Below, piece by piece: positions 1-42,371 of a stretch of DNA of 42,371 nt. The position numbers and the translations under genes were made by a program. Under the pieces are notes generated by a model that was not told the DNA's origin, ran no database searches, and worked only from the letters and a program-made list of their open reading frames with translations. This DNA comes from a virus, in IMG/VR virus record IMGVR_UViG_3300027865_000015, positions 1-42,371 of that record. The stretch is one strand, 5' to 3'. Positions within the stretch are counted from its first letter, which is position 1; every line of letters begins with the position of its first letter.

Positions 1-591
1 CATGGAACAAAATTATACAGAATTGAATGCATCAAGAAATTTAATTGTATTGACAGCGGGGATTTAGGGGGGTATATTAGCAGTGAGACGAGCCTGTCTC
101 AGGCCGGTGATGCGTGGGTATACGGTGATGCGTGGGTATACGGTGATGCAAGGGTATCCGGTAATGCAAGGGTATCCGGTAATGCGTGGGTATACGGTAA
201 TGCAAGGGTATCCGGTAATGCGTGTGTATCCGGTGATGCGTGGGTATCCGGTGATGCAAGGGTATCCGGTGGTGCGTGTGTATGCGGTAATGCAAGGGTA
301 TCCGGTGATGCAGAGGTATACGGTGATGCAAGGGTATCCGGTGATGCAGAGGTATACGGTGGTGCGTGGGAGGTATCTCCCCTTCAAATGCAAGGAACCA
401 AACATTTTGTTACGATGTCGTCAAAAACGACATTGTCCATAGGATGCGAAATGCACACAATAAAGAAATGGATTAAGGACGGGAAAGCTATTGGTAAAAA
501 TAATGGATATTCCAAGGAGCAGATAGCTGAATACTTGCTATATATTAAATTGGCAGAAAAGCTATATGTAAAAAAGAAAGGAAAGAAATAA
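1..591 (+). CDS. Hexapeptide-repeat beta-helix protein, 3' part (5' end lies at the other window end)
   Basis: The frame is open from base 1 to the TAA at 589-591; the start codon is at 41656 across the circle junction. The protein has a 35-residue N-terminal lead-in, then six-residue repeats of the form G-[D/N/G]-A-x-V-[Y/S/C], then a conserved C-terminal domain of about 70 residues (MQGTKHFVT, SIGCEMHTIKKW, IGKNNGYS, EYLLYIKLAEKLY). An A-x-V-x-G repeat with small residues in fixed places fits a left-handed parallel beta-helix, as in hexapeptide transferases and related phage proteins; no catalytic motif is seen. The C-terminal segment recurs in this phage family from memory. It sits among early genes, so a soluble intracellular role is as likely as a virion role. 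Function unknown. Confidence 0.85.
   Translation, partial: HGTKLYRIECIKKFNCIDSGDLGGYISSETSLSQAGDAWVYGDAWVYGDARVSGNARVSGNAWVYGNARVSGNACVSGDAWVSGDARVSGGACVCGNARVSGDAEVYGDARVSGDAEVYGGAWEVSPLQMQGTKHFVTMSSKTTLSIGCEMHTIKKWIKDGKAIGKNNGYSKEQIAEYLLYIKLAEKLYVKKKGKK
106..375 (+). repeat. 18-bp tandem array, 15 units (left allele)
   Basis: Fifteen in-frame 18-bp units, the last degenerate (GGAWEV). Variation is confined to set positions: GAT/AAT/GGT for the first residue, linked pairs GCG-TGG, GCG-TGT, GCA-AGG and GCA-GAG in the middle, and TAC/TCC/TGC before GGT. The GTA and GGT codons never change, even silently. Only the first three units and the last are shared in order with the 26-unit array at 41803-42270. 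GCA-GAG units (DAEV) occur only here. Confidence 0.95.
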
Positions 592-607
592 GGTGGTGTA
601 ATTGGCA

Positions 608-775
608 ATGCCAAAATTAACGGAAGTTGAGAAATCAGCATTAAGTGCAAGACAGATACTAAGGCAAACTAAGTCGGATTCGTTTCGCGGTTACTGCATG
701 AAGGAATGCATGATGCAAGAATTGGCCAAAATAATAAACAGAGAGGGGATTAATAATGCAAGGGAAAACAAATAA
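608..775 (+). CDS. Small helical protein, duplicated gene copy A
   Basis: 55 codons from an ATG preceded by AAGGTGGTG, giving a polar helical protein (MPKLTEVEKSALSARQ...). Residues 7-50 are encoded by DNA identical to copy B at 41331-41483; only the ends differ. No known domain is recognised; two cysteines and several methionines lie in the CMKECMM segment. It overlaps the next gene by 20 bases. It follows the beta-helix gene, while copy B lies two genes before it, so the two copies flank that gene on the circular map. Confidence 0.7.
   Translation: MPKLTEVEKSALSARQILRQTKSDSFRGYCMKECMMQELAKIINREGINNARENK
626..756 (+). repeat. 131-bp perfect direct repeat, copy A
   Basis: Identical base for base to 41349-41479 and in the same orientation. 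On the circular map the copies are about 1 kb apart and enclose the zinc-finger gene (41480-41659) and the beta-helix gene. Silent positions are also identical, so the duplication is recent or kept uniform by gene conversion. Confidence 0.95.
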
Positions 776-950
776 TTCAGTTAAACCAGTTAGAACATGG
801 GGTGATATAGTTGCTATTGAAATGAAGACATATGGCGCAAGTCCTGCGTACATGAATAGAATGATACATGATATATTAAACACAGACTTATATGATTTGA
901 TGGGAATAAAGGGGGATAGGAAAGATGAAATTAATAAAAAAAGTATTTAG
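756..950 (+). CDS. Hypothetical protein, 64 aa
   Basis: The start ATG lies inside copy A of the duplicated gene, behind GAGAGGGG. The product is a small mixed-charge protein with a central segment TWGDIVAIEMKTYGASPAYMNRMIHDIL that looks helical. No recognised domain. It overlaps both neighbours, which suggests translational coupling in the early operon. Confidence 0.6.
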   Translation: MQGKTNNSVKPVRTWGDIVAIEMKTYGASPAYMNRMIHDILNTDLYDLMGIKGDRKDEINKKSI

Positions 951-1086
951 GTCGATACATGAGAGGTGTAGGCAGTGCCGGTTCGTCTGGATGCTTACAT
1001 TCGGACTGAGTACAACCTATCGGCTAGAAACTTTACTGGGTACACTATTCAATTTCAGTGCATGGAAAGCTAACTGGAGGGACTAA
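925..1086 (+). CDS. Small basic protein, 53 aa
   Basis: ATG behind GGGGGATAGG, overlapping the end of the preceding gene. The product starts with a basic stretch (KLIKKVFRSIHERCRQCRF) and continues with a moderately hydrophobic segment (WMLTFGLSTTYRLETLLGTLF). It could be membrane-associated. No homologue recognised. It fills what would otherwise be the only gap in this tightly packed stretch and ends three bases before the next ATG. Confidence 0.5.
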   Translation: MKLIKKVFRSIHERCRQCRFVWMLTFGLSTTYRLETLLGTLFNFSAWKANWRD

Positions 1087-1088
1087 TC

Positions 1089-1382
1089 ATGGAAGAGAGA
1101 AAAGAGGAAACTATTATAGCTGGTGGGTTGTGGCGCTGGTTCCGTAGGTTGAAGAAGTTTCCAGGCTGGAGCGCAACGGACGACTACATACAGAATATTA
1201 GCGAAGATGTGCGAAACAGGATAATTGAGCGCTATTTTCTATGCTCATATTGGCAAGGTAGCATTAAAATAGACGGTGTTAAATTAGCAATAAAGGTGGA
1301 ATTTAACAGGAAGCGCACAGGTAAACAACCGCATCTATATATTTACATAGTACCGGAAAGGAGCGAAGTAAATGAAGATTGA
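1089..1382 (+). CDS. Hypothetical protein, 97 aa
   Basis: ATG behind CTGGAGGG. The protein begins with an acidic stretch, then a Trp/Arg-rich segment (GLWRWFRRLKKFPGW) and a beta-looking C-terminal half (KIDGVKLAIKVEFNRK, HLYIYIVPE). Family not recognised. Its 3' end overlaps the next gene by 11 bases. Confidence 0.6.
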   Translation: MEERKEETIIAGGLWRWFRRLKKFPGWSATDDYIQNISEDVRNRIIERYFLCSYWQGSIKIDGVKLAIKVEFNRKRTGKQPHLYIYIVPERSEVNED

Positions 1383-1671
1383 AGCCAAGATAAAGGAAAA
1401 TACTAAGCTAGTACACGATTACATACAGAAACATTGCAGGACAAGGAATGATCGGGACGATATATACCAACACGGATTAATAGGCTTATTCTTGGCAATA
1501 ACAACGCATAAGCCGGAGGGGATAGCGTTTTCAACACATGCATATATGAAGATACGGCAAGAGGTACAGAAACATACAAGGTACACGGCAAGACATAGCG
1601 GATATGTAAGCCATGGCGGGAAAATGCAGAAGAGGTATAAACTAGAATCATTTGAAGATATGATTACCTAA
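1372..1671 (+). CDS. Sigma-70 region 2-like protein
   Basis: The product is 99 residues. Residues 29-65 (DDIYQHGLIGLF, then FSTHAYMKIRQEV) match the layout of sigma-70 region 2 (D-x-x-Q-x-G-x-x-G-L, then FSTYAxxxIRxxI), the part that binds core RNA polymerase and the -10 element. There is no region 4, so it cannot recognise a -35 box by itself. It could be a minimal sigma factor, a sigma mimic or a DNA-binding regulator in the early operon. The motif is visible; the role in switching transcription is inferred. Confidence 0.65.
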   Translation: MKIEAKIKENTKLVHDYIQKHCRTRNDRDDIYQHGLIGLFLAITTHKPEGIAFSTHAYMKIRQEVQKHTRYTARHSGYVSHGGKMQKRYKLESFEDMIT

Positions 1672-1743
1672 CAAAATAATGCGGTACGAAAAACAAGGGG
1701 AATGTGTGTTAATAAGATAGGGAATAAAATAAGGAGTAACAAA

Positions 1744-2112
1744 ATGTATGAAAATTTTAGCGATATTATTGGAAAGGTTTTTGTGTCGGTGAAAAATGTC
1801 AATGATGAAGAAGTTGTTTTCGTGACAGAGAAAGATGAAGTGTATCGCCTATATCATAGCCAGGATTGCTGCGAATCAGTTTTCATTGAGGATATCTGCG
1901 GCGACCTGGGGGATCTAGTAGGGGTTCCGATTCTTGTGGCTGAGGAAACCACGAGCGAAGAAAACCCACCAGGTGTTACGCCGGAATATCAGGGCAGCTT
2001 TACTTGGACGTTTTATAATATCAAAACAAAAAAAGGCTGCGTTACGATTCGTTGGTATGGTGAATCAAATGGTAATTACAGTGAATCGGTAGATTTTACC
2101 AAGGGCTACTAA
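1744..2112 (+). CDS. DUF7448-family protein
   Basis: The start is taken as the ATG behind AAGGAG (spacing 7), giving 122 residues. The sequence (YENFSDIIGKVF, YHSQDCCESVFIEDICGDL, FTWTFYNIKT, VTIRWYGESNGNYSESVDF) is, from memory, that of a widespread small phage and bacterial protein of unknown function (DUF7448). The conserved paired cysteines and W-Y-G-E-S-N-G-x-Y-S-E-S signature are intact. Family name is from memory; no function is claimed. Confidence 0.75.
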   Translation: MYENFSDIIGKVFVSVKNVNDEEVVFVTEKDEVYRLYHSQDCCESVFIEDICGDLGDLVGVPILVAEETTSEENPPGVTPEYQGSFTWTFYNIKTKKGCVTIRWYGESNGNYSESVDFTKGY

Positions 2113-2134
2113 AGAATATAAGGAGTAAATAATT

Positions 2135-3247
2135 ATGTGTAATTTTGTTTCAGGGATTATAACTAAATCAGGGAAGGTATACTTTAATGAGGAATTGGAG
2201 TCACTGAGCGATGATTCGCACTCGAAAATACTTAAAGTAAACAATATAAAAGATAATACAGCCGATCCAGAAAAAAAGCAGTTTGCTAGGTTTGAGTATT
2301 ATCCCAACAGTGGTCATGATTATTTTTCGGATTATTCAAACTGGAAATTACACATAGACGAAAGCGTTGTCCCGTTCTGGCTAAAGAAAAGGCATGAAAA
2401 AAAATGCATAGAGGCTACGCAGGAACACTTACGTAACATAATTTTCAAGGATACCGAAATAGGGGAATTGAAAAACGGGGTTTGGTTACTAAAGAATTGT
2501 GTAGTTGATCAATTCTTATCCGGTACAATATTGCAGATAGGGGGTAGCTCCACGGTTAAAGAGATGTGGGGTAGCTCCACGGTTAAAGAGATGTGGGGTA
2601 GCTCCACGGTTCAAAGGATGGGGGGTAGCTCCACGGTTCAAAGGATGGGGGGTAGCTCCACGGTTCAAGAGATGGGGGGTAGCTCCACGGTTCAAGGGAT
2701 GTGGGGTAGCTCCACGGTTCAAGAGATGTGGGATAGCTCCACGGTTAAATGGATGTGGGGTAGCTCCACGGTTAAAGAGATGTGGGGTAGCTCCACGGTT
2801 CAAAGGATGAGGGATAGCTCCACGGTTAAAGGGATGTGGGATAGCTCCACGGTTCAAGAGATGAGGGGTAGCTCCACGGTTCAAGAGATGGGGGGTAGCT
2901 CCACGGTTAAAGAGATGTGGGGTAGCTCCACGGTTAAAGGGATGTGGGGTAGCCCCACGGTTCAAAGGATGTGGGGTAGCTCCACGGTTAAATGGATGTG
3001 GGGTAGCTCCACGGTTCAAGGGATGGGGGATGGCTCCACGGTTCAAAGGATGAGGGATAGCTCCACGGTTCAAGAGATGAGGGGTAGCTCCACGGTTCAA
3101 ATGATGAGGGGTAGCTCCACGGTTCAAGGGATGTGGGATAGCTCCACGGTTAAAGGGATGTGGGATAGCTCCATAGCAATAAACAGGGGTAGTCATATTT
3201 ATATTCCAGGTAAAAAAATCGAAAAGCCAAAGAAAATAAAAATATGA
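2135..3247 (+). CDS. Nonapeptide GSSTV-repeat protein
   Basis: The N-terminal 135 residues (MCNFVSGIITKSGKVYF, DDSHSKIL, FARFEYYPNSGHDYFSDYSNWKLHIDES, PFWL) form a domain that I recall in phage proteins linked to repeat tracts. It is followed by 23 copies of [G/D]SSTV[K/Q]xM[W/G/R] and a short basic tail. Fixed small and valine positions every nine residues suggest a solenoid beta-structure with variable residues on one face. Variable codons differ by first- and second-base changes, while the SSTV codons are uniform. It has no signal peptide or enzyme motif. ATG behind AAGGAG; the stop overlaps the next start (ATGA). Function unknown. Confidence 0.85.
   Translation: MCNFVSGIITKSGKVYFNEELESLSDDSHSKILKVNNIKDNTADPEKKQFARFEYYPNSGHDYFSDYSNWKLHIDESVVPFWLKKRHEKKCIEATQEHLRNIIFKDTEIGELKNGVWLLKNCVVDQFLSGTILQIGGSSTVKEMWGSSTVKEMWGSSTVQRMGGSSTVQRMGGSSTVQEMGGSSTVQGMWGSSTVQEMWDSSTVKWMWGSSTVKEMWGSSTVQRMRDSSTVKGMWDSSTVQEMRGSSTVQEMGGSSTVKEMWGSSTVKGMWGSPTVQRMWGSSTVKWMWGSSTVQGMGDGSTVQRMRDSSTVQEMRGSSTVQMMRGSSTVQGMWDSSTVKGMWDSSIAINRGSHIYIPGKKIEKPKKIKI
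2543..3163 (+). repeat. 27-bp tandem array, 23 units plus a partial unit
   Basis: In-frame 27-bp units starting GG/GA-T-AGC-TCC-ACG-GTT. The variable sites are AAA/CAA (Lys/Gln), the next codon (GAG, AGG, GGG, TGG, ATG) and the last codon (TGG, GGG, AGG). Silent sites hardly change; only two units have altered S or ST codons (GSPTV and DGSTV). A degenerate 24th unit follows. The same period opens a long but spurious frame on the minus strand. Confidence 0.95.
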
Positions 3248-3615
3248 CAAAAGAATTATCTAGTAAAGACCTACTAAAAAAACTAACTATTTATGCAAAA
3301 AAGGAGCTTGAATCGTTCAAGCTAGGAAGAAGCTCCATTCTAACAGCGATACAAGCGAAGGCGTTAGAGGTTATAATAGGGAAATTGAGCGACGAAGAAC
3401 AGATGAAGAAAACGCCGCTAAGGGATCTTACGGCAATGCTAGCAAAATCATTTGAAATAGAAAGGACGCTAGAAGGTAAAACAACTAAGAATTTTGGGGT
3501 TATGGCTGTGCAGTTAGTGAAGAGGGCTGATAGCAGGAGGAAAGAAGAAGATAAAGCGATAAAAGAGGTAGATGCTATAGACGTTGAAGGGAAGGTGGTT
3601 GATACAGATGATTGA
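3244..3615 (+). CDS. Hypothetical helical protein, 123 aa
   Basis: Starts inside the stop of the repeat gene (ATGA), so it is probably translationally coupled. It is a charged, largely helical protein (LLKKLTIYAKKELESFKLGR, LEVIIGKLSDEEQ, AMLAKSFEIERTLEGK) with an acidic tail. No known domain is recognised. Its end overlaps the next gene by eight bases. Confidence 0.7.
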   Translation: MTKELSSKDLLKKLTIYAKKELESFKLGRSSILTAIQAKALEVIIGKLSDEEQMKKTPLRDLTAMLAKSFEIERTLEGKTTKNFGVMAVQLVKRADSRRKEEDKAIKEVDAIDVEGKVVDTDD

Positions 3616-4198
3616 TACAGAAACGGAGTTTTGGAGATATAAAAATATAGCAGATAAGGCAGCGAGGCGATTAGCTTGCACGGGCATAGATGTTGAAGAC
3701 CTTAAACAGGATGCAGCATTAATATTACTAGAGCAATTAGCTAAATTTAAAATTAAAAAACCCAAAATAGGTGTAGCCAAGTCACTGAAAATAAAAATAC
3801 CATACTTATTAAAAAAGGAAATAGCAAAAAAATATTTCTGTCCGGCTATACCCTGGAGTGAGTATCATAAGTCAGGATATAAAATAAAACCCAAGAAATA
3901 CGGAAATAACCTAGAGGATATAATTGATGGATGTGAACCGGAAGGATTATTATTAAAGGGGGAGATGATGAAAGAAGAACTAAGGAAAGAAAAACGGAAG
4001 GATAGGCAGAATTTAGCCGGTAAGGTTAAGAAAAATTCACTAGATATAAGCTATTTGGCAGAGCAAATAGACACACTAAAGAAGAGTCCAGCAGCAGTAA
4101 GCAGTCAGGAGGAATCGATAGTTACACACTCGGCTATAATTTTTGATATCTCCAGGAGATTGAGTGAACTAGAAGAAGTGGCAGGTTTAAACAGATGA
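3608..4198 (+). CDS. Sigma-like region 2 protein, second copy type
   Basis: The ATG behind AAGGTGG is chosen over an upstream in-frame TTG, giving 196 residues. Residues 8-75 (YKNIADKAARRL, IDVEDLKQDAALILLEQL, IPYLLKKEIAKKYF) follow the helical pattern of sigma region 2, with D-L-x-Q-D in place of D-L-x-Q-E. The rest is very lysine-rich, then a helical C-terminus possibly forming a coiled coil. The match is weaker than for the 1372-1671 protein. It may be a sigma-like transcription regulator; function not proven. Confidence 0.5.
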   Translation: MIDTETEFWRYKNIADKAARRLACTGIDVEDLKQDAALILLEQLAKFKIKKPKIGVAKSLKIKIPYLLKKEIAKKYFCPAIPWSEYHKSGYKIKPKKYGNNLEDIIDGCEPEGLLLKGEMMKEELRKEKRKDRQNLAGKVKKNSLDISYLAEQIDTLKKSPAAVSSQEESIVTHSAIIFDISRRLSELEEVAGLNR

Positions 4199-4413
4199 GT
4201 ATTTGGTATAAGGTAGTAGTGAAAGCATTTATACATTCAGAATGCCGATATGCAATAGGGCAGGAAATAAAGAAAGATAACTTTGAAGATGCGTTTCTGT
4301 TAGCAAATAATTTGGCAAATGAAGATAATATTGTAGAGATAGAGGATATGGATGGGTATACAATCGATGAGTGGAAACGTGGAACGAAACCCTGGGTACA
4401 TAGCGAAAGGTAG
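4195..4413 (+). CDS. Hypothetical protein, 72 aa
   Basis: Overlaps the previous stop (ATGA). The pattern VVVKAFIHSECRYAIGQEI, FEDAFLLANNLANED, VEIEDMDGYTIDEW suggests a compact alpha-beta fold. No family recognised. Confidence 0.6.
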   Translation: MSIWYKVVVKAFIHSECRYAIGQEIKKDNFEDAFLLANNLANEDNIVEIEDMDGYTIDEWKRGTKPWVHSER

Positions 4414-4420
4414 GTTCATA

Positions 4421-4915
4421 ATGAGTAAATTTGTGAAGTTTGAAGGTGGGGCGCATCTAAGGGCTGATTCTATTGTTGCAATATCTGACAATTCAAGTCA
4501 CGGAGAATTGAATTGCATTTATATATCATCGGGTCACAATATCATTGTGGCAGAAAGTATAGAGGAAATATTAAGGATTATTGCAGAAGCGGAACCAGTA
4601 AAGGTTAAAAAAGTGAAGAAATTGGAACCGTTAGACACAAGGTTTTATGAGATATGGGATAGATATCCGAAGAAACTAGGGAAGAGGGCGGCATTGAAAC
4701 ATTTCCTTGCAACAGTGAAGACAGATAAGGACTGGGAAGATATAAATACAGCATTAGACCATTACCTTGCCCATAATGAGTTCAGTGATGTTGACGAAAA
4801 ATTTGTACAACATGGTGGTACTTGGTTTAACAACTGGAGTGACTGGGTTGAATTAGGGCGTATGGTAAGGGTGGATAATAACGATGCGATAGTGCAGGAT
4901 AAATTGGGGATTTAA
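4421..4915 (+). CDS. Replication protein with FlbD-like N-terminus
   Basis: The start is the ATG eight bases after a GGTAGG-like site (164 residues). Residues 5-55 (LRADSIVAISD, CIYISSGHNIIVAESIEEIL) resemble the small FlbD-type beta domain. Residues 75-142 (FYEIWDRYPKKLGKRAAL, then TWFNNWSDW) match a C-terminal module seen in many phage replication initiator and helicase-loader proteins. It lies four bases before the helicase gene, which supports a helicase-loading or origin-binding role. That role is inferred from family and context. Confidence 0.65.
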   Translation: MSKFVKFEGGAHLRADSIVAISDNSSHGELNCIYISSGHNIIVAESIEEILRIIAEAEPVKVKKVKKLEPLDTRFYEIWDRYPKKLGKRAALKHFLATVKTDKDWEDINTALDHYLAHNEFSDVDEKFVQHGGTWFNNWSDWVELGRMVRVDNNDAIVQDKLGI

Positions 4916-4919
4916 TTTC

Positions 4920-5906
4920 ATGGATAATTGCTATCAGATAAATGAATACCTAGAAGGTGCGATGACTGAGCGCAAGTCTATAACCACAGAAAAGACCTGC
5001 GTGTATGGCATCGACTATTTAGACGACAAACTAGGCGGTATACATAAAAACGAATTGATAATTATTGGTAGCTATTCTGGTGCAGGTAAAACAACGGCAG
5101 TCGAGCAAATAGCAACCGCAAACGCAACACAGGGCAGGAAGGTAGTGTTTTTTAGGCTAGAAGGCGACAAATACGAGCTAGGTTGCATCCTGCTCTGGAA
5201 ACGGATATATGCACTGTGGGTAGAGGATTCTAGGCCACAAATGAGCGATGGGATGACATACGGTAACTATAGGTTAAACAAATTGAAGGGCATAGAAAAA
5301 TACGAAACACAAGCAGCCTACGAGTTATCCGAAACACTAGAAAACTTATATTTATTCAATAAGGATATGGAAATGAGCAAAGATACAATAACGGAATACC
5401 TGGAAAACATGAAAGCCGGTGGTGCCGATCTGATTATTATTGACCACTTACACTATTTTGATATGTTTTCTGACGAGAGCGAGAATAGGCAGATTACGGA
5501 TATCATGAAGGCAATAAAGAAGGCAACGGAACAATTATCTATTCCAATTGTATTAGTGAGTCACTTGAGAAAGAAGTACGATAAGAAGGCGATTATACCG
5601 TGTAATGACGATTTTATGGGTAGTAGTAACATTTTCAAGGTAGCATATACGTGTATATCTATTGCCGGTGATTACAAGAGATACGATATGCAGGAAGAGC
5701 GTTATCCTACCATTTTCAGGATAGCAAAAAGCAGGGCCGGTGTTAGGGATAATTCAATGGCAATAAAGGTATTTAACGGGAAGCTAAAAGGCTATGAAGA
5801 TAAGTATAGTGAGGGCAAGGTAATAAAGGATAATACAGATTTTCAACTATATGATGATAAGGATTATGGTAAATACGGGAAGGGGAATACATATCATGAG
5901 AAGTAA
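4920..5906 (+). CDS. DnaB-like replicative helicase
   Basis: The protein has 328 residues and a RecA/DnaB core with Walker A GSYSGAGKTT at 50-59, Walker B LIIID at 171-175, and a switch region ending VSHLRKK followed by a DnaB-type loop (MGSSNIFKVAYT). The N-terminal DnaB helical domain is missing; only about 25 residues precede the core, so it is a short phage-type helicase. It would unwind DNA at the replication fork with the primase at 14927-15799. The start lacks a strong Shine-Dalgarno site and lies just after the previous stop, suggesting coupling. Confidence 0.85.
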   Translation: MDNCYQINEYLEGAMTERKSITTEKTCVYGIDYLDDKLGGIHKNELIIIGSYSGAGKTTAVEQIATANATQGRKVVFFRLEGDKYELGCILLWKRIYALWVEDSRPQMSDGMTYGNYRLNKLKGIEKYETQAAYELSETLENLYLFNKDMEMSKDTITEYLENMKAGGADLIIIDHLHYFDMFSDESENRQITDIMKAIKKATEQLSIPIVLVSHLRKKYDKKAIIPCNDDFMGSSNIFKVAYTCISIAGDYKRYDMQEERYPTIFRIAKSRAGVRDNSMAIKVFNGKLKGYEDKYSEGKVIKDNTDFQLYDDKDYGKYGKGNTYHEK

Positions 5907-6114
5907 GGTAATTTTGAGCATTAACGCGCAGGAGGTTGGGTGGTTTGGCGTAGGATGGCATGAATGTGTCGCAATAAAAGAATTTGGCGTAAACGGGGAA
6001 ATGTCTTATGTTTCCTGGTATCGTATTGAATATGAAGATAATCATACGGAAGAAATAAATGGTAAATACGTAATTAAAATTACTTATAAGAAGGAGGAGA
6101 AGGAAGATGACTAA
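5896..6114 (+). CDS. Hypothetical protein, 72 aa
   Basis: The start is the ATG behind GGGAAGGGGAA, overlapping the helicase end by 11 bases. The sequence is mostly beta-like (VILSINAQEVGWFGVGWHECVAIKEF, YVSWYRIEYEDNHTEEINGKYVIKI). No recognised family. It overlaps the next gene by eight bases. Confidence 0.6.
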   Translation: MRSKVILSINAQEVGWFGVGWHECVAIKEFGVNGEMSYVSWYRIEYEDNHTEEINGKYVIKITYKKEEKEDD

Positions 6115-6925
6115 AAAGAAAGAAGGTACAGATGTAATAGAAGTGGAAGCATTAACAATTCCTAGCGGATCGGAATGTAGTAGCATGGTATTACCAGCCG
6201 TAACTGCGGATCAGGCTGTAGAGAATTGGAAAAATTACCAGGACTTAAAAAACGCAATTATAGAACCAGGTGATACACAGAAAATACAGGGTAAGGAATT
6301 TCCAAAGAAGGTTGTTTGGAGGAAACTTGCTAGGTTTTTCGATCTATCGGTAGAGATAATAAGCGAAAGGTCAGAGGTAATCCAACTATATGGTGTTGAC
6401 GTAATGGTGTTCCACTTCATTTGCAGGGCCACGCATAAGAATGGTTCCTTTGCGGAGGCATCCGGTAGCTGCGATTCATACGATAAGGCTACTGTTATGA
6501 ATGGTAAATTTATGGCTAAGGGTGAGGTAACTAAATGGAAGAAAACATCATCCGGCAAGAGCTTCCCATTAGAATTTGACTGGAAAGAAGCAACGCCAAA
6601 CACTATCCATAATGTGCGGTCAACTGCCGAAACTAGGGCTTGGAATAGGGCCGTATCTAACCTTGTCGGAGGTGGTGAAGTGAGCGCGGAAGAGATAAAT
6701 ACAAGAGATACTGATGATTCGGGTGTTTCAAGTAGCGAAATAGGCAGCATGGTAACAGCACCACAGTTGAAATTCATATATAGCCTAGCGGAACAGATTA
6801 AAATGACACCAGATAAGGGGAAGGAATATTTGAAGGCTAAATATGGGGTTGAAAAAGCTGATGATTTATCATATAGCCAAGCAGATGAATTGATTAAGTA
6901 TTTTCAGTCACTAAAGGAGGGTTAA
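6107..6925 (+). CDS. Putative single-strand annealing/recombination protein
   Basis: The 272-residue protein has the pattern KKVVWRKLARFFDLSVEI, FICRATHKNG, GSCDSYDKA, then IHNVRSTAETRAWNRAVSNLVGGGEVSAEE. From memory this pattern marks a family in phages and archaea linked to recombination and single-strand DNA annealing. The last 60 residues (APQLKFIYSLAEQ ... YSQADELIKYF) are a small C-terminal helical module common in such proteins. The nearby Fe-S nuclease (8017-8781) would be the natural exonuclease partner. The annealing role is inferred; Rad52-like or RecT-like fold not decided. RBS AAGGAGGAGAAGG. Confidence 0.6.
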   Translation: MTKKKEGTDVIEVEALTIPSGSECSSMVLPAVTADQAVENWKNYQDLKNAIIEPGDTQKIQGKEFPKKVVWRKLARFFDLSVEIISERSEVIQLYGVDVMVFHFICRATHKNGSFAEASGSCDSYDKATVMNGKFMAKGEVTKWKKTSSGKSFPLEFDWKEATPNTIHNVRSTAETRAWNRAVSNLVGGGEVSAEEINTRDTDDSGVSSSEIGSMVTAPQLKFIYSLAEQIKMTPDKGKEYLKAKYGVEKADDLSYSQADELIKYFQSLKEG

Positions 6926-6929
6926 TTTC

Positions 6930-7085
6930 ATGGCAATTACCGAAATAGAAGATAAGCTTTATAGTATAGAAAATCGACTCAGTAGTTGGCGCATAATGCG
7001 AGATAGGGGATTATCTGACTACGCGCCACATGAGGTAAAAAACTGGGTGCTACGTGTACTGTCTAGCAAGAAGGAGGATGACTAA
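6930..7085 (+). CDS. Small protein, 51 aa
   Basis: ATG behind a strong AAAGGAGG. The product (MAITEIEDKLYSIENRLSSW, RGLSDYAPHEVKNWVLRVL) is helical and probably a small regulator or adaptor. Family not recognised. Its stop overlaps the next start (TAATG). Confidence 0.65.
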   Translation: MAITEIEDKLYSIENRLSSWRIMRDRGLSDYAPHEVKNWVLRVLSSKKEDD

Positions 7086-7987
7086 TGGCTAAATGGACAA
7101 AGGAAGAAGAAGGTAATTTGAGGGTTGCGATAGGTCAATTTTACAATAACTGGGAAATGGTAAGTGGTTTTGTCGGAACAAAGAGCGCTGATTCCTGCGA
7201 GAAAAAGGCTAGGCGTGAAGGCTGGAAGGCTAATGTTAATGCAGTATTTGAATGCAAGGCTGAACTTGGAGTTGTAGAAATAGAGAGGAAGCCCTATGAA
7301 GAGAAGCTGTATTTGCCGAATGAAGACAAGAACGTACTTGTATTTTCCTGCACTCATATACCGTTTGAACGTCCAGGCTACCTTGAGTTTCTACAAAAAA
7401 TTAAGAAGAAGTATAACTGCAAGAGGATTATCTGCAACGGCGATTTAGTGGACGAACATGGGCTAAGTTTTCATGACCATGATCCTGACGGATATAGTGC
7501 TGGGTTAGAGGGTAGCGTAGCCAAGAGGACGCTAAAGTCATGGATTAAGGCGTTCCCTGAGATGGTGCTAGTAATCGGAAACCATGATGCTAGGCCGATG
7601 CGTGTAGCTCGTAAAAGCGGGATACCGAATAGGGCAATAAAGACACTAAACGAGATGTGGGATTTGCCGGATAGCTGGCAATGGGCGTTTAAAATTCAGT
7701 TAAACGGTGTTATATATAAGCATGGTGGTGGCGGGAAATATCCGTACGCCAACGCCGCCTATAACCACTCAATGTCCTGTGTAACCTCTCATGCACATAG
7801 CGTTATGGGGATATCTTACCATGCTAACGAAGAAAAGAAATGGTGGGGCATGGGGATAGGTTCAGGACTGAATGATAAGACATATGCAATGGAGTATGGT
7901 AGGGATTTTGATAGAAAAAGTATTATAGGTTGTGGTGTTGTATTAAATCAAGGTAAGACACCAATACTAGAGCTAATGGATTTATAG
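7085..7987 (+). CDS. Metallophosphoesterase with N-terminal Myb/SANT-like domain
   Basis: Residues 1-47 (KWTKEEEGNLR, NNWEMVSGFVGTKSADSCEKKARREGW) look like a Myb/SANT-type three-helix domain with spaced tryptophans. Residues 84-250 are a calcineurin-like phosphoesterase: CTH at 89-91 replaces the usual D-x-H, GD at 119-120, GNHD at 165-168, KHG at 212-214 and SHAH at 235-238. Thus most metal ligands are present, but the first aspartate is a cysteine or shifted. It may be a DNA- or RNA-directed phosphatase or nuclease. The fusion points to nucleic-acid targeting, which is inference. Confidence 0.75.
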   Translation: MAKWTKEEEGNLRVAIGQFYNNWEMVSGFVGTKSADSCEKKARREGWKANVNAVFECKAELGVVEIERKPYEEKLYLPNEDKNVLVFSCTHIPFERPGYLEFLQKIKKKYNCKRIICNGDLVDEHGLSFHDHDPDGYSAGLEGSVAKRTLKSWIKAFPEMVLVIGNHDARPMRVARKSGIPNRAIKTLNEMWDLPDSWQWAFKIQLNGVIYKHGGGGKYPYANAAYNHSMSCVTSHAHSVMGISYHANEEKKWWGMGIGSGLNDKTYAMEYGRDFDRKSIIGCGVVLNQGKTPILELMDL

Positions 7988-8016
7988 GAAGGAGTTATCG
8001 TAAAGGATAACTTACA
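7987..8016 (+). promoter_or_regulatory. Split ribosome binding site closed by a hairpin
   Basis: GGAAGGAG at 7987-7994 is too far (about 22 bases) from the ATG at 8017. Between them AGTTATC (7993-7999) and GATAACT (8006-8012) form a perfect 7-bp stem with a 6-base loop. Folding would bring the site to a normal distance from the ATG, leaving TACA as spacer. A weaker AAAGG lies in the loop and 3' stem. The arrangement resembles the known hairpin-spaced sites of phage T4 genes 25 and 38. Confidence 0.6.
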
Positions 8017-8781
8017 ATGACTAAATTAATAAATACAAGTAAATTACCAAACCTAGTATACGAAGGCATTAAGGCTGTTAGTGGGCAATACGATGTAGAC
8101 ACTACAGATATAGATACAATAAGTACCACTACGTTAATAGGCGATCCATTACAAAGAATACTAACTGCTAGATACGGTAAAAACATAGAAATAGATTCTG
8201 CCAAGAATTGGTATTCAGTACAAGGAACTGCATACCATACTGTAATAGAATCGGTTGTTGCCAATAATCCCGAATACATCACAGAGCAGAGAATAACAAC
8301 GGAAATAGACGGAAAGAAAATAACGGGTAAGCCAGATATATTCCACATACCAACGCAAAAATTAATAGACCTGAAAACCAGCAAGGCCGGTAGTTTCTGC
8401 TATAATCCAAATGGTAAACCTGAATATATACTGCAACAGAATATATACAAATATTTGATAGAAAAGTCCTGGGGGATTAAGGTGAACGCAGTAAGATTGT
8501 TGTATATGTTCCCAGATTTTGATAAAAGAAAGATTAAACCAGGTGGTAAGTACCCAGTGAAACCAGCACTGGAAATACCTGTTGAAATCATGACCAATGA
8601 AGAAATAGAAAAATATATAAAAGAGCGTATTGCGATACACAAGAAAGCTGATAATTTAGAAGAAGAGAAGATACCTAGATGTGAAGATTTGTGGAACGGG
8701 TTAAGATGTAAGGAATATTGTAGCGTGAGTACGGTTTGTCCGTATCACATAAAGGAAATGTCAGATGAAAAAAAGAAATAA
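8017..8781 (+). CDS. Cas4/RecB-like PD-(D/E)XK nuclease with Fe-S cysteines
   Basis: The 254-residue protein carries the nuclease core: GTAYH at 70-74, GKPD with D107, LIDLKTSK with D118 and K120, and the Q-x-x-x-Y motif of the RecB/Cas4 group at 140-144. Four cysteines (222, 231, 235, 241) near the C-terminus are placed like the iron-sulfur ligands of Cas4 and AddB, except that all four are C-terminal. Likely role: exonuclease making single-stranded ends for the annealing protein at 6107-6925. No CRISPR array is present, so it is not a CRISPR adaptation protein here. Confidence 0.8.
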   Translation: MTKLINTSKLPNLVYEGIKAVSGQYDVDTTDIDTISTTTLIGDPLQRILTARYGKNIEIDSAKNWYSVQGTAYHTVIESVVANNPEYITEQRITTEIDGKKITGKPDIFHIPTQKLIDLKTSKAGSFCYNPNGKPEYILQQNIYKYLIEKSWGIKVNAVRLLYMFPDFDKRKIKPGGKYPVKPALEIPVEIMTNEEIEKYIKERIAIHKKADNLEEEKIPRCEDLWNGLRCKEYCSVSTVCPYHIKEMSDEKKK

Positions 8782-9136
8782 AATAGTAAAACTATATGAT
8801 AGATTCCTACAGGCGCATATCTGGTGTACATGGGGTATGGATATTGATACACATGAAAAATTGATCAGCAAGGAACTTGGAACTAAATATGACTCAACAA
8901 TTAACCGAAACATTCATGGGTACTGTAGCTTCCATGAGAATATACATGGACAACAATTAACAATAATATACGTAAAAAAAGAGGGTGATATGTATACTTT
9001 TATTCACGAGGTTACACATGCCATATTTGATATATTCCTAGATCGTGAAATTCCTATCGGGAAGGGTACGGAAGAATGTTTTGCATACTATATTGAATAT
9101 ATATATAGGGAATTAATTGGAGGATTAGTACAATGA
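8765..9136 (+). CDS. Putative HExxH zinc metalloprotein
   Basis: The 123-residue product has HEVTH at 81-85 and a possible third ligand in GTEECFAYYIEYIYREL (E103 or E104), the spacing expected of a small zincin. There is no signal peptide or propeptide, so it would act in the cytoplasm. Similar minimal HExxH proteins occur in phages, with unknown substrates. It overlaps both neighbours. Confidence 0.65.
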   Translation: MKKRNKIVKLYDRFLQAHIWCTWGMDIDTHEKLISKELGTKYDSTINRNIHGYCSFHENIHGQQLTIIYVKKEGDMYTFIHEVTHAIFDIFLDREIPIGKGTEECFAYYIEYIYRELIGGLVQ

Positions 9137-9495
9137 CATACTTGAAGCAAATAAGAAAATATTGCCTACATTGCTGCCTGGGTAATAGCTATGAGGTCAG
9201 GCTATGCCAGGTAACTAAATGCACACTACATCCATATAGAAGTGGACACAAGAATAATGACGCAAAATACACTGCACTAAAATCAATAAGAAGAAAATGC
9301 CTAGATTGTGCAACATCGTCTGTATTGGTTAAGGAATGCTGGAATACTAAATGTCCACTATTTGAACTTAGATTTGGTAAGAATAAGAAGAGGTCAATAA
9401 AAAATCCGACAGAAAAGCAAATTAAGCAGAGGGAGGAGGCGCTAAGGATGGCACAAAGGATGGCATACCAGAGTCACCGCATTCGCTACGGATAG
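9133..9495 (+). CDS. Cys-rich zinc-binding protein with duplicated motif
   Basis: Two copies of IRxxCLxCxxxxxxxVxxCxxxxCxLxxxRxGxxK occur at about residues 7-39 and 51-84. Each has four cysteines placed to bind zinc. The basic tail suggests nucleic-acid contact. This arrangement is a known small-protein family in phages and bacteria, usually of unknown function. ATGA overlap with the previous gene. Confidence 0.7.
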   Translation: MTYLKQIRKYCLHCCLGNSYEVRLCQVTKCTLHPYRSGHKNNDAKYTALKSIRRKCLDCATSSVLVKECWNTKCPLFELRFGKNKKRSIKNPTEKQIKQREEALRMAQRMAYQSHRIRYG

Positions 9496-9584
9496 CGACC
9501 CAGGGGCCGATCCGAGACCATGGGGGATAATTTGGTATAAATGTATGGGTCTGAATAAATAATTACGTGAAATGGAGAATAATC

Positions 9585-9953
9585 ATGGCAGAAAAAAAAT
9601 CAAACTGGGTGAGAACGATAAGGCGAAAGAACGTATCTATGGCTATATTTGAGAATGAATGGGAGGATCGGAAATATCTTGGGTTTAAGTTTCAGAAATC
9701 ATACAGAAATAAGCAGACTAAGCAATGGGTGAATACTGATAACTTTGATGATGGATCGTTACCTGATTTGCTAGTATTAATACAGAGTTACCTGACAACA
9801 ACAGTAACAGAAATGAAGAAAGGTGACAAGAAGGGGGTCGCTGCCCAGGGTGGTGCAATTGAAGGGGGGGGCGCTGGTGCGATAACCAAGGAGCAAGTAG
9901 AAGAGGTATTTAGTGAGGGTGGAGAGCCTACTGAGGGGCCACCAAAATTCTAA
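9585..9953 (+). CDS. Small PC4/SSB-like candidate with acidic tail
   Basis: The ATG behind TGGAGAAT is chosen, giving 122 residues. The first 70 residues (VRTIRRKNVSMAIFENEW, YLGFKFQKSYRNKQTKQWVNTDNF, SLPDLLVLIQSYL) match a common small phage family that may have a PC4-like, single-strand DNA-binding fold. A Gly/Ala linker follows, coded partly by a run of eight G (9864-9871), then an acidic tail ending PPKF, reminiscent of SSB tails. It could replace the broken ssb at 40710-40916. That is inference. Confidence 0.55.
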   Translation: MAEKKSNWVRTIRRKNVSMAIFENEWEDRKYLGFKFQKSYRNKQTKQWVNTDNFDDGSLPDLLVLIQSYLTTTVTEMKKGDKKGVAAQGGAIEGGGAGAITKEQVEEVFSEGGEPTEGPPKF

Positions 9954-9966
9954 GGAGGCAATGATA

Positions 9967-10035
9967 ATGGAAATATTGGCAGAACTAATAAGGAATCAAA
10001 TAAACGAAGATGGGTTGATGGAGAATTATACATGA
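9967..10035 (+). CDS. Very short coupled reading frame, 22 aa
   Basis: ATG eight bases after AAGGAGG; the product is MEILAELIRNQINEDGLMENYT. Its stop overlaps the next ATG (ATGA). It may serve mainly to couple translation of the downstream membrane protein, which has no good site of its own. Confidence 0.4.
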   Translation: MEILAELIRNQINEDGLMENYT

Positions 10036-10298
10036 TTGCTGGCGTACCTGTTTCAGATAATTCCTGGTGTCATATACTAATAGGTGTAATATTTCATCTA
10101 ATAGGTGATAGATTTGGCAAAGAGGGCAGGGTGGTTGGTGCATTGCTACTTATTCAGGTTGGGATAGTGAAAGAGTTTTACGATAGCCTATTCCCTGGAT
10201 GGTATGCAGATATATGGGATATAGCGTATTCTATACTAGGGTTAGCGATAGGTATAATAATATGCTGGGTAATAAGTTTAATTAAAAGGGAGGGTTGA
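10032..10298 (+). CDS. Small membrane protein
   Basis: The 88-residue product has two or three membrane segments (about 13-26, 32-48 and 62-84). The loop KEFYDSLFPGWYADIWDIAYSILGLAIG resembles the E-x-x-D ... D-x-x-D-x-x-G-x-x-x-G pattern of small VanZ/YfiM-type phage membrane proteins. Function unknown. Confidence 0.6.
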   Translation: MIAGVPVSDNSWCHILIGVIFHLIGDRFGKEGRVVGALLLIQVGIVKEFYDSLFPGWYADIWDIAYSILGLAIGIIICWVISLIKREG

Positions 10299-10300
10299 TT

Positions 10301-10789
10301 ATGAAAATTGGAGATGCAGTTCATTGCGATGATTGTGAAATAAATTTCGTATCAAACAAGGATTTATGGAGCAACCTTTCATGCCCTAAATGTGGTAAGG
10401 GCGGATTTGCTTTTTGTATAGGGCCAAGAGTGAATGGTAGTTATGTGGGTTTTGCCGAAGGTGTCTTACAGGAAACACACGAATTATCAGGCACCAAGCA
10501 CGACAACGGCAAATCCAGGGTAGATTTAATAGAGCCTTGTTTCATGCTTGGAATGGGTCACGTTCTTCAATTTGGTGCAGAAAAATACGGTGAAGATAAC
10601 TGGCGTTCAGGTATAAAAGTACGTAGGAATATAGGGGCAGCAATGAGACATATACTCTCGTATCTTCATGGTCAGGATAAGGATGGGGAATCAGGACTGA
10701 GTCATTTATTTCATGCAGCAGTTGATTTAATGTTTGCACATTGGACGGTATGTAATAAGGGAGAGTTTGATGATAGATATAAGGATTAA
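10301..10789 (+). CDS. dATP/dGTP diphosphohydrolase-like protein (DUF5664) with zinc ribbon
   Basis: The start is the ATG behind GGGAGGG (162 residues). An N-terminal zinc ribbon has C9, C12, C28 and C31. Residues 66-147 (KHDNGKSRVDLI, FGAEKYGEDNWRSG, AAMRHILSYLHGQDKDGESGLSHLFHAAVDLMF) match the phage DUF5664 family, an all-alpha nucleotide pyrophosphohydrolase fold. Members hydrolyse deoxypurine triphosphates. It could shape the dNTP pool. No PurZ-type gene is present, so a diaminopurine genome is not indicated. Confidence 0.75.
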   Translation: MKIGDAVHCDDCEINFVSNKDLWSNLSCPKCGKGGFAFCIGPRVNGSYVGFAEGVLQETHELSGTKHDNGKSRVDLIEPCFMLGMGHVLQFGAEKYGEDNWRSGIKVRRNIGAAMRHILSYLHGQDKDGESGLSHLFHAAVDLMFAHWTVCNKGEFDDRYKD

Positions 10790-10922
10790 GGATGTATTTG
10801 CAATAGTAGGAATAATTATATTATTAGTAATCTTGTTATTTGTATTAGTAAGCACAGATCCGTTACATTCAGGGGGTGATGAGATTGGAGAAGGTATTTC
10901 CAACTTGTGTAGTAATATTTAG
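10770..10922 (+). CDS. Single-span membrane protein, 50 aa
   Basis: ATG behind GGGAGAG. A strongly hydrophobic span covers residues 9-25 (VFAIVGIIILLVILLFVLV), followed by a polar tail. It overlaps the genes on both sides. Function unknown. Confidence 0.55.
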   Translation: MIDIRIKDVFAIVGIIILLVILLFVLVSTDPLHSGGDEIGEGISNLCSNI

Positions 10923-11016
10923 TTTATTATCTGCACTAACTTTTGCGGATTTAGATTGGAGAAAGGCGGTAGCATGGAGCTGTGTAGCAATATTGGGATT
11001 TGTATCAACATGGTAG
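10879..11016 (+). CDS. Small membrane protein with DWRKAVAW motif, 45 aa
   Basis: ATG directly after AGGGGGTG. The product has two short hydrophobic segments joined by FADLDWRKAVAW. From memory, the DWRxAxxWxxAAxL pattern is typical of a small conserved phage membrane protein of unknown role. Its frame differs from that of the preceding gene, which it overlaps. Confidence 0.55.
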   Translation: MRLEKVFPTCVVIFSLLSALTFADLDWRKAVAWSCVAILGFVSTW

Positions 11017-11028
11017 GAGGTGAAGGTA

Positions 11029-11325
11029 ATGCCACATATTGAAGGTAAGAGAATACTAGAAGAACGTGCAGTATTTGCACTAACTGAAAATTCAATTAAA
11101 CCAGATGGTAAGCTAAATTATGTATTAGTACGACTATTTGTTGAAACTATATTAAAACAGAAAATGTCATACAATAAAACAAAGGAATATATAGGTGAAT
11201 TAACCGAGGCGGCGGCATACATTAGGCATAGGTGGCTTGTCCATAATTACGAGAGAGAGAAAAGTGACTTAAATGGCGATGTATTTGGTATATGGGATGA
11301 GGAAAAGGGAGGATACAATGGGTAG
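11029..11325 (+). CDS. DUF6899-like protein
   Basis: ATG six bases after AGGAGGTGA (98 residues). The pattern MPHIEGKRI, DGKLNYVLVRLFVETIL, MSYNKTKEYIGELTEAAAYIRHRWLVHNYEREKSDLNGDVF fits a very common small phage family (DUF6899, from memory) of unknown function. Confidence 0.7.
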   Translation: MPHIEGKRILEERAVFALTENSIKPDGKLNYVLVRLFVETILKQKMSYNKTKEYIGELTEAAAYIRHRWLVHNYEREKSDLNGDVFGIWDEEKGGYNG

Positions 11326-11836
11326 AAAACGTAAACGCAGTGTATATTTGGCGGGAAGTATGGGTGCCAAGCGAAATCGGGGCAGAACCTGGAGGCGTAA
11401 TATTACACCATTCCTTGACAAAATAGGGTTCGCGGTAGACGATCCATGTGTATTCGAGGAGCAATACTGGCGTGAACTTATACGCAGCTACGGTGCGAAC
11501 ACGATGAATGAGCTAAAGATAACACAACCAAGTGCCTATATGGAAATTATGGAAGGTATAGAATTGAAGGATTTGGCAGCAATAAGAAAATGTACTGACG
11601 TTATATTCTATATAGATAAGCAGGTATTTATGAGTGATGGTACAATAATGGAACTACAATACGCATGTAAACTAAAGAAGAAGCTCTGGTTCATGATTAA
11701 GATGCCAAGGATCAGTATACCAGGTTGGTCTGCGTGGAGAATATCTAGGCACGGGTTCGATAAGGGTAGGGCGTTTTACGACATGAAGGATCTGAGGGCA
11801 GCTATTAAAGTAGATATTTTGAAGGGTGGTAAATAA
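11318..11836 (+). CDS. Nucleoside 2-deoxyribosyltransferase-like protein
   Basis: ATG behind AGGGAGG (172 residues). The Rossmann-like core shows VYLAGSM at 9-15, a TWR at 24-26, CTDVIFYID at 92-100 and SDGTIMELQYA at 106-116, where E112 would be the nucleophile. This is the layout of nucleoside deoxyribosyltransferases and related N-glycosidases. It may salvage nucleosides, or cleave a nucleotide signal. Substrate unknown. Confidence 0.7.
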   Translation: MGRKRKRSVYLAGSMGAKRNRGRTWRRNITPFLDKIGFAVDDPCVFEEQYWRELIRSYGANTMNELKITQPSAYMEIMEGIELKDLAAIRKCTDVIFYIDKQVFMSDGTIMELQYACKLKKKLWFMIKMPRISIPGWSAWRISRHGFDKGRAFYDMKDLRAAIKVDILKGGK

Positions 11837-11864
11837 TTATGGGAATGAATGAGGAGTAGTGAAA

Positions 11865-12284
11865 ATGATACCAATTAGAGTGCAAGGCGTAATTTTACAT
11901 CCGAAGCTATATGCTGTATTATCTTTTTTTGAGGAATATGGGATAGGGTTTAAGGTTAATAGTGGGCCGCGTAGTATAGCTAAACACATTAAGATATACA
12001 AGGAATTGTACGGTGATGACTGGGTAAAGAAGATCCCTTGGTTAAGCAAGCACCTACCTACGCATCACTCACCATTCCTACGGGCAGTAGATATAAGGAT
12101 AATAATAGATGAAGGACTAAGGGGTATTACATTCACATCGATATTGAAAGATTTTCGGATATTCATAGAATCGTTAGATATACCAGTTGGGTTAGGTGTT
12201 GGAAAAGGTTGGGTACATATAGACGTAAGGGAAAGGAGGCAGGGCACAAAGACGTGTATTACGGAATGGCCCTATAATTACTAA
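11865..12284 (+). CDS. M15-type (D-Ala-D-Ala carboxypeptidase-like) peptidase
   Basis: The second ATG, eight bases after GAGGAG, is preferred (139 residues). NSGPRS at 32-37, HHSPFLRAVDIR (H68, D76) and WVHIDVR (H118, D120) are placed like the zinc site of M15 peptidases, although the first histidine is one residue further from the aspartate than usual. Such domains cut peptidoglycan peptides and often serve as endolysins. It lies in the early/middle arm with no signal peptide, so a lysis role with the late holin candidate is plausible, not shown. Confidence 0.65.
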   Translation: MIPIRVQGVILHPKLYAVLSFFEEYGIGFKVNSGPRSIAKHIKIYKELYGDDWVKKIPWLSKHLPTHHSPFLRAVDIRIIIDEGLRGITFTSILKDFRIFIESLDIPVGLGVGKGWVHIDVRERRQGTKTCITEWPYNY

Positions 12285-13036
12285 TGTTATTAAGGATAAT
12301 GTCAGATTTGCATATGGAGTTTGGCGATTTTGATTTACCGGAATTGGAAACAGATAAAGATACTGTACTAATACTTGCCGGTGACACCAATGTCGGTATT
12401 AAGTCTCAGGAATGGATTTATAGCATAGCCAGTAGGTTCAGAAACGTCATATTCATAAATGGGAATCATGAATATTACAAAAATGATATTTTTGATGTTG
12501 ATAATGATATGGATGTTTTTACACATGATTTAGGTAACATATGTTTCTTGCAGAATAATGTATTATTATTAGAAAATACTATGTTTATCGGTACTACCTT
12601 ATGGACAGATATGAATAAATCAGATAAGGCAGTAATATATCAGGCATGGACAAGGATGAATGATTATGGATGCATAAGCCTTGCTAATAAGATGCTGGCT
12701 CCACAGGATACAATACGAATGAATGGCTATTCAGTTGAATGGTTAAACGGAATACGTGATGTACATAAAGATTGGAGGAAAGTATTAATCACTCATCATC
12801 TTCCAACATATAAAAGCATCAGTAAAACAATAGGTGACAGGCAGCTTGATCCATGCTATGCTAGTGACCTTGATGATTTGGTAGAGAAACTAAATCCTGT
12901 TGTAGCTATACATGGGCATACACATGAGAGCAAGGATTATATGCTTGGGAATACCAGGATAGTGTGTAATCCGAGGGGATATATCGGCTATGAAGTAAAT
13001 AAAGACTTTGATCCGAATTTAGTAATAGAAATATAA
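12284..13036 (+). CDS. Calcineurin-like metallophosphoesterase
   Basis: The 250-residue protein has the full metal site: SDLH 7-10, GD 33-34, GNHE 60-63, THH 170-172 and HGHTH 210-214. The central GTTLWTDM segment is typical of the bacterial and phage branch of this family. It begins on the stop of the peptidase gene (TAATG) and is followed after 57 bases by an RNA ligase. This order recalls the phosphatase and ligase domains of bacterial Pnkp, so an RNA-end phosphatase role is a reasonable hypothesis. Confidence 0.85.
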   Translation: MLLRIMSDLHMEFGDFDLPELETDKDTVLILAGDTNVGIKSQEWIYSIASRFRNVIFINGNHEYYKNDIFDVDNDMDVFTHDLGNICFLQNNVLLLENTMFIGTTLWTDMNKSDKAVIYQAWTRMNDYGCISLANKMLAPQDTIRMNGYSVEWLNGIRDVHKDWRKVLITHHLPTYKSISKTIGDRQLDPCYASDLDDLVEKLNPVVAIHGHTHESKDYMLGNTRIVCNPRGYIGYEVNKDFDPNLVIEI

Positions 13037-13049
13037 TATACCAAAATAG

Positions 13050-13065
13050 TTGGTCATATGACCAA
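13050..13065. promoter_or_regulatory. Perfect 16-bp palindrome
   Basis: TTGGTCATATGACCAA has full dyad symmetry and lies in the only intergenic gap around here, 28 bases before the GTG of the RNA ligase gene. No loop and no T-run, so it looks more like a protein-binding operator than a terminator. The protein is unknown. Confidence 0.5.
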
Positions 13066-13093
13066 GGATAACTACAATAAAAAGGAGTAAAAA

Positions 13094-13735
13094 GTGAAAA
13101 AATATCACAAGATCCAGACTGTATTCAAGCGTGATCCAGAAACCAATCACAAAACACTACTTAAGGGTGTATATTCAAGGCCAGAATTTGAGTACCTAAA
13201 GGATAATGATTGGACATTTACCGAGAAAGTTGATGGGACAAACATAAGAGTAATGTGGGATGGGCAAAATATAACATTCAACGGAAAGACAGATAACGCA
13301 CAAATGCCAGCCCAACTAGTAACTAAGCTACAGGAAAAATTCCTTACACAAGTGGAATTATTCAAGGAAACCTTTGGTGTAGAAGGTGGGGTGTGCTTAT
13401 ATGGCGAGGGCTATGGTGCAGGAATACAAAGAGGTGGAGGTAACTACAGGCAGGACAAGGATTTCGTTTTGTTCGATATAAAGATTGGTGATTTCTGGCT
13501 GCAAAGAAAAGATATCTTTGAGATATCATCTAAATTCAAAATAGATATAGTTCCAATAGTTGGAATTGGGCCACTGAGTGAAATGATTTCAACTGTCAGG
13601 AATGGTCTAAAATCTACATGGGGTGATTTTCCTGCCGAGGGATTAGTGGCTAGGCCAACTACGGAATTGCGGGCCAGGAACGGACAGCGTATAATAACAA
13701 AGTTGAAATGTAAAGATTTTGAAAGGGGTGAATAA
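13094..13735 (+). CDS. ATP-dependent RNA ligase (Rnl2-like family)
   Basis: GTG start behind AAGGAG (213 residues). Nucleotidyltransferase motifs are all visible: motif I EKVDGTN (K45 would be adenylated), III LYGEGYG 102-108, IIIa FVLFDIK 124-130, IV AEGLVAR 181-187, V TKLKCKDF 202-209. It is only the catalytic core, lacking a C-terminal domain, which fits small RNA ligases rather than DNA ligases. Likely role: sealing nicked RNA, for example tRNA cut by host anticodon nucleases. The phage also carries a tRNA gene. Confidence 0.85.
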   Translation: MKKYHKIQTVFKRDPETNHKTLLKGVYSRPEFEYLKDNDWTFTEKVDGTNIRVMWDGQNITFNGKTDNAQMPAQLVTKLQEKFLTQVELFKETFGVEGGVCLYGEGYGAGIQRGGGNYRQDKDFVLFDIKIGDFWLQRKDIFEISSKFKIDIVPIVGIGPLSEMISTVRNGLKSTWGDFPAEGLVARPTTELRARNGQRIITKLKCKDFERGE

Positions 13736-13737
13736 AA

Positions 13738-13896
13738 TTGGAAACATGTCCGAATTGCGGTAGCGTAATGCTACCAGTGCCACAGTCAGCAAAGAAGGGG
13801 GGATCGTTCTGCGTTAAATGTGGATATGAGGAACCGCCCTTGAATTATGATTTACTTGGATTTCTTGAAAATATAATGAAGGTAGGTGGTGAATAA
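13738..13896 (+). CDS. Zinc-ribbon protein, 52 aa
   Basis: TTG start behind AGGGGTG. CPNCG near the start and CVKCGYE about 20 residues later form a zinc ribbon; a short helical tail follows (LLGFLENIMKV). The stop overlaps the next ATG. Small DNA- or RNA-binding adaptor is likely but unproven. Confidence 0.6.
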   Translation: METCPNCGSVMLPVPQSAKKGGSFCVKCGYEEPPLNYDLLGFLENIMKVGGE

Positions 13897-14090
13897 TGAA
13901 ACAAAAAGCAACGATTGATGAGGACGGCGATCTATTTGCCAGGGGTAGGCCACAGGTATGTCCGACTAGTGATCCTAGAGGGAGATTTTGCAACAATAAA
14001 TGCGCCGCATTTATACAATTTAATTATAACGCAAAAGATTTTATTACACTAGCTTGTTTTCCACAAGATGTAACTTATGAATTAAAATAG
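13896..14090 (+). CDS. Small Cys-rich protein, 64 aa
   Basis: TAATG junction with the zinc ribbon gene. Pattern CPTSDPRGRFCNNKCAAF ... LACFPQDVTYEL has four cysteines in a compact layout that could bind metal. This small family recurs in phages from memory. Function unknown. Confidence 0.6.
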   Translation: MKQKATIDEDGDLFARGRPQVCPTSDPRGRFCNNKCAAFIQFNYNAKDFITLACFPQDVTYELK

Positions 14091-14106
14091 AAAGTAGGTG
14101 GTAATC

Positions 14107-14307
14107 ATGGATTTATTTCAAGAAATTTTCAACGAAACAAGGGTATACTTTAATGAAACTTGTCAAATGTGCTGTGACAAAACAATGACTCAATTCTTTA
14201 AAGACCTACTACATTATAGAGCTAGCTCGGTTGGGCTTTGGTGTACAGACAAGCCAGAAATAATACCAGAAAACATAAGACATTTGTTTTTTGAGCTAAA
14301 GAAATAG
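14107..14307 (+). CDS. Hypothetical protein, 66 aa
   Basis: ATG behind GTAGGTGG. The protein is acidic and aromatic-rich, with CQMCC in the middle (IFNETRVYFNETCQMCC, TQFFKDLLHYRASS). No family recognised. Confidence 0.55.
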   Translation: MDLFQEIFNETRVYFNETCQMCCDKTMTQFFKDLLHYRASSVGLWCTDKPEIIPENIRHLFFELKK

Positions 14308-14322
14308 ATAAGGAGTAGAATA

Positions 14323-14502
14323 ATGAACAGAAAACGCAAGGATGATGAAACGCATGAAAAGTATAAGGAAAACGAAAAAGTAGAACACTTTCATAAAGAA
14401 TTTGTTACAGCAGCTAGGTTAGTATATGACCCGAGGTTAAATGGGCCAAAGATAGGTAGCTTTAGGGATAAAAGTAATTATAAGAAAAGGAGAAAATCAT
14501 GA
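14323..14502 (+). CDS. Small highly charged protein, 59 aa
   Basis: ATG behind AAGGAG. The product is very rich in Lys, Glu, His and Arg (MNRKRKDDETHEKYKENEK ... NYKKRRKS), probably partly disordered. ATGA overlap with the next gene. Confidence 0.5.
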   Translation: MNRKRKDDETHEKYKENEKVEHFHKEFVTAARLVYDPRLNGPKIGSFRDKSNYKKRRKS

Positions 14503-14780
14503 TTGAAATAATAAAGACCATGATGATGTGGCTAGGAATATCTGCAACGGCAATGTTAATTATTAAATCGATAATTTCATTCGTGCAATGGATAAAGGAA
14601 GTCAATGAAACAATAAAACAGGAATTTGATATTAATTATTTAATTGGAGAGCTGTCTGAAATAAGGTTGTGTTACCACACATTAGAGAAGCAACACAGGA
14701 GTGATGTTTTTGGTATGTCTACAAGAATAGCATTATTGGAAAAGGAAAATAAAAAGAAGAAGAGAAAGAAGAAACAATGA
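14499..14780 (+). CDS. Membrane-anchored coiled-coil protein
   Basis: 93 residues. A membrane span lies at about 8-30 (MMMWLGISATAMLIIKSIISF), then a helical region with heptad-like spacing (VNETIKQEF, LIGELSEIRLCYHTLEKQHR, STRIALLEKE) and a run of lysines at the end. The basic tail would face the cytoplasm. This resembles Rz/i-spanin-like or replication-anchor proteins in shape only; function unknown. Confidence 0.6.
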   Translation: MIEIIKTMMMWLGISATAMLIIKSIISFVQWIKEVNETIKQEFDINYLIGELSEIRLCYHTLEKQHRSDVFGMSTRIALLEKENKKKKRKKKQ

Positions 14781-14917
14781 AAGATTTTGTGTATTTAATG
14801 ATATTACACGTAAGCCTACTTACAATGTATGTATGTGGTGAGAAAAGAACTACTATTTGGTATGTGCCTGTAATGCTATTTGCACTAGAGTTTATTAGGT
14901 TGAAATTCATAAGATAG
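14777..14917 (+). CDS. Small membrane protein, 46 aa
   Basis: ATGA overlap with the previous gene. Two hydrophobic segments (FVYLMILHVSLLTMYVC and WYVPVMLFALEFI) are joined by a short basic turn. Function unknown. Confidence 0.5.
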   Translation: MKDFVYLMILHVSLLTMYVCGEKRTTIWYVPVMLFALEFIRLKFIR

Positions 14918-14926
14918 GAGTAGCTA

Positions 14927-15799
14927 ATGTGTATCAATGAACTGCTAGATAATATATATGTGGAATACAGGGTAAGTGGTAGGGAGCTTATACTGGAAGT
15001 ATGCCCCTATTGTACAAAAAAGAAGCATCTATATGTATCGGCAGATAATGGTGCCTTTATTTGCCATAGATGCGGGGAAGCGGGCAACCTAAGAAGGCTC
15101 ATGGAAGAATTGAAGCCAGGGTCGTCCGTATCGTTTAGTAGGCCAAAGATTCAAATAAAATTAGAACCACAAAGATACCCAGAACAGAAACTAGTGGATT
15201 ACTACCATGGGCAGCTATTATCCAATATGAATGCAATGGGTAAGTTATATAGGTTAAAGGGATTCACTAAGGACACTATCAGGAAGGCAAGAATTGGTAT
15301 AGCTAAAAATGGAGCCTACACATTCCCGCACCTTGAAAATGGAATACCTGTTTGTGTTAAATATTTCAAATATGATAACAACGGTAAGAGTGAGAAATAT
15401 AGATATAAGGGTGGGAAATCTGTACCATGGAATATAGATTGCCTACCATATATTACTGAAACCGCTATAATAGCAGAAGGTGAGATAGATGGCGCAACCC
15501 TACTGCAACTTGGATATGATAATGTCACAGCAAATACACTTGGTGCCAATAGCTTCCCAGATACCTGGGTACATTATTACAAGGACATTAATAAGATAAT
15601 AGTATTTTATGACAACGACTTAGCTGGGTTACATGGATCTTATAAGACTATAACCAAATTAAAGCCTATTTGTAGTAACATACATATCATACATCCACCA
15701 CTTAAATATAATGATATTAACGAATGGTATAAAGCGGAAGGTGATTCTATTAAGGCAGAAATAGATAAGAAGATTAAGGAACTAGAAAGGATTAAGTAA
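14927..15799 (+). CDS. DnaG-like DNA primase
   Basis: The 290-residue protein has an N-terminal zinc finger (C26, C29, C46, C49), then a TOPRIM domain with EGEIDG at 184-189 and YDNDLAG at 228-234. It makes RNA primers for the DnaB-like helicase at 4920-5906. It is shorter than cellular DnaG and lacks a helicase-binding C-terminal domain. ATG behind AGGAGTAG. The stop overlaps the start of the FmdB gene. Confidence 0.88.
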   Translation: MCINELLDNIYVEYRVSGRELILEVCPYCTKKKHLYVSADNGAFICHRCGEAGNLRRLMEELKPGSSVSFSRPKIQIKLEPQRYPEQKLVDYYHGQLLSNMNAMGKLYRLKGFTKDTIRKARIGIAKNGAYTFPHLENGIPVCVKYFKYDNNGKSEKYRYKGGKSVPWNIDCLPYITETAIIAEGEIDGATLLQLGYDNVTANTLGANSFPDTWVHYYKDINKIIVFYDNDLAGLHGSYKTITKLKPICSNIHIIHPPLKYNDINEWYKAEGDSIKAEIDKKIKELERIK

Positions 15800-15990
15800 T
15801 GCCATTATATACATATAAATGTGAGAAATGTGGGCATGAGCATGATTTTAGACACTCTATACACGATAAACCACCTAGAAAGTGTCCTGAATGTGGTAGG
15901 AATACGCTATATCAGTCATTTAGGTTTAAACCTGGTATAATATTTAATGGTGAAGGATTCTATAGTAAAGATAATAGGGAAGGAGAATAA
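15799..15990 (+). CDS. FmdB-type zinc ribbon protein
   Basis: The sequence starts MPLYTYKCEKCGHEHDF, then RKCPECG, which is the FmdB-type zinc ribbon (C8, C11, C29, C32 or close). 63 residues. It is often a small regulator in bacteria; its role in phages is unknown. TAATG junction with the primase gene. Confidence 0.8.
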   Translation: MPLYTYKCEKCGHEHDFRHSIHDKPPRKCPECGRNTLYQSFRFKPGIIFNGEGFYSKDNREGE

Positions 15991-15992
15991 TC

Positions 15993-16181
15993 ATGGGTCA
16001 CTACGATAATGCATGGGTAAAAATACCATTACAGCAATTCATGGATATAATGGATATAGGGGAAAGCCATAAGGAAATATGCGAATACATGAAGGGGGAA
16101 ATTGAAGGAATAAGGAAAGAGAATATTAGATTGGTTAATATTATTAATAGGCCAGAACCGGAAGGATTAGATGATGAATAG
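15993..16181 (+). CDS. Small helical protein, 62 aa
   Basis: ATG behind GGGAAGGAG. The central region (MDIMDIGESHKEICEYMKGEIEGIRKENIRLVNII) is probably a coiled coil. No family recognised. It overlaps the RusA gene start by 11 bases. Confidence 0.55.
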   Translation: MGHYDNAWVKIPLQQFMDIMDIGESHKEICEYMKGEIEGIRKENIRLVNIINRPEPEGLDDE

Positions 16182-16593
16182 AAGATTTGTATTTGATGTT
16201 GCACCCGTACCCAAGCCTAGAATGACTAAGCGTGATGCCTGGGCTAAGAGACCCTGTGTTACTAGATACTGGGACTATAAGGATGCATTGAAGGTGATAT
16301 CATTAGAGTTCAGGGAACCGTTTAACCTGAAAGATGAGATGAAGTATTACTTCTATATCCCTATGCCTAAGTCCTGGTCTAAGCGCAAGAAGGCAGAAAT
16401 GAACGGTACAAAACATAAGCAGAAGCCTGATTTGGATAATATGCTAAAGGCGATCTGGGACTCTATGTGTGCCGAGGATGAGGTAATATCAACTATAGGA
16501 TTTGCTGGTAAATACTGGAGCTATGAAGGCAAGGTTGAAGTAGTTGATACTAGTGCAGAATCTATACTAGGAAAGGGGAAGAATTATGAGTGA
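16171..16593 (+). CDS. rusA: RusA-family Holliday junction resolvase
   Basis: 140 residues, normal for RusA. PKPRMTKRD near the start, then KPDLDNMLKAIWDSM with D87 and D89, and D103 in CAEDEVI form the conserved acidic catalytic set and the N-terminal basic loop. It cuts four-way junctions during replication and recombination before packaging. Start at either of two adjacent ATGs behind GGAAGG. Confidence 0.88.
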   Translation: MMNRRFVFDVAPVPKPRMTKRDAWAKRPCVTRYWDYKDALKVISLEFREPFNLKDEMKYYFYIPMPKSWSKRKKAEMNGTKHKQKPDLDNMLKAIWDSMCAEDEVISTIGFAGKYWSYEGKVEVVDTSAESILGKGKNYE

Positions 16594-16885
16594 TCAGAAC
16601 GTTGAGTATTACATGAAGGGCTATGAAGGTGGAATGAAGGTGGGCAGGGAAGAAGTGGAACTACTCAGTGTTGCCCTTGACACTGTATCATATTACGCAG
16701 CAATGAATCAGGACTGTACGCATTGTATAGTAGAAGAAGACAACCCTGGGGTTTGTGACGAAATGTGTACTGATTGTGCGCATGATATCAGGAAGGCAGC
16801 AATCAAGAGGGCGGAAATTAAACTTGCACAAATAGAAATAGATAGGTGTGCATTACAAGCAAAAATGGGCAAAAGGGAAGAATGA
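16586..16885 (+). CDS. Cys-rich hypothetical protein, 99 aa
   Basis: Overlaps the rusA end. A helical N-terminus (YYMKGYEGGMKVGREEVELL) is followed by a cluster of cysteines (CTHC, VCDEMCTDC) that may bind metal, and a helical C-terminus. Function unknown. Confidence 0.6.
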   Translation: MSDQNVEYYMKGYEGGMKVGREEVELLSVALDTVSYYAAMNQDCTHCIVEEDNPGVCDEMCTDCAHDIRKAAIKRAEIKLAQIEIDRCALQAKMGKREE

Positions 16886-16886
16886 T

Positions 16887-17387
16887 ATGCATTTCTTAAT
16901 ATCGGATACACATTTTGGGCATAAGAATATAATAGAATACGAAAACAGACCATTCGAGTCCGTTGAAGAGATGGACGAAACCATGATACGTAACTGGAAC
17001 TCTGTAGTAGGAATGAATGACACCGTTTGGCACTTGGGTGATTTTGCTTTATGTGGTGCAGAAAGAACCAGAGAAATAATACATTCACTTAACGGTAGGA
17101 TTAAGCTACTTAAAGGAAACCATGATAGGCATAGTGTGGGCTGGTGGGAACGTGAAGGAGTAGAATTAATTAAAGGCAGGGGTATCTGGATTGGAGATTA
17201 TATATTACTAACACACAGTCCTGTAACGGGAACACTAAACCCTAGATTGGTCAACTTCCATGGACATATACATAATAAAAAGGCAGATATGAGATATAAT
17301 ATAAATGTATGCGTTGAGAGGAATATGATGCACTATGTGCCACTCATGGCACCATTCCAGGGATGTTTAGCATACAAGGTAGTATGA
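16887..17387 (+). CDS. Calcineurin-like phosphoesterase, phage type
   Basis: The ATG just after the preceding stop is preferred, behind AAGGGAAG (166 residues). All metal motifs are present: SDTH 6-9, GD 51-52, GNHD 77-80, THSP 109-112, HGHIH 125-129. It belongs to the short YfcE-like phage branch. It is the third metallophosphoesterase in this genome and the last gene of the plus arm. Substrate unknown; a nucleotide or RNA end is possible. Confidence 0.85.
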   Translation: MHFLISDTHFGHKNIIEYENRPFESVEEMDETMIRNWNSVVGMNDTVWHLGDFALCGAERTREIIHSLNGRIKLLKGNHDRHSVGWWEREGVELIKGRGIWIGDYILLTHSPVTGTLNPRLVNFHGHIHNKKADMRYNINVCVERNMMHYVPLMAPFQGCLAYKVV

Positions 17388-17447
17388 AAATAACAAAATA
17401 TGCATGACAGGGCCATACTTTACCATTAAATAAACATTCATGGTCGT

Positions 17448-17473
17448 AAAACGGCTCTCACACGGGCAGTTTT
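17448..17473. terminator. Bidirectional terminator-like hairpin
   Basis: AAAACGGCTC and GGGCAGTTTT pair over ten positions (nine pairs, one G-A mismatch) around a TCACAC loop. The stem is bounded by an A-run on one side and a T-run on the other, so it can act on both strands. It lies exactly between the convergent plus and minus arms. Confidence 0.7.
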
Positions 17474-17501
17474 CACCAATAAGGCGATTCTAGGAGGTGT
17501 A

Positions 17502-18080
17502 TTAATATGAGATCTCACCAAAGTCTTTAAGTACAATCATATTGTAAGCACTACCTATATCACTAGGGGTCAGTACATCATTATGGATATTCATATCACC
17601 ATCTCTACTAAACTTATAGCTAGCATACTTCTCGTATATCTCACCTACTAGTTCTGAACAGAACGGTAATCTCTTATCAGCCAAGAAAGAACGCTTCTTC
17701 CATAATCTGAATGTTACCTTGTCTAAGAATGCGTTTAAAGTAGCTCTAGCTAATCCCATGTAAGCGTACCTGGAGTCACCTGAATCAACTAAATCGTCAT
17801 GATAATCATTGATAGTATCCTGCATATGGACTACATTAATCTTTTGAAATACTCTTACTATCTTAATGTTCTTCTTATTCCAATTCTGCATCCTGAACTT
17901 AACACCATCAAAATTAGAACCTAAGCAGCTTACGGTATTGGTTCTGCCTACCTGGCTATATACTATCTCTGTATGGCCCGCACGACCATCAAATGCTTTC
18001 TGTAGCCAGCCAATAGGTGCTGAAATGCCTTCATATTTGGCCTCAAATAATAAAATATCACCTGGTTTTAGTTTTAACAT
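17502..18080 (-). CDS. YiiX/NlpC-P60-like (permuted papain fold) cysteine peptidase
   Basis: 192 residues. KPGDILLFEAKY at the start, then GHTEIV (H36), then PFCSELVGEIY (C141) follow the order of the permuted NlpC/P60 group. Such enzymes cut peptidoglycan amide or peptide bonds, or lipid amides. It is the last gene of the late arm and follows a holin candidate, so a lysis role (endolysin) is likely. No signal peptide. RBS GGAGGAATGT before ATG. Confidence 0.7.
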   Translation of the reverse strand: MLKLKPGDILLFEAKYEGISAPIGWLQKAFDGRAGHTEIVYSQVGRTNTVSCLGSNFDGVKFRMQNWNKKNIKIVRVFQKINVVHMQDTINDYHDDLVDSGDSRYAYMGLARATLNAFLDKVTFRLWKKRSFLADKRLPFCSELVGEIYEKYASYKFSRDGDMNIHNDVLTPSDIGSAYNMIVLKDFGEISY

Positions 18081-18116
18081 ACATTCCTCCGTTCATGGTT
18101 CACTATATACTATGAA

Positions 18117-18326
18117 CTATGCGAATACTTTTATTAACAAACCTATTGCCATGAAGATTATTCCAGGTACGGAACCTATTAATGCACCTATTAACCCTCG
18201 CTTACCTGCTTCTTTTGCCATTTCTACCATAACTTCTTCCCTCCATTTGAATAGAATACTAATATCGCCAGTATTAGTTTCAGTTGCCTGTTGTACTTTA
18301 CCAAATTCAATATCGTCAATTGCCAT
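18117..18326 (-). CDS. Putative holin or small tail membrane protein
   Basis: 69 residues with a polar helical N-terminal half and a hydrophobic C-terminal end (GLIGALIGSVPGIIFMAIGLL). One membrane span next to the peptidase gene suggests a holin. RBS AAGGAGAAC; the start overlaps the stop of the preceding late gene (TAATG). Holin assignment is by context only. Confidence 0.5.
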   Translation of the reverse strand: MAIDDIEFGKVQQATETNTGDISILFKWREEVMVEMAKEAGKRGLIGALIGSVPGIIFMAIGLLIKVFA

Positions 18327-20047
18327 TATTGCGTTCTCCTTAGTTGACCTATGCCTGTACCTTCACCTGCTAATAATTGTGATACAGCGGGTATGGCTTT
18401 TTCTAGTGCCTCTACACCTGGTTGAATAAACTGACCTGCCTTGATAGCAGCAGCTATACCTGCGGGTTCAGTAGCCTTTAATGCAGCAGCACCACCAAGT
18501 ATACCACCAGCTATTCCACCTGGCACACCACTTAACAGGAAGCCTACTCTGCTAGCAGCACCCGATCCTGCAAGTAGCGCGGAAACGGAAGGCTCTTTTA
18601 TATTCTGGAATGTTTCAAAGGTTGCTGCGTTAATTAATTGTTGACCAGTACCCCTAGCCTGTGGATACAACTCTTCAAATCGCTGTAAATTCCTTATCTG
18701 TAGTGCCTTAGTACCAGTCTTACCTGCTAATTCCTGGGCTGTGCTACGTGCTGCTTGTTCGTTAATAATCTTTGTACCATCAGCTAGTAACCTTATATTG
18801 AATCCCTTTTCTATAGAAGTCTTTAAATTAATTGCATCAGCATATGCTTTATTCATTTTAACAGTACCTTTTGCTATAGGTTCTATACCCTTGTTAAGAA
18901 GGGTTGATTTAACTTTTGCTACCTGTCCAATAAATCCACTACCAATACCTAATGCCTCACCGCTTTTAACCATTTCATGCATACCCCTGTTAAGGTTTAG
19001 TGCTTCCTTGTATGAAATAGGATTCCCATTAACGAAATTCTCCAAGGCATCATCTGCTATCTCTATACCCTGCCTGCCTGCGCCAGCTTTAACCCTGTCT
19101 ATGAATATCTTTTTACTTCCAGTTATTAGCCTAGCAGCAGCCTTGGTATTTACTTTCGCACCTGCCCTTATATTTAATGCATTTTGTGCAGTCTCGAATT
19201 GTGCTTGCGCATCATCGGCAAAGCCATTCAGTTGTGTAATGAGATCGTCACCAGCTTCCACTACCGATTGCTGTGGTGTTGTTATTACATCTGGATTAAC
19301 CATTGCCTGCTTTAATGCCCAACCGGGAACTTTACTAGCAAAAGTTCTTGCTACTACCTTGGTACCCTCAACTCCAAGTGTAAAACTAGTGGATAGTGCT
19401 GCACCAATAAGGAATGTTGCTAATCCCTGACCAGCAGCTTGCTTGCTTGCAAAACTTAGTTTCTTGCCATGTATTAATTCTGTGCCAAGCCTTTCACCTG
19501 CCGAAATAAGACCAGAACCAGTTGCTTGTGCTATTCCACCAGCCAGTTTAGCCAATAAACCTCTACCTAATGCGGAAGCGGTATTGACACCCAATGCACC
19601 TGGTATGGCAAACTGTGCAGTTAATGCGCCTTCCTGTAGTGCTGCACCGAAAGATCCCTTCAAGAATGCTGGTAATTTCTCACCTATAGCACCTGGTGTT
19701 ACTTCCGCTTTCTCTAATCCTTTTTCTAGAAACCTAGCGGCTGGGCCGACACCTAGTAATGGTGCTAATTGTGCTTGTTTTAATGGATCAGTCGCTATAT
19801 CTAGTGCCTTCTGACCAATGAATCCACCAACTGCCTTACCTGCACCGACTATATCGCCTAATAGATCAACTTCACCACCTGGCTGTACCTGAACATTCTG
19901 CGATGCGCCGGTAACAGGTTCCCGTTGAGCTGGTTCTCCTATAATCTGTTGTTGATTAATCCAATCCTGAACCTCTTTCTGTGTTGCACCCTGTGCTTCC
20001 AGTGCATCTATATTCTCTCTTAATTCTTTCCCTGTAAATCTAGCCAT
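18326..20047 (-). CDS. Large Ala/Gly-rich internal (ejection-type) protein
   Basis: 573 residues. The N-terminus is polar (KELRENIDALEAQGATQKEVQDWI); the middle carries several hydrophobic Ala/Gly stretches (GLLAKLAGGIAQATGSGLISAG, AGQGLATFLIGAALSTS), and the end has FLLSGVPGGIAGGILGGAAAL. Long helical regions lie between. This composition fits proteins that leave the capsid and form a channel, such as P22 gp16/gp20. No transglycosylase motif is seen. Located in the late arm after two similar proteins. Role inferred from composition and order. Confidence 0.65.
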   Translation of the reverse strand: MARFTGKELRENIDALEAQGATQKEVQDWINQQQIIGEPAQREPVTGASQNVQVQPGGEVDLLGDIVGAGKAVGGFIGQKALDIATDPLKQAQLAPLLGVGPAARFLEKGLEKAEVTPGAIGEKLPAFLKGSFGAALQEGALTAQFAIPGALGVNTASALGRGLLAKLAGGIAQATGSGLISAGERLGTELIHGKKLSFASKQAAGQGLATFLIGAALSTSFTLGVEGTKVVARTFASKVPGWALKQAMVNPDVITTPQQSVVEAGDDLITQLNGFADDAQAQFETAQNALNIRAGAKVNTKAAARLITGSKKIFIDRVKAGAGRQGIEIADDALENFVNGNPISYKEALNLNRGMHEMVKSGEALGIGSGFIGQVAKVKSTLLNKGIEPIAKGTVKMNKAYADAINLKTSIEKGFNIRLLADGTKIINEQAARSTAQELAGKTGTKALQIRNLQRFEELYPQARGTGQQLINAATFETFQNIKEPSVSALLAGSGAASRVGFLLSGVPGGIAGGILGGAAALKATEPAGIAAAIKAGQFIQPGVEALEKAIPAVSQLLAGEGTGIGQLRRTQ

Positions 20048-20049
20048 GG

Positions 20050-21270
20050 TTATCTTCCTTTATTTGGTAATGTATATTTCTTACCAGCCGATGATTGTAT
20101 ATCAGTACCCTGCTCTGTTGGTACGCTCTGTAATGCTTTTTCCCCACCAGGTGCCTGTATATCGAAATCTATAAGGAAATCCTTATAGTCATTAAATCCG
20201 AATCCATCTTTCTCAAATACAGCCTTGATATTTCTGTTTGCCCTATCGGCAACGGCAGCCAGTCTTGCATATTTCTCAACAAGCGATAATGTCTTGTCGA
20301 ATGGTAGACCCCTTAATGCCCTTTCGATGTCAGGATCGGTTAATACGCCACGTTCACCCATGCTTCTTGCATATGCTGCTGTTTCTAGGGTTAATTCTTC
20401 AAATGTTGCTTGATCGAATAGTAACTTTCGTTGATCTAATGTTGATACACCAGCCCTTGTGGCCTTTTCTGCTGCTTGTACCTTGGCAAATCCACCATAA
20501 CCAGCGGGTAATTTCTGTATTAGTGTCTTGGCCTTACCAAATGCATCTTTTAATCTTATCGTTGTTTCAATTGTATCTTGTCGCAATTCCCTATCCTTTA
20601 TGGCTTCCGCAATATTGGCCTTTCTTAGTGCTGTTCTCACTTGTCGCTCTTCCTTTAATTCAGGTGTTTCGGTTGGCCTAAATCCGGCAAACTCAAATTC
20701 TCCTGTATTAGGATTTTGTGTATAATTGGCTACAACTAAGTTATCCTTTCTCCATTCCCTTCTTTGTTCCTCAGTGAAATCGGAGTCCCTTAACGAAGCC
20801 TGGTCTTCTTCGGTGAATAATTTCCCTGTCTTAATGTTGTATTCCTGAAATAACGGTCGCTTGGTTACGTCAAAACGTACTGGAACCTCTAGGTCAACAC
20901 CATCTATTGTTACTTTTTGTGGTTTCAGTGTAGTTCTAGCAATATCACCTGCAAGTTTGAATTTGCGTTGATTTGCTAGTACCCTCTGTCCCTCCGCACC
21001 TTGTCCTGTCTGTTGAAGTAAGCCAGGAATCGACTGCGGTGAAAGTGTGGCTAATGGCCCTATTAAATCTTCCAGACTCAACTGACCACTCTCCGCTGCT
21101 TGCAATATCTGGTTACGTGCAGATTCCTCCATGCGGAGTTGACCTATCTGTAAGTCACCCTTCTGTAATGCCTGTGATTGCGATTGTATCTCAGCAGGAC
21201 TAAGAACATCCTTAGATATATCTGCCGGACTTAAATCAAACGAACCTACCCCTGGTATACTTATTGCCAT
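20050..21270 (-). CDS. Internal (ejection-type) protein, 406 aa
   Basis: A Gln/Glu/Ala-rich helical protein with a central beta-like part (TIDGVDLEVPVRFDVTKRPLF, FTEEDQASLRDSDFTEEQRREW) and long helices after residue 190. No membrane span or catalytic motif. Its place between the 205-aa and 573-aa proteins matches a three-gene ejection cassette as in P22. Function inferred from position. Confidence 0.6.
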   Translation of the reverse strand: MAISIPGVGSFDLSPADISKDVLSPAEIQSQSQALQKGDLQIGQLRMEESARNQILQAAESGQLSLEDLIGPLATLSPQSIPGLLQQTGQGAEGQRVLANQRKFKLAGDIARTTLKPQKVTIDGVDLEVPVRFDVTKRPLFQEYNIKTGKLFTEEDQASLRDSDFTEEQRREWRKDNLVVANYTQNPNTGEFEFAGFRPTETPELKEERQVRTALRKANIAEAIKDRELRQDTIETTIRLKDAFGKAKTLIQKLPAGYGGFAKVQAAEKATRAGVSTLDQRKLLFDQATFEELTLETAAYARSMGERGVLTDPDIERALRGLPFDKTLSLVEKYARLAAVADRANRNIKAVFEKDGFGFNDYKDFLIDFDIQAPGGEKALQSVPTEQGTDIQSSAGKKYTLPNKGR

Positions 21271-21302
21271 CTATTTCACCCCTTTACTTGCTTTTCTATA
21301 CA

Positions 21303-21920
21303 CTAGCCGCCTCCTGCTATTTTGCCACCTATCGAACTAAGTAGCGAAGCTGTACCACCAAGAAATTTACTACCTATCTTACCTATCTGTTCTGTACCGC
21401 CAGCCTGTACATCACCGATGCCTATCTGTAAACCTGCTTGCTGACCGCCTGTTTGTTGCTGTATCTTAGCTATGAGTTGCTCTAGTTGCGATTGTTGACC
21501 TGCAACTCCTGCACCTTGACCCAATAACCCTTGCAATAATGTTTGCCTTTGCGCTACATTCTGTGCTGATAAATTAGCCAAGAAATCACCAATTTGAGTA
21601 CCAGCAGCACCGCTGCGTGACAAACCCCTTGCTGACAACTGCTTTGTCAACTCTCCAATGCCGCGTTTAGCGAAAAAGTCAAACGCACCACCGCTGGGGC
21701 TTGTCACTTCGCCACGTAGTTGCTTAATAACATCAGTAGTTAATCCCTGGAATGGCTGAAAAATATCCTGCGCACCCCTTAGTGTACCAACGGATTTTTC
21801 CTCGGCTCCACGCAATAAATCGCCAGCCTTCCTTAATCCTGTTTCACGCTGACCTGCCGCCTGTGCAGCTTTCCCACCTCCAAAGATTGCACCTAATGCA
21901 CCCAATTCTAGTGCTACCAT
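21303..21920 (-). CDS. P22 gp7-like DNA transfer/ejection protein
   Basis: 205 residues rich in Gly, Gln and Ala. A glycine-rich hydrophobic start (ELGALGAIFGGGKAAQAAGQ), then SPSGGAFDFFAKRGIGELTKQLSARGLSRSGAAGTQIGDFLANLSAQ, which follows the 'residues-ARG-SGS' pattern of DNA transfer proteins in P22-like podoviruses, and a Gln-rich segment. It would be packed with the DNA and enter the cell early. Assignment by pattern and order. Confidence 0.65.
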   Translation of the reverse strand: MVALELGALGAIFGGGKAAQAAGQRETGLRKAGDLLRGAEEKSVGTLRGAQDIFQPFQGLTTDVIKQLRGEVTSPSGGAFDFFAKRGIGELTKQLSARGLSRSGAAGTQIGDFLANLSAQNVAQRQTLLQGLLGQGAGVAGQQSQLEQLIAKIQQQTGGQQAGLQIGIGDVQAGGTEQIGKIGSKFLGGTASLLSSIGGKIAGGG

Positions 21921-21921
21921 A

Positions 21922-22119
21922 TTATTTCACCTTCCTCCCCTTCTCCTTCTTTTTCTCCACCTTTTGACCATTATCATTTACCACAGGTAATGGATTACTG
22001 AATTTCCGTGTTAAAACCAATACAGGTTCCGCTACTTCCACTCCATATGCCTTAACCGCCATATTTAATATTTCCTTTACTACTGCTACCTCTTCATTAC
22101 TTAATTCAAATACTGCCAT
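21922..22119 (-). CDS. Small structural-region protein, 65 aa
   Basis: ATG behind AGGAGG. Helical N-terminus (FELSNEEVAVVKEILNMAVKAY), then a short beta part and a lysine-rich tail. Family not recognised. Confidence 0.55.
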   Translation of the reverse strand: MAVFELSNEEVAVVKEILNMAVKAYGVEVAEPVLVLTRKFSNPLPVVNDNGQKVEKKKEKGRKVK

Positions 22120-22131
22120 CTCATTCCTCCT

Positions 22132-22392
22132 TTATATTTGTTTAGACGTTATCTTTGCTAGTTGTGTATCCAGGTATGATAACCGAGCTGACTTACCGGC
22201 CTTGTCAATATCACTCCTGCCTGAACTGTAACAATTCTCTGGATACTCCCTAATCTTACGCTCAATAAAATCGTCTTGTGACTCTGGATTCTCGATAAGT
22301 TCATGTTTATCATCTTCAATGGTTGCTGAATACTTCAGGTAACTTCCAATCGTATCTAGTAAATCATCATCTATTGTTATTTGTATATCCAC
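22132..22392 (-). CDS. Hypothetical protein, 86 aa
   Basis: Starts MDIQITIDDDLLDTIGSYLKYSATIEDDK; an acidic protein with basic central part. No domain recognised. Placed between fibre and ejection genes, ATG behind AAGGAGG. Confidence 0.55.
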   Translation of the reverse strand: MDIQITIDDDLLDTIGSYLKYSATIEDDKHELIENPESQDDFIERKIREYPENCYSSGRSDIDKAGKSARLSYLDTQLAKITSKQI

Positions 22393-22408
22393 CCTTATAC
22401 CTCCTTTA

Positions 22409-23599
22409 TTAAATTACCCCTTGTAAGGAATGGGTTAATCCTACATAGTCTATTTGAATATTATGCGATGCATTACCTGCTGTTTGATGATAAACCCTTA
22501 TTTTAGCAGCCCCACCGCTAACGTAATTTCCATTACTATTTCTTGGAATATACATCGTCATACTATCATGAAAATCATCTGAATCTTTAAATACCCTCAA
22601 TGTATCCCAGGCAGAACTATTATAATTCCATATATCCCATGTGACATAATGGGTTGATAAACCATCATATATCCATCTTGTAACTACGAATGTTGGGTAT
22701 TTATCTACATTAGAAAATATAAACTCTACATCATATCCTGGCGCCCCAGTAGTTTCTTCAATTTGATATACATTTCCATCAAACATTGCTTGTACATCTG
22801 ATACTGAACCGGAGGAACTATCAAGGGTGTTTTCTGTTATCGAACTAGGTACAAAATCTGTCCACTTGAGACTGCCTGTTGCAACTACTGCGCCCGATTG
22901 CTCCATATAAAGCAAGTCACCATCTGCCCCAGTTCCCGTTCCGTCTCCCATCCAGAATACGGCCTTGCCCTCTGTTGGATCTGTTGGATCCGAGGATAAT
23001 TCTTGGATTGTTATTGCACCTGCTACTTCTAGTTTAGTGAAAGTACCTTTGCCTGTTGCTGAAACACTTGCCAAGACATTACTAGAACTATCTATCCAAT
23101 TCTGCATATTGCCAGACTGACTTGCAGCCCCAGTAAAACTTATTTCTGTACCCGCTATGGTGGGGATCACTATCGCGCTATCAAGAATTATTGTGCCATC
23201 TTTTTCTGGATTCGATTGTAATGTTAAATCCCCACCAGATAAAGTGATATCACCATTAATTGTTTGTCCACCAGAACGACCCGCCAATGCTGCGGCCCAT
23301 GTATGATCTGCGATATCATCAAGTCCCGATAAATTACCATGATTTACAGATCCTTCTGTAAAATGTAACGAATCATCATTGATATGTATATCTATTAAGT
23401 CATGGGTAAAATCGCCAACATCTGTAAGTAATGTGTGGCTCCTGTTTTCAATATCCGATAATGTTGAATCTGTGAAATCTAGATTTACCCACTTGAGTAA
23501 ATCCAGGCCTTGTAATGCCTCGCGTACTTCACGATACCAGCCCTGTAGGTTCTGTTCACTTACTAGGCCAGTTGGATATGGACGTATTTTTAATCCCAC
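22409..23599 (-). CDS. Tail fibre-like protein, 396 aa
   Basis: The N-terminal 30 residues contain a short helical part (NLQGWYREVREALQGLDLL) as in fibre attachment segments. The middle (GDITLSGGDLTLQSNP, IIPDSAIVIP-like repeats, GNMQNWIDSSSNVLASVSATGKGTFTKLEVAGAITIQEL) has the beta-rich repeats of trimeric fibres. The C-terminal 150 residues form an independent beta domain (YDVEFIFSNVDKYPTFVVTRWIY, KIRVYHQTAGNASHNIQIDYVGL). Likely host-contact fibre. No signal peptide, unlike several neighbours. Confidence 0.65.
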   Translation of the reverse strand: MGLKIRPYPTGLVSEQNLQGWYREVREALQGLDLLKWVNLDFTDSTLSDIENRSHTLLTDVGDFTHDLIDIHINDDSLHFTEGSVNHGNLSGLDDIADHTWAAALAGRSGGQTINGDITLSGGDLTLQSNPEKDGTIILDSAIVIPTIAGTEISFTGAASQSGNMQNWIDSSSNVLASVSATGKGTFTKLEVAGAITIQELSSDPTDPTEGKAVFWMGDGTGTGADGDLLYMEQSGAVVATGSLKWTDFVPSSITENTLDSSSGSVSDVQAMFDGNVYQIEETTGAPGYDVEFIFSNVDKYPTFVVTRWIYDGLSTHYVTWDIWNYNSSAWDTLRVFKDSDDFHDSMTMYIPRNSNGNYVSGGAAKIRVYHQTAGNASHNIQIDYVGLTHSLQGVI

Positions 23600-23610
23600 T
23601 ATACTATCTC

Positions 23611-24681
23611 CTATAATTTATCTAACTTAACGATGTCTTCCTCGGCACCTATGATTGTAACAGGTGTGTTCCCAGTTGACACTATCTCGTACTGTCTTGT
23701 TCTGTAAATTCCTAAGTTGTCAAATCCCCTAATAAATTCAGTATCACCAATTTTGCCAAGATCTATTTCTTTTTCGTTTTTATAAACAGAATCACCGTTA
23801 TTTCTATATTTTATCATTAGCTTACCTGACTGCTGACTTTGGATTAGTGTTGCAGACCATGGGGATTCCAGCGAACCCTCTGGGTCGGTTATCTCCTCAT
23901 ACGTTATAACATTACCCTCGTCCTCGCCGTATCTCACATTCGGTGGTGAGAAATCTTCTGTCCACCTAGTAATATGGCTCATGCGCCATTCATCTATTTT
24001 TCCATCGAGATACACCGACGAGAGTGGATCCCAACCAAGCTTGAAATCCTCACCTCCATCATAATTCCATTTCTCTAACCAATCTGGCTCCAATCCAACC
24101 TCCGTGGGTTCCATGGTGTCGAAACCCTGCGAAACACCATTAACAAATAATTCAAATCGAAGTATGTCGCGCTCATCCCCTCCACCAAGATTTATACATT
24201 GCAAGTAAACATGGTGCCATTGCTCGGTATTTAATACATAACCCCATTCGATCATGTGTGTTCTCCACTGATTTATCGGATACGCAGAATAACAACGTAC
24301 AGTAAATTGGTTATTAAGTAAATAAAATTCCCAACCAGAATTACCACCAGCCGCATTAGAAGTCATTGAAAAGAAGGGTTGTTTTACTGTTGTTGAATTT
24401 AAGTACACCCAAAAATCTATATCCAAAAAATCATTTTCATTGGGTTTAAAATGTGTATGTTCAGAGAAATATACAAACTGATCGTTGGTGAAATCCATCG
24501 AATAATCGCCAAACTTCTTGATGGAATTATTGAATAAAACGCCGGTATCTTGACCATTACCATTATCGTAATACGGCCCCTTTCCGACCGCATCGTTATC
24601 ATTATTGTTCTCGCAATGTTTCAATACAAAGGTATCACTATCGTTGCCGGTTAATTCGTGATTAATTGGTACTTTTACCAT
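23611..24681 (-). CDS. LamG-like protein with gp10 C-terminal-type domain
   Basis: Residues 40-250 look like a concanavalin/LamG jelly-roll (YSMDFTNDQFVYFSEH, FLDIDFWVYLNS, QWHHVYLQC, FELFVNGVSQ, LDGKIDEWRMSHITRW). The last 80 residues (KLMIKYRNNGDSVYKNEKEIDLGKIGDTEF, YRTRQYEIVSTGNTPVTIIGAEEDIVKL) are clearly similar to the whole 84-aa protein encoded just upstream. The shared module matches the end of P22 gp10-like proteins. It suggests the LamG domain is docked onto the tail through that module. Confidence 0.7.
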   Translation of the reverse strand: MVKVPINHELTGNDSDTFVLKHCENNNDNDAVGKGPYYDNGNGQDTGVLFNNSIKKFGDYSMDFTNDQFVYFSEHTHFKPNENDFLDIDFWVYLNSTTVKQPFFSMTSNAAGGNSGWEFYLLNNQFTVRCYSAYPINQWRTHMIEWGYVLNTEQWHHVYLQCINLGGGDERDILRFELFVNGVSQGFDTMEPTEVGLEPDWLEKWNYDGGEDFKLGWDPLSSVYLDGKIDEWRMSHITRWTEDFSPPNVRYGEDEGNVITYEEITDPEGSLESPWSATLIQSQQSGKLMIKYRNNGDSVYKNEKEIDLGKIGDTEFIRGFDNLGIYRTRQYEIVSTGNTPVTIIGAEEDIVKLDKL

Positions 24682-24935
24682 TACTGAAAACCTTCCTTAT
24701 CCTTATTATCATCTAACTTAAATACATTCTCTTCCGCACCAACAATCACGAATGGTGCGTTATCCGTAAACGCTATTTCGTATTGTCTTGCCCGATAAAT
24801 CTTTTGATTAAACATCCTCGCAATAAATTGTGTATCACCTATTCTGTTTAATGATACATGTTTCTCGTTAGACCACGTTGACTTACCGTCATCCCTATAT
24901 CTTATCATTATTTTAGGATCTGTTCCAACTACCAT
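24681..24935 (-). CDS. Detached C-terminal domain of gp10-like protein
   Basis: 84 residues: PKIMIRYRDDGKSTWSNEKHVSLNRIGDTQF, then YRARQYEIAFTDNAPFVIVGAEENVFKL. In P22-type stabilisation proteins a similar stretch (RxSDDGGxTWSNE...G...R) ends the same polypeptide. Here it is a separate gene, joined to both neighbours by one-base overlaps (TAATG). It may assemble with the 405-aa protein. Confidence 0.65.
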   Translation of the reverse strand: MVVGTDPKIMIRYRDDGKSTWSNEKHVSLNRIGDTQFIARMFNQKIYRARQYEIAFTDNAPFVIVGAEENVFKLDDNKDKEGFQ

Positions 24936-26152
24936 TATAAACTCAATTTCCCGCGCTTTATTTTAAATCTTATCTCCCTGCTGCGCTTCCTACCCCAATC
25001 ATCATGTTCTATCCAACCAGTTCTTTTTAGTAATCGAATAGTATCACCATTATCACTATAATAATTACTACCCATCGAATATATATTACCATTCCTTCTA
25101 TCACCTACTAAATGCATATTCCAATCTTCTGCATAACAGTACGAATCGCCAAGGAAGCGATCGTAACTTGTTGTGCCTTGATTCCAAAAACACCATTGAT
25201 ACCATCCATCATTCTCTAGATCATGTACGTAACTCTTATTTGATTCTGGAAACCTGAACAATAGCCAGTGACGACCATCAACGGTTTTGTAATCACACGT
25301 TGCACCACTTATGTCAGATAGCCCCTGCAATTCCCTGTCGAATGCAGTTGATATAATAGTAAATACTCCGTTCACTAACTTCCCTATCCGTCTTTCGTTA
25401 TTCATAAAATATACTGCGTTATTGGCCTTAGTTATCGTTCCTATCTCAACGCATCCTGTCTCGATGGTAAGCTCCTCTATCCTTTCAAATGGTGTAGATG
25501 AACCAGCATTATACCAAGTCTCGATACTCTCTGTGCCAAACACTAATATATGTCTGAAATTGACGAGAATGCCAGTTACCTGATCAGCCTTTGTTCGTGG
25601 TTGAATCGTATCACTAGATGACCAAACCTTACCAAATAGATTATTAGACCACTTCCAACTATTGCTGTCAAGATCGGCAGCAAGAATGTAGTCATCAAGG
25701 AAATCTACCATGGATGCCCTCAGTGGTGCATCTCCATCGGGTATAAACGCTGTCTTATTTGTACCATCTGTAAATACGATTTTGCCACCATTGCACATAT
25801 ATAAACAGGTGCCATCATTAGTAAATGATACCTTTCCAGTCGCGGTCAATCCGTCACCAGTTAAGTCGGTAGACGATAATATATTGCTTACTGGGTTTCT
25901 TGTTATCTTATAAATATTACCACCATTTACTGTGGCTACCAAGCCCTCTTTTCTCCACCAATATAAACCCTGGCTAGCATCCCTGCTGTCTACGTTTACC
26001 GTGCCTTCCTTCTGTAGCCCAGGCCGCTTCACTGTCGATCCTGCCTCATTCACGTAACCATCAATCAACTCGTCGGAACCCTTGTTGCCAAGTTCAACTT
26101 GATCAACATTTTTATATGGTAACTCGTTTATTGGTAATTTTTCCCAAGTCAT
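24935..26152 (-). CDS. P22 gp10-like tail stabilisation protein (main part)
   Basis: 405 residues. Repeated beta-propeller-like strands (YWWRKEGLVATVNGGNIYKI, VSFTNDGTCLYMCNGGKIVF, NFRHILVFGTESIETWYNAG, FERIEELTIETGCVEIGTI, NNAVYFMNNERRIGKL, DGRHWLLFRFPE, YVHDLENDGWYQW, HLVGDRRNGNIYSM) follow the pattern of the phage stabilisation protein gp10. In P22 it forms the tail hub between gp4 and the needle or spikes and keeps DNA inside. It stops before the final domain, supplied by the next gene. Confidence 0.75.
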   Translation of the reverse strand: MTWEKLPINELPYKNVDQVELGNKGSDELIDGYVNEAGSTVKRPGLQKEGTVNVDSRDASQGLYWWRKEGLVATVNGGNIYKITRNPVSNILSSTDLTGDGLTATGKVSFTNDGTCLYMCNGGKIVFTDGTNKTAFIPDGDAPLRASMVDFLDDYILAADLDSNSWKWSNNLFGKVWSSSDTIQPRTKADQVTGILVNFRHILVFGTESIETWYNAGSSTPFERIEELTIETGCVEIGTITKANNAVYFMNNERRIGKLVNGVFTIISTAFDRELQGLSDISGATCDYKTVDGRHWLLFRFPESNKSYVHDLENDGWYQWCFWNQGTTSYDRFLGDSYCYAEDWNMHLVGDRRNGNIYSMGSNYYSDNGDTIRLLKRTGWIEHDDWGRKRSREIRFKIKRGKLSL

Positions 26153-26162
26153 AACTGTATCC

Positions 26163-27326
26163 TTAATACCACTTGGCTATAATAAGTCTAGTAATCTGAT
26201 CGAAGTCATTTGCCGCATGTGGTGTTGCCGTTACACCCGTATTGTTTTTGTATTGAATAGCAAATGTATCTCCTGCTTTAACATTGCGAACAACTACAGA
26301 ATAGAAATCATGAAAATTGTCATCCGATGCTTGTCCTGTTCTCCCCTGGAATACCTGATTATTATTGTGTAGAACTCTCATTAATAAAATAGTTGTAGTG
26401 CTATCAGAAGCTCCACTTGCAAATCCATATCCGTTTAACTGAACAACGTATGTGCCATTCTGTGATACTGTGAATGTATTCATGGATGTTGTATCATTAA
26501 ACGAAAACCCCACATTATCACTTACGTTATAGAAATTAATCGTAGCAGTTGCACCGTTTGCCATGGTATCTTTAACACTCTGGAAATTATTCACATTAAG
26601 ATATGGCATGTTTGAAAAATTTACGTTTCCAGTAGTTTCTATATTCGCTGCATTCAGCGTTGTCGTAATTGATATTTTATTACCCGTAATATTTCCACCA
26701 ACTTTCAAATCTCCACTAACCACAAGATTACCGGACGCTATAATATTGCTACTGATAACTAGTTGGTTTCCTGGGCCAGCAGCACCAATCCTGTCAGTCA
26801 GCAACACGTTCACCGAAACCTTTCCATCATCCATAATCCAAACCCTCGTTATTTCATCATCGCTTGCTAATTCAAGCCCACCGCTATCATATGCTGCTAT
26901 CTTTTGGTCAACTACAATTGCGGTACCATTATTTATAACACGCAATTGCCCACTAACGGTGACTGTTCCGCTATGATCTGGAGTGTAATAAAAATATGCT
27001 AGATTATCCCACGTATCATAACTAGCATCCTCATCCGTGGTAATAACAAATTTATATAGCCCATCACCGTACACATTTGCACGTCCATTTGAATCTAGTA
27101 TAATTGGATTGGTTGCAGCCGTATTCATTGCGCTGTCTGTCCATAAAGATACAGCGGTTGAAGTACCCGCCAAATATGTAGTAACCTTGTAGCCCGAAAG
27201 TGGATTACCGCTAATATCTTCTAGTCCAACTAACAATTCATAAACCTGAACAGCCCTTGAACTAGCAAATGTATTTACCGATAAAAGAACAAACAATATA
27301 AGTAACCCTGTTAATATTTTCTTCAT
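26163..27326 (-). CDS. Fibre-like protein with signal peptide
   Basis: 387 residues. Signal peptide MKKILTGLLILFVLLSVNTFA with cleavage after TFA. Next comes a domain that sets the pattern VYELLVGLEDISGNPLSGYKVTTYLAGT, SLWTDSAMNTAATNPIILDSNGRANVYGDGLYKFVI, common in phage tail fibre N-termini, then repeats (LVVSGDLKVGGNITGNKI) and a C-terminal jelly-roll (NFYNVSDNVGFSFND, TFTVSQNGTYVVQLNGYGFAS) like C1q/TNF-type domains. An exported fibre is unusual. Located between gp4- and gp10-like genes. Confidence 0.7.
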   Translation of the reverse strand: MKKILTGLLILFVLLSVNTFASSRAVQVYELLVGLEDISGNPLSGYKVTTYLAGTSTAVSLWTDSAMNTAATNPIILDSNGRANVYGDGLYKFVITTDEDASYDTWDNLAYFYYTPDHSGTVTVSGQLRVINNGTAIVVDQKIAAYDSGGLELASDDEITRVWIMDDGKVSVNVLLTDRIGAAGPGNQLVISSNIIASGNLVVSGDLKVGGNITGNKISITTTLNAANIETTGNVNFSNMPYLNVNNFQSVKDTMANGATATINFYNVSDNVGFSFNDTTSMNTFTVSQNGTYVVQLNGYGFASGASDSTTTILLMRVLHNNNQVFQGRTGQASDDNFHDFYSVVVRNVKAGDTFAIQYKNNTGVTATPHAANDFDQITRLIIAKWY

Positions 27327-27342
27327 TACTATCCTCCGTTAT

Positions 27343-28179
27343 TTAATATATGGAATCTATGAAATCACTCTCGCTATAGTCCTGGTCGCCAACCATTGCC
27401 TTTTCCTTCTCCTTGTCGGCGAGTGATTCGTAATTCCTTTGATATGTTATTGTATGTCCGTATTCAGGTGCTAGATCGGCGGCTAATTTCCAAATTAAAT
27501 ACCTATACCAGCGTTTCGGCACATCTGGTACATCGCCTGGGCCACTTGGCCTGGTCAGCGATTTTGCTACCAATAAATGGATCACATCTGTTGTCCTATT
27601 CGGCATATGGTATAGATGACATTTCAATGCAGTATCTTCACTTGAGATAGTTTCCTCTATATACAATAAGTCTGACGGTGATCCCTGGCTTGTTTTGTCT
27701 GAAATATCTGCCCATCTATTACCGTTTATTAAAAGTAATTCGCTGTCAGAATGGTTTGTGTCTCTTGAAAATGCTTGTTCAACCTGTAGCACATCTGCGT
27801 CGAGCGTAAAGTCCGAAACAGACGTATAGGCTGTTGAGTCGGCCCATACACCACCCGTATCGCCGCGTTTACGCCAATATGTAGTATAATCTGCACCAGT
27901 TACGGGCTTATTGCTAGATGAGGATGTGTGGCTCTTTATGCATGTATATACTTCACCATCGGTTCCGTCCACTTCGCTACTGGCTGTCATTGTCTGCGTA
28001 ATCCAGACCTTGTTCCATAATCGAACACCGTCATTGGCACCTAAATCGTCAATGATAATAGTCAAAGCATCCTTACATTGGGCTGTCTTATCTGCGTCAG
28101 GATCTTCGCCTTCCGCTATCGCACCAACCTTCCTTAATGATGATTTGAATATTTTCGATCTATCAAATGTCCATGCCAT
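27343..28179 (-). CDS. P22 gp4-like head-tail adaptor with carbohydrate-binding-like insert
   Basis: 278 residues. Residues 1-60 (SSLRKVGAIAEGEDPDADK, DALTIIIDDLGANDGVRLWN) and 125-278 (DADVLQVEQAF, YIEETISSEDTALKCHLYHMPN, WYRYLIWKLAADLAPEYGH, LADKEKEKAMVGDQD) match gp4-type tail accessory proteins. Residues about 72-120 (VYTCIKSHTSSSSNKP, YWRKRGDTGGVWADSTAYT) interrupt this with a CBM5/12-like pattern of aromatic and Y-x-C residues. The insert would project from the neck. Confidence 0.7.
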   Translation of the reverse strand: MAWTFDRSKIFKSSLRKVGAIAEGEDPDADKTAQCKDALTIIIDDLGANDGVRLWNKVWITQTMTASSEVDGTDGEVYTCIKSHTSSSSNKPVTGADYTTYWRKRGDTGGVWADSTAYTSVSDFTLDADVLQVEQAFSRDTNHSDSELLLINGNRWADISDKTSQGSPSDLLYIEETISSEDTALKCHLYHMPNRTTDVIHLLVAKSLTRPSGPGDVPDVPKRWYRYLIWKLAADLAPEYGHTITYQRNYESLADKEKEKAMVGDQDYSESDFIDSIY

Positions 28180-28198
28180 AATAATTTCCTTTTACTAG

Positions 28199-28227
28199 AG
28201 TGGGGTGCCCCTGATTGACACCCCACT
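28199..28227 (-). promoter_or_regulatory. Perfect 9-bp-stem hairpin between late genes
   Basis: AGTGGGGTG and CACCCCACT pair around an 11-base loop just downstream of the 28240-28800 gene and upstream of the gp4-like gene. There is no T-run on either side, so it may be an mRNA processing or stability element or a partial terminator. Confidence 0.5.
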
Positions 28228-28239
28228 ACGATTTTCACA

Positions 28240-28800
28240 CTACAATTTCTTCAAACTCACCTTACTAGGCCCACTTGTAAGCACTCGTATTTTCTCAATA
28301 TTAGTACTTACACTTTCAGCAATAGCGAAAGACTTGCCCCACCGAAAAGTAGCCGTATGGTCAGTTGTAACCTGAATACCAGCAATAGGCGCATGGTTTT
28401 CGGGTAGCCTTGGATACTCGTATCTGTCAACACGCCCCGCATCAACTGTTATGGTTCCAGCACTATTAACACTGAACAGATAGTAAACACTTGAACTTAC
28501 GTTTTGTGTTGGTAGATCAATATCTGGGGAATCAATAGTATACGCAGAATCTTTTTCCATAGAATACAATTTGCCCTGGATACTAAACGTAACGGGATAC
28601 TGAACATTGATCGATATCCCTATCGCTTGTGTAGCCGCAACCCCTGCGTCATTTAATGCAACATTTAATATTGCATCCTTCATGTTGGTGAGTAACTTGA
28701 CAATATCACCTTTGTGATATCCATTTTTGTCAATATTAGCACCAAATGCAAGCGTAAACATAAGCAGGAAAACCATTAATAACAGTATAAACTTTTTCAT
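28240..28800 (-). CDS. Secreted hypothetical protein
   Basis: 186 residues with a signal peptide MKKFILLLMVFLLMFTLAFG. The mature part has a helical start (YHKGDIVKLLTNMKDAILNVALND) and beta-rich rest (QYPVTFSIQGKLYSM, YYLFSVNSAGTITVDAGRVDRYEYPRLPENHAPIAGIQVTT), a pattern of small fibre-type phage proteins. It may be a virion component or an exported host-surface protein. RBS GGAGGAAGGT. Confidence 0.65.
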   Translation of the reverse strand: MKKFILLLMVFLLMFTLAFGANIDKNGYHKGDIVKLLTNMKDAILNVALNDAGVAATQAIGISINVQYPVTFSIQGKLYSMEKDSAYTIDSPDIDLPTQNVSSSVYYLFSVNSAGTITVDAGRVDRYEYPRLPENHAPIAGIQVTTDHTATFRWGKSFAIAESVSTNIEKIRVLTSGPSKVSLKKL

Positions 28801-28817
28801 ACCTTCCTCCTTTCCTA

Positions 28818-28858
28818 TAAGGAATCACCACCGGCACAATAGCCGGTAGCTATCCTTA
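28818..28858 (-). promoter_or_regulatory. Two-part hairpin behind the capsid genes
   Basis: ACCGGC/GCCGGT (6 bp, loop ACAATA) sits inside TAAGGA/TCCTTA (6 bp) with a small internal loop. It lies just after the decoration protein gene in transcription direction. Lacking a T-run, it is more likely to limit read-through or protect capsid mRNA than to stop transcription fully. Confidence 0.5.
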
Positions 28859-28866
28859 CATCGTGA

Positions 28867-29286
28867 TTACGCTAAATCCTGACCTGTTGAATGACCAACA
28901 AGGTAAAATACCACTTTCGCCGTTGACGCATCATTGCTCAACGTGAAAATAACCGTGTCAGCAGATGCATAGAACCTTCCACCGGCAACACTGTCCGTTG
29001 CCTCCAGCGTTGTCCCGTTATTTGCAGCAGTTTCGATATCTGCACTTGCATCATAACCATCCGCAGCCGTACCATCACCGATAGTACCTGTGCAAGTACC
29101 TCCTTCGCCGGTAAGGGTATACCAGCGCACTTCCTTCCCGAAGTAATCCGCATCAACCTCGAATAACTGGATCACATCACCAGAGGAAGCACTCGTTTCT
29201 CCGAAATCTACAACACATCTACCGATACCGTCCTTGGTATTAATATGCTGCGGTGCAGAAACCTTCCATTTTGTTACAGTAGCCAT
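28867..29286 (-). CDS. Putative head decoration protein
   Basis: 139 residues, beta-rich, with no lead peptide (VDFGETSASSGDVIQLFEVDADYFGKEVRWYTLTGEGG, DTVIFTLSNDASTAKVVFYLVG). It directly follows the major capsid gene, the usual place for a decoration or cement protein. RBS AAAGGAGGAAAAG. Role inferred from order. Confidence 0.55.
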   Translation of the reverse strand: MATVTKWKVSAPQHINTKDGIGRCVVDFGETSASSGDVIQLFEVDADYFGKEVRWYTLTGEGGTCTGTIGDGTAADGYDASADIETAANNGTTLEATDSVAGGRFYASADTVIFTLSNDASTAKVVFYLVGHSTGQDLA

Positions 29287-29306
29287 TATCTTTTCCTCCT
29301 TTCAGA

Positions 29307-30335
29307 TTATAGTCCAGCGACATTAGTTCTAGCAACGATAAACGCTATAGAACCATAGTCTTTGCTGTCGAATACGGGTTTACCGATTTGGAACATGCCT
29401 TTCCAGCACAACCCACGTTCCTCATCATAACCAAAGTCCCTGGTTACAATCCTTGGGATTCTAGCCCACGCTATAACTAGTGATTGTGCGCCTATTAACG
29501 TACAGTGTGCATATGGAACATTACCAGATACACCAGCATCTGTACCGATAGGTACAAATTCACTTTCGATTATGATAACATTATCGATTACCGATTCCGC
29601 TATTGCGAATAGTGGGTTATCTTTACCACGCTTCTCCGCTAATCGTGCACCCTCTTGGAATGTGGAATCAACACGGAAATCTGCAAGTACATCTGGGTGA
29701 GCAAGTAATACTAGGTAATTTCCACCACCAATCTTAAACGGACGCAATGGGATATAAGCCCTGTCGCCACCCGTAAAAGCCCAGGAACGTAAGAATCTGA
29801 ATGAATCAGGTTTAATCTTATCGTCAACCGTGATTGCTAGTTTTGCGGCATCAACACTTGCGGCACTTGTTATCTGTGCCTCTACTCCACTGGGATGAAA
29901 TACCTTTGTAGGTGAAGTTGTTAAAATATCCATGTGATATTGATCCAAATTCTCAGCTACATTGGTTACTAATGCTTTCCTGTTCTCCTCTCCTAATCCG
30001 TACATAGTACGTTGGTCAGATAAATCAAGGTCATACCGTACTGGTAACTTACGCATATCTAACGTAATACTATAGTCGAAATCTGAAATCTTGTTTTCTT
30101 GTCCTTCGGCACTTGCTCCACCAACCAAGAAATTCTTTCCTAGTCTAGGCACTAAACCAAATGTGATTCTATCACCCTTGCTTTTTTTCCATGCCATTTT
30201 TTCGTGTACTGGCATGGTGCCATCACTGCTTGTCAGTCCCTTGAATAACGATAGTTTGCGAACATCTGTCCAGAGTCCACTATCCCATAGCTTCTTGGTT
30301 AAAGCATCGCCTGTCAATTTCTCAAAAACTGCCAT
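29307..30335 (-). CDS. Major capsid protein, N4-gp56 type
   Basis: 342 residues. LWDSGLWTDVRKLSLFKGLTSSDG near the N-terminus, then KSKGDRITFGLVPRLGKNFLVGG, LPVRYDLDLSDQRTMYGLGEENRKAL, and a C-terminal part VIARTN-like end agree with the N4-gp56 (DUF4043) family of HK97-fold capsid proteins. The long beta-hairpin and P-domain parts are recognisable only by family pattern. Encoded after the scaffold protein, before the decoration protein. Confidence 0.8.
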   Translation of the reverse strand: MAVFEKLTGDALTKKLWDSGLWTDVRKLSLFKGLTSSDGTMPVHEKMAWKKSKGDRITFGLVPRLGKNFLVGGASAEGQENKISDFDYSITLDMRKLPVRYDLDLSDQRTMYGLGEENRKALVTNVAENLDQYHMDILTTSPTKVFHPSGVEAQITSAASVDAAKLAITVDDKIKPDSFRFLRSWAFTGGDRAYIPLRPFKIGGGNYLVLLAHPDVLADFRVDSTFQEGARLAEKRGKDNPLFAIAESVIDNVIIIESEFVPIGTDAGVSGNVPYAHCTLIGAQSLVIAWARIPRIVTRDFGYDEERGLCWKGMFQIGKPVFDSKDYGSIAFIVARTNVAGL

Positions 30336-30351
30336 TTACCTTCAACTCCCT

Positions 30352-31365
30352 TCATGATTTTTTCTCTAACTTCTTTAGCAATTTCGCGGCTTCTCCTGGT
30401 GGCAAGTTAAGAATTTCCTCTTCGGTTAATGATACGTCGTCATCATTAACGTTTTTCACACCACTAGCCCCACCATCCATACTCTCTTCACTTGCTGCCT
30501 TCTTGATCTTATTGGCTACTTTCCCTGCTTTTTTCGATAACTCCTCGATTGTCTTATCTCTAGTTGAAATAGTTTCTTTCAATTCTACTATTTCCTTTTT
30601 CTGCTTGCTCCTGTGAAATAAATTGAATAAATCAAATTCGTTCATTTGATAAATATCATTCTTCATGTCAGTACTCAGTTGCTCTTTCAGAAATCCATCC
30701 TCCACTAAGATATTAACAATGTCTTCGACTTCATCATCAAACCCCTCCGCTTTTCCACCTAACCATTCTTGCCGTGCTTGCCTTTTCTCCATTCCCTGTA
30801 TATCCTTAGCTAGTTTTAGTGTTTCGCCTTGCTCCGCATTCTTTGCAATAATATATTCTGTTGCTTTCTGCGGATCTGACTGATACAATTCTGCTAACTG
30901 CTCTTGTGATATATCAGGTAATTTACCAGTTGTACCATCCCCTATCTGTTTCCTTAGATCACCTATGATATTCCCTTGCTTGTTAATAAACGCAGCCTGA
31001 TCATCGTTGCGTTTATTCGATTTCCCTACTTCAACCTTTAATGCGGCAATCTGTTCCTCTACCGATAACTTTTTGTCTTTATCTTCGGATTCTTCTTTGT
31101 CTTCTTCTTTTTTTTCGTCTTCGGCATCTACCTTCTCCTCTTTTTCTTCTTTCTCTGATTTCTTTTCTCCTTTCTTTTCACCCTCATCGTCATCATCTTC
31201 GTCTTCTTCTTTTAAGACATCTTCAACTTCCTTTTTCCCGTCTATCAATGCCTTGCTATCCTCATCGGATAATCCAAGTATCTCCTCTTCTGTTAAACCA
31301 ACCTTTTCATCATCATCCTGATCTTCTATCTCTACATCTTCTTCTTTTACCTTTACTTCACTCAT
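30352..31365 (-). CDS. Putative scaffolding protein
   Basis: The ATG behind AAGGAG is chosen, giving 337 residues. The N-terminal third is almost entirely Glu, Asp and Lys; the middle and end are coiled-coil helices (VELKETISTRDKTIEELSKK). The end (SLTEEEILNLPPGEAAKLLKKLEKKS) is a basic helix, as is usual for scaffold-capsid contact. The motif LTEEEIL appears near both ends. Position directly before the capsid gene supports the call. Confidence 0.75.
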   Translation of the reverse strand: MSEVKVKEEDVEIEDQDDDEKVGLTEEEILGLSDEDSKALIDGKKEVEDVLKEEDEDDDDEGEKKGEKKSEKEEKEEKVDAEDEKKEEDKEESEDKDKKLSVEEQIAALKVEVGKSNKRNDDQAAFINKQGNIIGDLRKQIGDGTTGKLPDISQEQLAELYQSDPQKATEYIIAKNAEQGETLKLAKDIQGMEKRQARQEWLGGKAEGFDDEVEDIVNILVEDGFLKEQLSTDMKNDIYQMNEFDLFNLFHRSKQKKEIVELKETISTRDKTIEELSKKAGKVANKIKKAASEESMDGGASGVKNVNDDDVSLTEEEILNLPPGEAAKLLKKLEKKS

Positions 31366-31479
31366 TTTACTTCTCCTTATTGGGTAGATTTTTCTAGTAT
31401 TCCCAGATTCAGGTAACAGGCACATTGCTGTGGTATCCCCGATCTTGAGCTATAGGTATAATAATTTACCACCTCCAGT

Positions 31480-31875
31480 TTATAGTTTTATGTCAAATTC
31501 TTTTCTTACACTAAATTTATCGACCGAATCATACAAGAAAACACTTCTTGGATTTGCATCCTCAAACCATTTCCTGCTAGAATGTGTATAACCAACCTTA
31601 AAATCCGCAATGCTCCATAGTACACCAATATCCATTCTTGTTCCTGCATGGTTAAAATCCATCTTGCTACCACGCAATGCGGTATAACCCTCGCTCATTC
31701 CTAATTTCAAGTCAATACCATCCGTTAATCCTATTGTTGATTTTATGAGTAATTCAACACCCGCGTCACCATTAATAATCTTATTGTACGATGCCTCCGT
31801 AACAACTCGCATATCAAATGCAAATGCACCGAGACTAAGTAAGGAAACTATAAGAATACAAATAAGTTTACTCAA
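31480..31875 (-). CDS. Outer-membrane-like secreted protein
   Basis: A TTG nine bases after GGAGG is preferred to the upstream TTG (131 residues). Signal peptide ends LGAFA. The mature part alternates polar and hydrophobic residues (VVTEASYNKII, GVELLIKSTIGLTDGIDLKLGMSEGY, TRMDIGVLWSIADFKVGYTHSSRKWF) and ends in a charged strand (SVRKEFDIKL). This resembles a small outer-membrane beta-barrel. It could alter the host surface, for example against superinfection. Role inferred. Confidence 0.55.
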   Translation of the reverse strand: MSKLICILIVSLLSLGAFAFDMRVVTEASYNKIINGDAGVELLIKSTIGLTDGIDLKLGMSEGYTALRGSKMDFNHAGTRMDIGVLWSIADFKVGYTHSSRKWFEDANPRSVFLYDSVDKFSVRKEFDIKL

Positions 31876-32224
31876 GATCAATTGCCTCCAATTCCTCTAT
31901 ATCTTTAGCTGCATCAATTTGATCTTTCTTTACAATATAAGTTGGGTCTGTTTCCACGAGATGCCTCAGTGTTATGAAATATAATTGATCTATTTTGGCA
32001 CTTTTAAGTACGTCCAAATCAACACTGTCAATGTCCTTCTTTCCATTGCTATTCATCTCAGTAATTACACCATCTACATTCTCTAGGTATTTACTCTCAA
32101 CACCATCAACTTCTGGCGACTCTACTCTTAGATACTTCAATTCCGATATTTCGTTCTTGTGTTTTAATCCCAATTCCTCTAATCGATAAACCTTCCCATT
32201 ACTTTTCCTTACAGCATATAACAT
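31868..32224 (-). CDS. Hypothetical late protein, 118 aa
   Basis: ATG behind GGGAGG. Acidic, with an N-terminal YAVRKSNGKVYRLEEL segment and a helical end (QIDAAKDIEELEAIDLE). No signal peptide, unlike genes around it. Family not recognised. Confidence 0.55.
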   Translation of the reverse strand: MLYAVRKSNGKVYRLEELGLKHKNEISELKYLRVESPEVDGVESKYLENVDGVITEMNSNGKKDIDSVDLDVLKSAKIDQLYFITLRHLVETDPTYIVKKDQIDAAKDIEELEAIDLE

Positions 32225-32236
32225 GATAAGCCTCCC

Positions 32237-32983
32237 TTAGTTTCCATGCAACCTATTTGGTGGGGTGAAATTCCTAGTCCACATCGCCCTACCATTTACT
32301 ATCCTGAAATTTGAATACCACGCAAAATTCCCCTCCGCTGCGCCACCAATGTCCCACTCGCTAATTACTGGACACGATTTAATTGAGGTGAGATTTGCGA
32401 CCGAAACCCCATTCTTATATAAATCAAATCTGCCTTCGTGCCTAACTATAGCAACATGAGTCCATATATCAGCCACAAAATTAGCCGAATCCTCTACATT
32501 ATCCTGACCTCCACCTTCTCCCGTGGGCCATGCAAGACGAAAGGAAAGCTTGTTTCCATTGGTTATATAGAATTGAATGGTTCCATCTCCTGCACCAACA
32601 GGACTACCATAACCAACCCTATGCCAATTACTATCAACCGTATCTACGTTTATCCAGAAATCAATAGTAAAGTCGCCAGTGCCAAATTGAAAATCCGAAG
32701 GATCAGCGGTTCCCATTCGCAGATAGCTACCATTACCATTGATATAGATAGTATCATTACCGAAAAATTGCCTTAAGCCACTCCATGAGGCATTCCCGTT
32801 TACAGCAGGTGTATTTGCTAGTCCACCCCTGCTATCATCATTAAATGTAGTGCTGCTTCCAGTTATATACAACACGGTATCGTAAGTATTTCCTACGCCC
32901 GTATTGCCCTGTGTGACCATAGTAGTCCCAAAACAATTAAGCGACAATATCCCAATTAGTAAAAATATCCATATTTTTTTCAT
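32237..32983 (-). CDS. LamG-like protein with signal peptide, possible lipoprotein
   Basis: 248 residues. Leader MKKIWIFLLIGILSLNCFG has a cysteine after LSLN; the lipobox is atypical (Asn at -1), so either lipidation or plain cleavage after CFG is possible. The mature part is a LamG/concanavalin jelly-roll: FGTGDFTIDFWINVDTVDSNWHRVGYG, WTHVAIVRHEGRFDLYKNGVSV, FAWYSNFRIVNGRAMWTRNFTPPNRL. Probable sugar or surface binding. Similar in fold to the 23611-24681 protein. Confidence 0.65.
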   Translation of the reverse strand: MKKIWIFLLIGILSLNCFGTTMVTQGNTGVGNTYDTVLYITGSSTTFNDDSRGGLANTPAVNGNASWSGLRQFFGNDTIYINGNGSYLRMGTADPSDFQFGTGDFTIDFWINVDTVDSNWHRVGYGSPVGAGDGTIQFYITNGNKLSFRLAWPTGEGGGQDNVEDSANFVADIWTHVAIVRHEGRFDLYKNGVSVANLTSIKSCPVISEWDIGGAAEGNFAWYSNFRIVNGRAMWTRNFTPPNRLHGN

Positions 32984-32993
32984 GTTATTGCTC

Positions 32994-34061
32994 CTATGGA
33001 GTAGTCCATGTCCACTTAACCGTCATGTCACCACCATCGTTACCAGCCCCCGCAGCGTTACAGCTTACAGTCATCGCGTCACCATCCACTAGGTCTGGAT
33101 CACTAAATGTAGTAGTTGTCTTGAAATCACTAGTTGGTAAATTCATTGTAAGAGTAGCTACACCTGTACCGTTTACAGTTAGATCAATATTTGGCGAAGC
33201 CCCCCCACCACTATCGTGAGTCAAGAAAGAAGCCTCGAAACTACGCAGTGTACTATCACCACTACCGTGAACGTATAGTGTTAATGCGAATTTTTCTAAC
33301 ATATCCGGCTCAACGGTTCCCAATACATTTCCAGGTAAGACAAATTGTGCGCTATGAGTTACCGTGCCACCACCACTTGCGGCAGTTGTCATTTCAGTCC
33401 CATCACTAAATTTGTATGAATTTGCGGATACTGTTCCTGCAACATCTAGTTTATTTTGTGGATCATCAGTACCGATGCCTACATTCCCGTTATCCGTGAC
33501 AACCACCCTTTCTTTCCAGCCGCTTGCGTATGTGAAAATCACAACACCCTTCTGATGCGCCCTAAGTTGTATCCCTTCCGATCCATCACCACTAGCATCA
33601 CCCTTGTCATGATCGGTCGCAATATATGGATTTCCTGATGTAGACTTTATGCCGTTTGCCAATCGTATGGTCGTGTTATAAGTAATTGCTCCTGTATAAT
33701 TCGGAGTCACGTATCGAGTATCTGCATTCGCCGTGATAATCCCAATTGAGCTAATACCCGCGTATCGCAAGTCCGCGTTCGCCGTGATAATCCCAATTGA
33801 GCTAATACCCGCGTATCGCAAGTCTGCATTCGCCGTGATAATCCCAATTGAGCTAATACCCGCGTATCGCAAGTCTGCATTCGCCGTGATAATCCCAATT
33901 GAGCTAATACCCGCGTATCGCAAGTCTGCATTCGTAGTTGTCATCCCTCCTCCAACTTCGTCAACACCACCACTCATTGAATATCCATTATGATGTGCCT
34001 GTGTGAATGATGTAAATACCACAAGCAATGAGAATAGTAAGAATAATTTTATGTATTTCAT
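32994..34061 (-). CDS. Tail-fibre-like protein with signal peptide and 17-residue repeats
   Basis: 355 residues. Signal peptide ends SFTQA. Four copies of a 17-residue unit (NADLRYAGISSIGIITA) follow, then a part typical of trimeric fibres (NVGIGTDDPQNKLDVAGTVSANSYKFSDGTEMTTA), and a C-terminal beta domain. NADxRY repeats are common in phage fibre shafts. A signal peptide on such a protein is odd. RBS AAAGGAGAT. Confidence 0.7.
   Translation of the reverse strand: MKYIKLFLLFSLLVVFTSFTQAHHNGYSMSGGVDEVGGGMTTTNADLRYAGISSIGIITANADLRYAGISSIGIITANADLRYAGISSIGIITANADLRYAGISSIGIITANADTRYVTPNYTGAITYNTTIRLANGIKSTSGNPYIATDHDKGDASGDGSEGIQLRAHQKGVVIFTYASGWKERVVVTDNGNVGIGTDDPQNKLDVAGTVSANSYKFSDGTEMTTAASGGGTVTHSAQFVLPGNVLGTVEPDMLEKFALTLYVHGSGDSTLRSFEASFLTHDSGGGASPNIDLTVNGTGVATLTMNLPTSDFKTTTTFSDPDLVDGDAMTVSCNAAGAGNDGGDMTVKWTWTTP
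33724..33927 (-). repeat. 51-bp tandem repeat, 4 units
   Basis: Four nearly identical in-frame 51-bp units encoding the 17-residue fibre shaft repeats. Only one or two bases differ between units (GCATTC/GCGTTC, GTCT/GTCC). Copy number could vary and change fibre length. Confidence 0.95.
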
Positions 34062-34073
34062 TTATAATCTCCT

Positions 34074-34430
34074 TTACTTTGTATCTCTTGATACTTTGAT
34101 AATGATCGGAATATCGCCAGACGCAGACAAGAAATATGCTGTCCAGTATTTAGTCGTTGAATCCTGGTAAATATATGGCGTACTTAGTATCGTTTCTGCT
34201 GGTACTGGTATATCCCTTGCATCTGCCGTTCCCGTATTGGAATAATAAAATTTACCCTCCGAAACAATTGCTAAATATCCATGTACGTTCGATGTAACCC
34301 TTGTACCAGTTGTGGCATTTACTGTTATCTGTATTTCACCAACTTCTTTCATTCTTGGAAATGGACTAGCCGCGCATGCCATTCCAGCAATCATTAAAAC
34401 TAATATTAATCCGCTGAATATCTTCTTCAT
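34074..34430 (-). CDS. Small secreted protein, 118 aa
   Basis: Signal peptide MKKIFSGLILVLMIAGMACA. The mature 98 residues are beta-rich (EVGEIQITVNATTGTRVTSNVHGYLAIVSEGKFYYSNTGTADARDI). It is the first gene after the portal in the direction of transcription, where P22 has its scaffold. Function unknown. Confidence 0.6.
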   Translation of the reverse strand: MKKIFSGLILVLMIAGMACAASPFPRMKEVGEIQITVNATTGTRVTSNVHGYLAIVSEGKFYYSNTGTADARDIPVPAETILSTPYIYQDSTTKYWTAYFLSASGDIPIIIKVSRDTK

Positions 34431-34450
34431 TTTTTACTCCTTTTTATTTA

Positions 34451-36601
34451 TTAAACTTGCCCAGGTTGACCTGGTTGTTCTTGTCCTCCTCCCTGAGCTT
34501 CTTGTATATCCTTTATGTTAGCCAATGCAGTTTTTGTTATTTCTACTTGACCTGTCTTCTCTGATTCGGCTGCCGATGCTTCCTGTTGCTGTTGCATGGA
34601 TTGCAACCATTTGTCTTTCAGTTCTTGTGAAAGATCTAGTAATTCTATAATCAATACTGGCGGTACTGAGCCAGGTTGTCTTGAGTTCATTTCCAATAAT
34701 ATCGAAAGATCTGACATTCTCTTTGTTGGACTTGACTTGCTTTCATCAACAACGATATCATATTTTTCATTCTGTGCCAGATTCAACCTTGTTGCCAGTT
34801 CCTTTTTATCGTGTTCCTCTATTGGCTTACCGCCTATAATAACTGGGTCTTTCTTTGTGCTTAAACTATTTATTAATCTTAATATATCTTCTGGTTCCCT
34901 GACTACACGCAAGAGTGTTAAGTATTTCCTGGCAATATTCTTTTTTGCTGTAGAGAAATTATCGTATAAGTATTCGTTACCCATCAGGGATGCTAATTGT
35001 TTCCTCATGAAAACAAATCCCGTTTCGTTCGACTCCGATTGTCCGAGTAGCGCTGGTGATATATTTAGGTTTTCATTCATTTTCTGTGATGCAAACTGTT
35101 CGGCATTTACTAGTTCACTTGGAAATCTTACACCCTCTTGTTTCACTGGTGGCCTATCCGTATTCCTTATGTTTCCAACAAATCCTGGCTTTCCGCTATC
35201 TTTATTGAATTTCGCTTTATCCCTTGGAGTATCGAATGTTTGTGAATCCACAAACCAAATATACGAAGCCATCTTATTTAATATATCGCTAAATTGGCTA
35301 TGGCGTTTATTCACCTCTCGATTCATATCCTTGCCTTCTTCGACTTTACCCCAGAAACTATTTCGTCTCTTGTTTGCGTAGCAAGGTGTTATATCAAAAT
35401 CGTCTAGCAATGCATATCTTGTCTCAAGTACAATATCGCCAGCAAATGTCATAACTTTCATCTTTCTTGATTTTACCGTTTGTTCTTCAAATCCAAATAT
35501 GCTCTTAATACGTTCTCGATCTTTTTCTTTCAAATACTTACACACCTTTGCTGTCATATAAAAATCATCATTTGGGTTATACAAAATATCAACTGAATCA
35601 TATTCCCATTCTTGTAATTCCACTAATCTATATTCTTGTTTAGCTATATCAATAAAATCAGTGGTAATGCCAGATACCGCAGCCTCGCTATCAGGTGTTT
35701 CATAATTCTTGCCTGGTATAAGCTTGTCTGGACTGCCATCTTGTTGCCATTTAGCAAAATCTGCATCTATTTCTTCGGCCCTTTTCGGATGTAGTTGCTT
35801 GAGTTTAGCCAATGAATACCATTTATCCTTTAGCATATACTCCATGTCAGATGCGTCTATCTTGTTATGTGGGCCGTAACGAACGTTCTGCCAAGGGAAT
35901 TTTTCTAGTTTTATAACACCCTTTAAGTCGTCGAATGTATCTATGTAGATCCGCATGTTCCCGCGACCAGTTATACATTCATCTTCAAACGCAAATACCT
36001 CCTCCAGGTGTGCAACATCGCCACCTAGATCGTATTTTATACAGAAGCTATAAATCTCTGATACCCACTGATCGCCACCTTCTAGCGGCCTATATGTGAT
36101 GTCTGTCTTGTTGCGCCTGAAATATCCTGTCAATAAATCTATCTTTGATTTTAATTCCGGTAACGATAGGCAGGCACGTTTTTCCTTTATCAATTTGGCC
36201 TTTATTTCATCGTCCCACATATTCATCTCAAAGAAGTCTTCAGATTCAAAAGCTTTAACCCGTGATGCTTTTTCTATGTCATCAGCTATATGCCAAAGCT
36301 TCCTACCCCTTGTTGCCTTCTCAACCTCATCTTTTACCTTTTTCTTTTTGTTTTCTTCTAATTTTAAATCAGCAAATTCGTGTACGTGATCGTTTACATC
36401 CTCCATCTCCCAGTGCGCTGGTACCCCTTGTTCGATTATCTGCTGTGTTTCGGGGTCTATTTGTGGTTCCTGGTCTGGAACATAAATTAAACCGTGCTTG
36501 TGCTTCCCGTCTGTCGACGTGGTGCCTACTCCGTCATCACGCAAGTACATGATGTGGTCATGCTTCCCCTGCTTCTTTGCCATCATTATTTTGTTTTCCA
36601 C
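34451..36601 (-). CDS. P22-like portal protein
   Basis: 716 residues, the size of P22 portal (about 725). The core shows LPELKSKIDLLTGYFRRNKTDI, VFAFEDECITGRGNMRIYID, FPWQNVRYGPHN, KRRNSFWGKVEEGKDMNREVNKRHSQ, and a Gln-rich end. The first 80 residues hold HDH, HKH and HVH clusters absent from classic portals. It forms the 12-part DNA entry ring, partner of the terminase encoded just upstream. GTG start behind AAAGG; two ATGs lie five codons in. Confidence 0.8.
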   Translation of the reverse strand: MENKIMMAKKQGKHDHIMYLRDDGVGTTSTDGKHKHGLIYVPDQEPQIDPETQQIIEQGVPAHWEMEDVNDHVHEFADLKLEENKKKKVKDEVEKATRGRKLWHIADDIEKASRVKAFESEDFFEMNMWDDEIKAKLIKEKRACLSLPELKSKIDLLTGYFRRNKTDITYRPLEGGDQWVSEIYSFCIKYDLGGDVAHLEEVFAFEDECITGRGNMRIYIDTFDDLKGVIKLEKFPWQNVRYGPHNKIDASDMEYMLKDKWYSLAKLKQLHPKRAEEIDADFAKWQQDGSPDKLIPGKNYETPDSEAAVSGITTDFIDIAKQEYRLVELQEWEYDSVDILYNPNDDFYMTAKVCKYLKEKDRERIKSIFGFEEQTVKSRKMKVMTFAGDIVLETRYALLDDFDITPCYANKRRNSFWGKVEEGKDMNREVNKRHSQFSDILNKMASYIWFVDSQTFDTPRDKAKFNKDSGKPGFVGNIRNTDRPPVKQEGVRFPSELVNAEQFASQKMNENLNISPALLGQSESNETGFVFMRKQLASLMGNEYLYDNFSTAKKNIARKYLTLLRVVREPEDILRLINSLSTKKDPVIIGGKPIEEHDKKELATRLNLAQNEKYDIVVDESKSSPTKRMSDLSILLEMNSRQPGSVPPVLIIELLDLSQELKDKWLQSMQQQQEASAAESEKTGQVEITKTALANIKDIQEAQGGGQEQPGQPGQV

Positions 36602-36620
36602 AGTTTAGACCTTTCGTATT

Positions 36621-38231
36621 TTATACTGCCATCCAGCTATTCGGGCCATTGGTTGCATTCTCAAGGAATAGATCGTCATCGCCATATTCCTCATCGTAGG
36701 GACACGCCTTCGCCTTTCGGTTGGTTGCATGTGTGATATCGTCTGTTAAATATGTCTGTACCAGCGCATCAGCCTTGTTTGGTGATGTTAGTCCGTGTGC
36801 CTTCATCTTGCGCTTACTCCAGAGCTTTATCTTTCCGTCATCTCTGTCTTCTAATTTTAATGACGATAGTTCTGCGATTAGCCCATCGTCATTTGGTATT
36901 GATATATCGCCACATTCGAAAACTGTTCTTAATTTCCAGTATAGCTCCTCGCGTAATCTATCGAAACGTTTATCGTCTATTGATGCTTTCTCGCCTACGT
37001 TTACGCTCCAGATAATTATTTGATCTAACCAGCGCCTTACTAGGTTGTACACACCATTGCCTATCTGGTTGCCATCAATAAGAACTATGTCTGGTAGACC
37101 CGATTTCCTTGTTGATAGATCACCGCAGTATTTAGCTACCCATTTTGCTATAACAACCGTATCTGCGCTATCTTTTACCTGGATATCTATTACCTTGTTT
37201 CCCCATCGTGTTACTATTGCCGATAGGTCTATACCGCCACCTATGTCAACTCCAACCTTCAGTGGATCTTTGTCCGTGGTTTCAATATCCCTGTCTACTG
37301 CATTCATGATCCATTCCCAGGGGATGAGCGTATCTGGATTTACCCTTGGGAACTCGCCTTGAACCCAGATCCTATATGCGTCCGTGTCGGTTCCCCTAAA
37401 CTCTATAGCCGCTGCCTCTAGGTAGTCTGCTGGGTAAAGTTCAGGAACCTCCTCTGCGTTCCAATGAAATGTTTCCCAAAGTTTCGTTATGTCTGGATCT
37501 AGGTGCGTCCTAGCCGCGTAGCCAGTGGTTCTCACTGGATTGAATATGATTATAGCTAAGTTGCATTCGCCTGTTAATGTTCCTGTTATCGGAGTGAAAA
37601 CTGGATCTGGTACTGAGCTGGCTTCGTCAACTACTAGCATCTGGTACGGATTATGGCGACCGGAAAGCGTTTCTGCCTGGTCATCGCTACTTGCCTTGGC
37701 GTTACATGTTCTTGCAACCATCCACCATTCGGAACCTTCCTTGGAGCCATCAGAACTGGTGCCTTTAACATAAATCTTCTCTGCGTTCCATTCCCACATC
37801 TGGGAAAGTAATCCGCTATATTCTGCTGTGCCATCGCCTAAGTCTTCGTTGCTTCTGCGTAACCAGACAGCGATTTCGCGCCATAATACGTCTTTTAGTT
37901 GGTCTTTTGTGTTTGCTGTAGCTAGGATTGAGGAGTATTGGAAACAGGTGCCAAACCAGAGCATTGCCATAACACACCACGTATCTTTTCCGCAACCCCT
38001 GCCTGCACGGATTGAAATACCCTTTTTTAATACTAGCTTGCGTTCGCTCGGCGAGAGTTTGTGTCCACGAAATGACTTGCATTTCACCCTCGCCAGATTG
38101 CCTAGAGCATCTAGGGCTTCTTTTTGCTGCCTAGTCGGCGTGATTCCAATAGCCTCTACAGCGAACTTGTAGGGGTCATATTGCCATGTGTATATTAAGT
38201 CTTCTAGTTCTTTTTCTTGGTCTACTGGCAC
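36621..38231 (-). CDS. terL: Terminase large subunit
   Basis: 536 residues. ATPase: GRGCGKDT at 77-84 (Walker A) and LVVDEAS at 199-205 (Walker B). Nuclease: VGVDIGGGIDLSAIV at 326-340 with D329, and a later acidic site before the C-terminal ADALVQTYL. It cuts and packages DNA through the portal. The small subunit is not clearly identified; the 38243-38503 gene is in the usual place but does not look like one. Confidence 0.9.
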   Translation of the reverse strand: MPVDQEKELEDLIYTWQYDPYKFAVEAIGITPTRQQKEALDALGNLARVKCKSFRGHKLSPSERKLVLKKGISIRAGRGCGKDTWCVMAMLWFGTCFQYSSILATANTKDQLKDVLWREIAVWLRRSNEDLGDGTAEYSGLLSQMWEWNAEKIYVKGTSSDGSKEGSEWWMVARTCNAKASSDDQAETLSGRHNPYQMLVVDEASSVPDPVFTPITGTLTGECNLAIIIFNPVRTTGYAARTHLDPDITKLWETFHWNAEEVPELYPADYLEAAAIEFRGTDTDAYRIWVQGEFPRVNPDTLIPWEWIMNAVDRDIETTDKDPLKVGVDIGGGIDLSAIVTRWGNKVIDIQVKDSADTVVIAKWVAKYCGDLSTRKSGLPDIVLIDGNQIGNGVYNLVRRWLDQIIIWSVNVGEKASIDDKRFDRLREELYWKLRTVFECGDISIPNDDGLIAELSSLKLEDRDDGKIKLWSKRKMKAHGLTSPNKADALVQTYLTDDITHATNRKAKACPYDEEYGDDDLFLENATNGPNSWMAV

Positions 38232-38242
38232 GTTGTTATCTC

Positions 38243-38503
38243 CTACGATATCGAATATTGAAATGTGTATACAGTATCGCCTATATCCATTTGATAAATC
38301 ATGTACGTTGGCTTTCCGTACTTTAACGGGCCGGATGCCTCTATCCCCTCGAAATAATCCTCGCCCTTTACCGCTACTTCCTGTGTGGCACTGTCTTCAA
38401 TGAACTTTTCGGATTCCTTCTTCAGTTCCTTCGCGCTTTTGAACAGCTCCTGAAAGTTGCTCAATAAATCCTTGAACCCGTCACTCTGTTTTTCGTTTCC
38501 CAT
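38243..38503 (-). CDS. Hypothetical protein before terL
   Basis: 86 residues from an ATG behind AGGAG. Helical charged N-terminal half (FKDLLSNFQELFKSAKELKKESEKFI) and a beta-like C-terminal half (PTYMIYQMDIGDTVYTFQYS). It has the place of a small terminase subunit but no helix-turn-helix is apparent. First protein gene of the late arm. Confidence 0.6.
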   Translation of the reverse strand: MGNEKQSDGFKDLLSNFQELFKSAKELKKESEKFIEDSATQEVAVKGEDYFEGIEASGPLKYGKPTYMIYQMDIGDTVYTFQYSIS

Positions 38504-38524
38504 CACTGATCAGCTCCTGTCTTT

Positions 38525-38599
38525 TGGCTGGCACGGCAGGACTCGAACCTGCATTTGTCCGGTTAACAGCCGGAAGCATTACCATTATGCTACACGCCA
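38525..38599 (-). tRNA. tRNA-Asn (GTT anticodon)
   Basis: All arms can be folded by eye: acceptor TGGCGTG/CGTGCCA (7 bp with G-T pairs), D arm GCATAATGGTAATGC, anticodon arm TCCGG-CTGTTAA-CCGGA with GTT, T arm GCAGG-TTCGAGT-CCTGC, discriminator G and an encoded CCA. It is transcribed at the start of the late arm, just before the small gene and terL. Confidence 0.92.
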
Positions 38600-39059
38600 A
38601 TTAACTAACTAGGGTTTTCTACCCCCTCGTTAATTAATATACCACAAAAGTATACCAAAACCTAACTAAAATATATGGTTAATGGAAAATAGTTTACAAA
38701 TTTGTCAGAAAATATTCTGGGAAATTTCAGAAAAAAAGATAATCAGTTTTCTCAAAATATAGTCTATTAAAATGGCTAGTATATTATAACTCTATTGTGT
38801 AGTGGGAGAATGTAGTAGAGACCCCCCCATGGGGTGTGGTGTAGTAAGTAAATGTGCTGAGTGGCGGCAGGAATGCGTTTATAACGCCATCGATAGGCAT
38901 AGCCATAGTTAGGTATCAAAAATACATCCGTGGTCGAGCTTATGCAGCTAGCTTCGATGAAATAATCCATACAGGCGATTCTAGCATGTGGTCTATGACC
39001 CATGTTCACACACTCAACATAATCACACTAGTAACATATGGATGATAGTATACTAAATA

Positions 39060-39370
39060 CTTATTATCTTATTTAATTTAATACATAACTGTCTAATATA
39101 CTTATATTATTATTATCTATTATTAAGAATATTATAGACTATACTTATTATCATAGTATTTTATACAGTATAGATTATATTAGTTATATTAGTTACTTAA
39201 TAGATATATTATACAGTATATTATACTTATACTTAATAATATACCTATATACTAATTAATATATTATATCATAGTTTATTATATATACTTAATATTATAT
39301 TATATTAATATACATAGTAATATATATATTATATTATATTATATATTATACTAATATAATCTATATATTA
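39060..39370. other. Extreme AT-rich block, candidate origin unwinding region
   Basis: About 310 bp made almost only of A and T, with many short TATA, ATTA and TATACAGTATA-type motifs and many stop codons in all frames. Its G and C content is far below the rest of the genome. Such a block next to repeated boxes is typical of DNA unwinding elements, but could also be a packing or bending site. Confidence 0.6.
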
Positions 39371-39485
39371 CTGTGCGCCGGATTTGTTTTCTATTTTCGG
39401 CTATTTTCGCATTACAATACGCCGTGCTGTTCATATTTATACAGGGTTACTGTTCATTATTGCACAGCCTCGCATTCGGTTCGTG

Positions 39486-39552
39486 ATCGATAGATTATCA
39501 GGCGATAGTGGTTGTAGAATCGATAGATACTCCAAAATAATCGATAGATACT
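39486..39552 (+). repeat. CGATAG iteron-like boxes
   Basis: CGATAG occurs at 39488, 39503, 39521 and 39542, in the same orientation. The longer form AATCGATAGATACT is exact at 39518-39531 and 39539-39552 (21-bp step, two helical turns), and near-exact at 39485. Regular spacing beside an AT-rich block is typical of initiator-binding iterons. Confidence 0.6.
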
Positions 39553-39570
39553 GTATAATAATTATACAGT
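39550..39570. promoter_or_regulatory. Palindromic operator/promoter-like site 1
   Basis: Arms ACTGTATAAT and ATTATACAGT with a single central A are perfectly symmetrical. Each arm contains TATAAT, so the site could act as a -10 box on both strands and as a repressor site. It overlaps the last CGATAG box. Confidence 0.55.
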
Positions 39571-39797
39571 CTAGCATCAGCAACATGGTATTAAAATACA
39601 CTCATAGGTGTATAATATTACACATAAAATAGTAAATATTGTTCATTGAAATGCAAACAATCTACGGAACATCTACAAAACAAAATGCTAATTTTGCAAA
39701 TAACTGATTCATTTTGATCATTTTTTGTTCATATTTATACAATTGCTCTACTAAGCGGAAACATTGGCCTGTAGCGATTCGCATATCAACATTCAAC

Positions 39798-39870
39798 CTA
39801 TCATTGGCCTTGAGTGTGTATAATATTATACAGCAACGTACCAGTGGTTTATAGGTACGTTCAATGATAG
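39798..39870. promoter_or_regulatory. Nested inverted repeats before the early genes
   Basis: Outer arms CTATCATTG (39798-39806) and CAATGATAG (39862-39870) are exact complements. Inside them lie the TATAAT palindrome (39817-39832) and a hairpin AACGTACC (39835-39842) / GGTACGTT (39854-39861). The inner and outer 3' arms touch. It could be a cruciform, or a structured leader of the early transcript. Confidence 0.6.
39817..39832. promoter_or_regulatory. Palindromic operator/promoter-like site 2
   Basis: TGTATAATATTATACA is a perfect 16-bp palindrome with TATAAT on both strands, nearly the same as site 1. It is the best -10 candidate for the early arm, about 110 bases before the first gene. 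A clear -35 box is not seen. A third, imperfect version (GTGTATAATATTACAC) lies near 39609. Confidence 0.55.
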
Positions 39871-39932
39871 CTTAATTCCTTGTATTGGCATAGATATTGT
39901 ATTATGTTAAGCAGAAACGGAGGCGATTAAAA

Positions 39933-40076
39933 ATGACAAGACAAGAATTAATAAATGAAGCATACGACGAAATGGAGAGGAACGCTGATAGGGACAACGG
40001 AACACATATAGACGAGATAAAGGACTATGTGCTAGACTGGTTCCAAATGATAGATTTGAGTGGTTGCTATGAGTAA
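39933..40076 (+). CDS. First early protein, 47 aa
   Basis: ATG behind CGGAGGCG. A small acidic protein (MTRQELINEAYDEMERNAD, HIDEIKDYVLDWFQMIDL), helical. As the first gene after the control region, it may act at once on the host or on phage expression. No family recognised. It overlaps the next gene by eight bases. Confidence 0.65.
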   Translation: MTRQELINEAYDEMERNADRDNGTHIDEIKDYVLDWFQMIDLSGCYE

Positions 40077-40182
40077 GTGTCCAGTGTGTAAACGTAAGGT
40101 TGATTACAGGATATTGTATGGAATGTGTGCAAAGTGTTATGCTAGAGCACTTGATAACATGCGAATAAATGGAGGTAAATAA
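40069..40182 (+). CDS. Tiny zinc ribbon, 37 aa
   Basis: CPVCKRKV near the start and CAKCYARAL 18 residues later form a minimal zinc-binding site. Start overlaps the previous gene. Function unknown. Confidence 0.6.
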   Translation: MSKCPVCKRKVDYRILYGMCAKCYARALDNMRINGGK

Positions 40183-40184
40183 TT

Positions 40185-40709
40185 ATGCGAACAGAAACAA
40201 TAACAAGGACGCTTTATAAGTTTGACGAGCTATCAGCAGGCGCACAAGAAACGGCGATTGAAGGATTCGCGGATATAAATGTCGATTATGATTGGTGGGA
40301 GCTTGAGTATGACTATTTCAAGGAGAAACTAGGCGTAATGGGGATAGAATGCGACTCGTTCTTTTTTGACTTAGACCGCGCAAATTATATCTATATGGAC
40401 AATCCTGTAGTTGTAGACGTTTGGAGGCTATTGCTATACGGGGGCATTGACCGTCGCACGAAAGCTGCAAGAGATATGGTAAGGCATGGGGTATGTATCG
40501 GAACTACTCATCACGGTGGAGGCCAAGCGCATAACTGGGTTGATTATGACACGCAGGACTGCAAGCTAGCCAACGCATTAAACGGTATGCTGAAAACATT
40601 CCTCTCAGACTTACGCAAACAATGCGACTTTCTTTTGTCCGATGAGGCAATACGGGAGACAATAGAATGCAATGAGTATGAGTTTGATAAAGATGGAAAT
40701 TTAAAATAA
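40185..40709 (+). CDS. Conserved early phage protein, 174 aa
   Basis: The N-terminus (ITRTLYKFDELSAGAQETAIEGFADINVDYDWWELEYDYF) matches a widespread phage and prophage protein (YKFDELSxEAQxxA ... DYDWWE). The rest has a region with a glycine/histidine loop (GTTHHGGGQAHNW) and a helical C-terminus (NALNGMLKTFLSDLRKQCDFLLSDEAIRETIE). Function unknown; ATG behind GGAGGTAA. The same frame continues, after the stop, into an ssb-like remnant. Confidence 0.7.
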   Translation: MRTETITRTLYKFDELSAGAQETAIEGFADINVDYDWWELEYDYFKEKLGVMGIECDSFFFDLDRANYIYMDNPVVVDVWRLLLYGGIDRRTKAARDMVRHGVCIGTTHHGGGQAHNWVDYDTQDCKLANALNGMLKTFLSDLRKQCDFLLSDEAIRETIECNEYEFDKDGNLK

Positions 40710-40916
40710 AGGAATGATTCTATTCGTGTTGTTGCGTTTGAAAGATTGGGTGATTTGTGTCTTGAATATTTAACGAAGGGAAGCATTGTTTTAATCTATG
40801 GTATAACAAGCATGGTTAAGGATGGGAACTTGCGATTCCGAAACGAAATAATAGCGAATAACATAAGTGATCTTAATAAATTAAATGTAAATAAATTAGC
40901 AGATGGCGAGGTGTAA
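40710..40916 (+). pseudogene. ssb: ssb fragment lacking its N-terminal half
   Basis: Directly after the TAA at 40707-40709 the same frame reads RNDSIRVVAFERLGDLCLEYLTKG, SIVLIYGIT, KDGNLRFRNEIIANNISDL, then stops. This is the second half of a bacterial SSB OB fold (IRVVAFGKxAExxxxYLxKGSxVxVEG ... RYxTEIxA). The first half and a proper start are absent; an ATT at 40722 or TTG at 40743 are the only early weak choices. The acidic SSB tail is also missing. Probably a decayed or recombined remnant, unless read through. Confidence 0.65.
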
Positions 40917-40918
40917 TC

Positions 40919-41068
40919 ATGGATAAAATACGGGTAGAAATTATAGTTCGTGGTGGGGTTGTGCAAGGGGTATTTAGTAATAAACCGAAAGAAGTAGAGG
41001 TATTATTAACTGACTACGATGAGCCTGACTATGAGAATATTGTGCAAGAAGTAGGGCAATCTGTGTAG
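40919..41068 (+). CDS. Small conserved protein, 49 aa
   Basis: ATG behind GAGGTG. Pattern IRVEIIVRGGVVQGVFSNKPKEVEVLLTDYDEPDYEN is that of a common small phage/bacterial protein (VxxxGGVVQxVxx ... V.DYD). Role unknown. Confidence 0.65.
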   Translation: MDKIRVEIIVRGGVVQGVFSNKPKEVEVLLTDYDEPDYENIVQEVGQSV

Positions 41069-41097
41069 GCGAGTTAGATATAATGGAGGTGATAGTC

Positions 41098-41256
41098 ATG
41101 GTACAATTTTGGCAAGAGCATCCGGTATTAGTGTTATTAACATTGCAGTATAGTATAATCATTTCAGTGATACTATGCATAACACATAGTTTTTTAACTA
41201 AATTCATAGACAAGACACTGGAGGTGTACAATGCTAGCAGAAATACTATTCAATAA
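41098..41256 (+). CDS. Small membrane protein, 52 aa
   Basis: ATG behind GGAGGTGA. One long hydrophobic stretch (LVLLTLQYSIIISVILCITH) then a basic tail. Overlaps the next gene by 26 bases. Confidence 0.55.
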   Translation: MVQFWQEHPVLVLLTLQYSIIISVILCITHSFLTKFIDKTLEVYNASRNTIQ

Positions 41257-41329
41257 CATGGATATACTGTTTACGTTGCTAACTACAGGCGTACTGATAG
41301 GTTTAATAAAATCAATAAAGGAGTATTAA
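41231..41329 (+). CDS. Tiny membrane peptide, 32 aa
   Basis: ATG behind GGAGGTG; mostly hydrophobic (LFTLLTTGVLIGLI) with a KSIKEY end. Overlaps the upstream gene in another frame. Confidence 0.45.
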   Translation: MLAEILFNNMDILFTLLTTGVLIGLIKSIKEY

Positions 41330-41330
41330 G

Positions 41331-41483
41331 ATGGTGGAATTAACAGAGGTTGAGAAATCAGCATTAAGTGCAAGACAGATACTAAGGCAAACTAAGTCGG
41401 ATTCGTTTCGCGGTTACTGCATGAAGGAATGCATGATGCAAGAATTGGCCAAAATAATAAACAGAGAGGGGATTAATAAGTGA
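41331..41483 (+). CDS. Small helical protein, duplicated gene copy B
   Basis: 50 residues, ATG behind AAAGGAG. Identical to copy A (608-775) from residue 7 to residue 49; the N-terminus (MVELTE versus MPKLTE) and C-terminus differ. It may be the parent copy, since it has a complete spacing to its own ribosome site. Function unknown. Confidence 0.65.
   Translation: MVELTEVEKSALSARQILRQTKSDSFRGYCMKECMMQELAKIINREGINK
41349..41479 (+). repeat. 131-bp perfect direct repeat, copy B
   Basis: Same sequence and orientation as 626-756. Together they bracket about 1 kb holding the zinc-finger and beta-helix genes on the circular map. Confidence 0.95.
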
Positions 41484-41659
41484 TTACATTTCTTGTGAAA
41501 GTATATTGCTCAATCCAAGAACGTGTCAGGCAATGCAAGTGTGGTGGTAAGCTATTAAAACGACAGTCAGTGAGGACAGGTGTATTTTTGGGTTGTGAGA
41601 ATTTCCCTAACTGTGGATATACTGAGTCCCTAGAAAAAAAGAAAGGTGGTAAGAAATGA
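41480..41659 (+). CDS. Topoisomerase-type zinc finger protein, 59 aa
   Basis: GTG start behind GAGGGG, overlapping the previous stop. The pattern CKCGGKLLKRQSVRTGVFLGCENFPNCGYT matches the C-terminal zinc finger of type IA topoisomerases (four Cys; L-x-x-R ... F-x-G-C-x-x-F-P-x-C). Stand-alone versions occur in phages. Probably binds single-stranded DNA or RNA. ATGA overlap with the beta-helix gene. Confidence 0.7.
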   Translation: MITFLVKVYCSIQERVRQCKCGGKLLKRQSVRTGVFLGCENFPNCGYTESLEKKKGGKK

Positions 41660-42371
41660 AGAAATACAAGCTTTTAAAAAGAGACTATATTGAAATACAT
41701 GGAACAAAATTATACAGAATTGAATGCATCAAGAAATTTAATTGTATTGACAGCGGGGATTTAGGGGGGTATATTAGCAGTGAGACGAGCCTGTCTCAGG
41801 CCGGTGATGCGTGGGTATACGGTGATGCGTGGGTATACGGTGATGCAAGGGTATCCGGTGATGCGTGGGTATACGGTGATGCAAGGGTATGCGGTAATGC
41901 AAGGGTATACGGTAATGCAAGGGTATACGGTAATGCGTGGGTATCCGGTGATGCAAGGGTATCCGGTGATGCAAGGGTATACGGTAATGCAAGGGTATCC
42001 GGTAATGCGTGGGTATCCGGTGATGCGTGTGTATCCGGTAATGCGTGGGTATCCGGTGATGCAAGGGTATCCGGTAATGCGTGGGTATCCGGTAATGCGT
42101 GGGTATCCGGTAATGCGTGGGTATCCGGTGGTGCGTGGGTATGCGGTAATGCAAGGGTATACGGTAATGCAAGGGTATACGGTGATGCGTGGGTATCCGG
42201 TAATGCGTGGGTATGCGGTAATGCGTGTGTATGCGGTAATGCAAGGGTATACGGTGGTGCGTGGGAGGTATCTCCCCTTCAAATGCAAGGAACCAAACAT
42301 TTTGTTACGATGTCGTCAAAAACGACATTGTCCATAGGATGCGAAATGCACACAATAAAGAAATGGATTAA
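41656..42371 (+). CDS. Hexapeptide-repeat beta-helix protein, 5' part (runs off the window end)
   Basis: ATG behind AAGGTGG, overlapping the stop of the zinc-finger gene. N-terminal 49 residues (KKYKLLKRDYIEIHGTKLYRIECIKKFNCIDSGDLGGYISS) lead into 26 six-residue repeats, then the conserved C-terminal domain begins and the window ends. It is the same gene as 1-591 but with a longer and different repeat array. The lead-in G-D-L-G-G-Y-I motif is typical of this repeat family. No stop codon inside the window. Confidence 0.88.
   Translation, partial: MKKYKLLKRDYIEIHGTKLYRIECIKKFNCIDSGDLGGYISSETSLSQAGDAWVYGDAWVYGDARVSGDAWVYGDARVCGNARVYGNARVYGNAWVSGDARVSGDARVYGNARVSGNAWVSGDACVSGNAWVSGDARVSGNAWVSGNAWVSGNAWVSGGAWVCGNARVYGNARVYGDAWVSGNAWVCGNACVCGNARVYGGAWEVSPLQMQGTKHFVTMSSKTTLSIGCEMHTIKKWI
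41698..42371 (+). repeat. Terminal redundancy with window bases 1-476
   Basis: Bases 41698-41802 equal 1-105 and 42271-42371 equal 376-476. Only the array between differs (26 versus 15 units, 198 bp). The overlap shows the window is a circular or terminally redundant molecule. Confidence 0.95.
41803..42270 (+). repeat. 18-bp tandem array, 26 units (right allele)
   Basis: Twenty-six in-frame units of the same 18-bp type as 106-375. It has four consecutive or near-consecutive GNAWVS units and no GDAEVY units. Units 1-3 and the last one match the left array; unit order in between does not. Confidence 0.95.

Follow-up and report, generated by a model that had tools for sequence, protein, structure and literature searches.

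The array of 18-bp units in an early, non-structural hexapeptide solenoid gene of a tailed phage is probably a true hypervariable locus (we put this at roughly 0.65), one driven by recombination, diversifying at its outward-facing residues, and represented at the two ends of the assembled contig by two versions. The window, meaning the whole stretch of DNA analyzed, is IMG/VR record IMGVR_UViG_3300027865_000015, a single phage contig of 42,371 bp. Its minus strand carries the terminase, portal, capsid and head-closure genes of the tailed phage. Helicase and primase genes belong to an early plus-strand operon that spans the contig ends, unbroken there in strand and in GC skew, and both ends overlap within one solenoid gene (1-476 versus 41698-42371). 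The features are as follows.

41656..42371, plus strand: solenoid gene, right copy; open reading frame matching PF18836 (E 6.2e-38, 13 stretches) and phrog_5070 / phrog_7964; N-terminal cap (41656-41802), 26 hexapeptide units and the start of the C-terminal cap, truncated by the contig end
41803..42270, plus strand: right array, 26 x 18 bp, from repeat and unit listing
1..591, plus strand: solenoid gene, left copy; open reading frame matching PF18836 (E 2.4e-19); first 14 codons missing, 15 units, full C-terminal cap
106..375, plus strand: left array, 15 x 18 bp, from repeat and unit listing
1..162, plus strand: 5' shared stretch, identical to 41698-41859
351..476, plus strand: 3' shared stretch, 126 bp, identical to 42246-42371
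376..591, plus strand: C-terminal cap domain with a predicted beta-beta-alpha-alpha fold, whose Gly-Cys motif relatives conserve; pLDDT 81-91 over most of it
41338..41480, plus strand: small gene X, first copy, 140/142 identical to 615-757
615..757, plus strand: small gene X, second copy, 98.6% identical to 41338-41480
2135..3247, plus strand: second solenoid-like gene of the same operon, 23 x 27-bp units, with 10 nonsynonymous and 0 synonymous changes among units

Three further elements of the window lie outside this locus. A 51-bp repeat (33721-33934; 4.2 copies at 97%) sits inside the minus-strand gene 32994-34061. AT-rich repeats at 39096-39370 occupy a divergent intergenic region upstream of the early operon, a possible origin or control region. 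A tRNA-Asn (GTT) is encoded on the minus strand at 38525-38599, and Asn AAT codons are abundant in solenoid arrays.

The first base of the window recurs at 41698, and the two copies part at 163 and 41860. A preliminary description of this DNA had reported an overlap with identical flanks enclosing a left array of 15 units and a right array of 26, in an order that differs past the third unit, and the analysis bears this out. The first 162 bp and the last 126 bp of the overlap are identical, the unit counts between the shared stretches are 15 and 26 (the closing GGAWEV unit counted), and the length difference is 198 bp, or 11 x 18, a whole number of units. Units 1-3 agree. Past unit 3, the longest common subsequence of units is 4, against a mean of 3.34 for shuffled arrays, and 375 of 1000 shuffles reach 4; no residual unit order therefore remains after unit 3. 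The repeat encodes G-[D/N/G]-A-[W/R/C/E]-V-[Y/S/C]. The left array has 8 unit types and the right 12, with 4 shared, so that each has types absent from the other; GDAEVY occurs only on the left, twice, and loss of 11 units is, as had been argued, insufficient to derive one array from the other.

No 55-mer occurs more than once in the right array, the divergent parts share no match longer than 37 bp, and at every k tested between 12 and 55 the left copy has k-mers missing from the right. These results make the left array a real sequence in its own right and not a mis-threaded path through the right array. Judging from the coordinates, shared caps would give full proteins of 210 and 276 residues. 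The window holds two arrays on one contig, which alone cannot tell two alleles of one locus from tandem copies.

The gene had been described as a beta-helix repeat gene, and the profile searches agree, with PF18836, the YdcK-type beta-solenoid repeat, matched at E 6e-38. The right copy scores 125.8 bits and the left copy 68 bits, against a gathering cut-off of 30 bits; Bactofilin is also matched. The crystal structures of YdcK (2f9c, 2pig) are matched by sequence at E 2.9e-18 over the N-terminal part and the first units, and the hexapeptide solenoid repeat is common to both proteins. The phage gene differs in having its own C-terminal cap and a variable array, and it earns 73.5 bits from the full-length YdcK model of NCBIfam, NF040481, whose curated cut-off is 350 bits; it is therefore a relative with the YdcK repeat, not YdcK itself. 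Two phage families annotated as of unknown function, phrog_5070 (E 5e-87) and phrog_7964 (E 1e-83), match with the same N-terminal cap and array, while hypervariability is absent from the family description.

Two caps bracket the array. The N-terminal cap has 50 residues, and the C-terminal cap carries a conserved Gly-Cys in most aligned relatives, with Cys149 invariant and Gly148 near-invariant. The AlphaFold model of the left copy (mean pLDDT 59) has a confident C-terminal cap and a low-confidence array with pLDDT about 40; Foldseek with this model returned no significant match, the best being YdcK 2f9c at E 1.4. Histidine is absent from both arrays in the unit listing, which makes a hexapeptide acyltransferase (LbetaH) active site unlikely. 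A capped YdcK-type hexapeptide beta-solenoid, acting as an early non-structural phage protein, is the best explanation of these profile matches. IMG/VR holds about 430 relatives of the gene, and relatives sit beside helicase and repressor genes. No DNA match to it was found in E. coli genomes, and no same-species contigs were found in IMG/VR by exact flank or by terminase at the sensitivity used. PADLOC did not match it as part of an anti-phage system, a result with no bearing on phage inhibitors.

Related genomes show arrays that vary while their flanks stay fixed. Relatives L059 and L078 are identical at all 1298 flanking bases compared (548/548 and 750/750), yet have 18 and 6 units, a difference of 216 bp. 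Array lengths differ by 36 bp between L093 and L095, 270 bp between L076 and L080, and 54 bp between L071 and L097, all multiples of 18. Whole-unit steps in copy number between near-identical genomes (36, 54, 216 and 270 bp) are what defines an in-frame variable tandem repeat. L045 and L049 share 719 of 720 upstream bases, and their arrays diverge from the first unit.

In the Streptococcus thermophilus phages SFi18, Sfi19 and CHPC919 the 324-bp array is constant in length and has 10-14 differences, versus 3-6 in the other 2,650 bp, making it 17-37 times more divergent than the sequence outside (p 4e-7 to 1e-10). The sequences of SFi18 and Sfi19 predate short-read sequencing. Most swapped units in this trio are types present elsewhere in the array, which resembles conversion between units. 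In relatives, contig ends fall within the array 12 times, versus 2 over an equal upstream distance (p 0.006); one such contig, of 40,629 bp (L089 and L114), closes on itself, its two ends overlapping exactly over 141 bp where its own array begins. Arrays do not turn over quickly in every case, since some near-identical records have identical arrays: L051 and L052 are one such pair, and Bp8p-C and Bp8p-T differ by one base, outside the array. Three lines of comparison between genomes indicate that the array is the variable part in relatives and that its variation is real biology for the gene family.

The preliminary description had also held that every allele keeps the reading frame. That is so for the window, where whole units separate the two arrays, but not throughout the family: frame-broken arrays occur in 1.139.B, 1.209.O, ZHX and L109, some of which may be assembly errors. 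A rule of full turns, with unit number constrained by a coil of three, was rejected, since unit numbers differ by 11, 2 and 22, none of which is divisible by three; three-fold periodicity was also looked for in the outward residues and none was found.

In regular units of the window, codons 1, 3 and 5 are GGT, GCA/GCG and GTA, and variation falls at codons 2, 4 and 6. The sole synonymous change, GCA/GCG, is fully tied to codon 4. Across 42 low-divergence arrays, with inward and outward codon classes taken from the known hexapeptide pattern rather than from a structural model of the protein, outward codons carry 0.81 nonsynonymous changes per site and inward codons 0.20, as against 0.47 per synonymous site. 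The outward rate exceeds the synonymous one at p 4e-6 and the inward rate falls below it at p 9e-7, values to be read in light of the shared history of units within one array and computed with no mutational-bias model. Thirteen arrays, with up to 34 core units, lack any synonymous change. The pattern is consistent with conservation of the core and selection for differences at the surface, and the outward residues (D/N/G, W/R/C/E and Y/S/C) appear to be under diversifying selection.

Two other readings accept the arrays as real, and we consider each unlikely, though worth serious attention. According to the first, the chief rival to the allele reading, at least two neighboring solenoid genes carry different arrays, the contig breaks between them, and its ends are paralogues. 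Tandem copies are possible because relatives carry neighboring copies and because, on a circular map, the two copies of gene X flank the solenoid gene as a 142-bp direct repeat (98.6% identity), a layout favoring duplication. Of 80 relatives, 10 have at least two copies of the N-terminal motif in the locus retrieved. In L012 (3001-3612) the solenoid gene is immediately succeeded by a second tandem copy, which the contig end cuts off after its opening part and which matches the first over at least 71 bp; phiXacJX1 carries two copies side by side, CP1 and MK21 a single one each. Against this, the contig can be closed into a circle that needs just one copy, a simpler solution, and none of the relatives examined has a complete tandem pair whose two ends match as closely as those of the window. 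On a circular map a single transcription unit and a single GC-skew arm pass across the joined ends, and one gene with two alleles is the simplest arrangement; the window arrays are most simply two alleles in the sampled population. The preliminary description had offered variation among genome copies or two distinct copies. Variation of the array in 18-bp steps between fixed flanks stands for the family; the choice between alleles of one population and tandem copies, for the window itself, stays a matter of likelihood.

The second of these readings grants the variation and denies it a function: the array would be a neutral minisatellite, varying by repeat slippage only, with length and outward residues unconstrained. 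The wide range of unit numbers among relatives, from almost none (L082) to 40 (L088), and the broken array of L109 are in keeping with that. Such a minisatellite would account for the length changes, though not for the codon pattern: core codons are strongly conserved, and outward codons change more than synonymous ones, which relaxation alone cannot give. The caps, moreover, are kept across phages of unrelated hosts.

That a short-read assembler invented one of the two window arrays is far less probable. Repeats are known to break up virome assemblies (PMC6350398). The Vibrio phages 1.034.O and 1.034.X differ by two SNPs and in the array, within 44 kb; 1.034.X is listed in its paper as a technical replicate, from short reads and a CLC assembly. 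The pair was accordingly rejected as a natural experiment on array change and counts for an artefact, as it shows that short reads and CLC can produce array differences, so that differences between short-read arrays need reads or other support. A second pair, 1.139.A and 1.139.B, differs in the array only, by 201 bp, which is not a multiple of 18 and breaks the frame; it was set aside as uninformative. For the window, an invented array is opposed by the left-only units and k-mers already described and by a two-base change (AGG to GAG) seen twice. On the right the contig stops 126 bp beyond where the two arrays converge, and on the left it begins 126 bp ahead of a variable base of unit 2, distances in keeping with a de Bruijn assembler (k near 127) that halted at real branches. 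A halt of this kind, which the end positions alone suggest, would imply a third version of the array. In the deposited Nahant records of Vibrio phages 1.034, 1.139 and 1.209 (L014-L018), pieces of the solenoid array are annotated as CRISPR spacers, an apparent misannotation.

Rewriting of array adenines from a template by the reverse transcriptase of a diversity-generating retroelement was rejected as far as tested and has next to no probability: some variants (TAC/TCC/TGC and AAT/GAT/GGT) do involve adenines, but the RVT_1 profile (PF00078), which matched control genomes, found no reverse transcriptase in the record, and the GTA adenine, which adenine mutagenesis would not spare, is unchanged in 39 of 39 regular units.

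For the favored reading, a hypervariable locus present in two versions, we propose the following mechanism, with recombination as the presumed source of variation. Near-identical 18-bp units would allow slippage, unequal exchange and short conversion tracts during phage replication, by which units would be added, removed and reshuffled in frame. The core residues Gly, Ala and Val would be kept and the outward residues mixed, each version thereby acquiring its own string of side chains and its own rod length. The protein would act in the cytoplasm, early in infection, and its outward diversity would reflect contact with a changing partner, most plausibly a host defence or competitor factor. The likeliest role, one we hold tentatively, would be that of a binding surface against such a changing host or competitor molecule, as in counter-defence.

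The second repeat gene, 2135-3247, shows the same signature on a different, 27-bp repeat. Its 23 units encode GSSTV[Q/K]xMx; a predicted model has regular strands, with pLDDT about 80 in the middle of the array, and relatives occur in gut phages. A repeat gene in Blautia phage Montmirail (L036, 2312-3310) encodes GASSNTG[D/Y/N][R/W/C], with variability limited to fixed positions.

TAL-effector-type repeats also combine near-identical units, variability at fixed positions and variable unit number, and the solenoid arrays are alike in this; those repeats are alpha-helical, DNA-binding and of another fold, so the likeness is a resemblance only. The BACON domain repeats of crAss-like phages are likewise an array of tandem units in a phage protein and have been discussed as an evolutionary hotspot (PMC6949934); they are Ig-like domains beside tail proteins, whereas the solenoid consists of 6-residue coils encoded in an early operon. 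The targets of phage diversity-generating retroelements are hypervariable proteins too, some adjoining defence or counter-defence genes (PMC8008677), but owe their variability to a reverse transcriptase. Neither variable tandem repeats nor YdcK-like solenoids are new in themselves. The literature searched, which covered few subscription journals, yielded no description of hypervariability in this gene family; in it, hypervariable solenoid arrays of early phage genes with diversifying outward positions are undescribed.

More speculatively, and with considerable doubt, phages may keep a diversity generator free of reverse transcriptase, in which recombining solenoid units would serve, inside the host cell, as interchangeable recognition modules with fixed outward positions, directed at a changing partner and built in this phage on at least two unrelated scaffolds (18-bp and 27-bp). 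If the favored reading of the solenoid gene is true, it would account for the many phage contigs that break off within this gene and for the misreading of its array by short-read assemblies and CRISPR finders. A common, unnamed early phage gene would then be hypervariable, remodeling its protein surface with no retroelement involved, pointing to a hidden front of phage-host conflict and offering a directly testable set of alleles.
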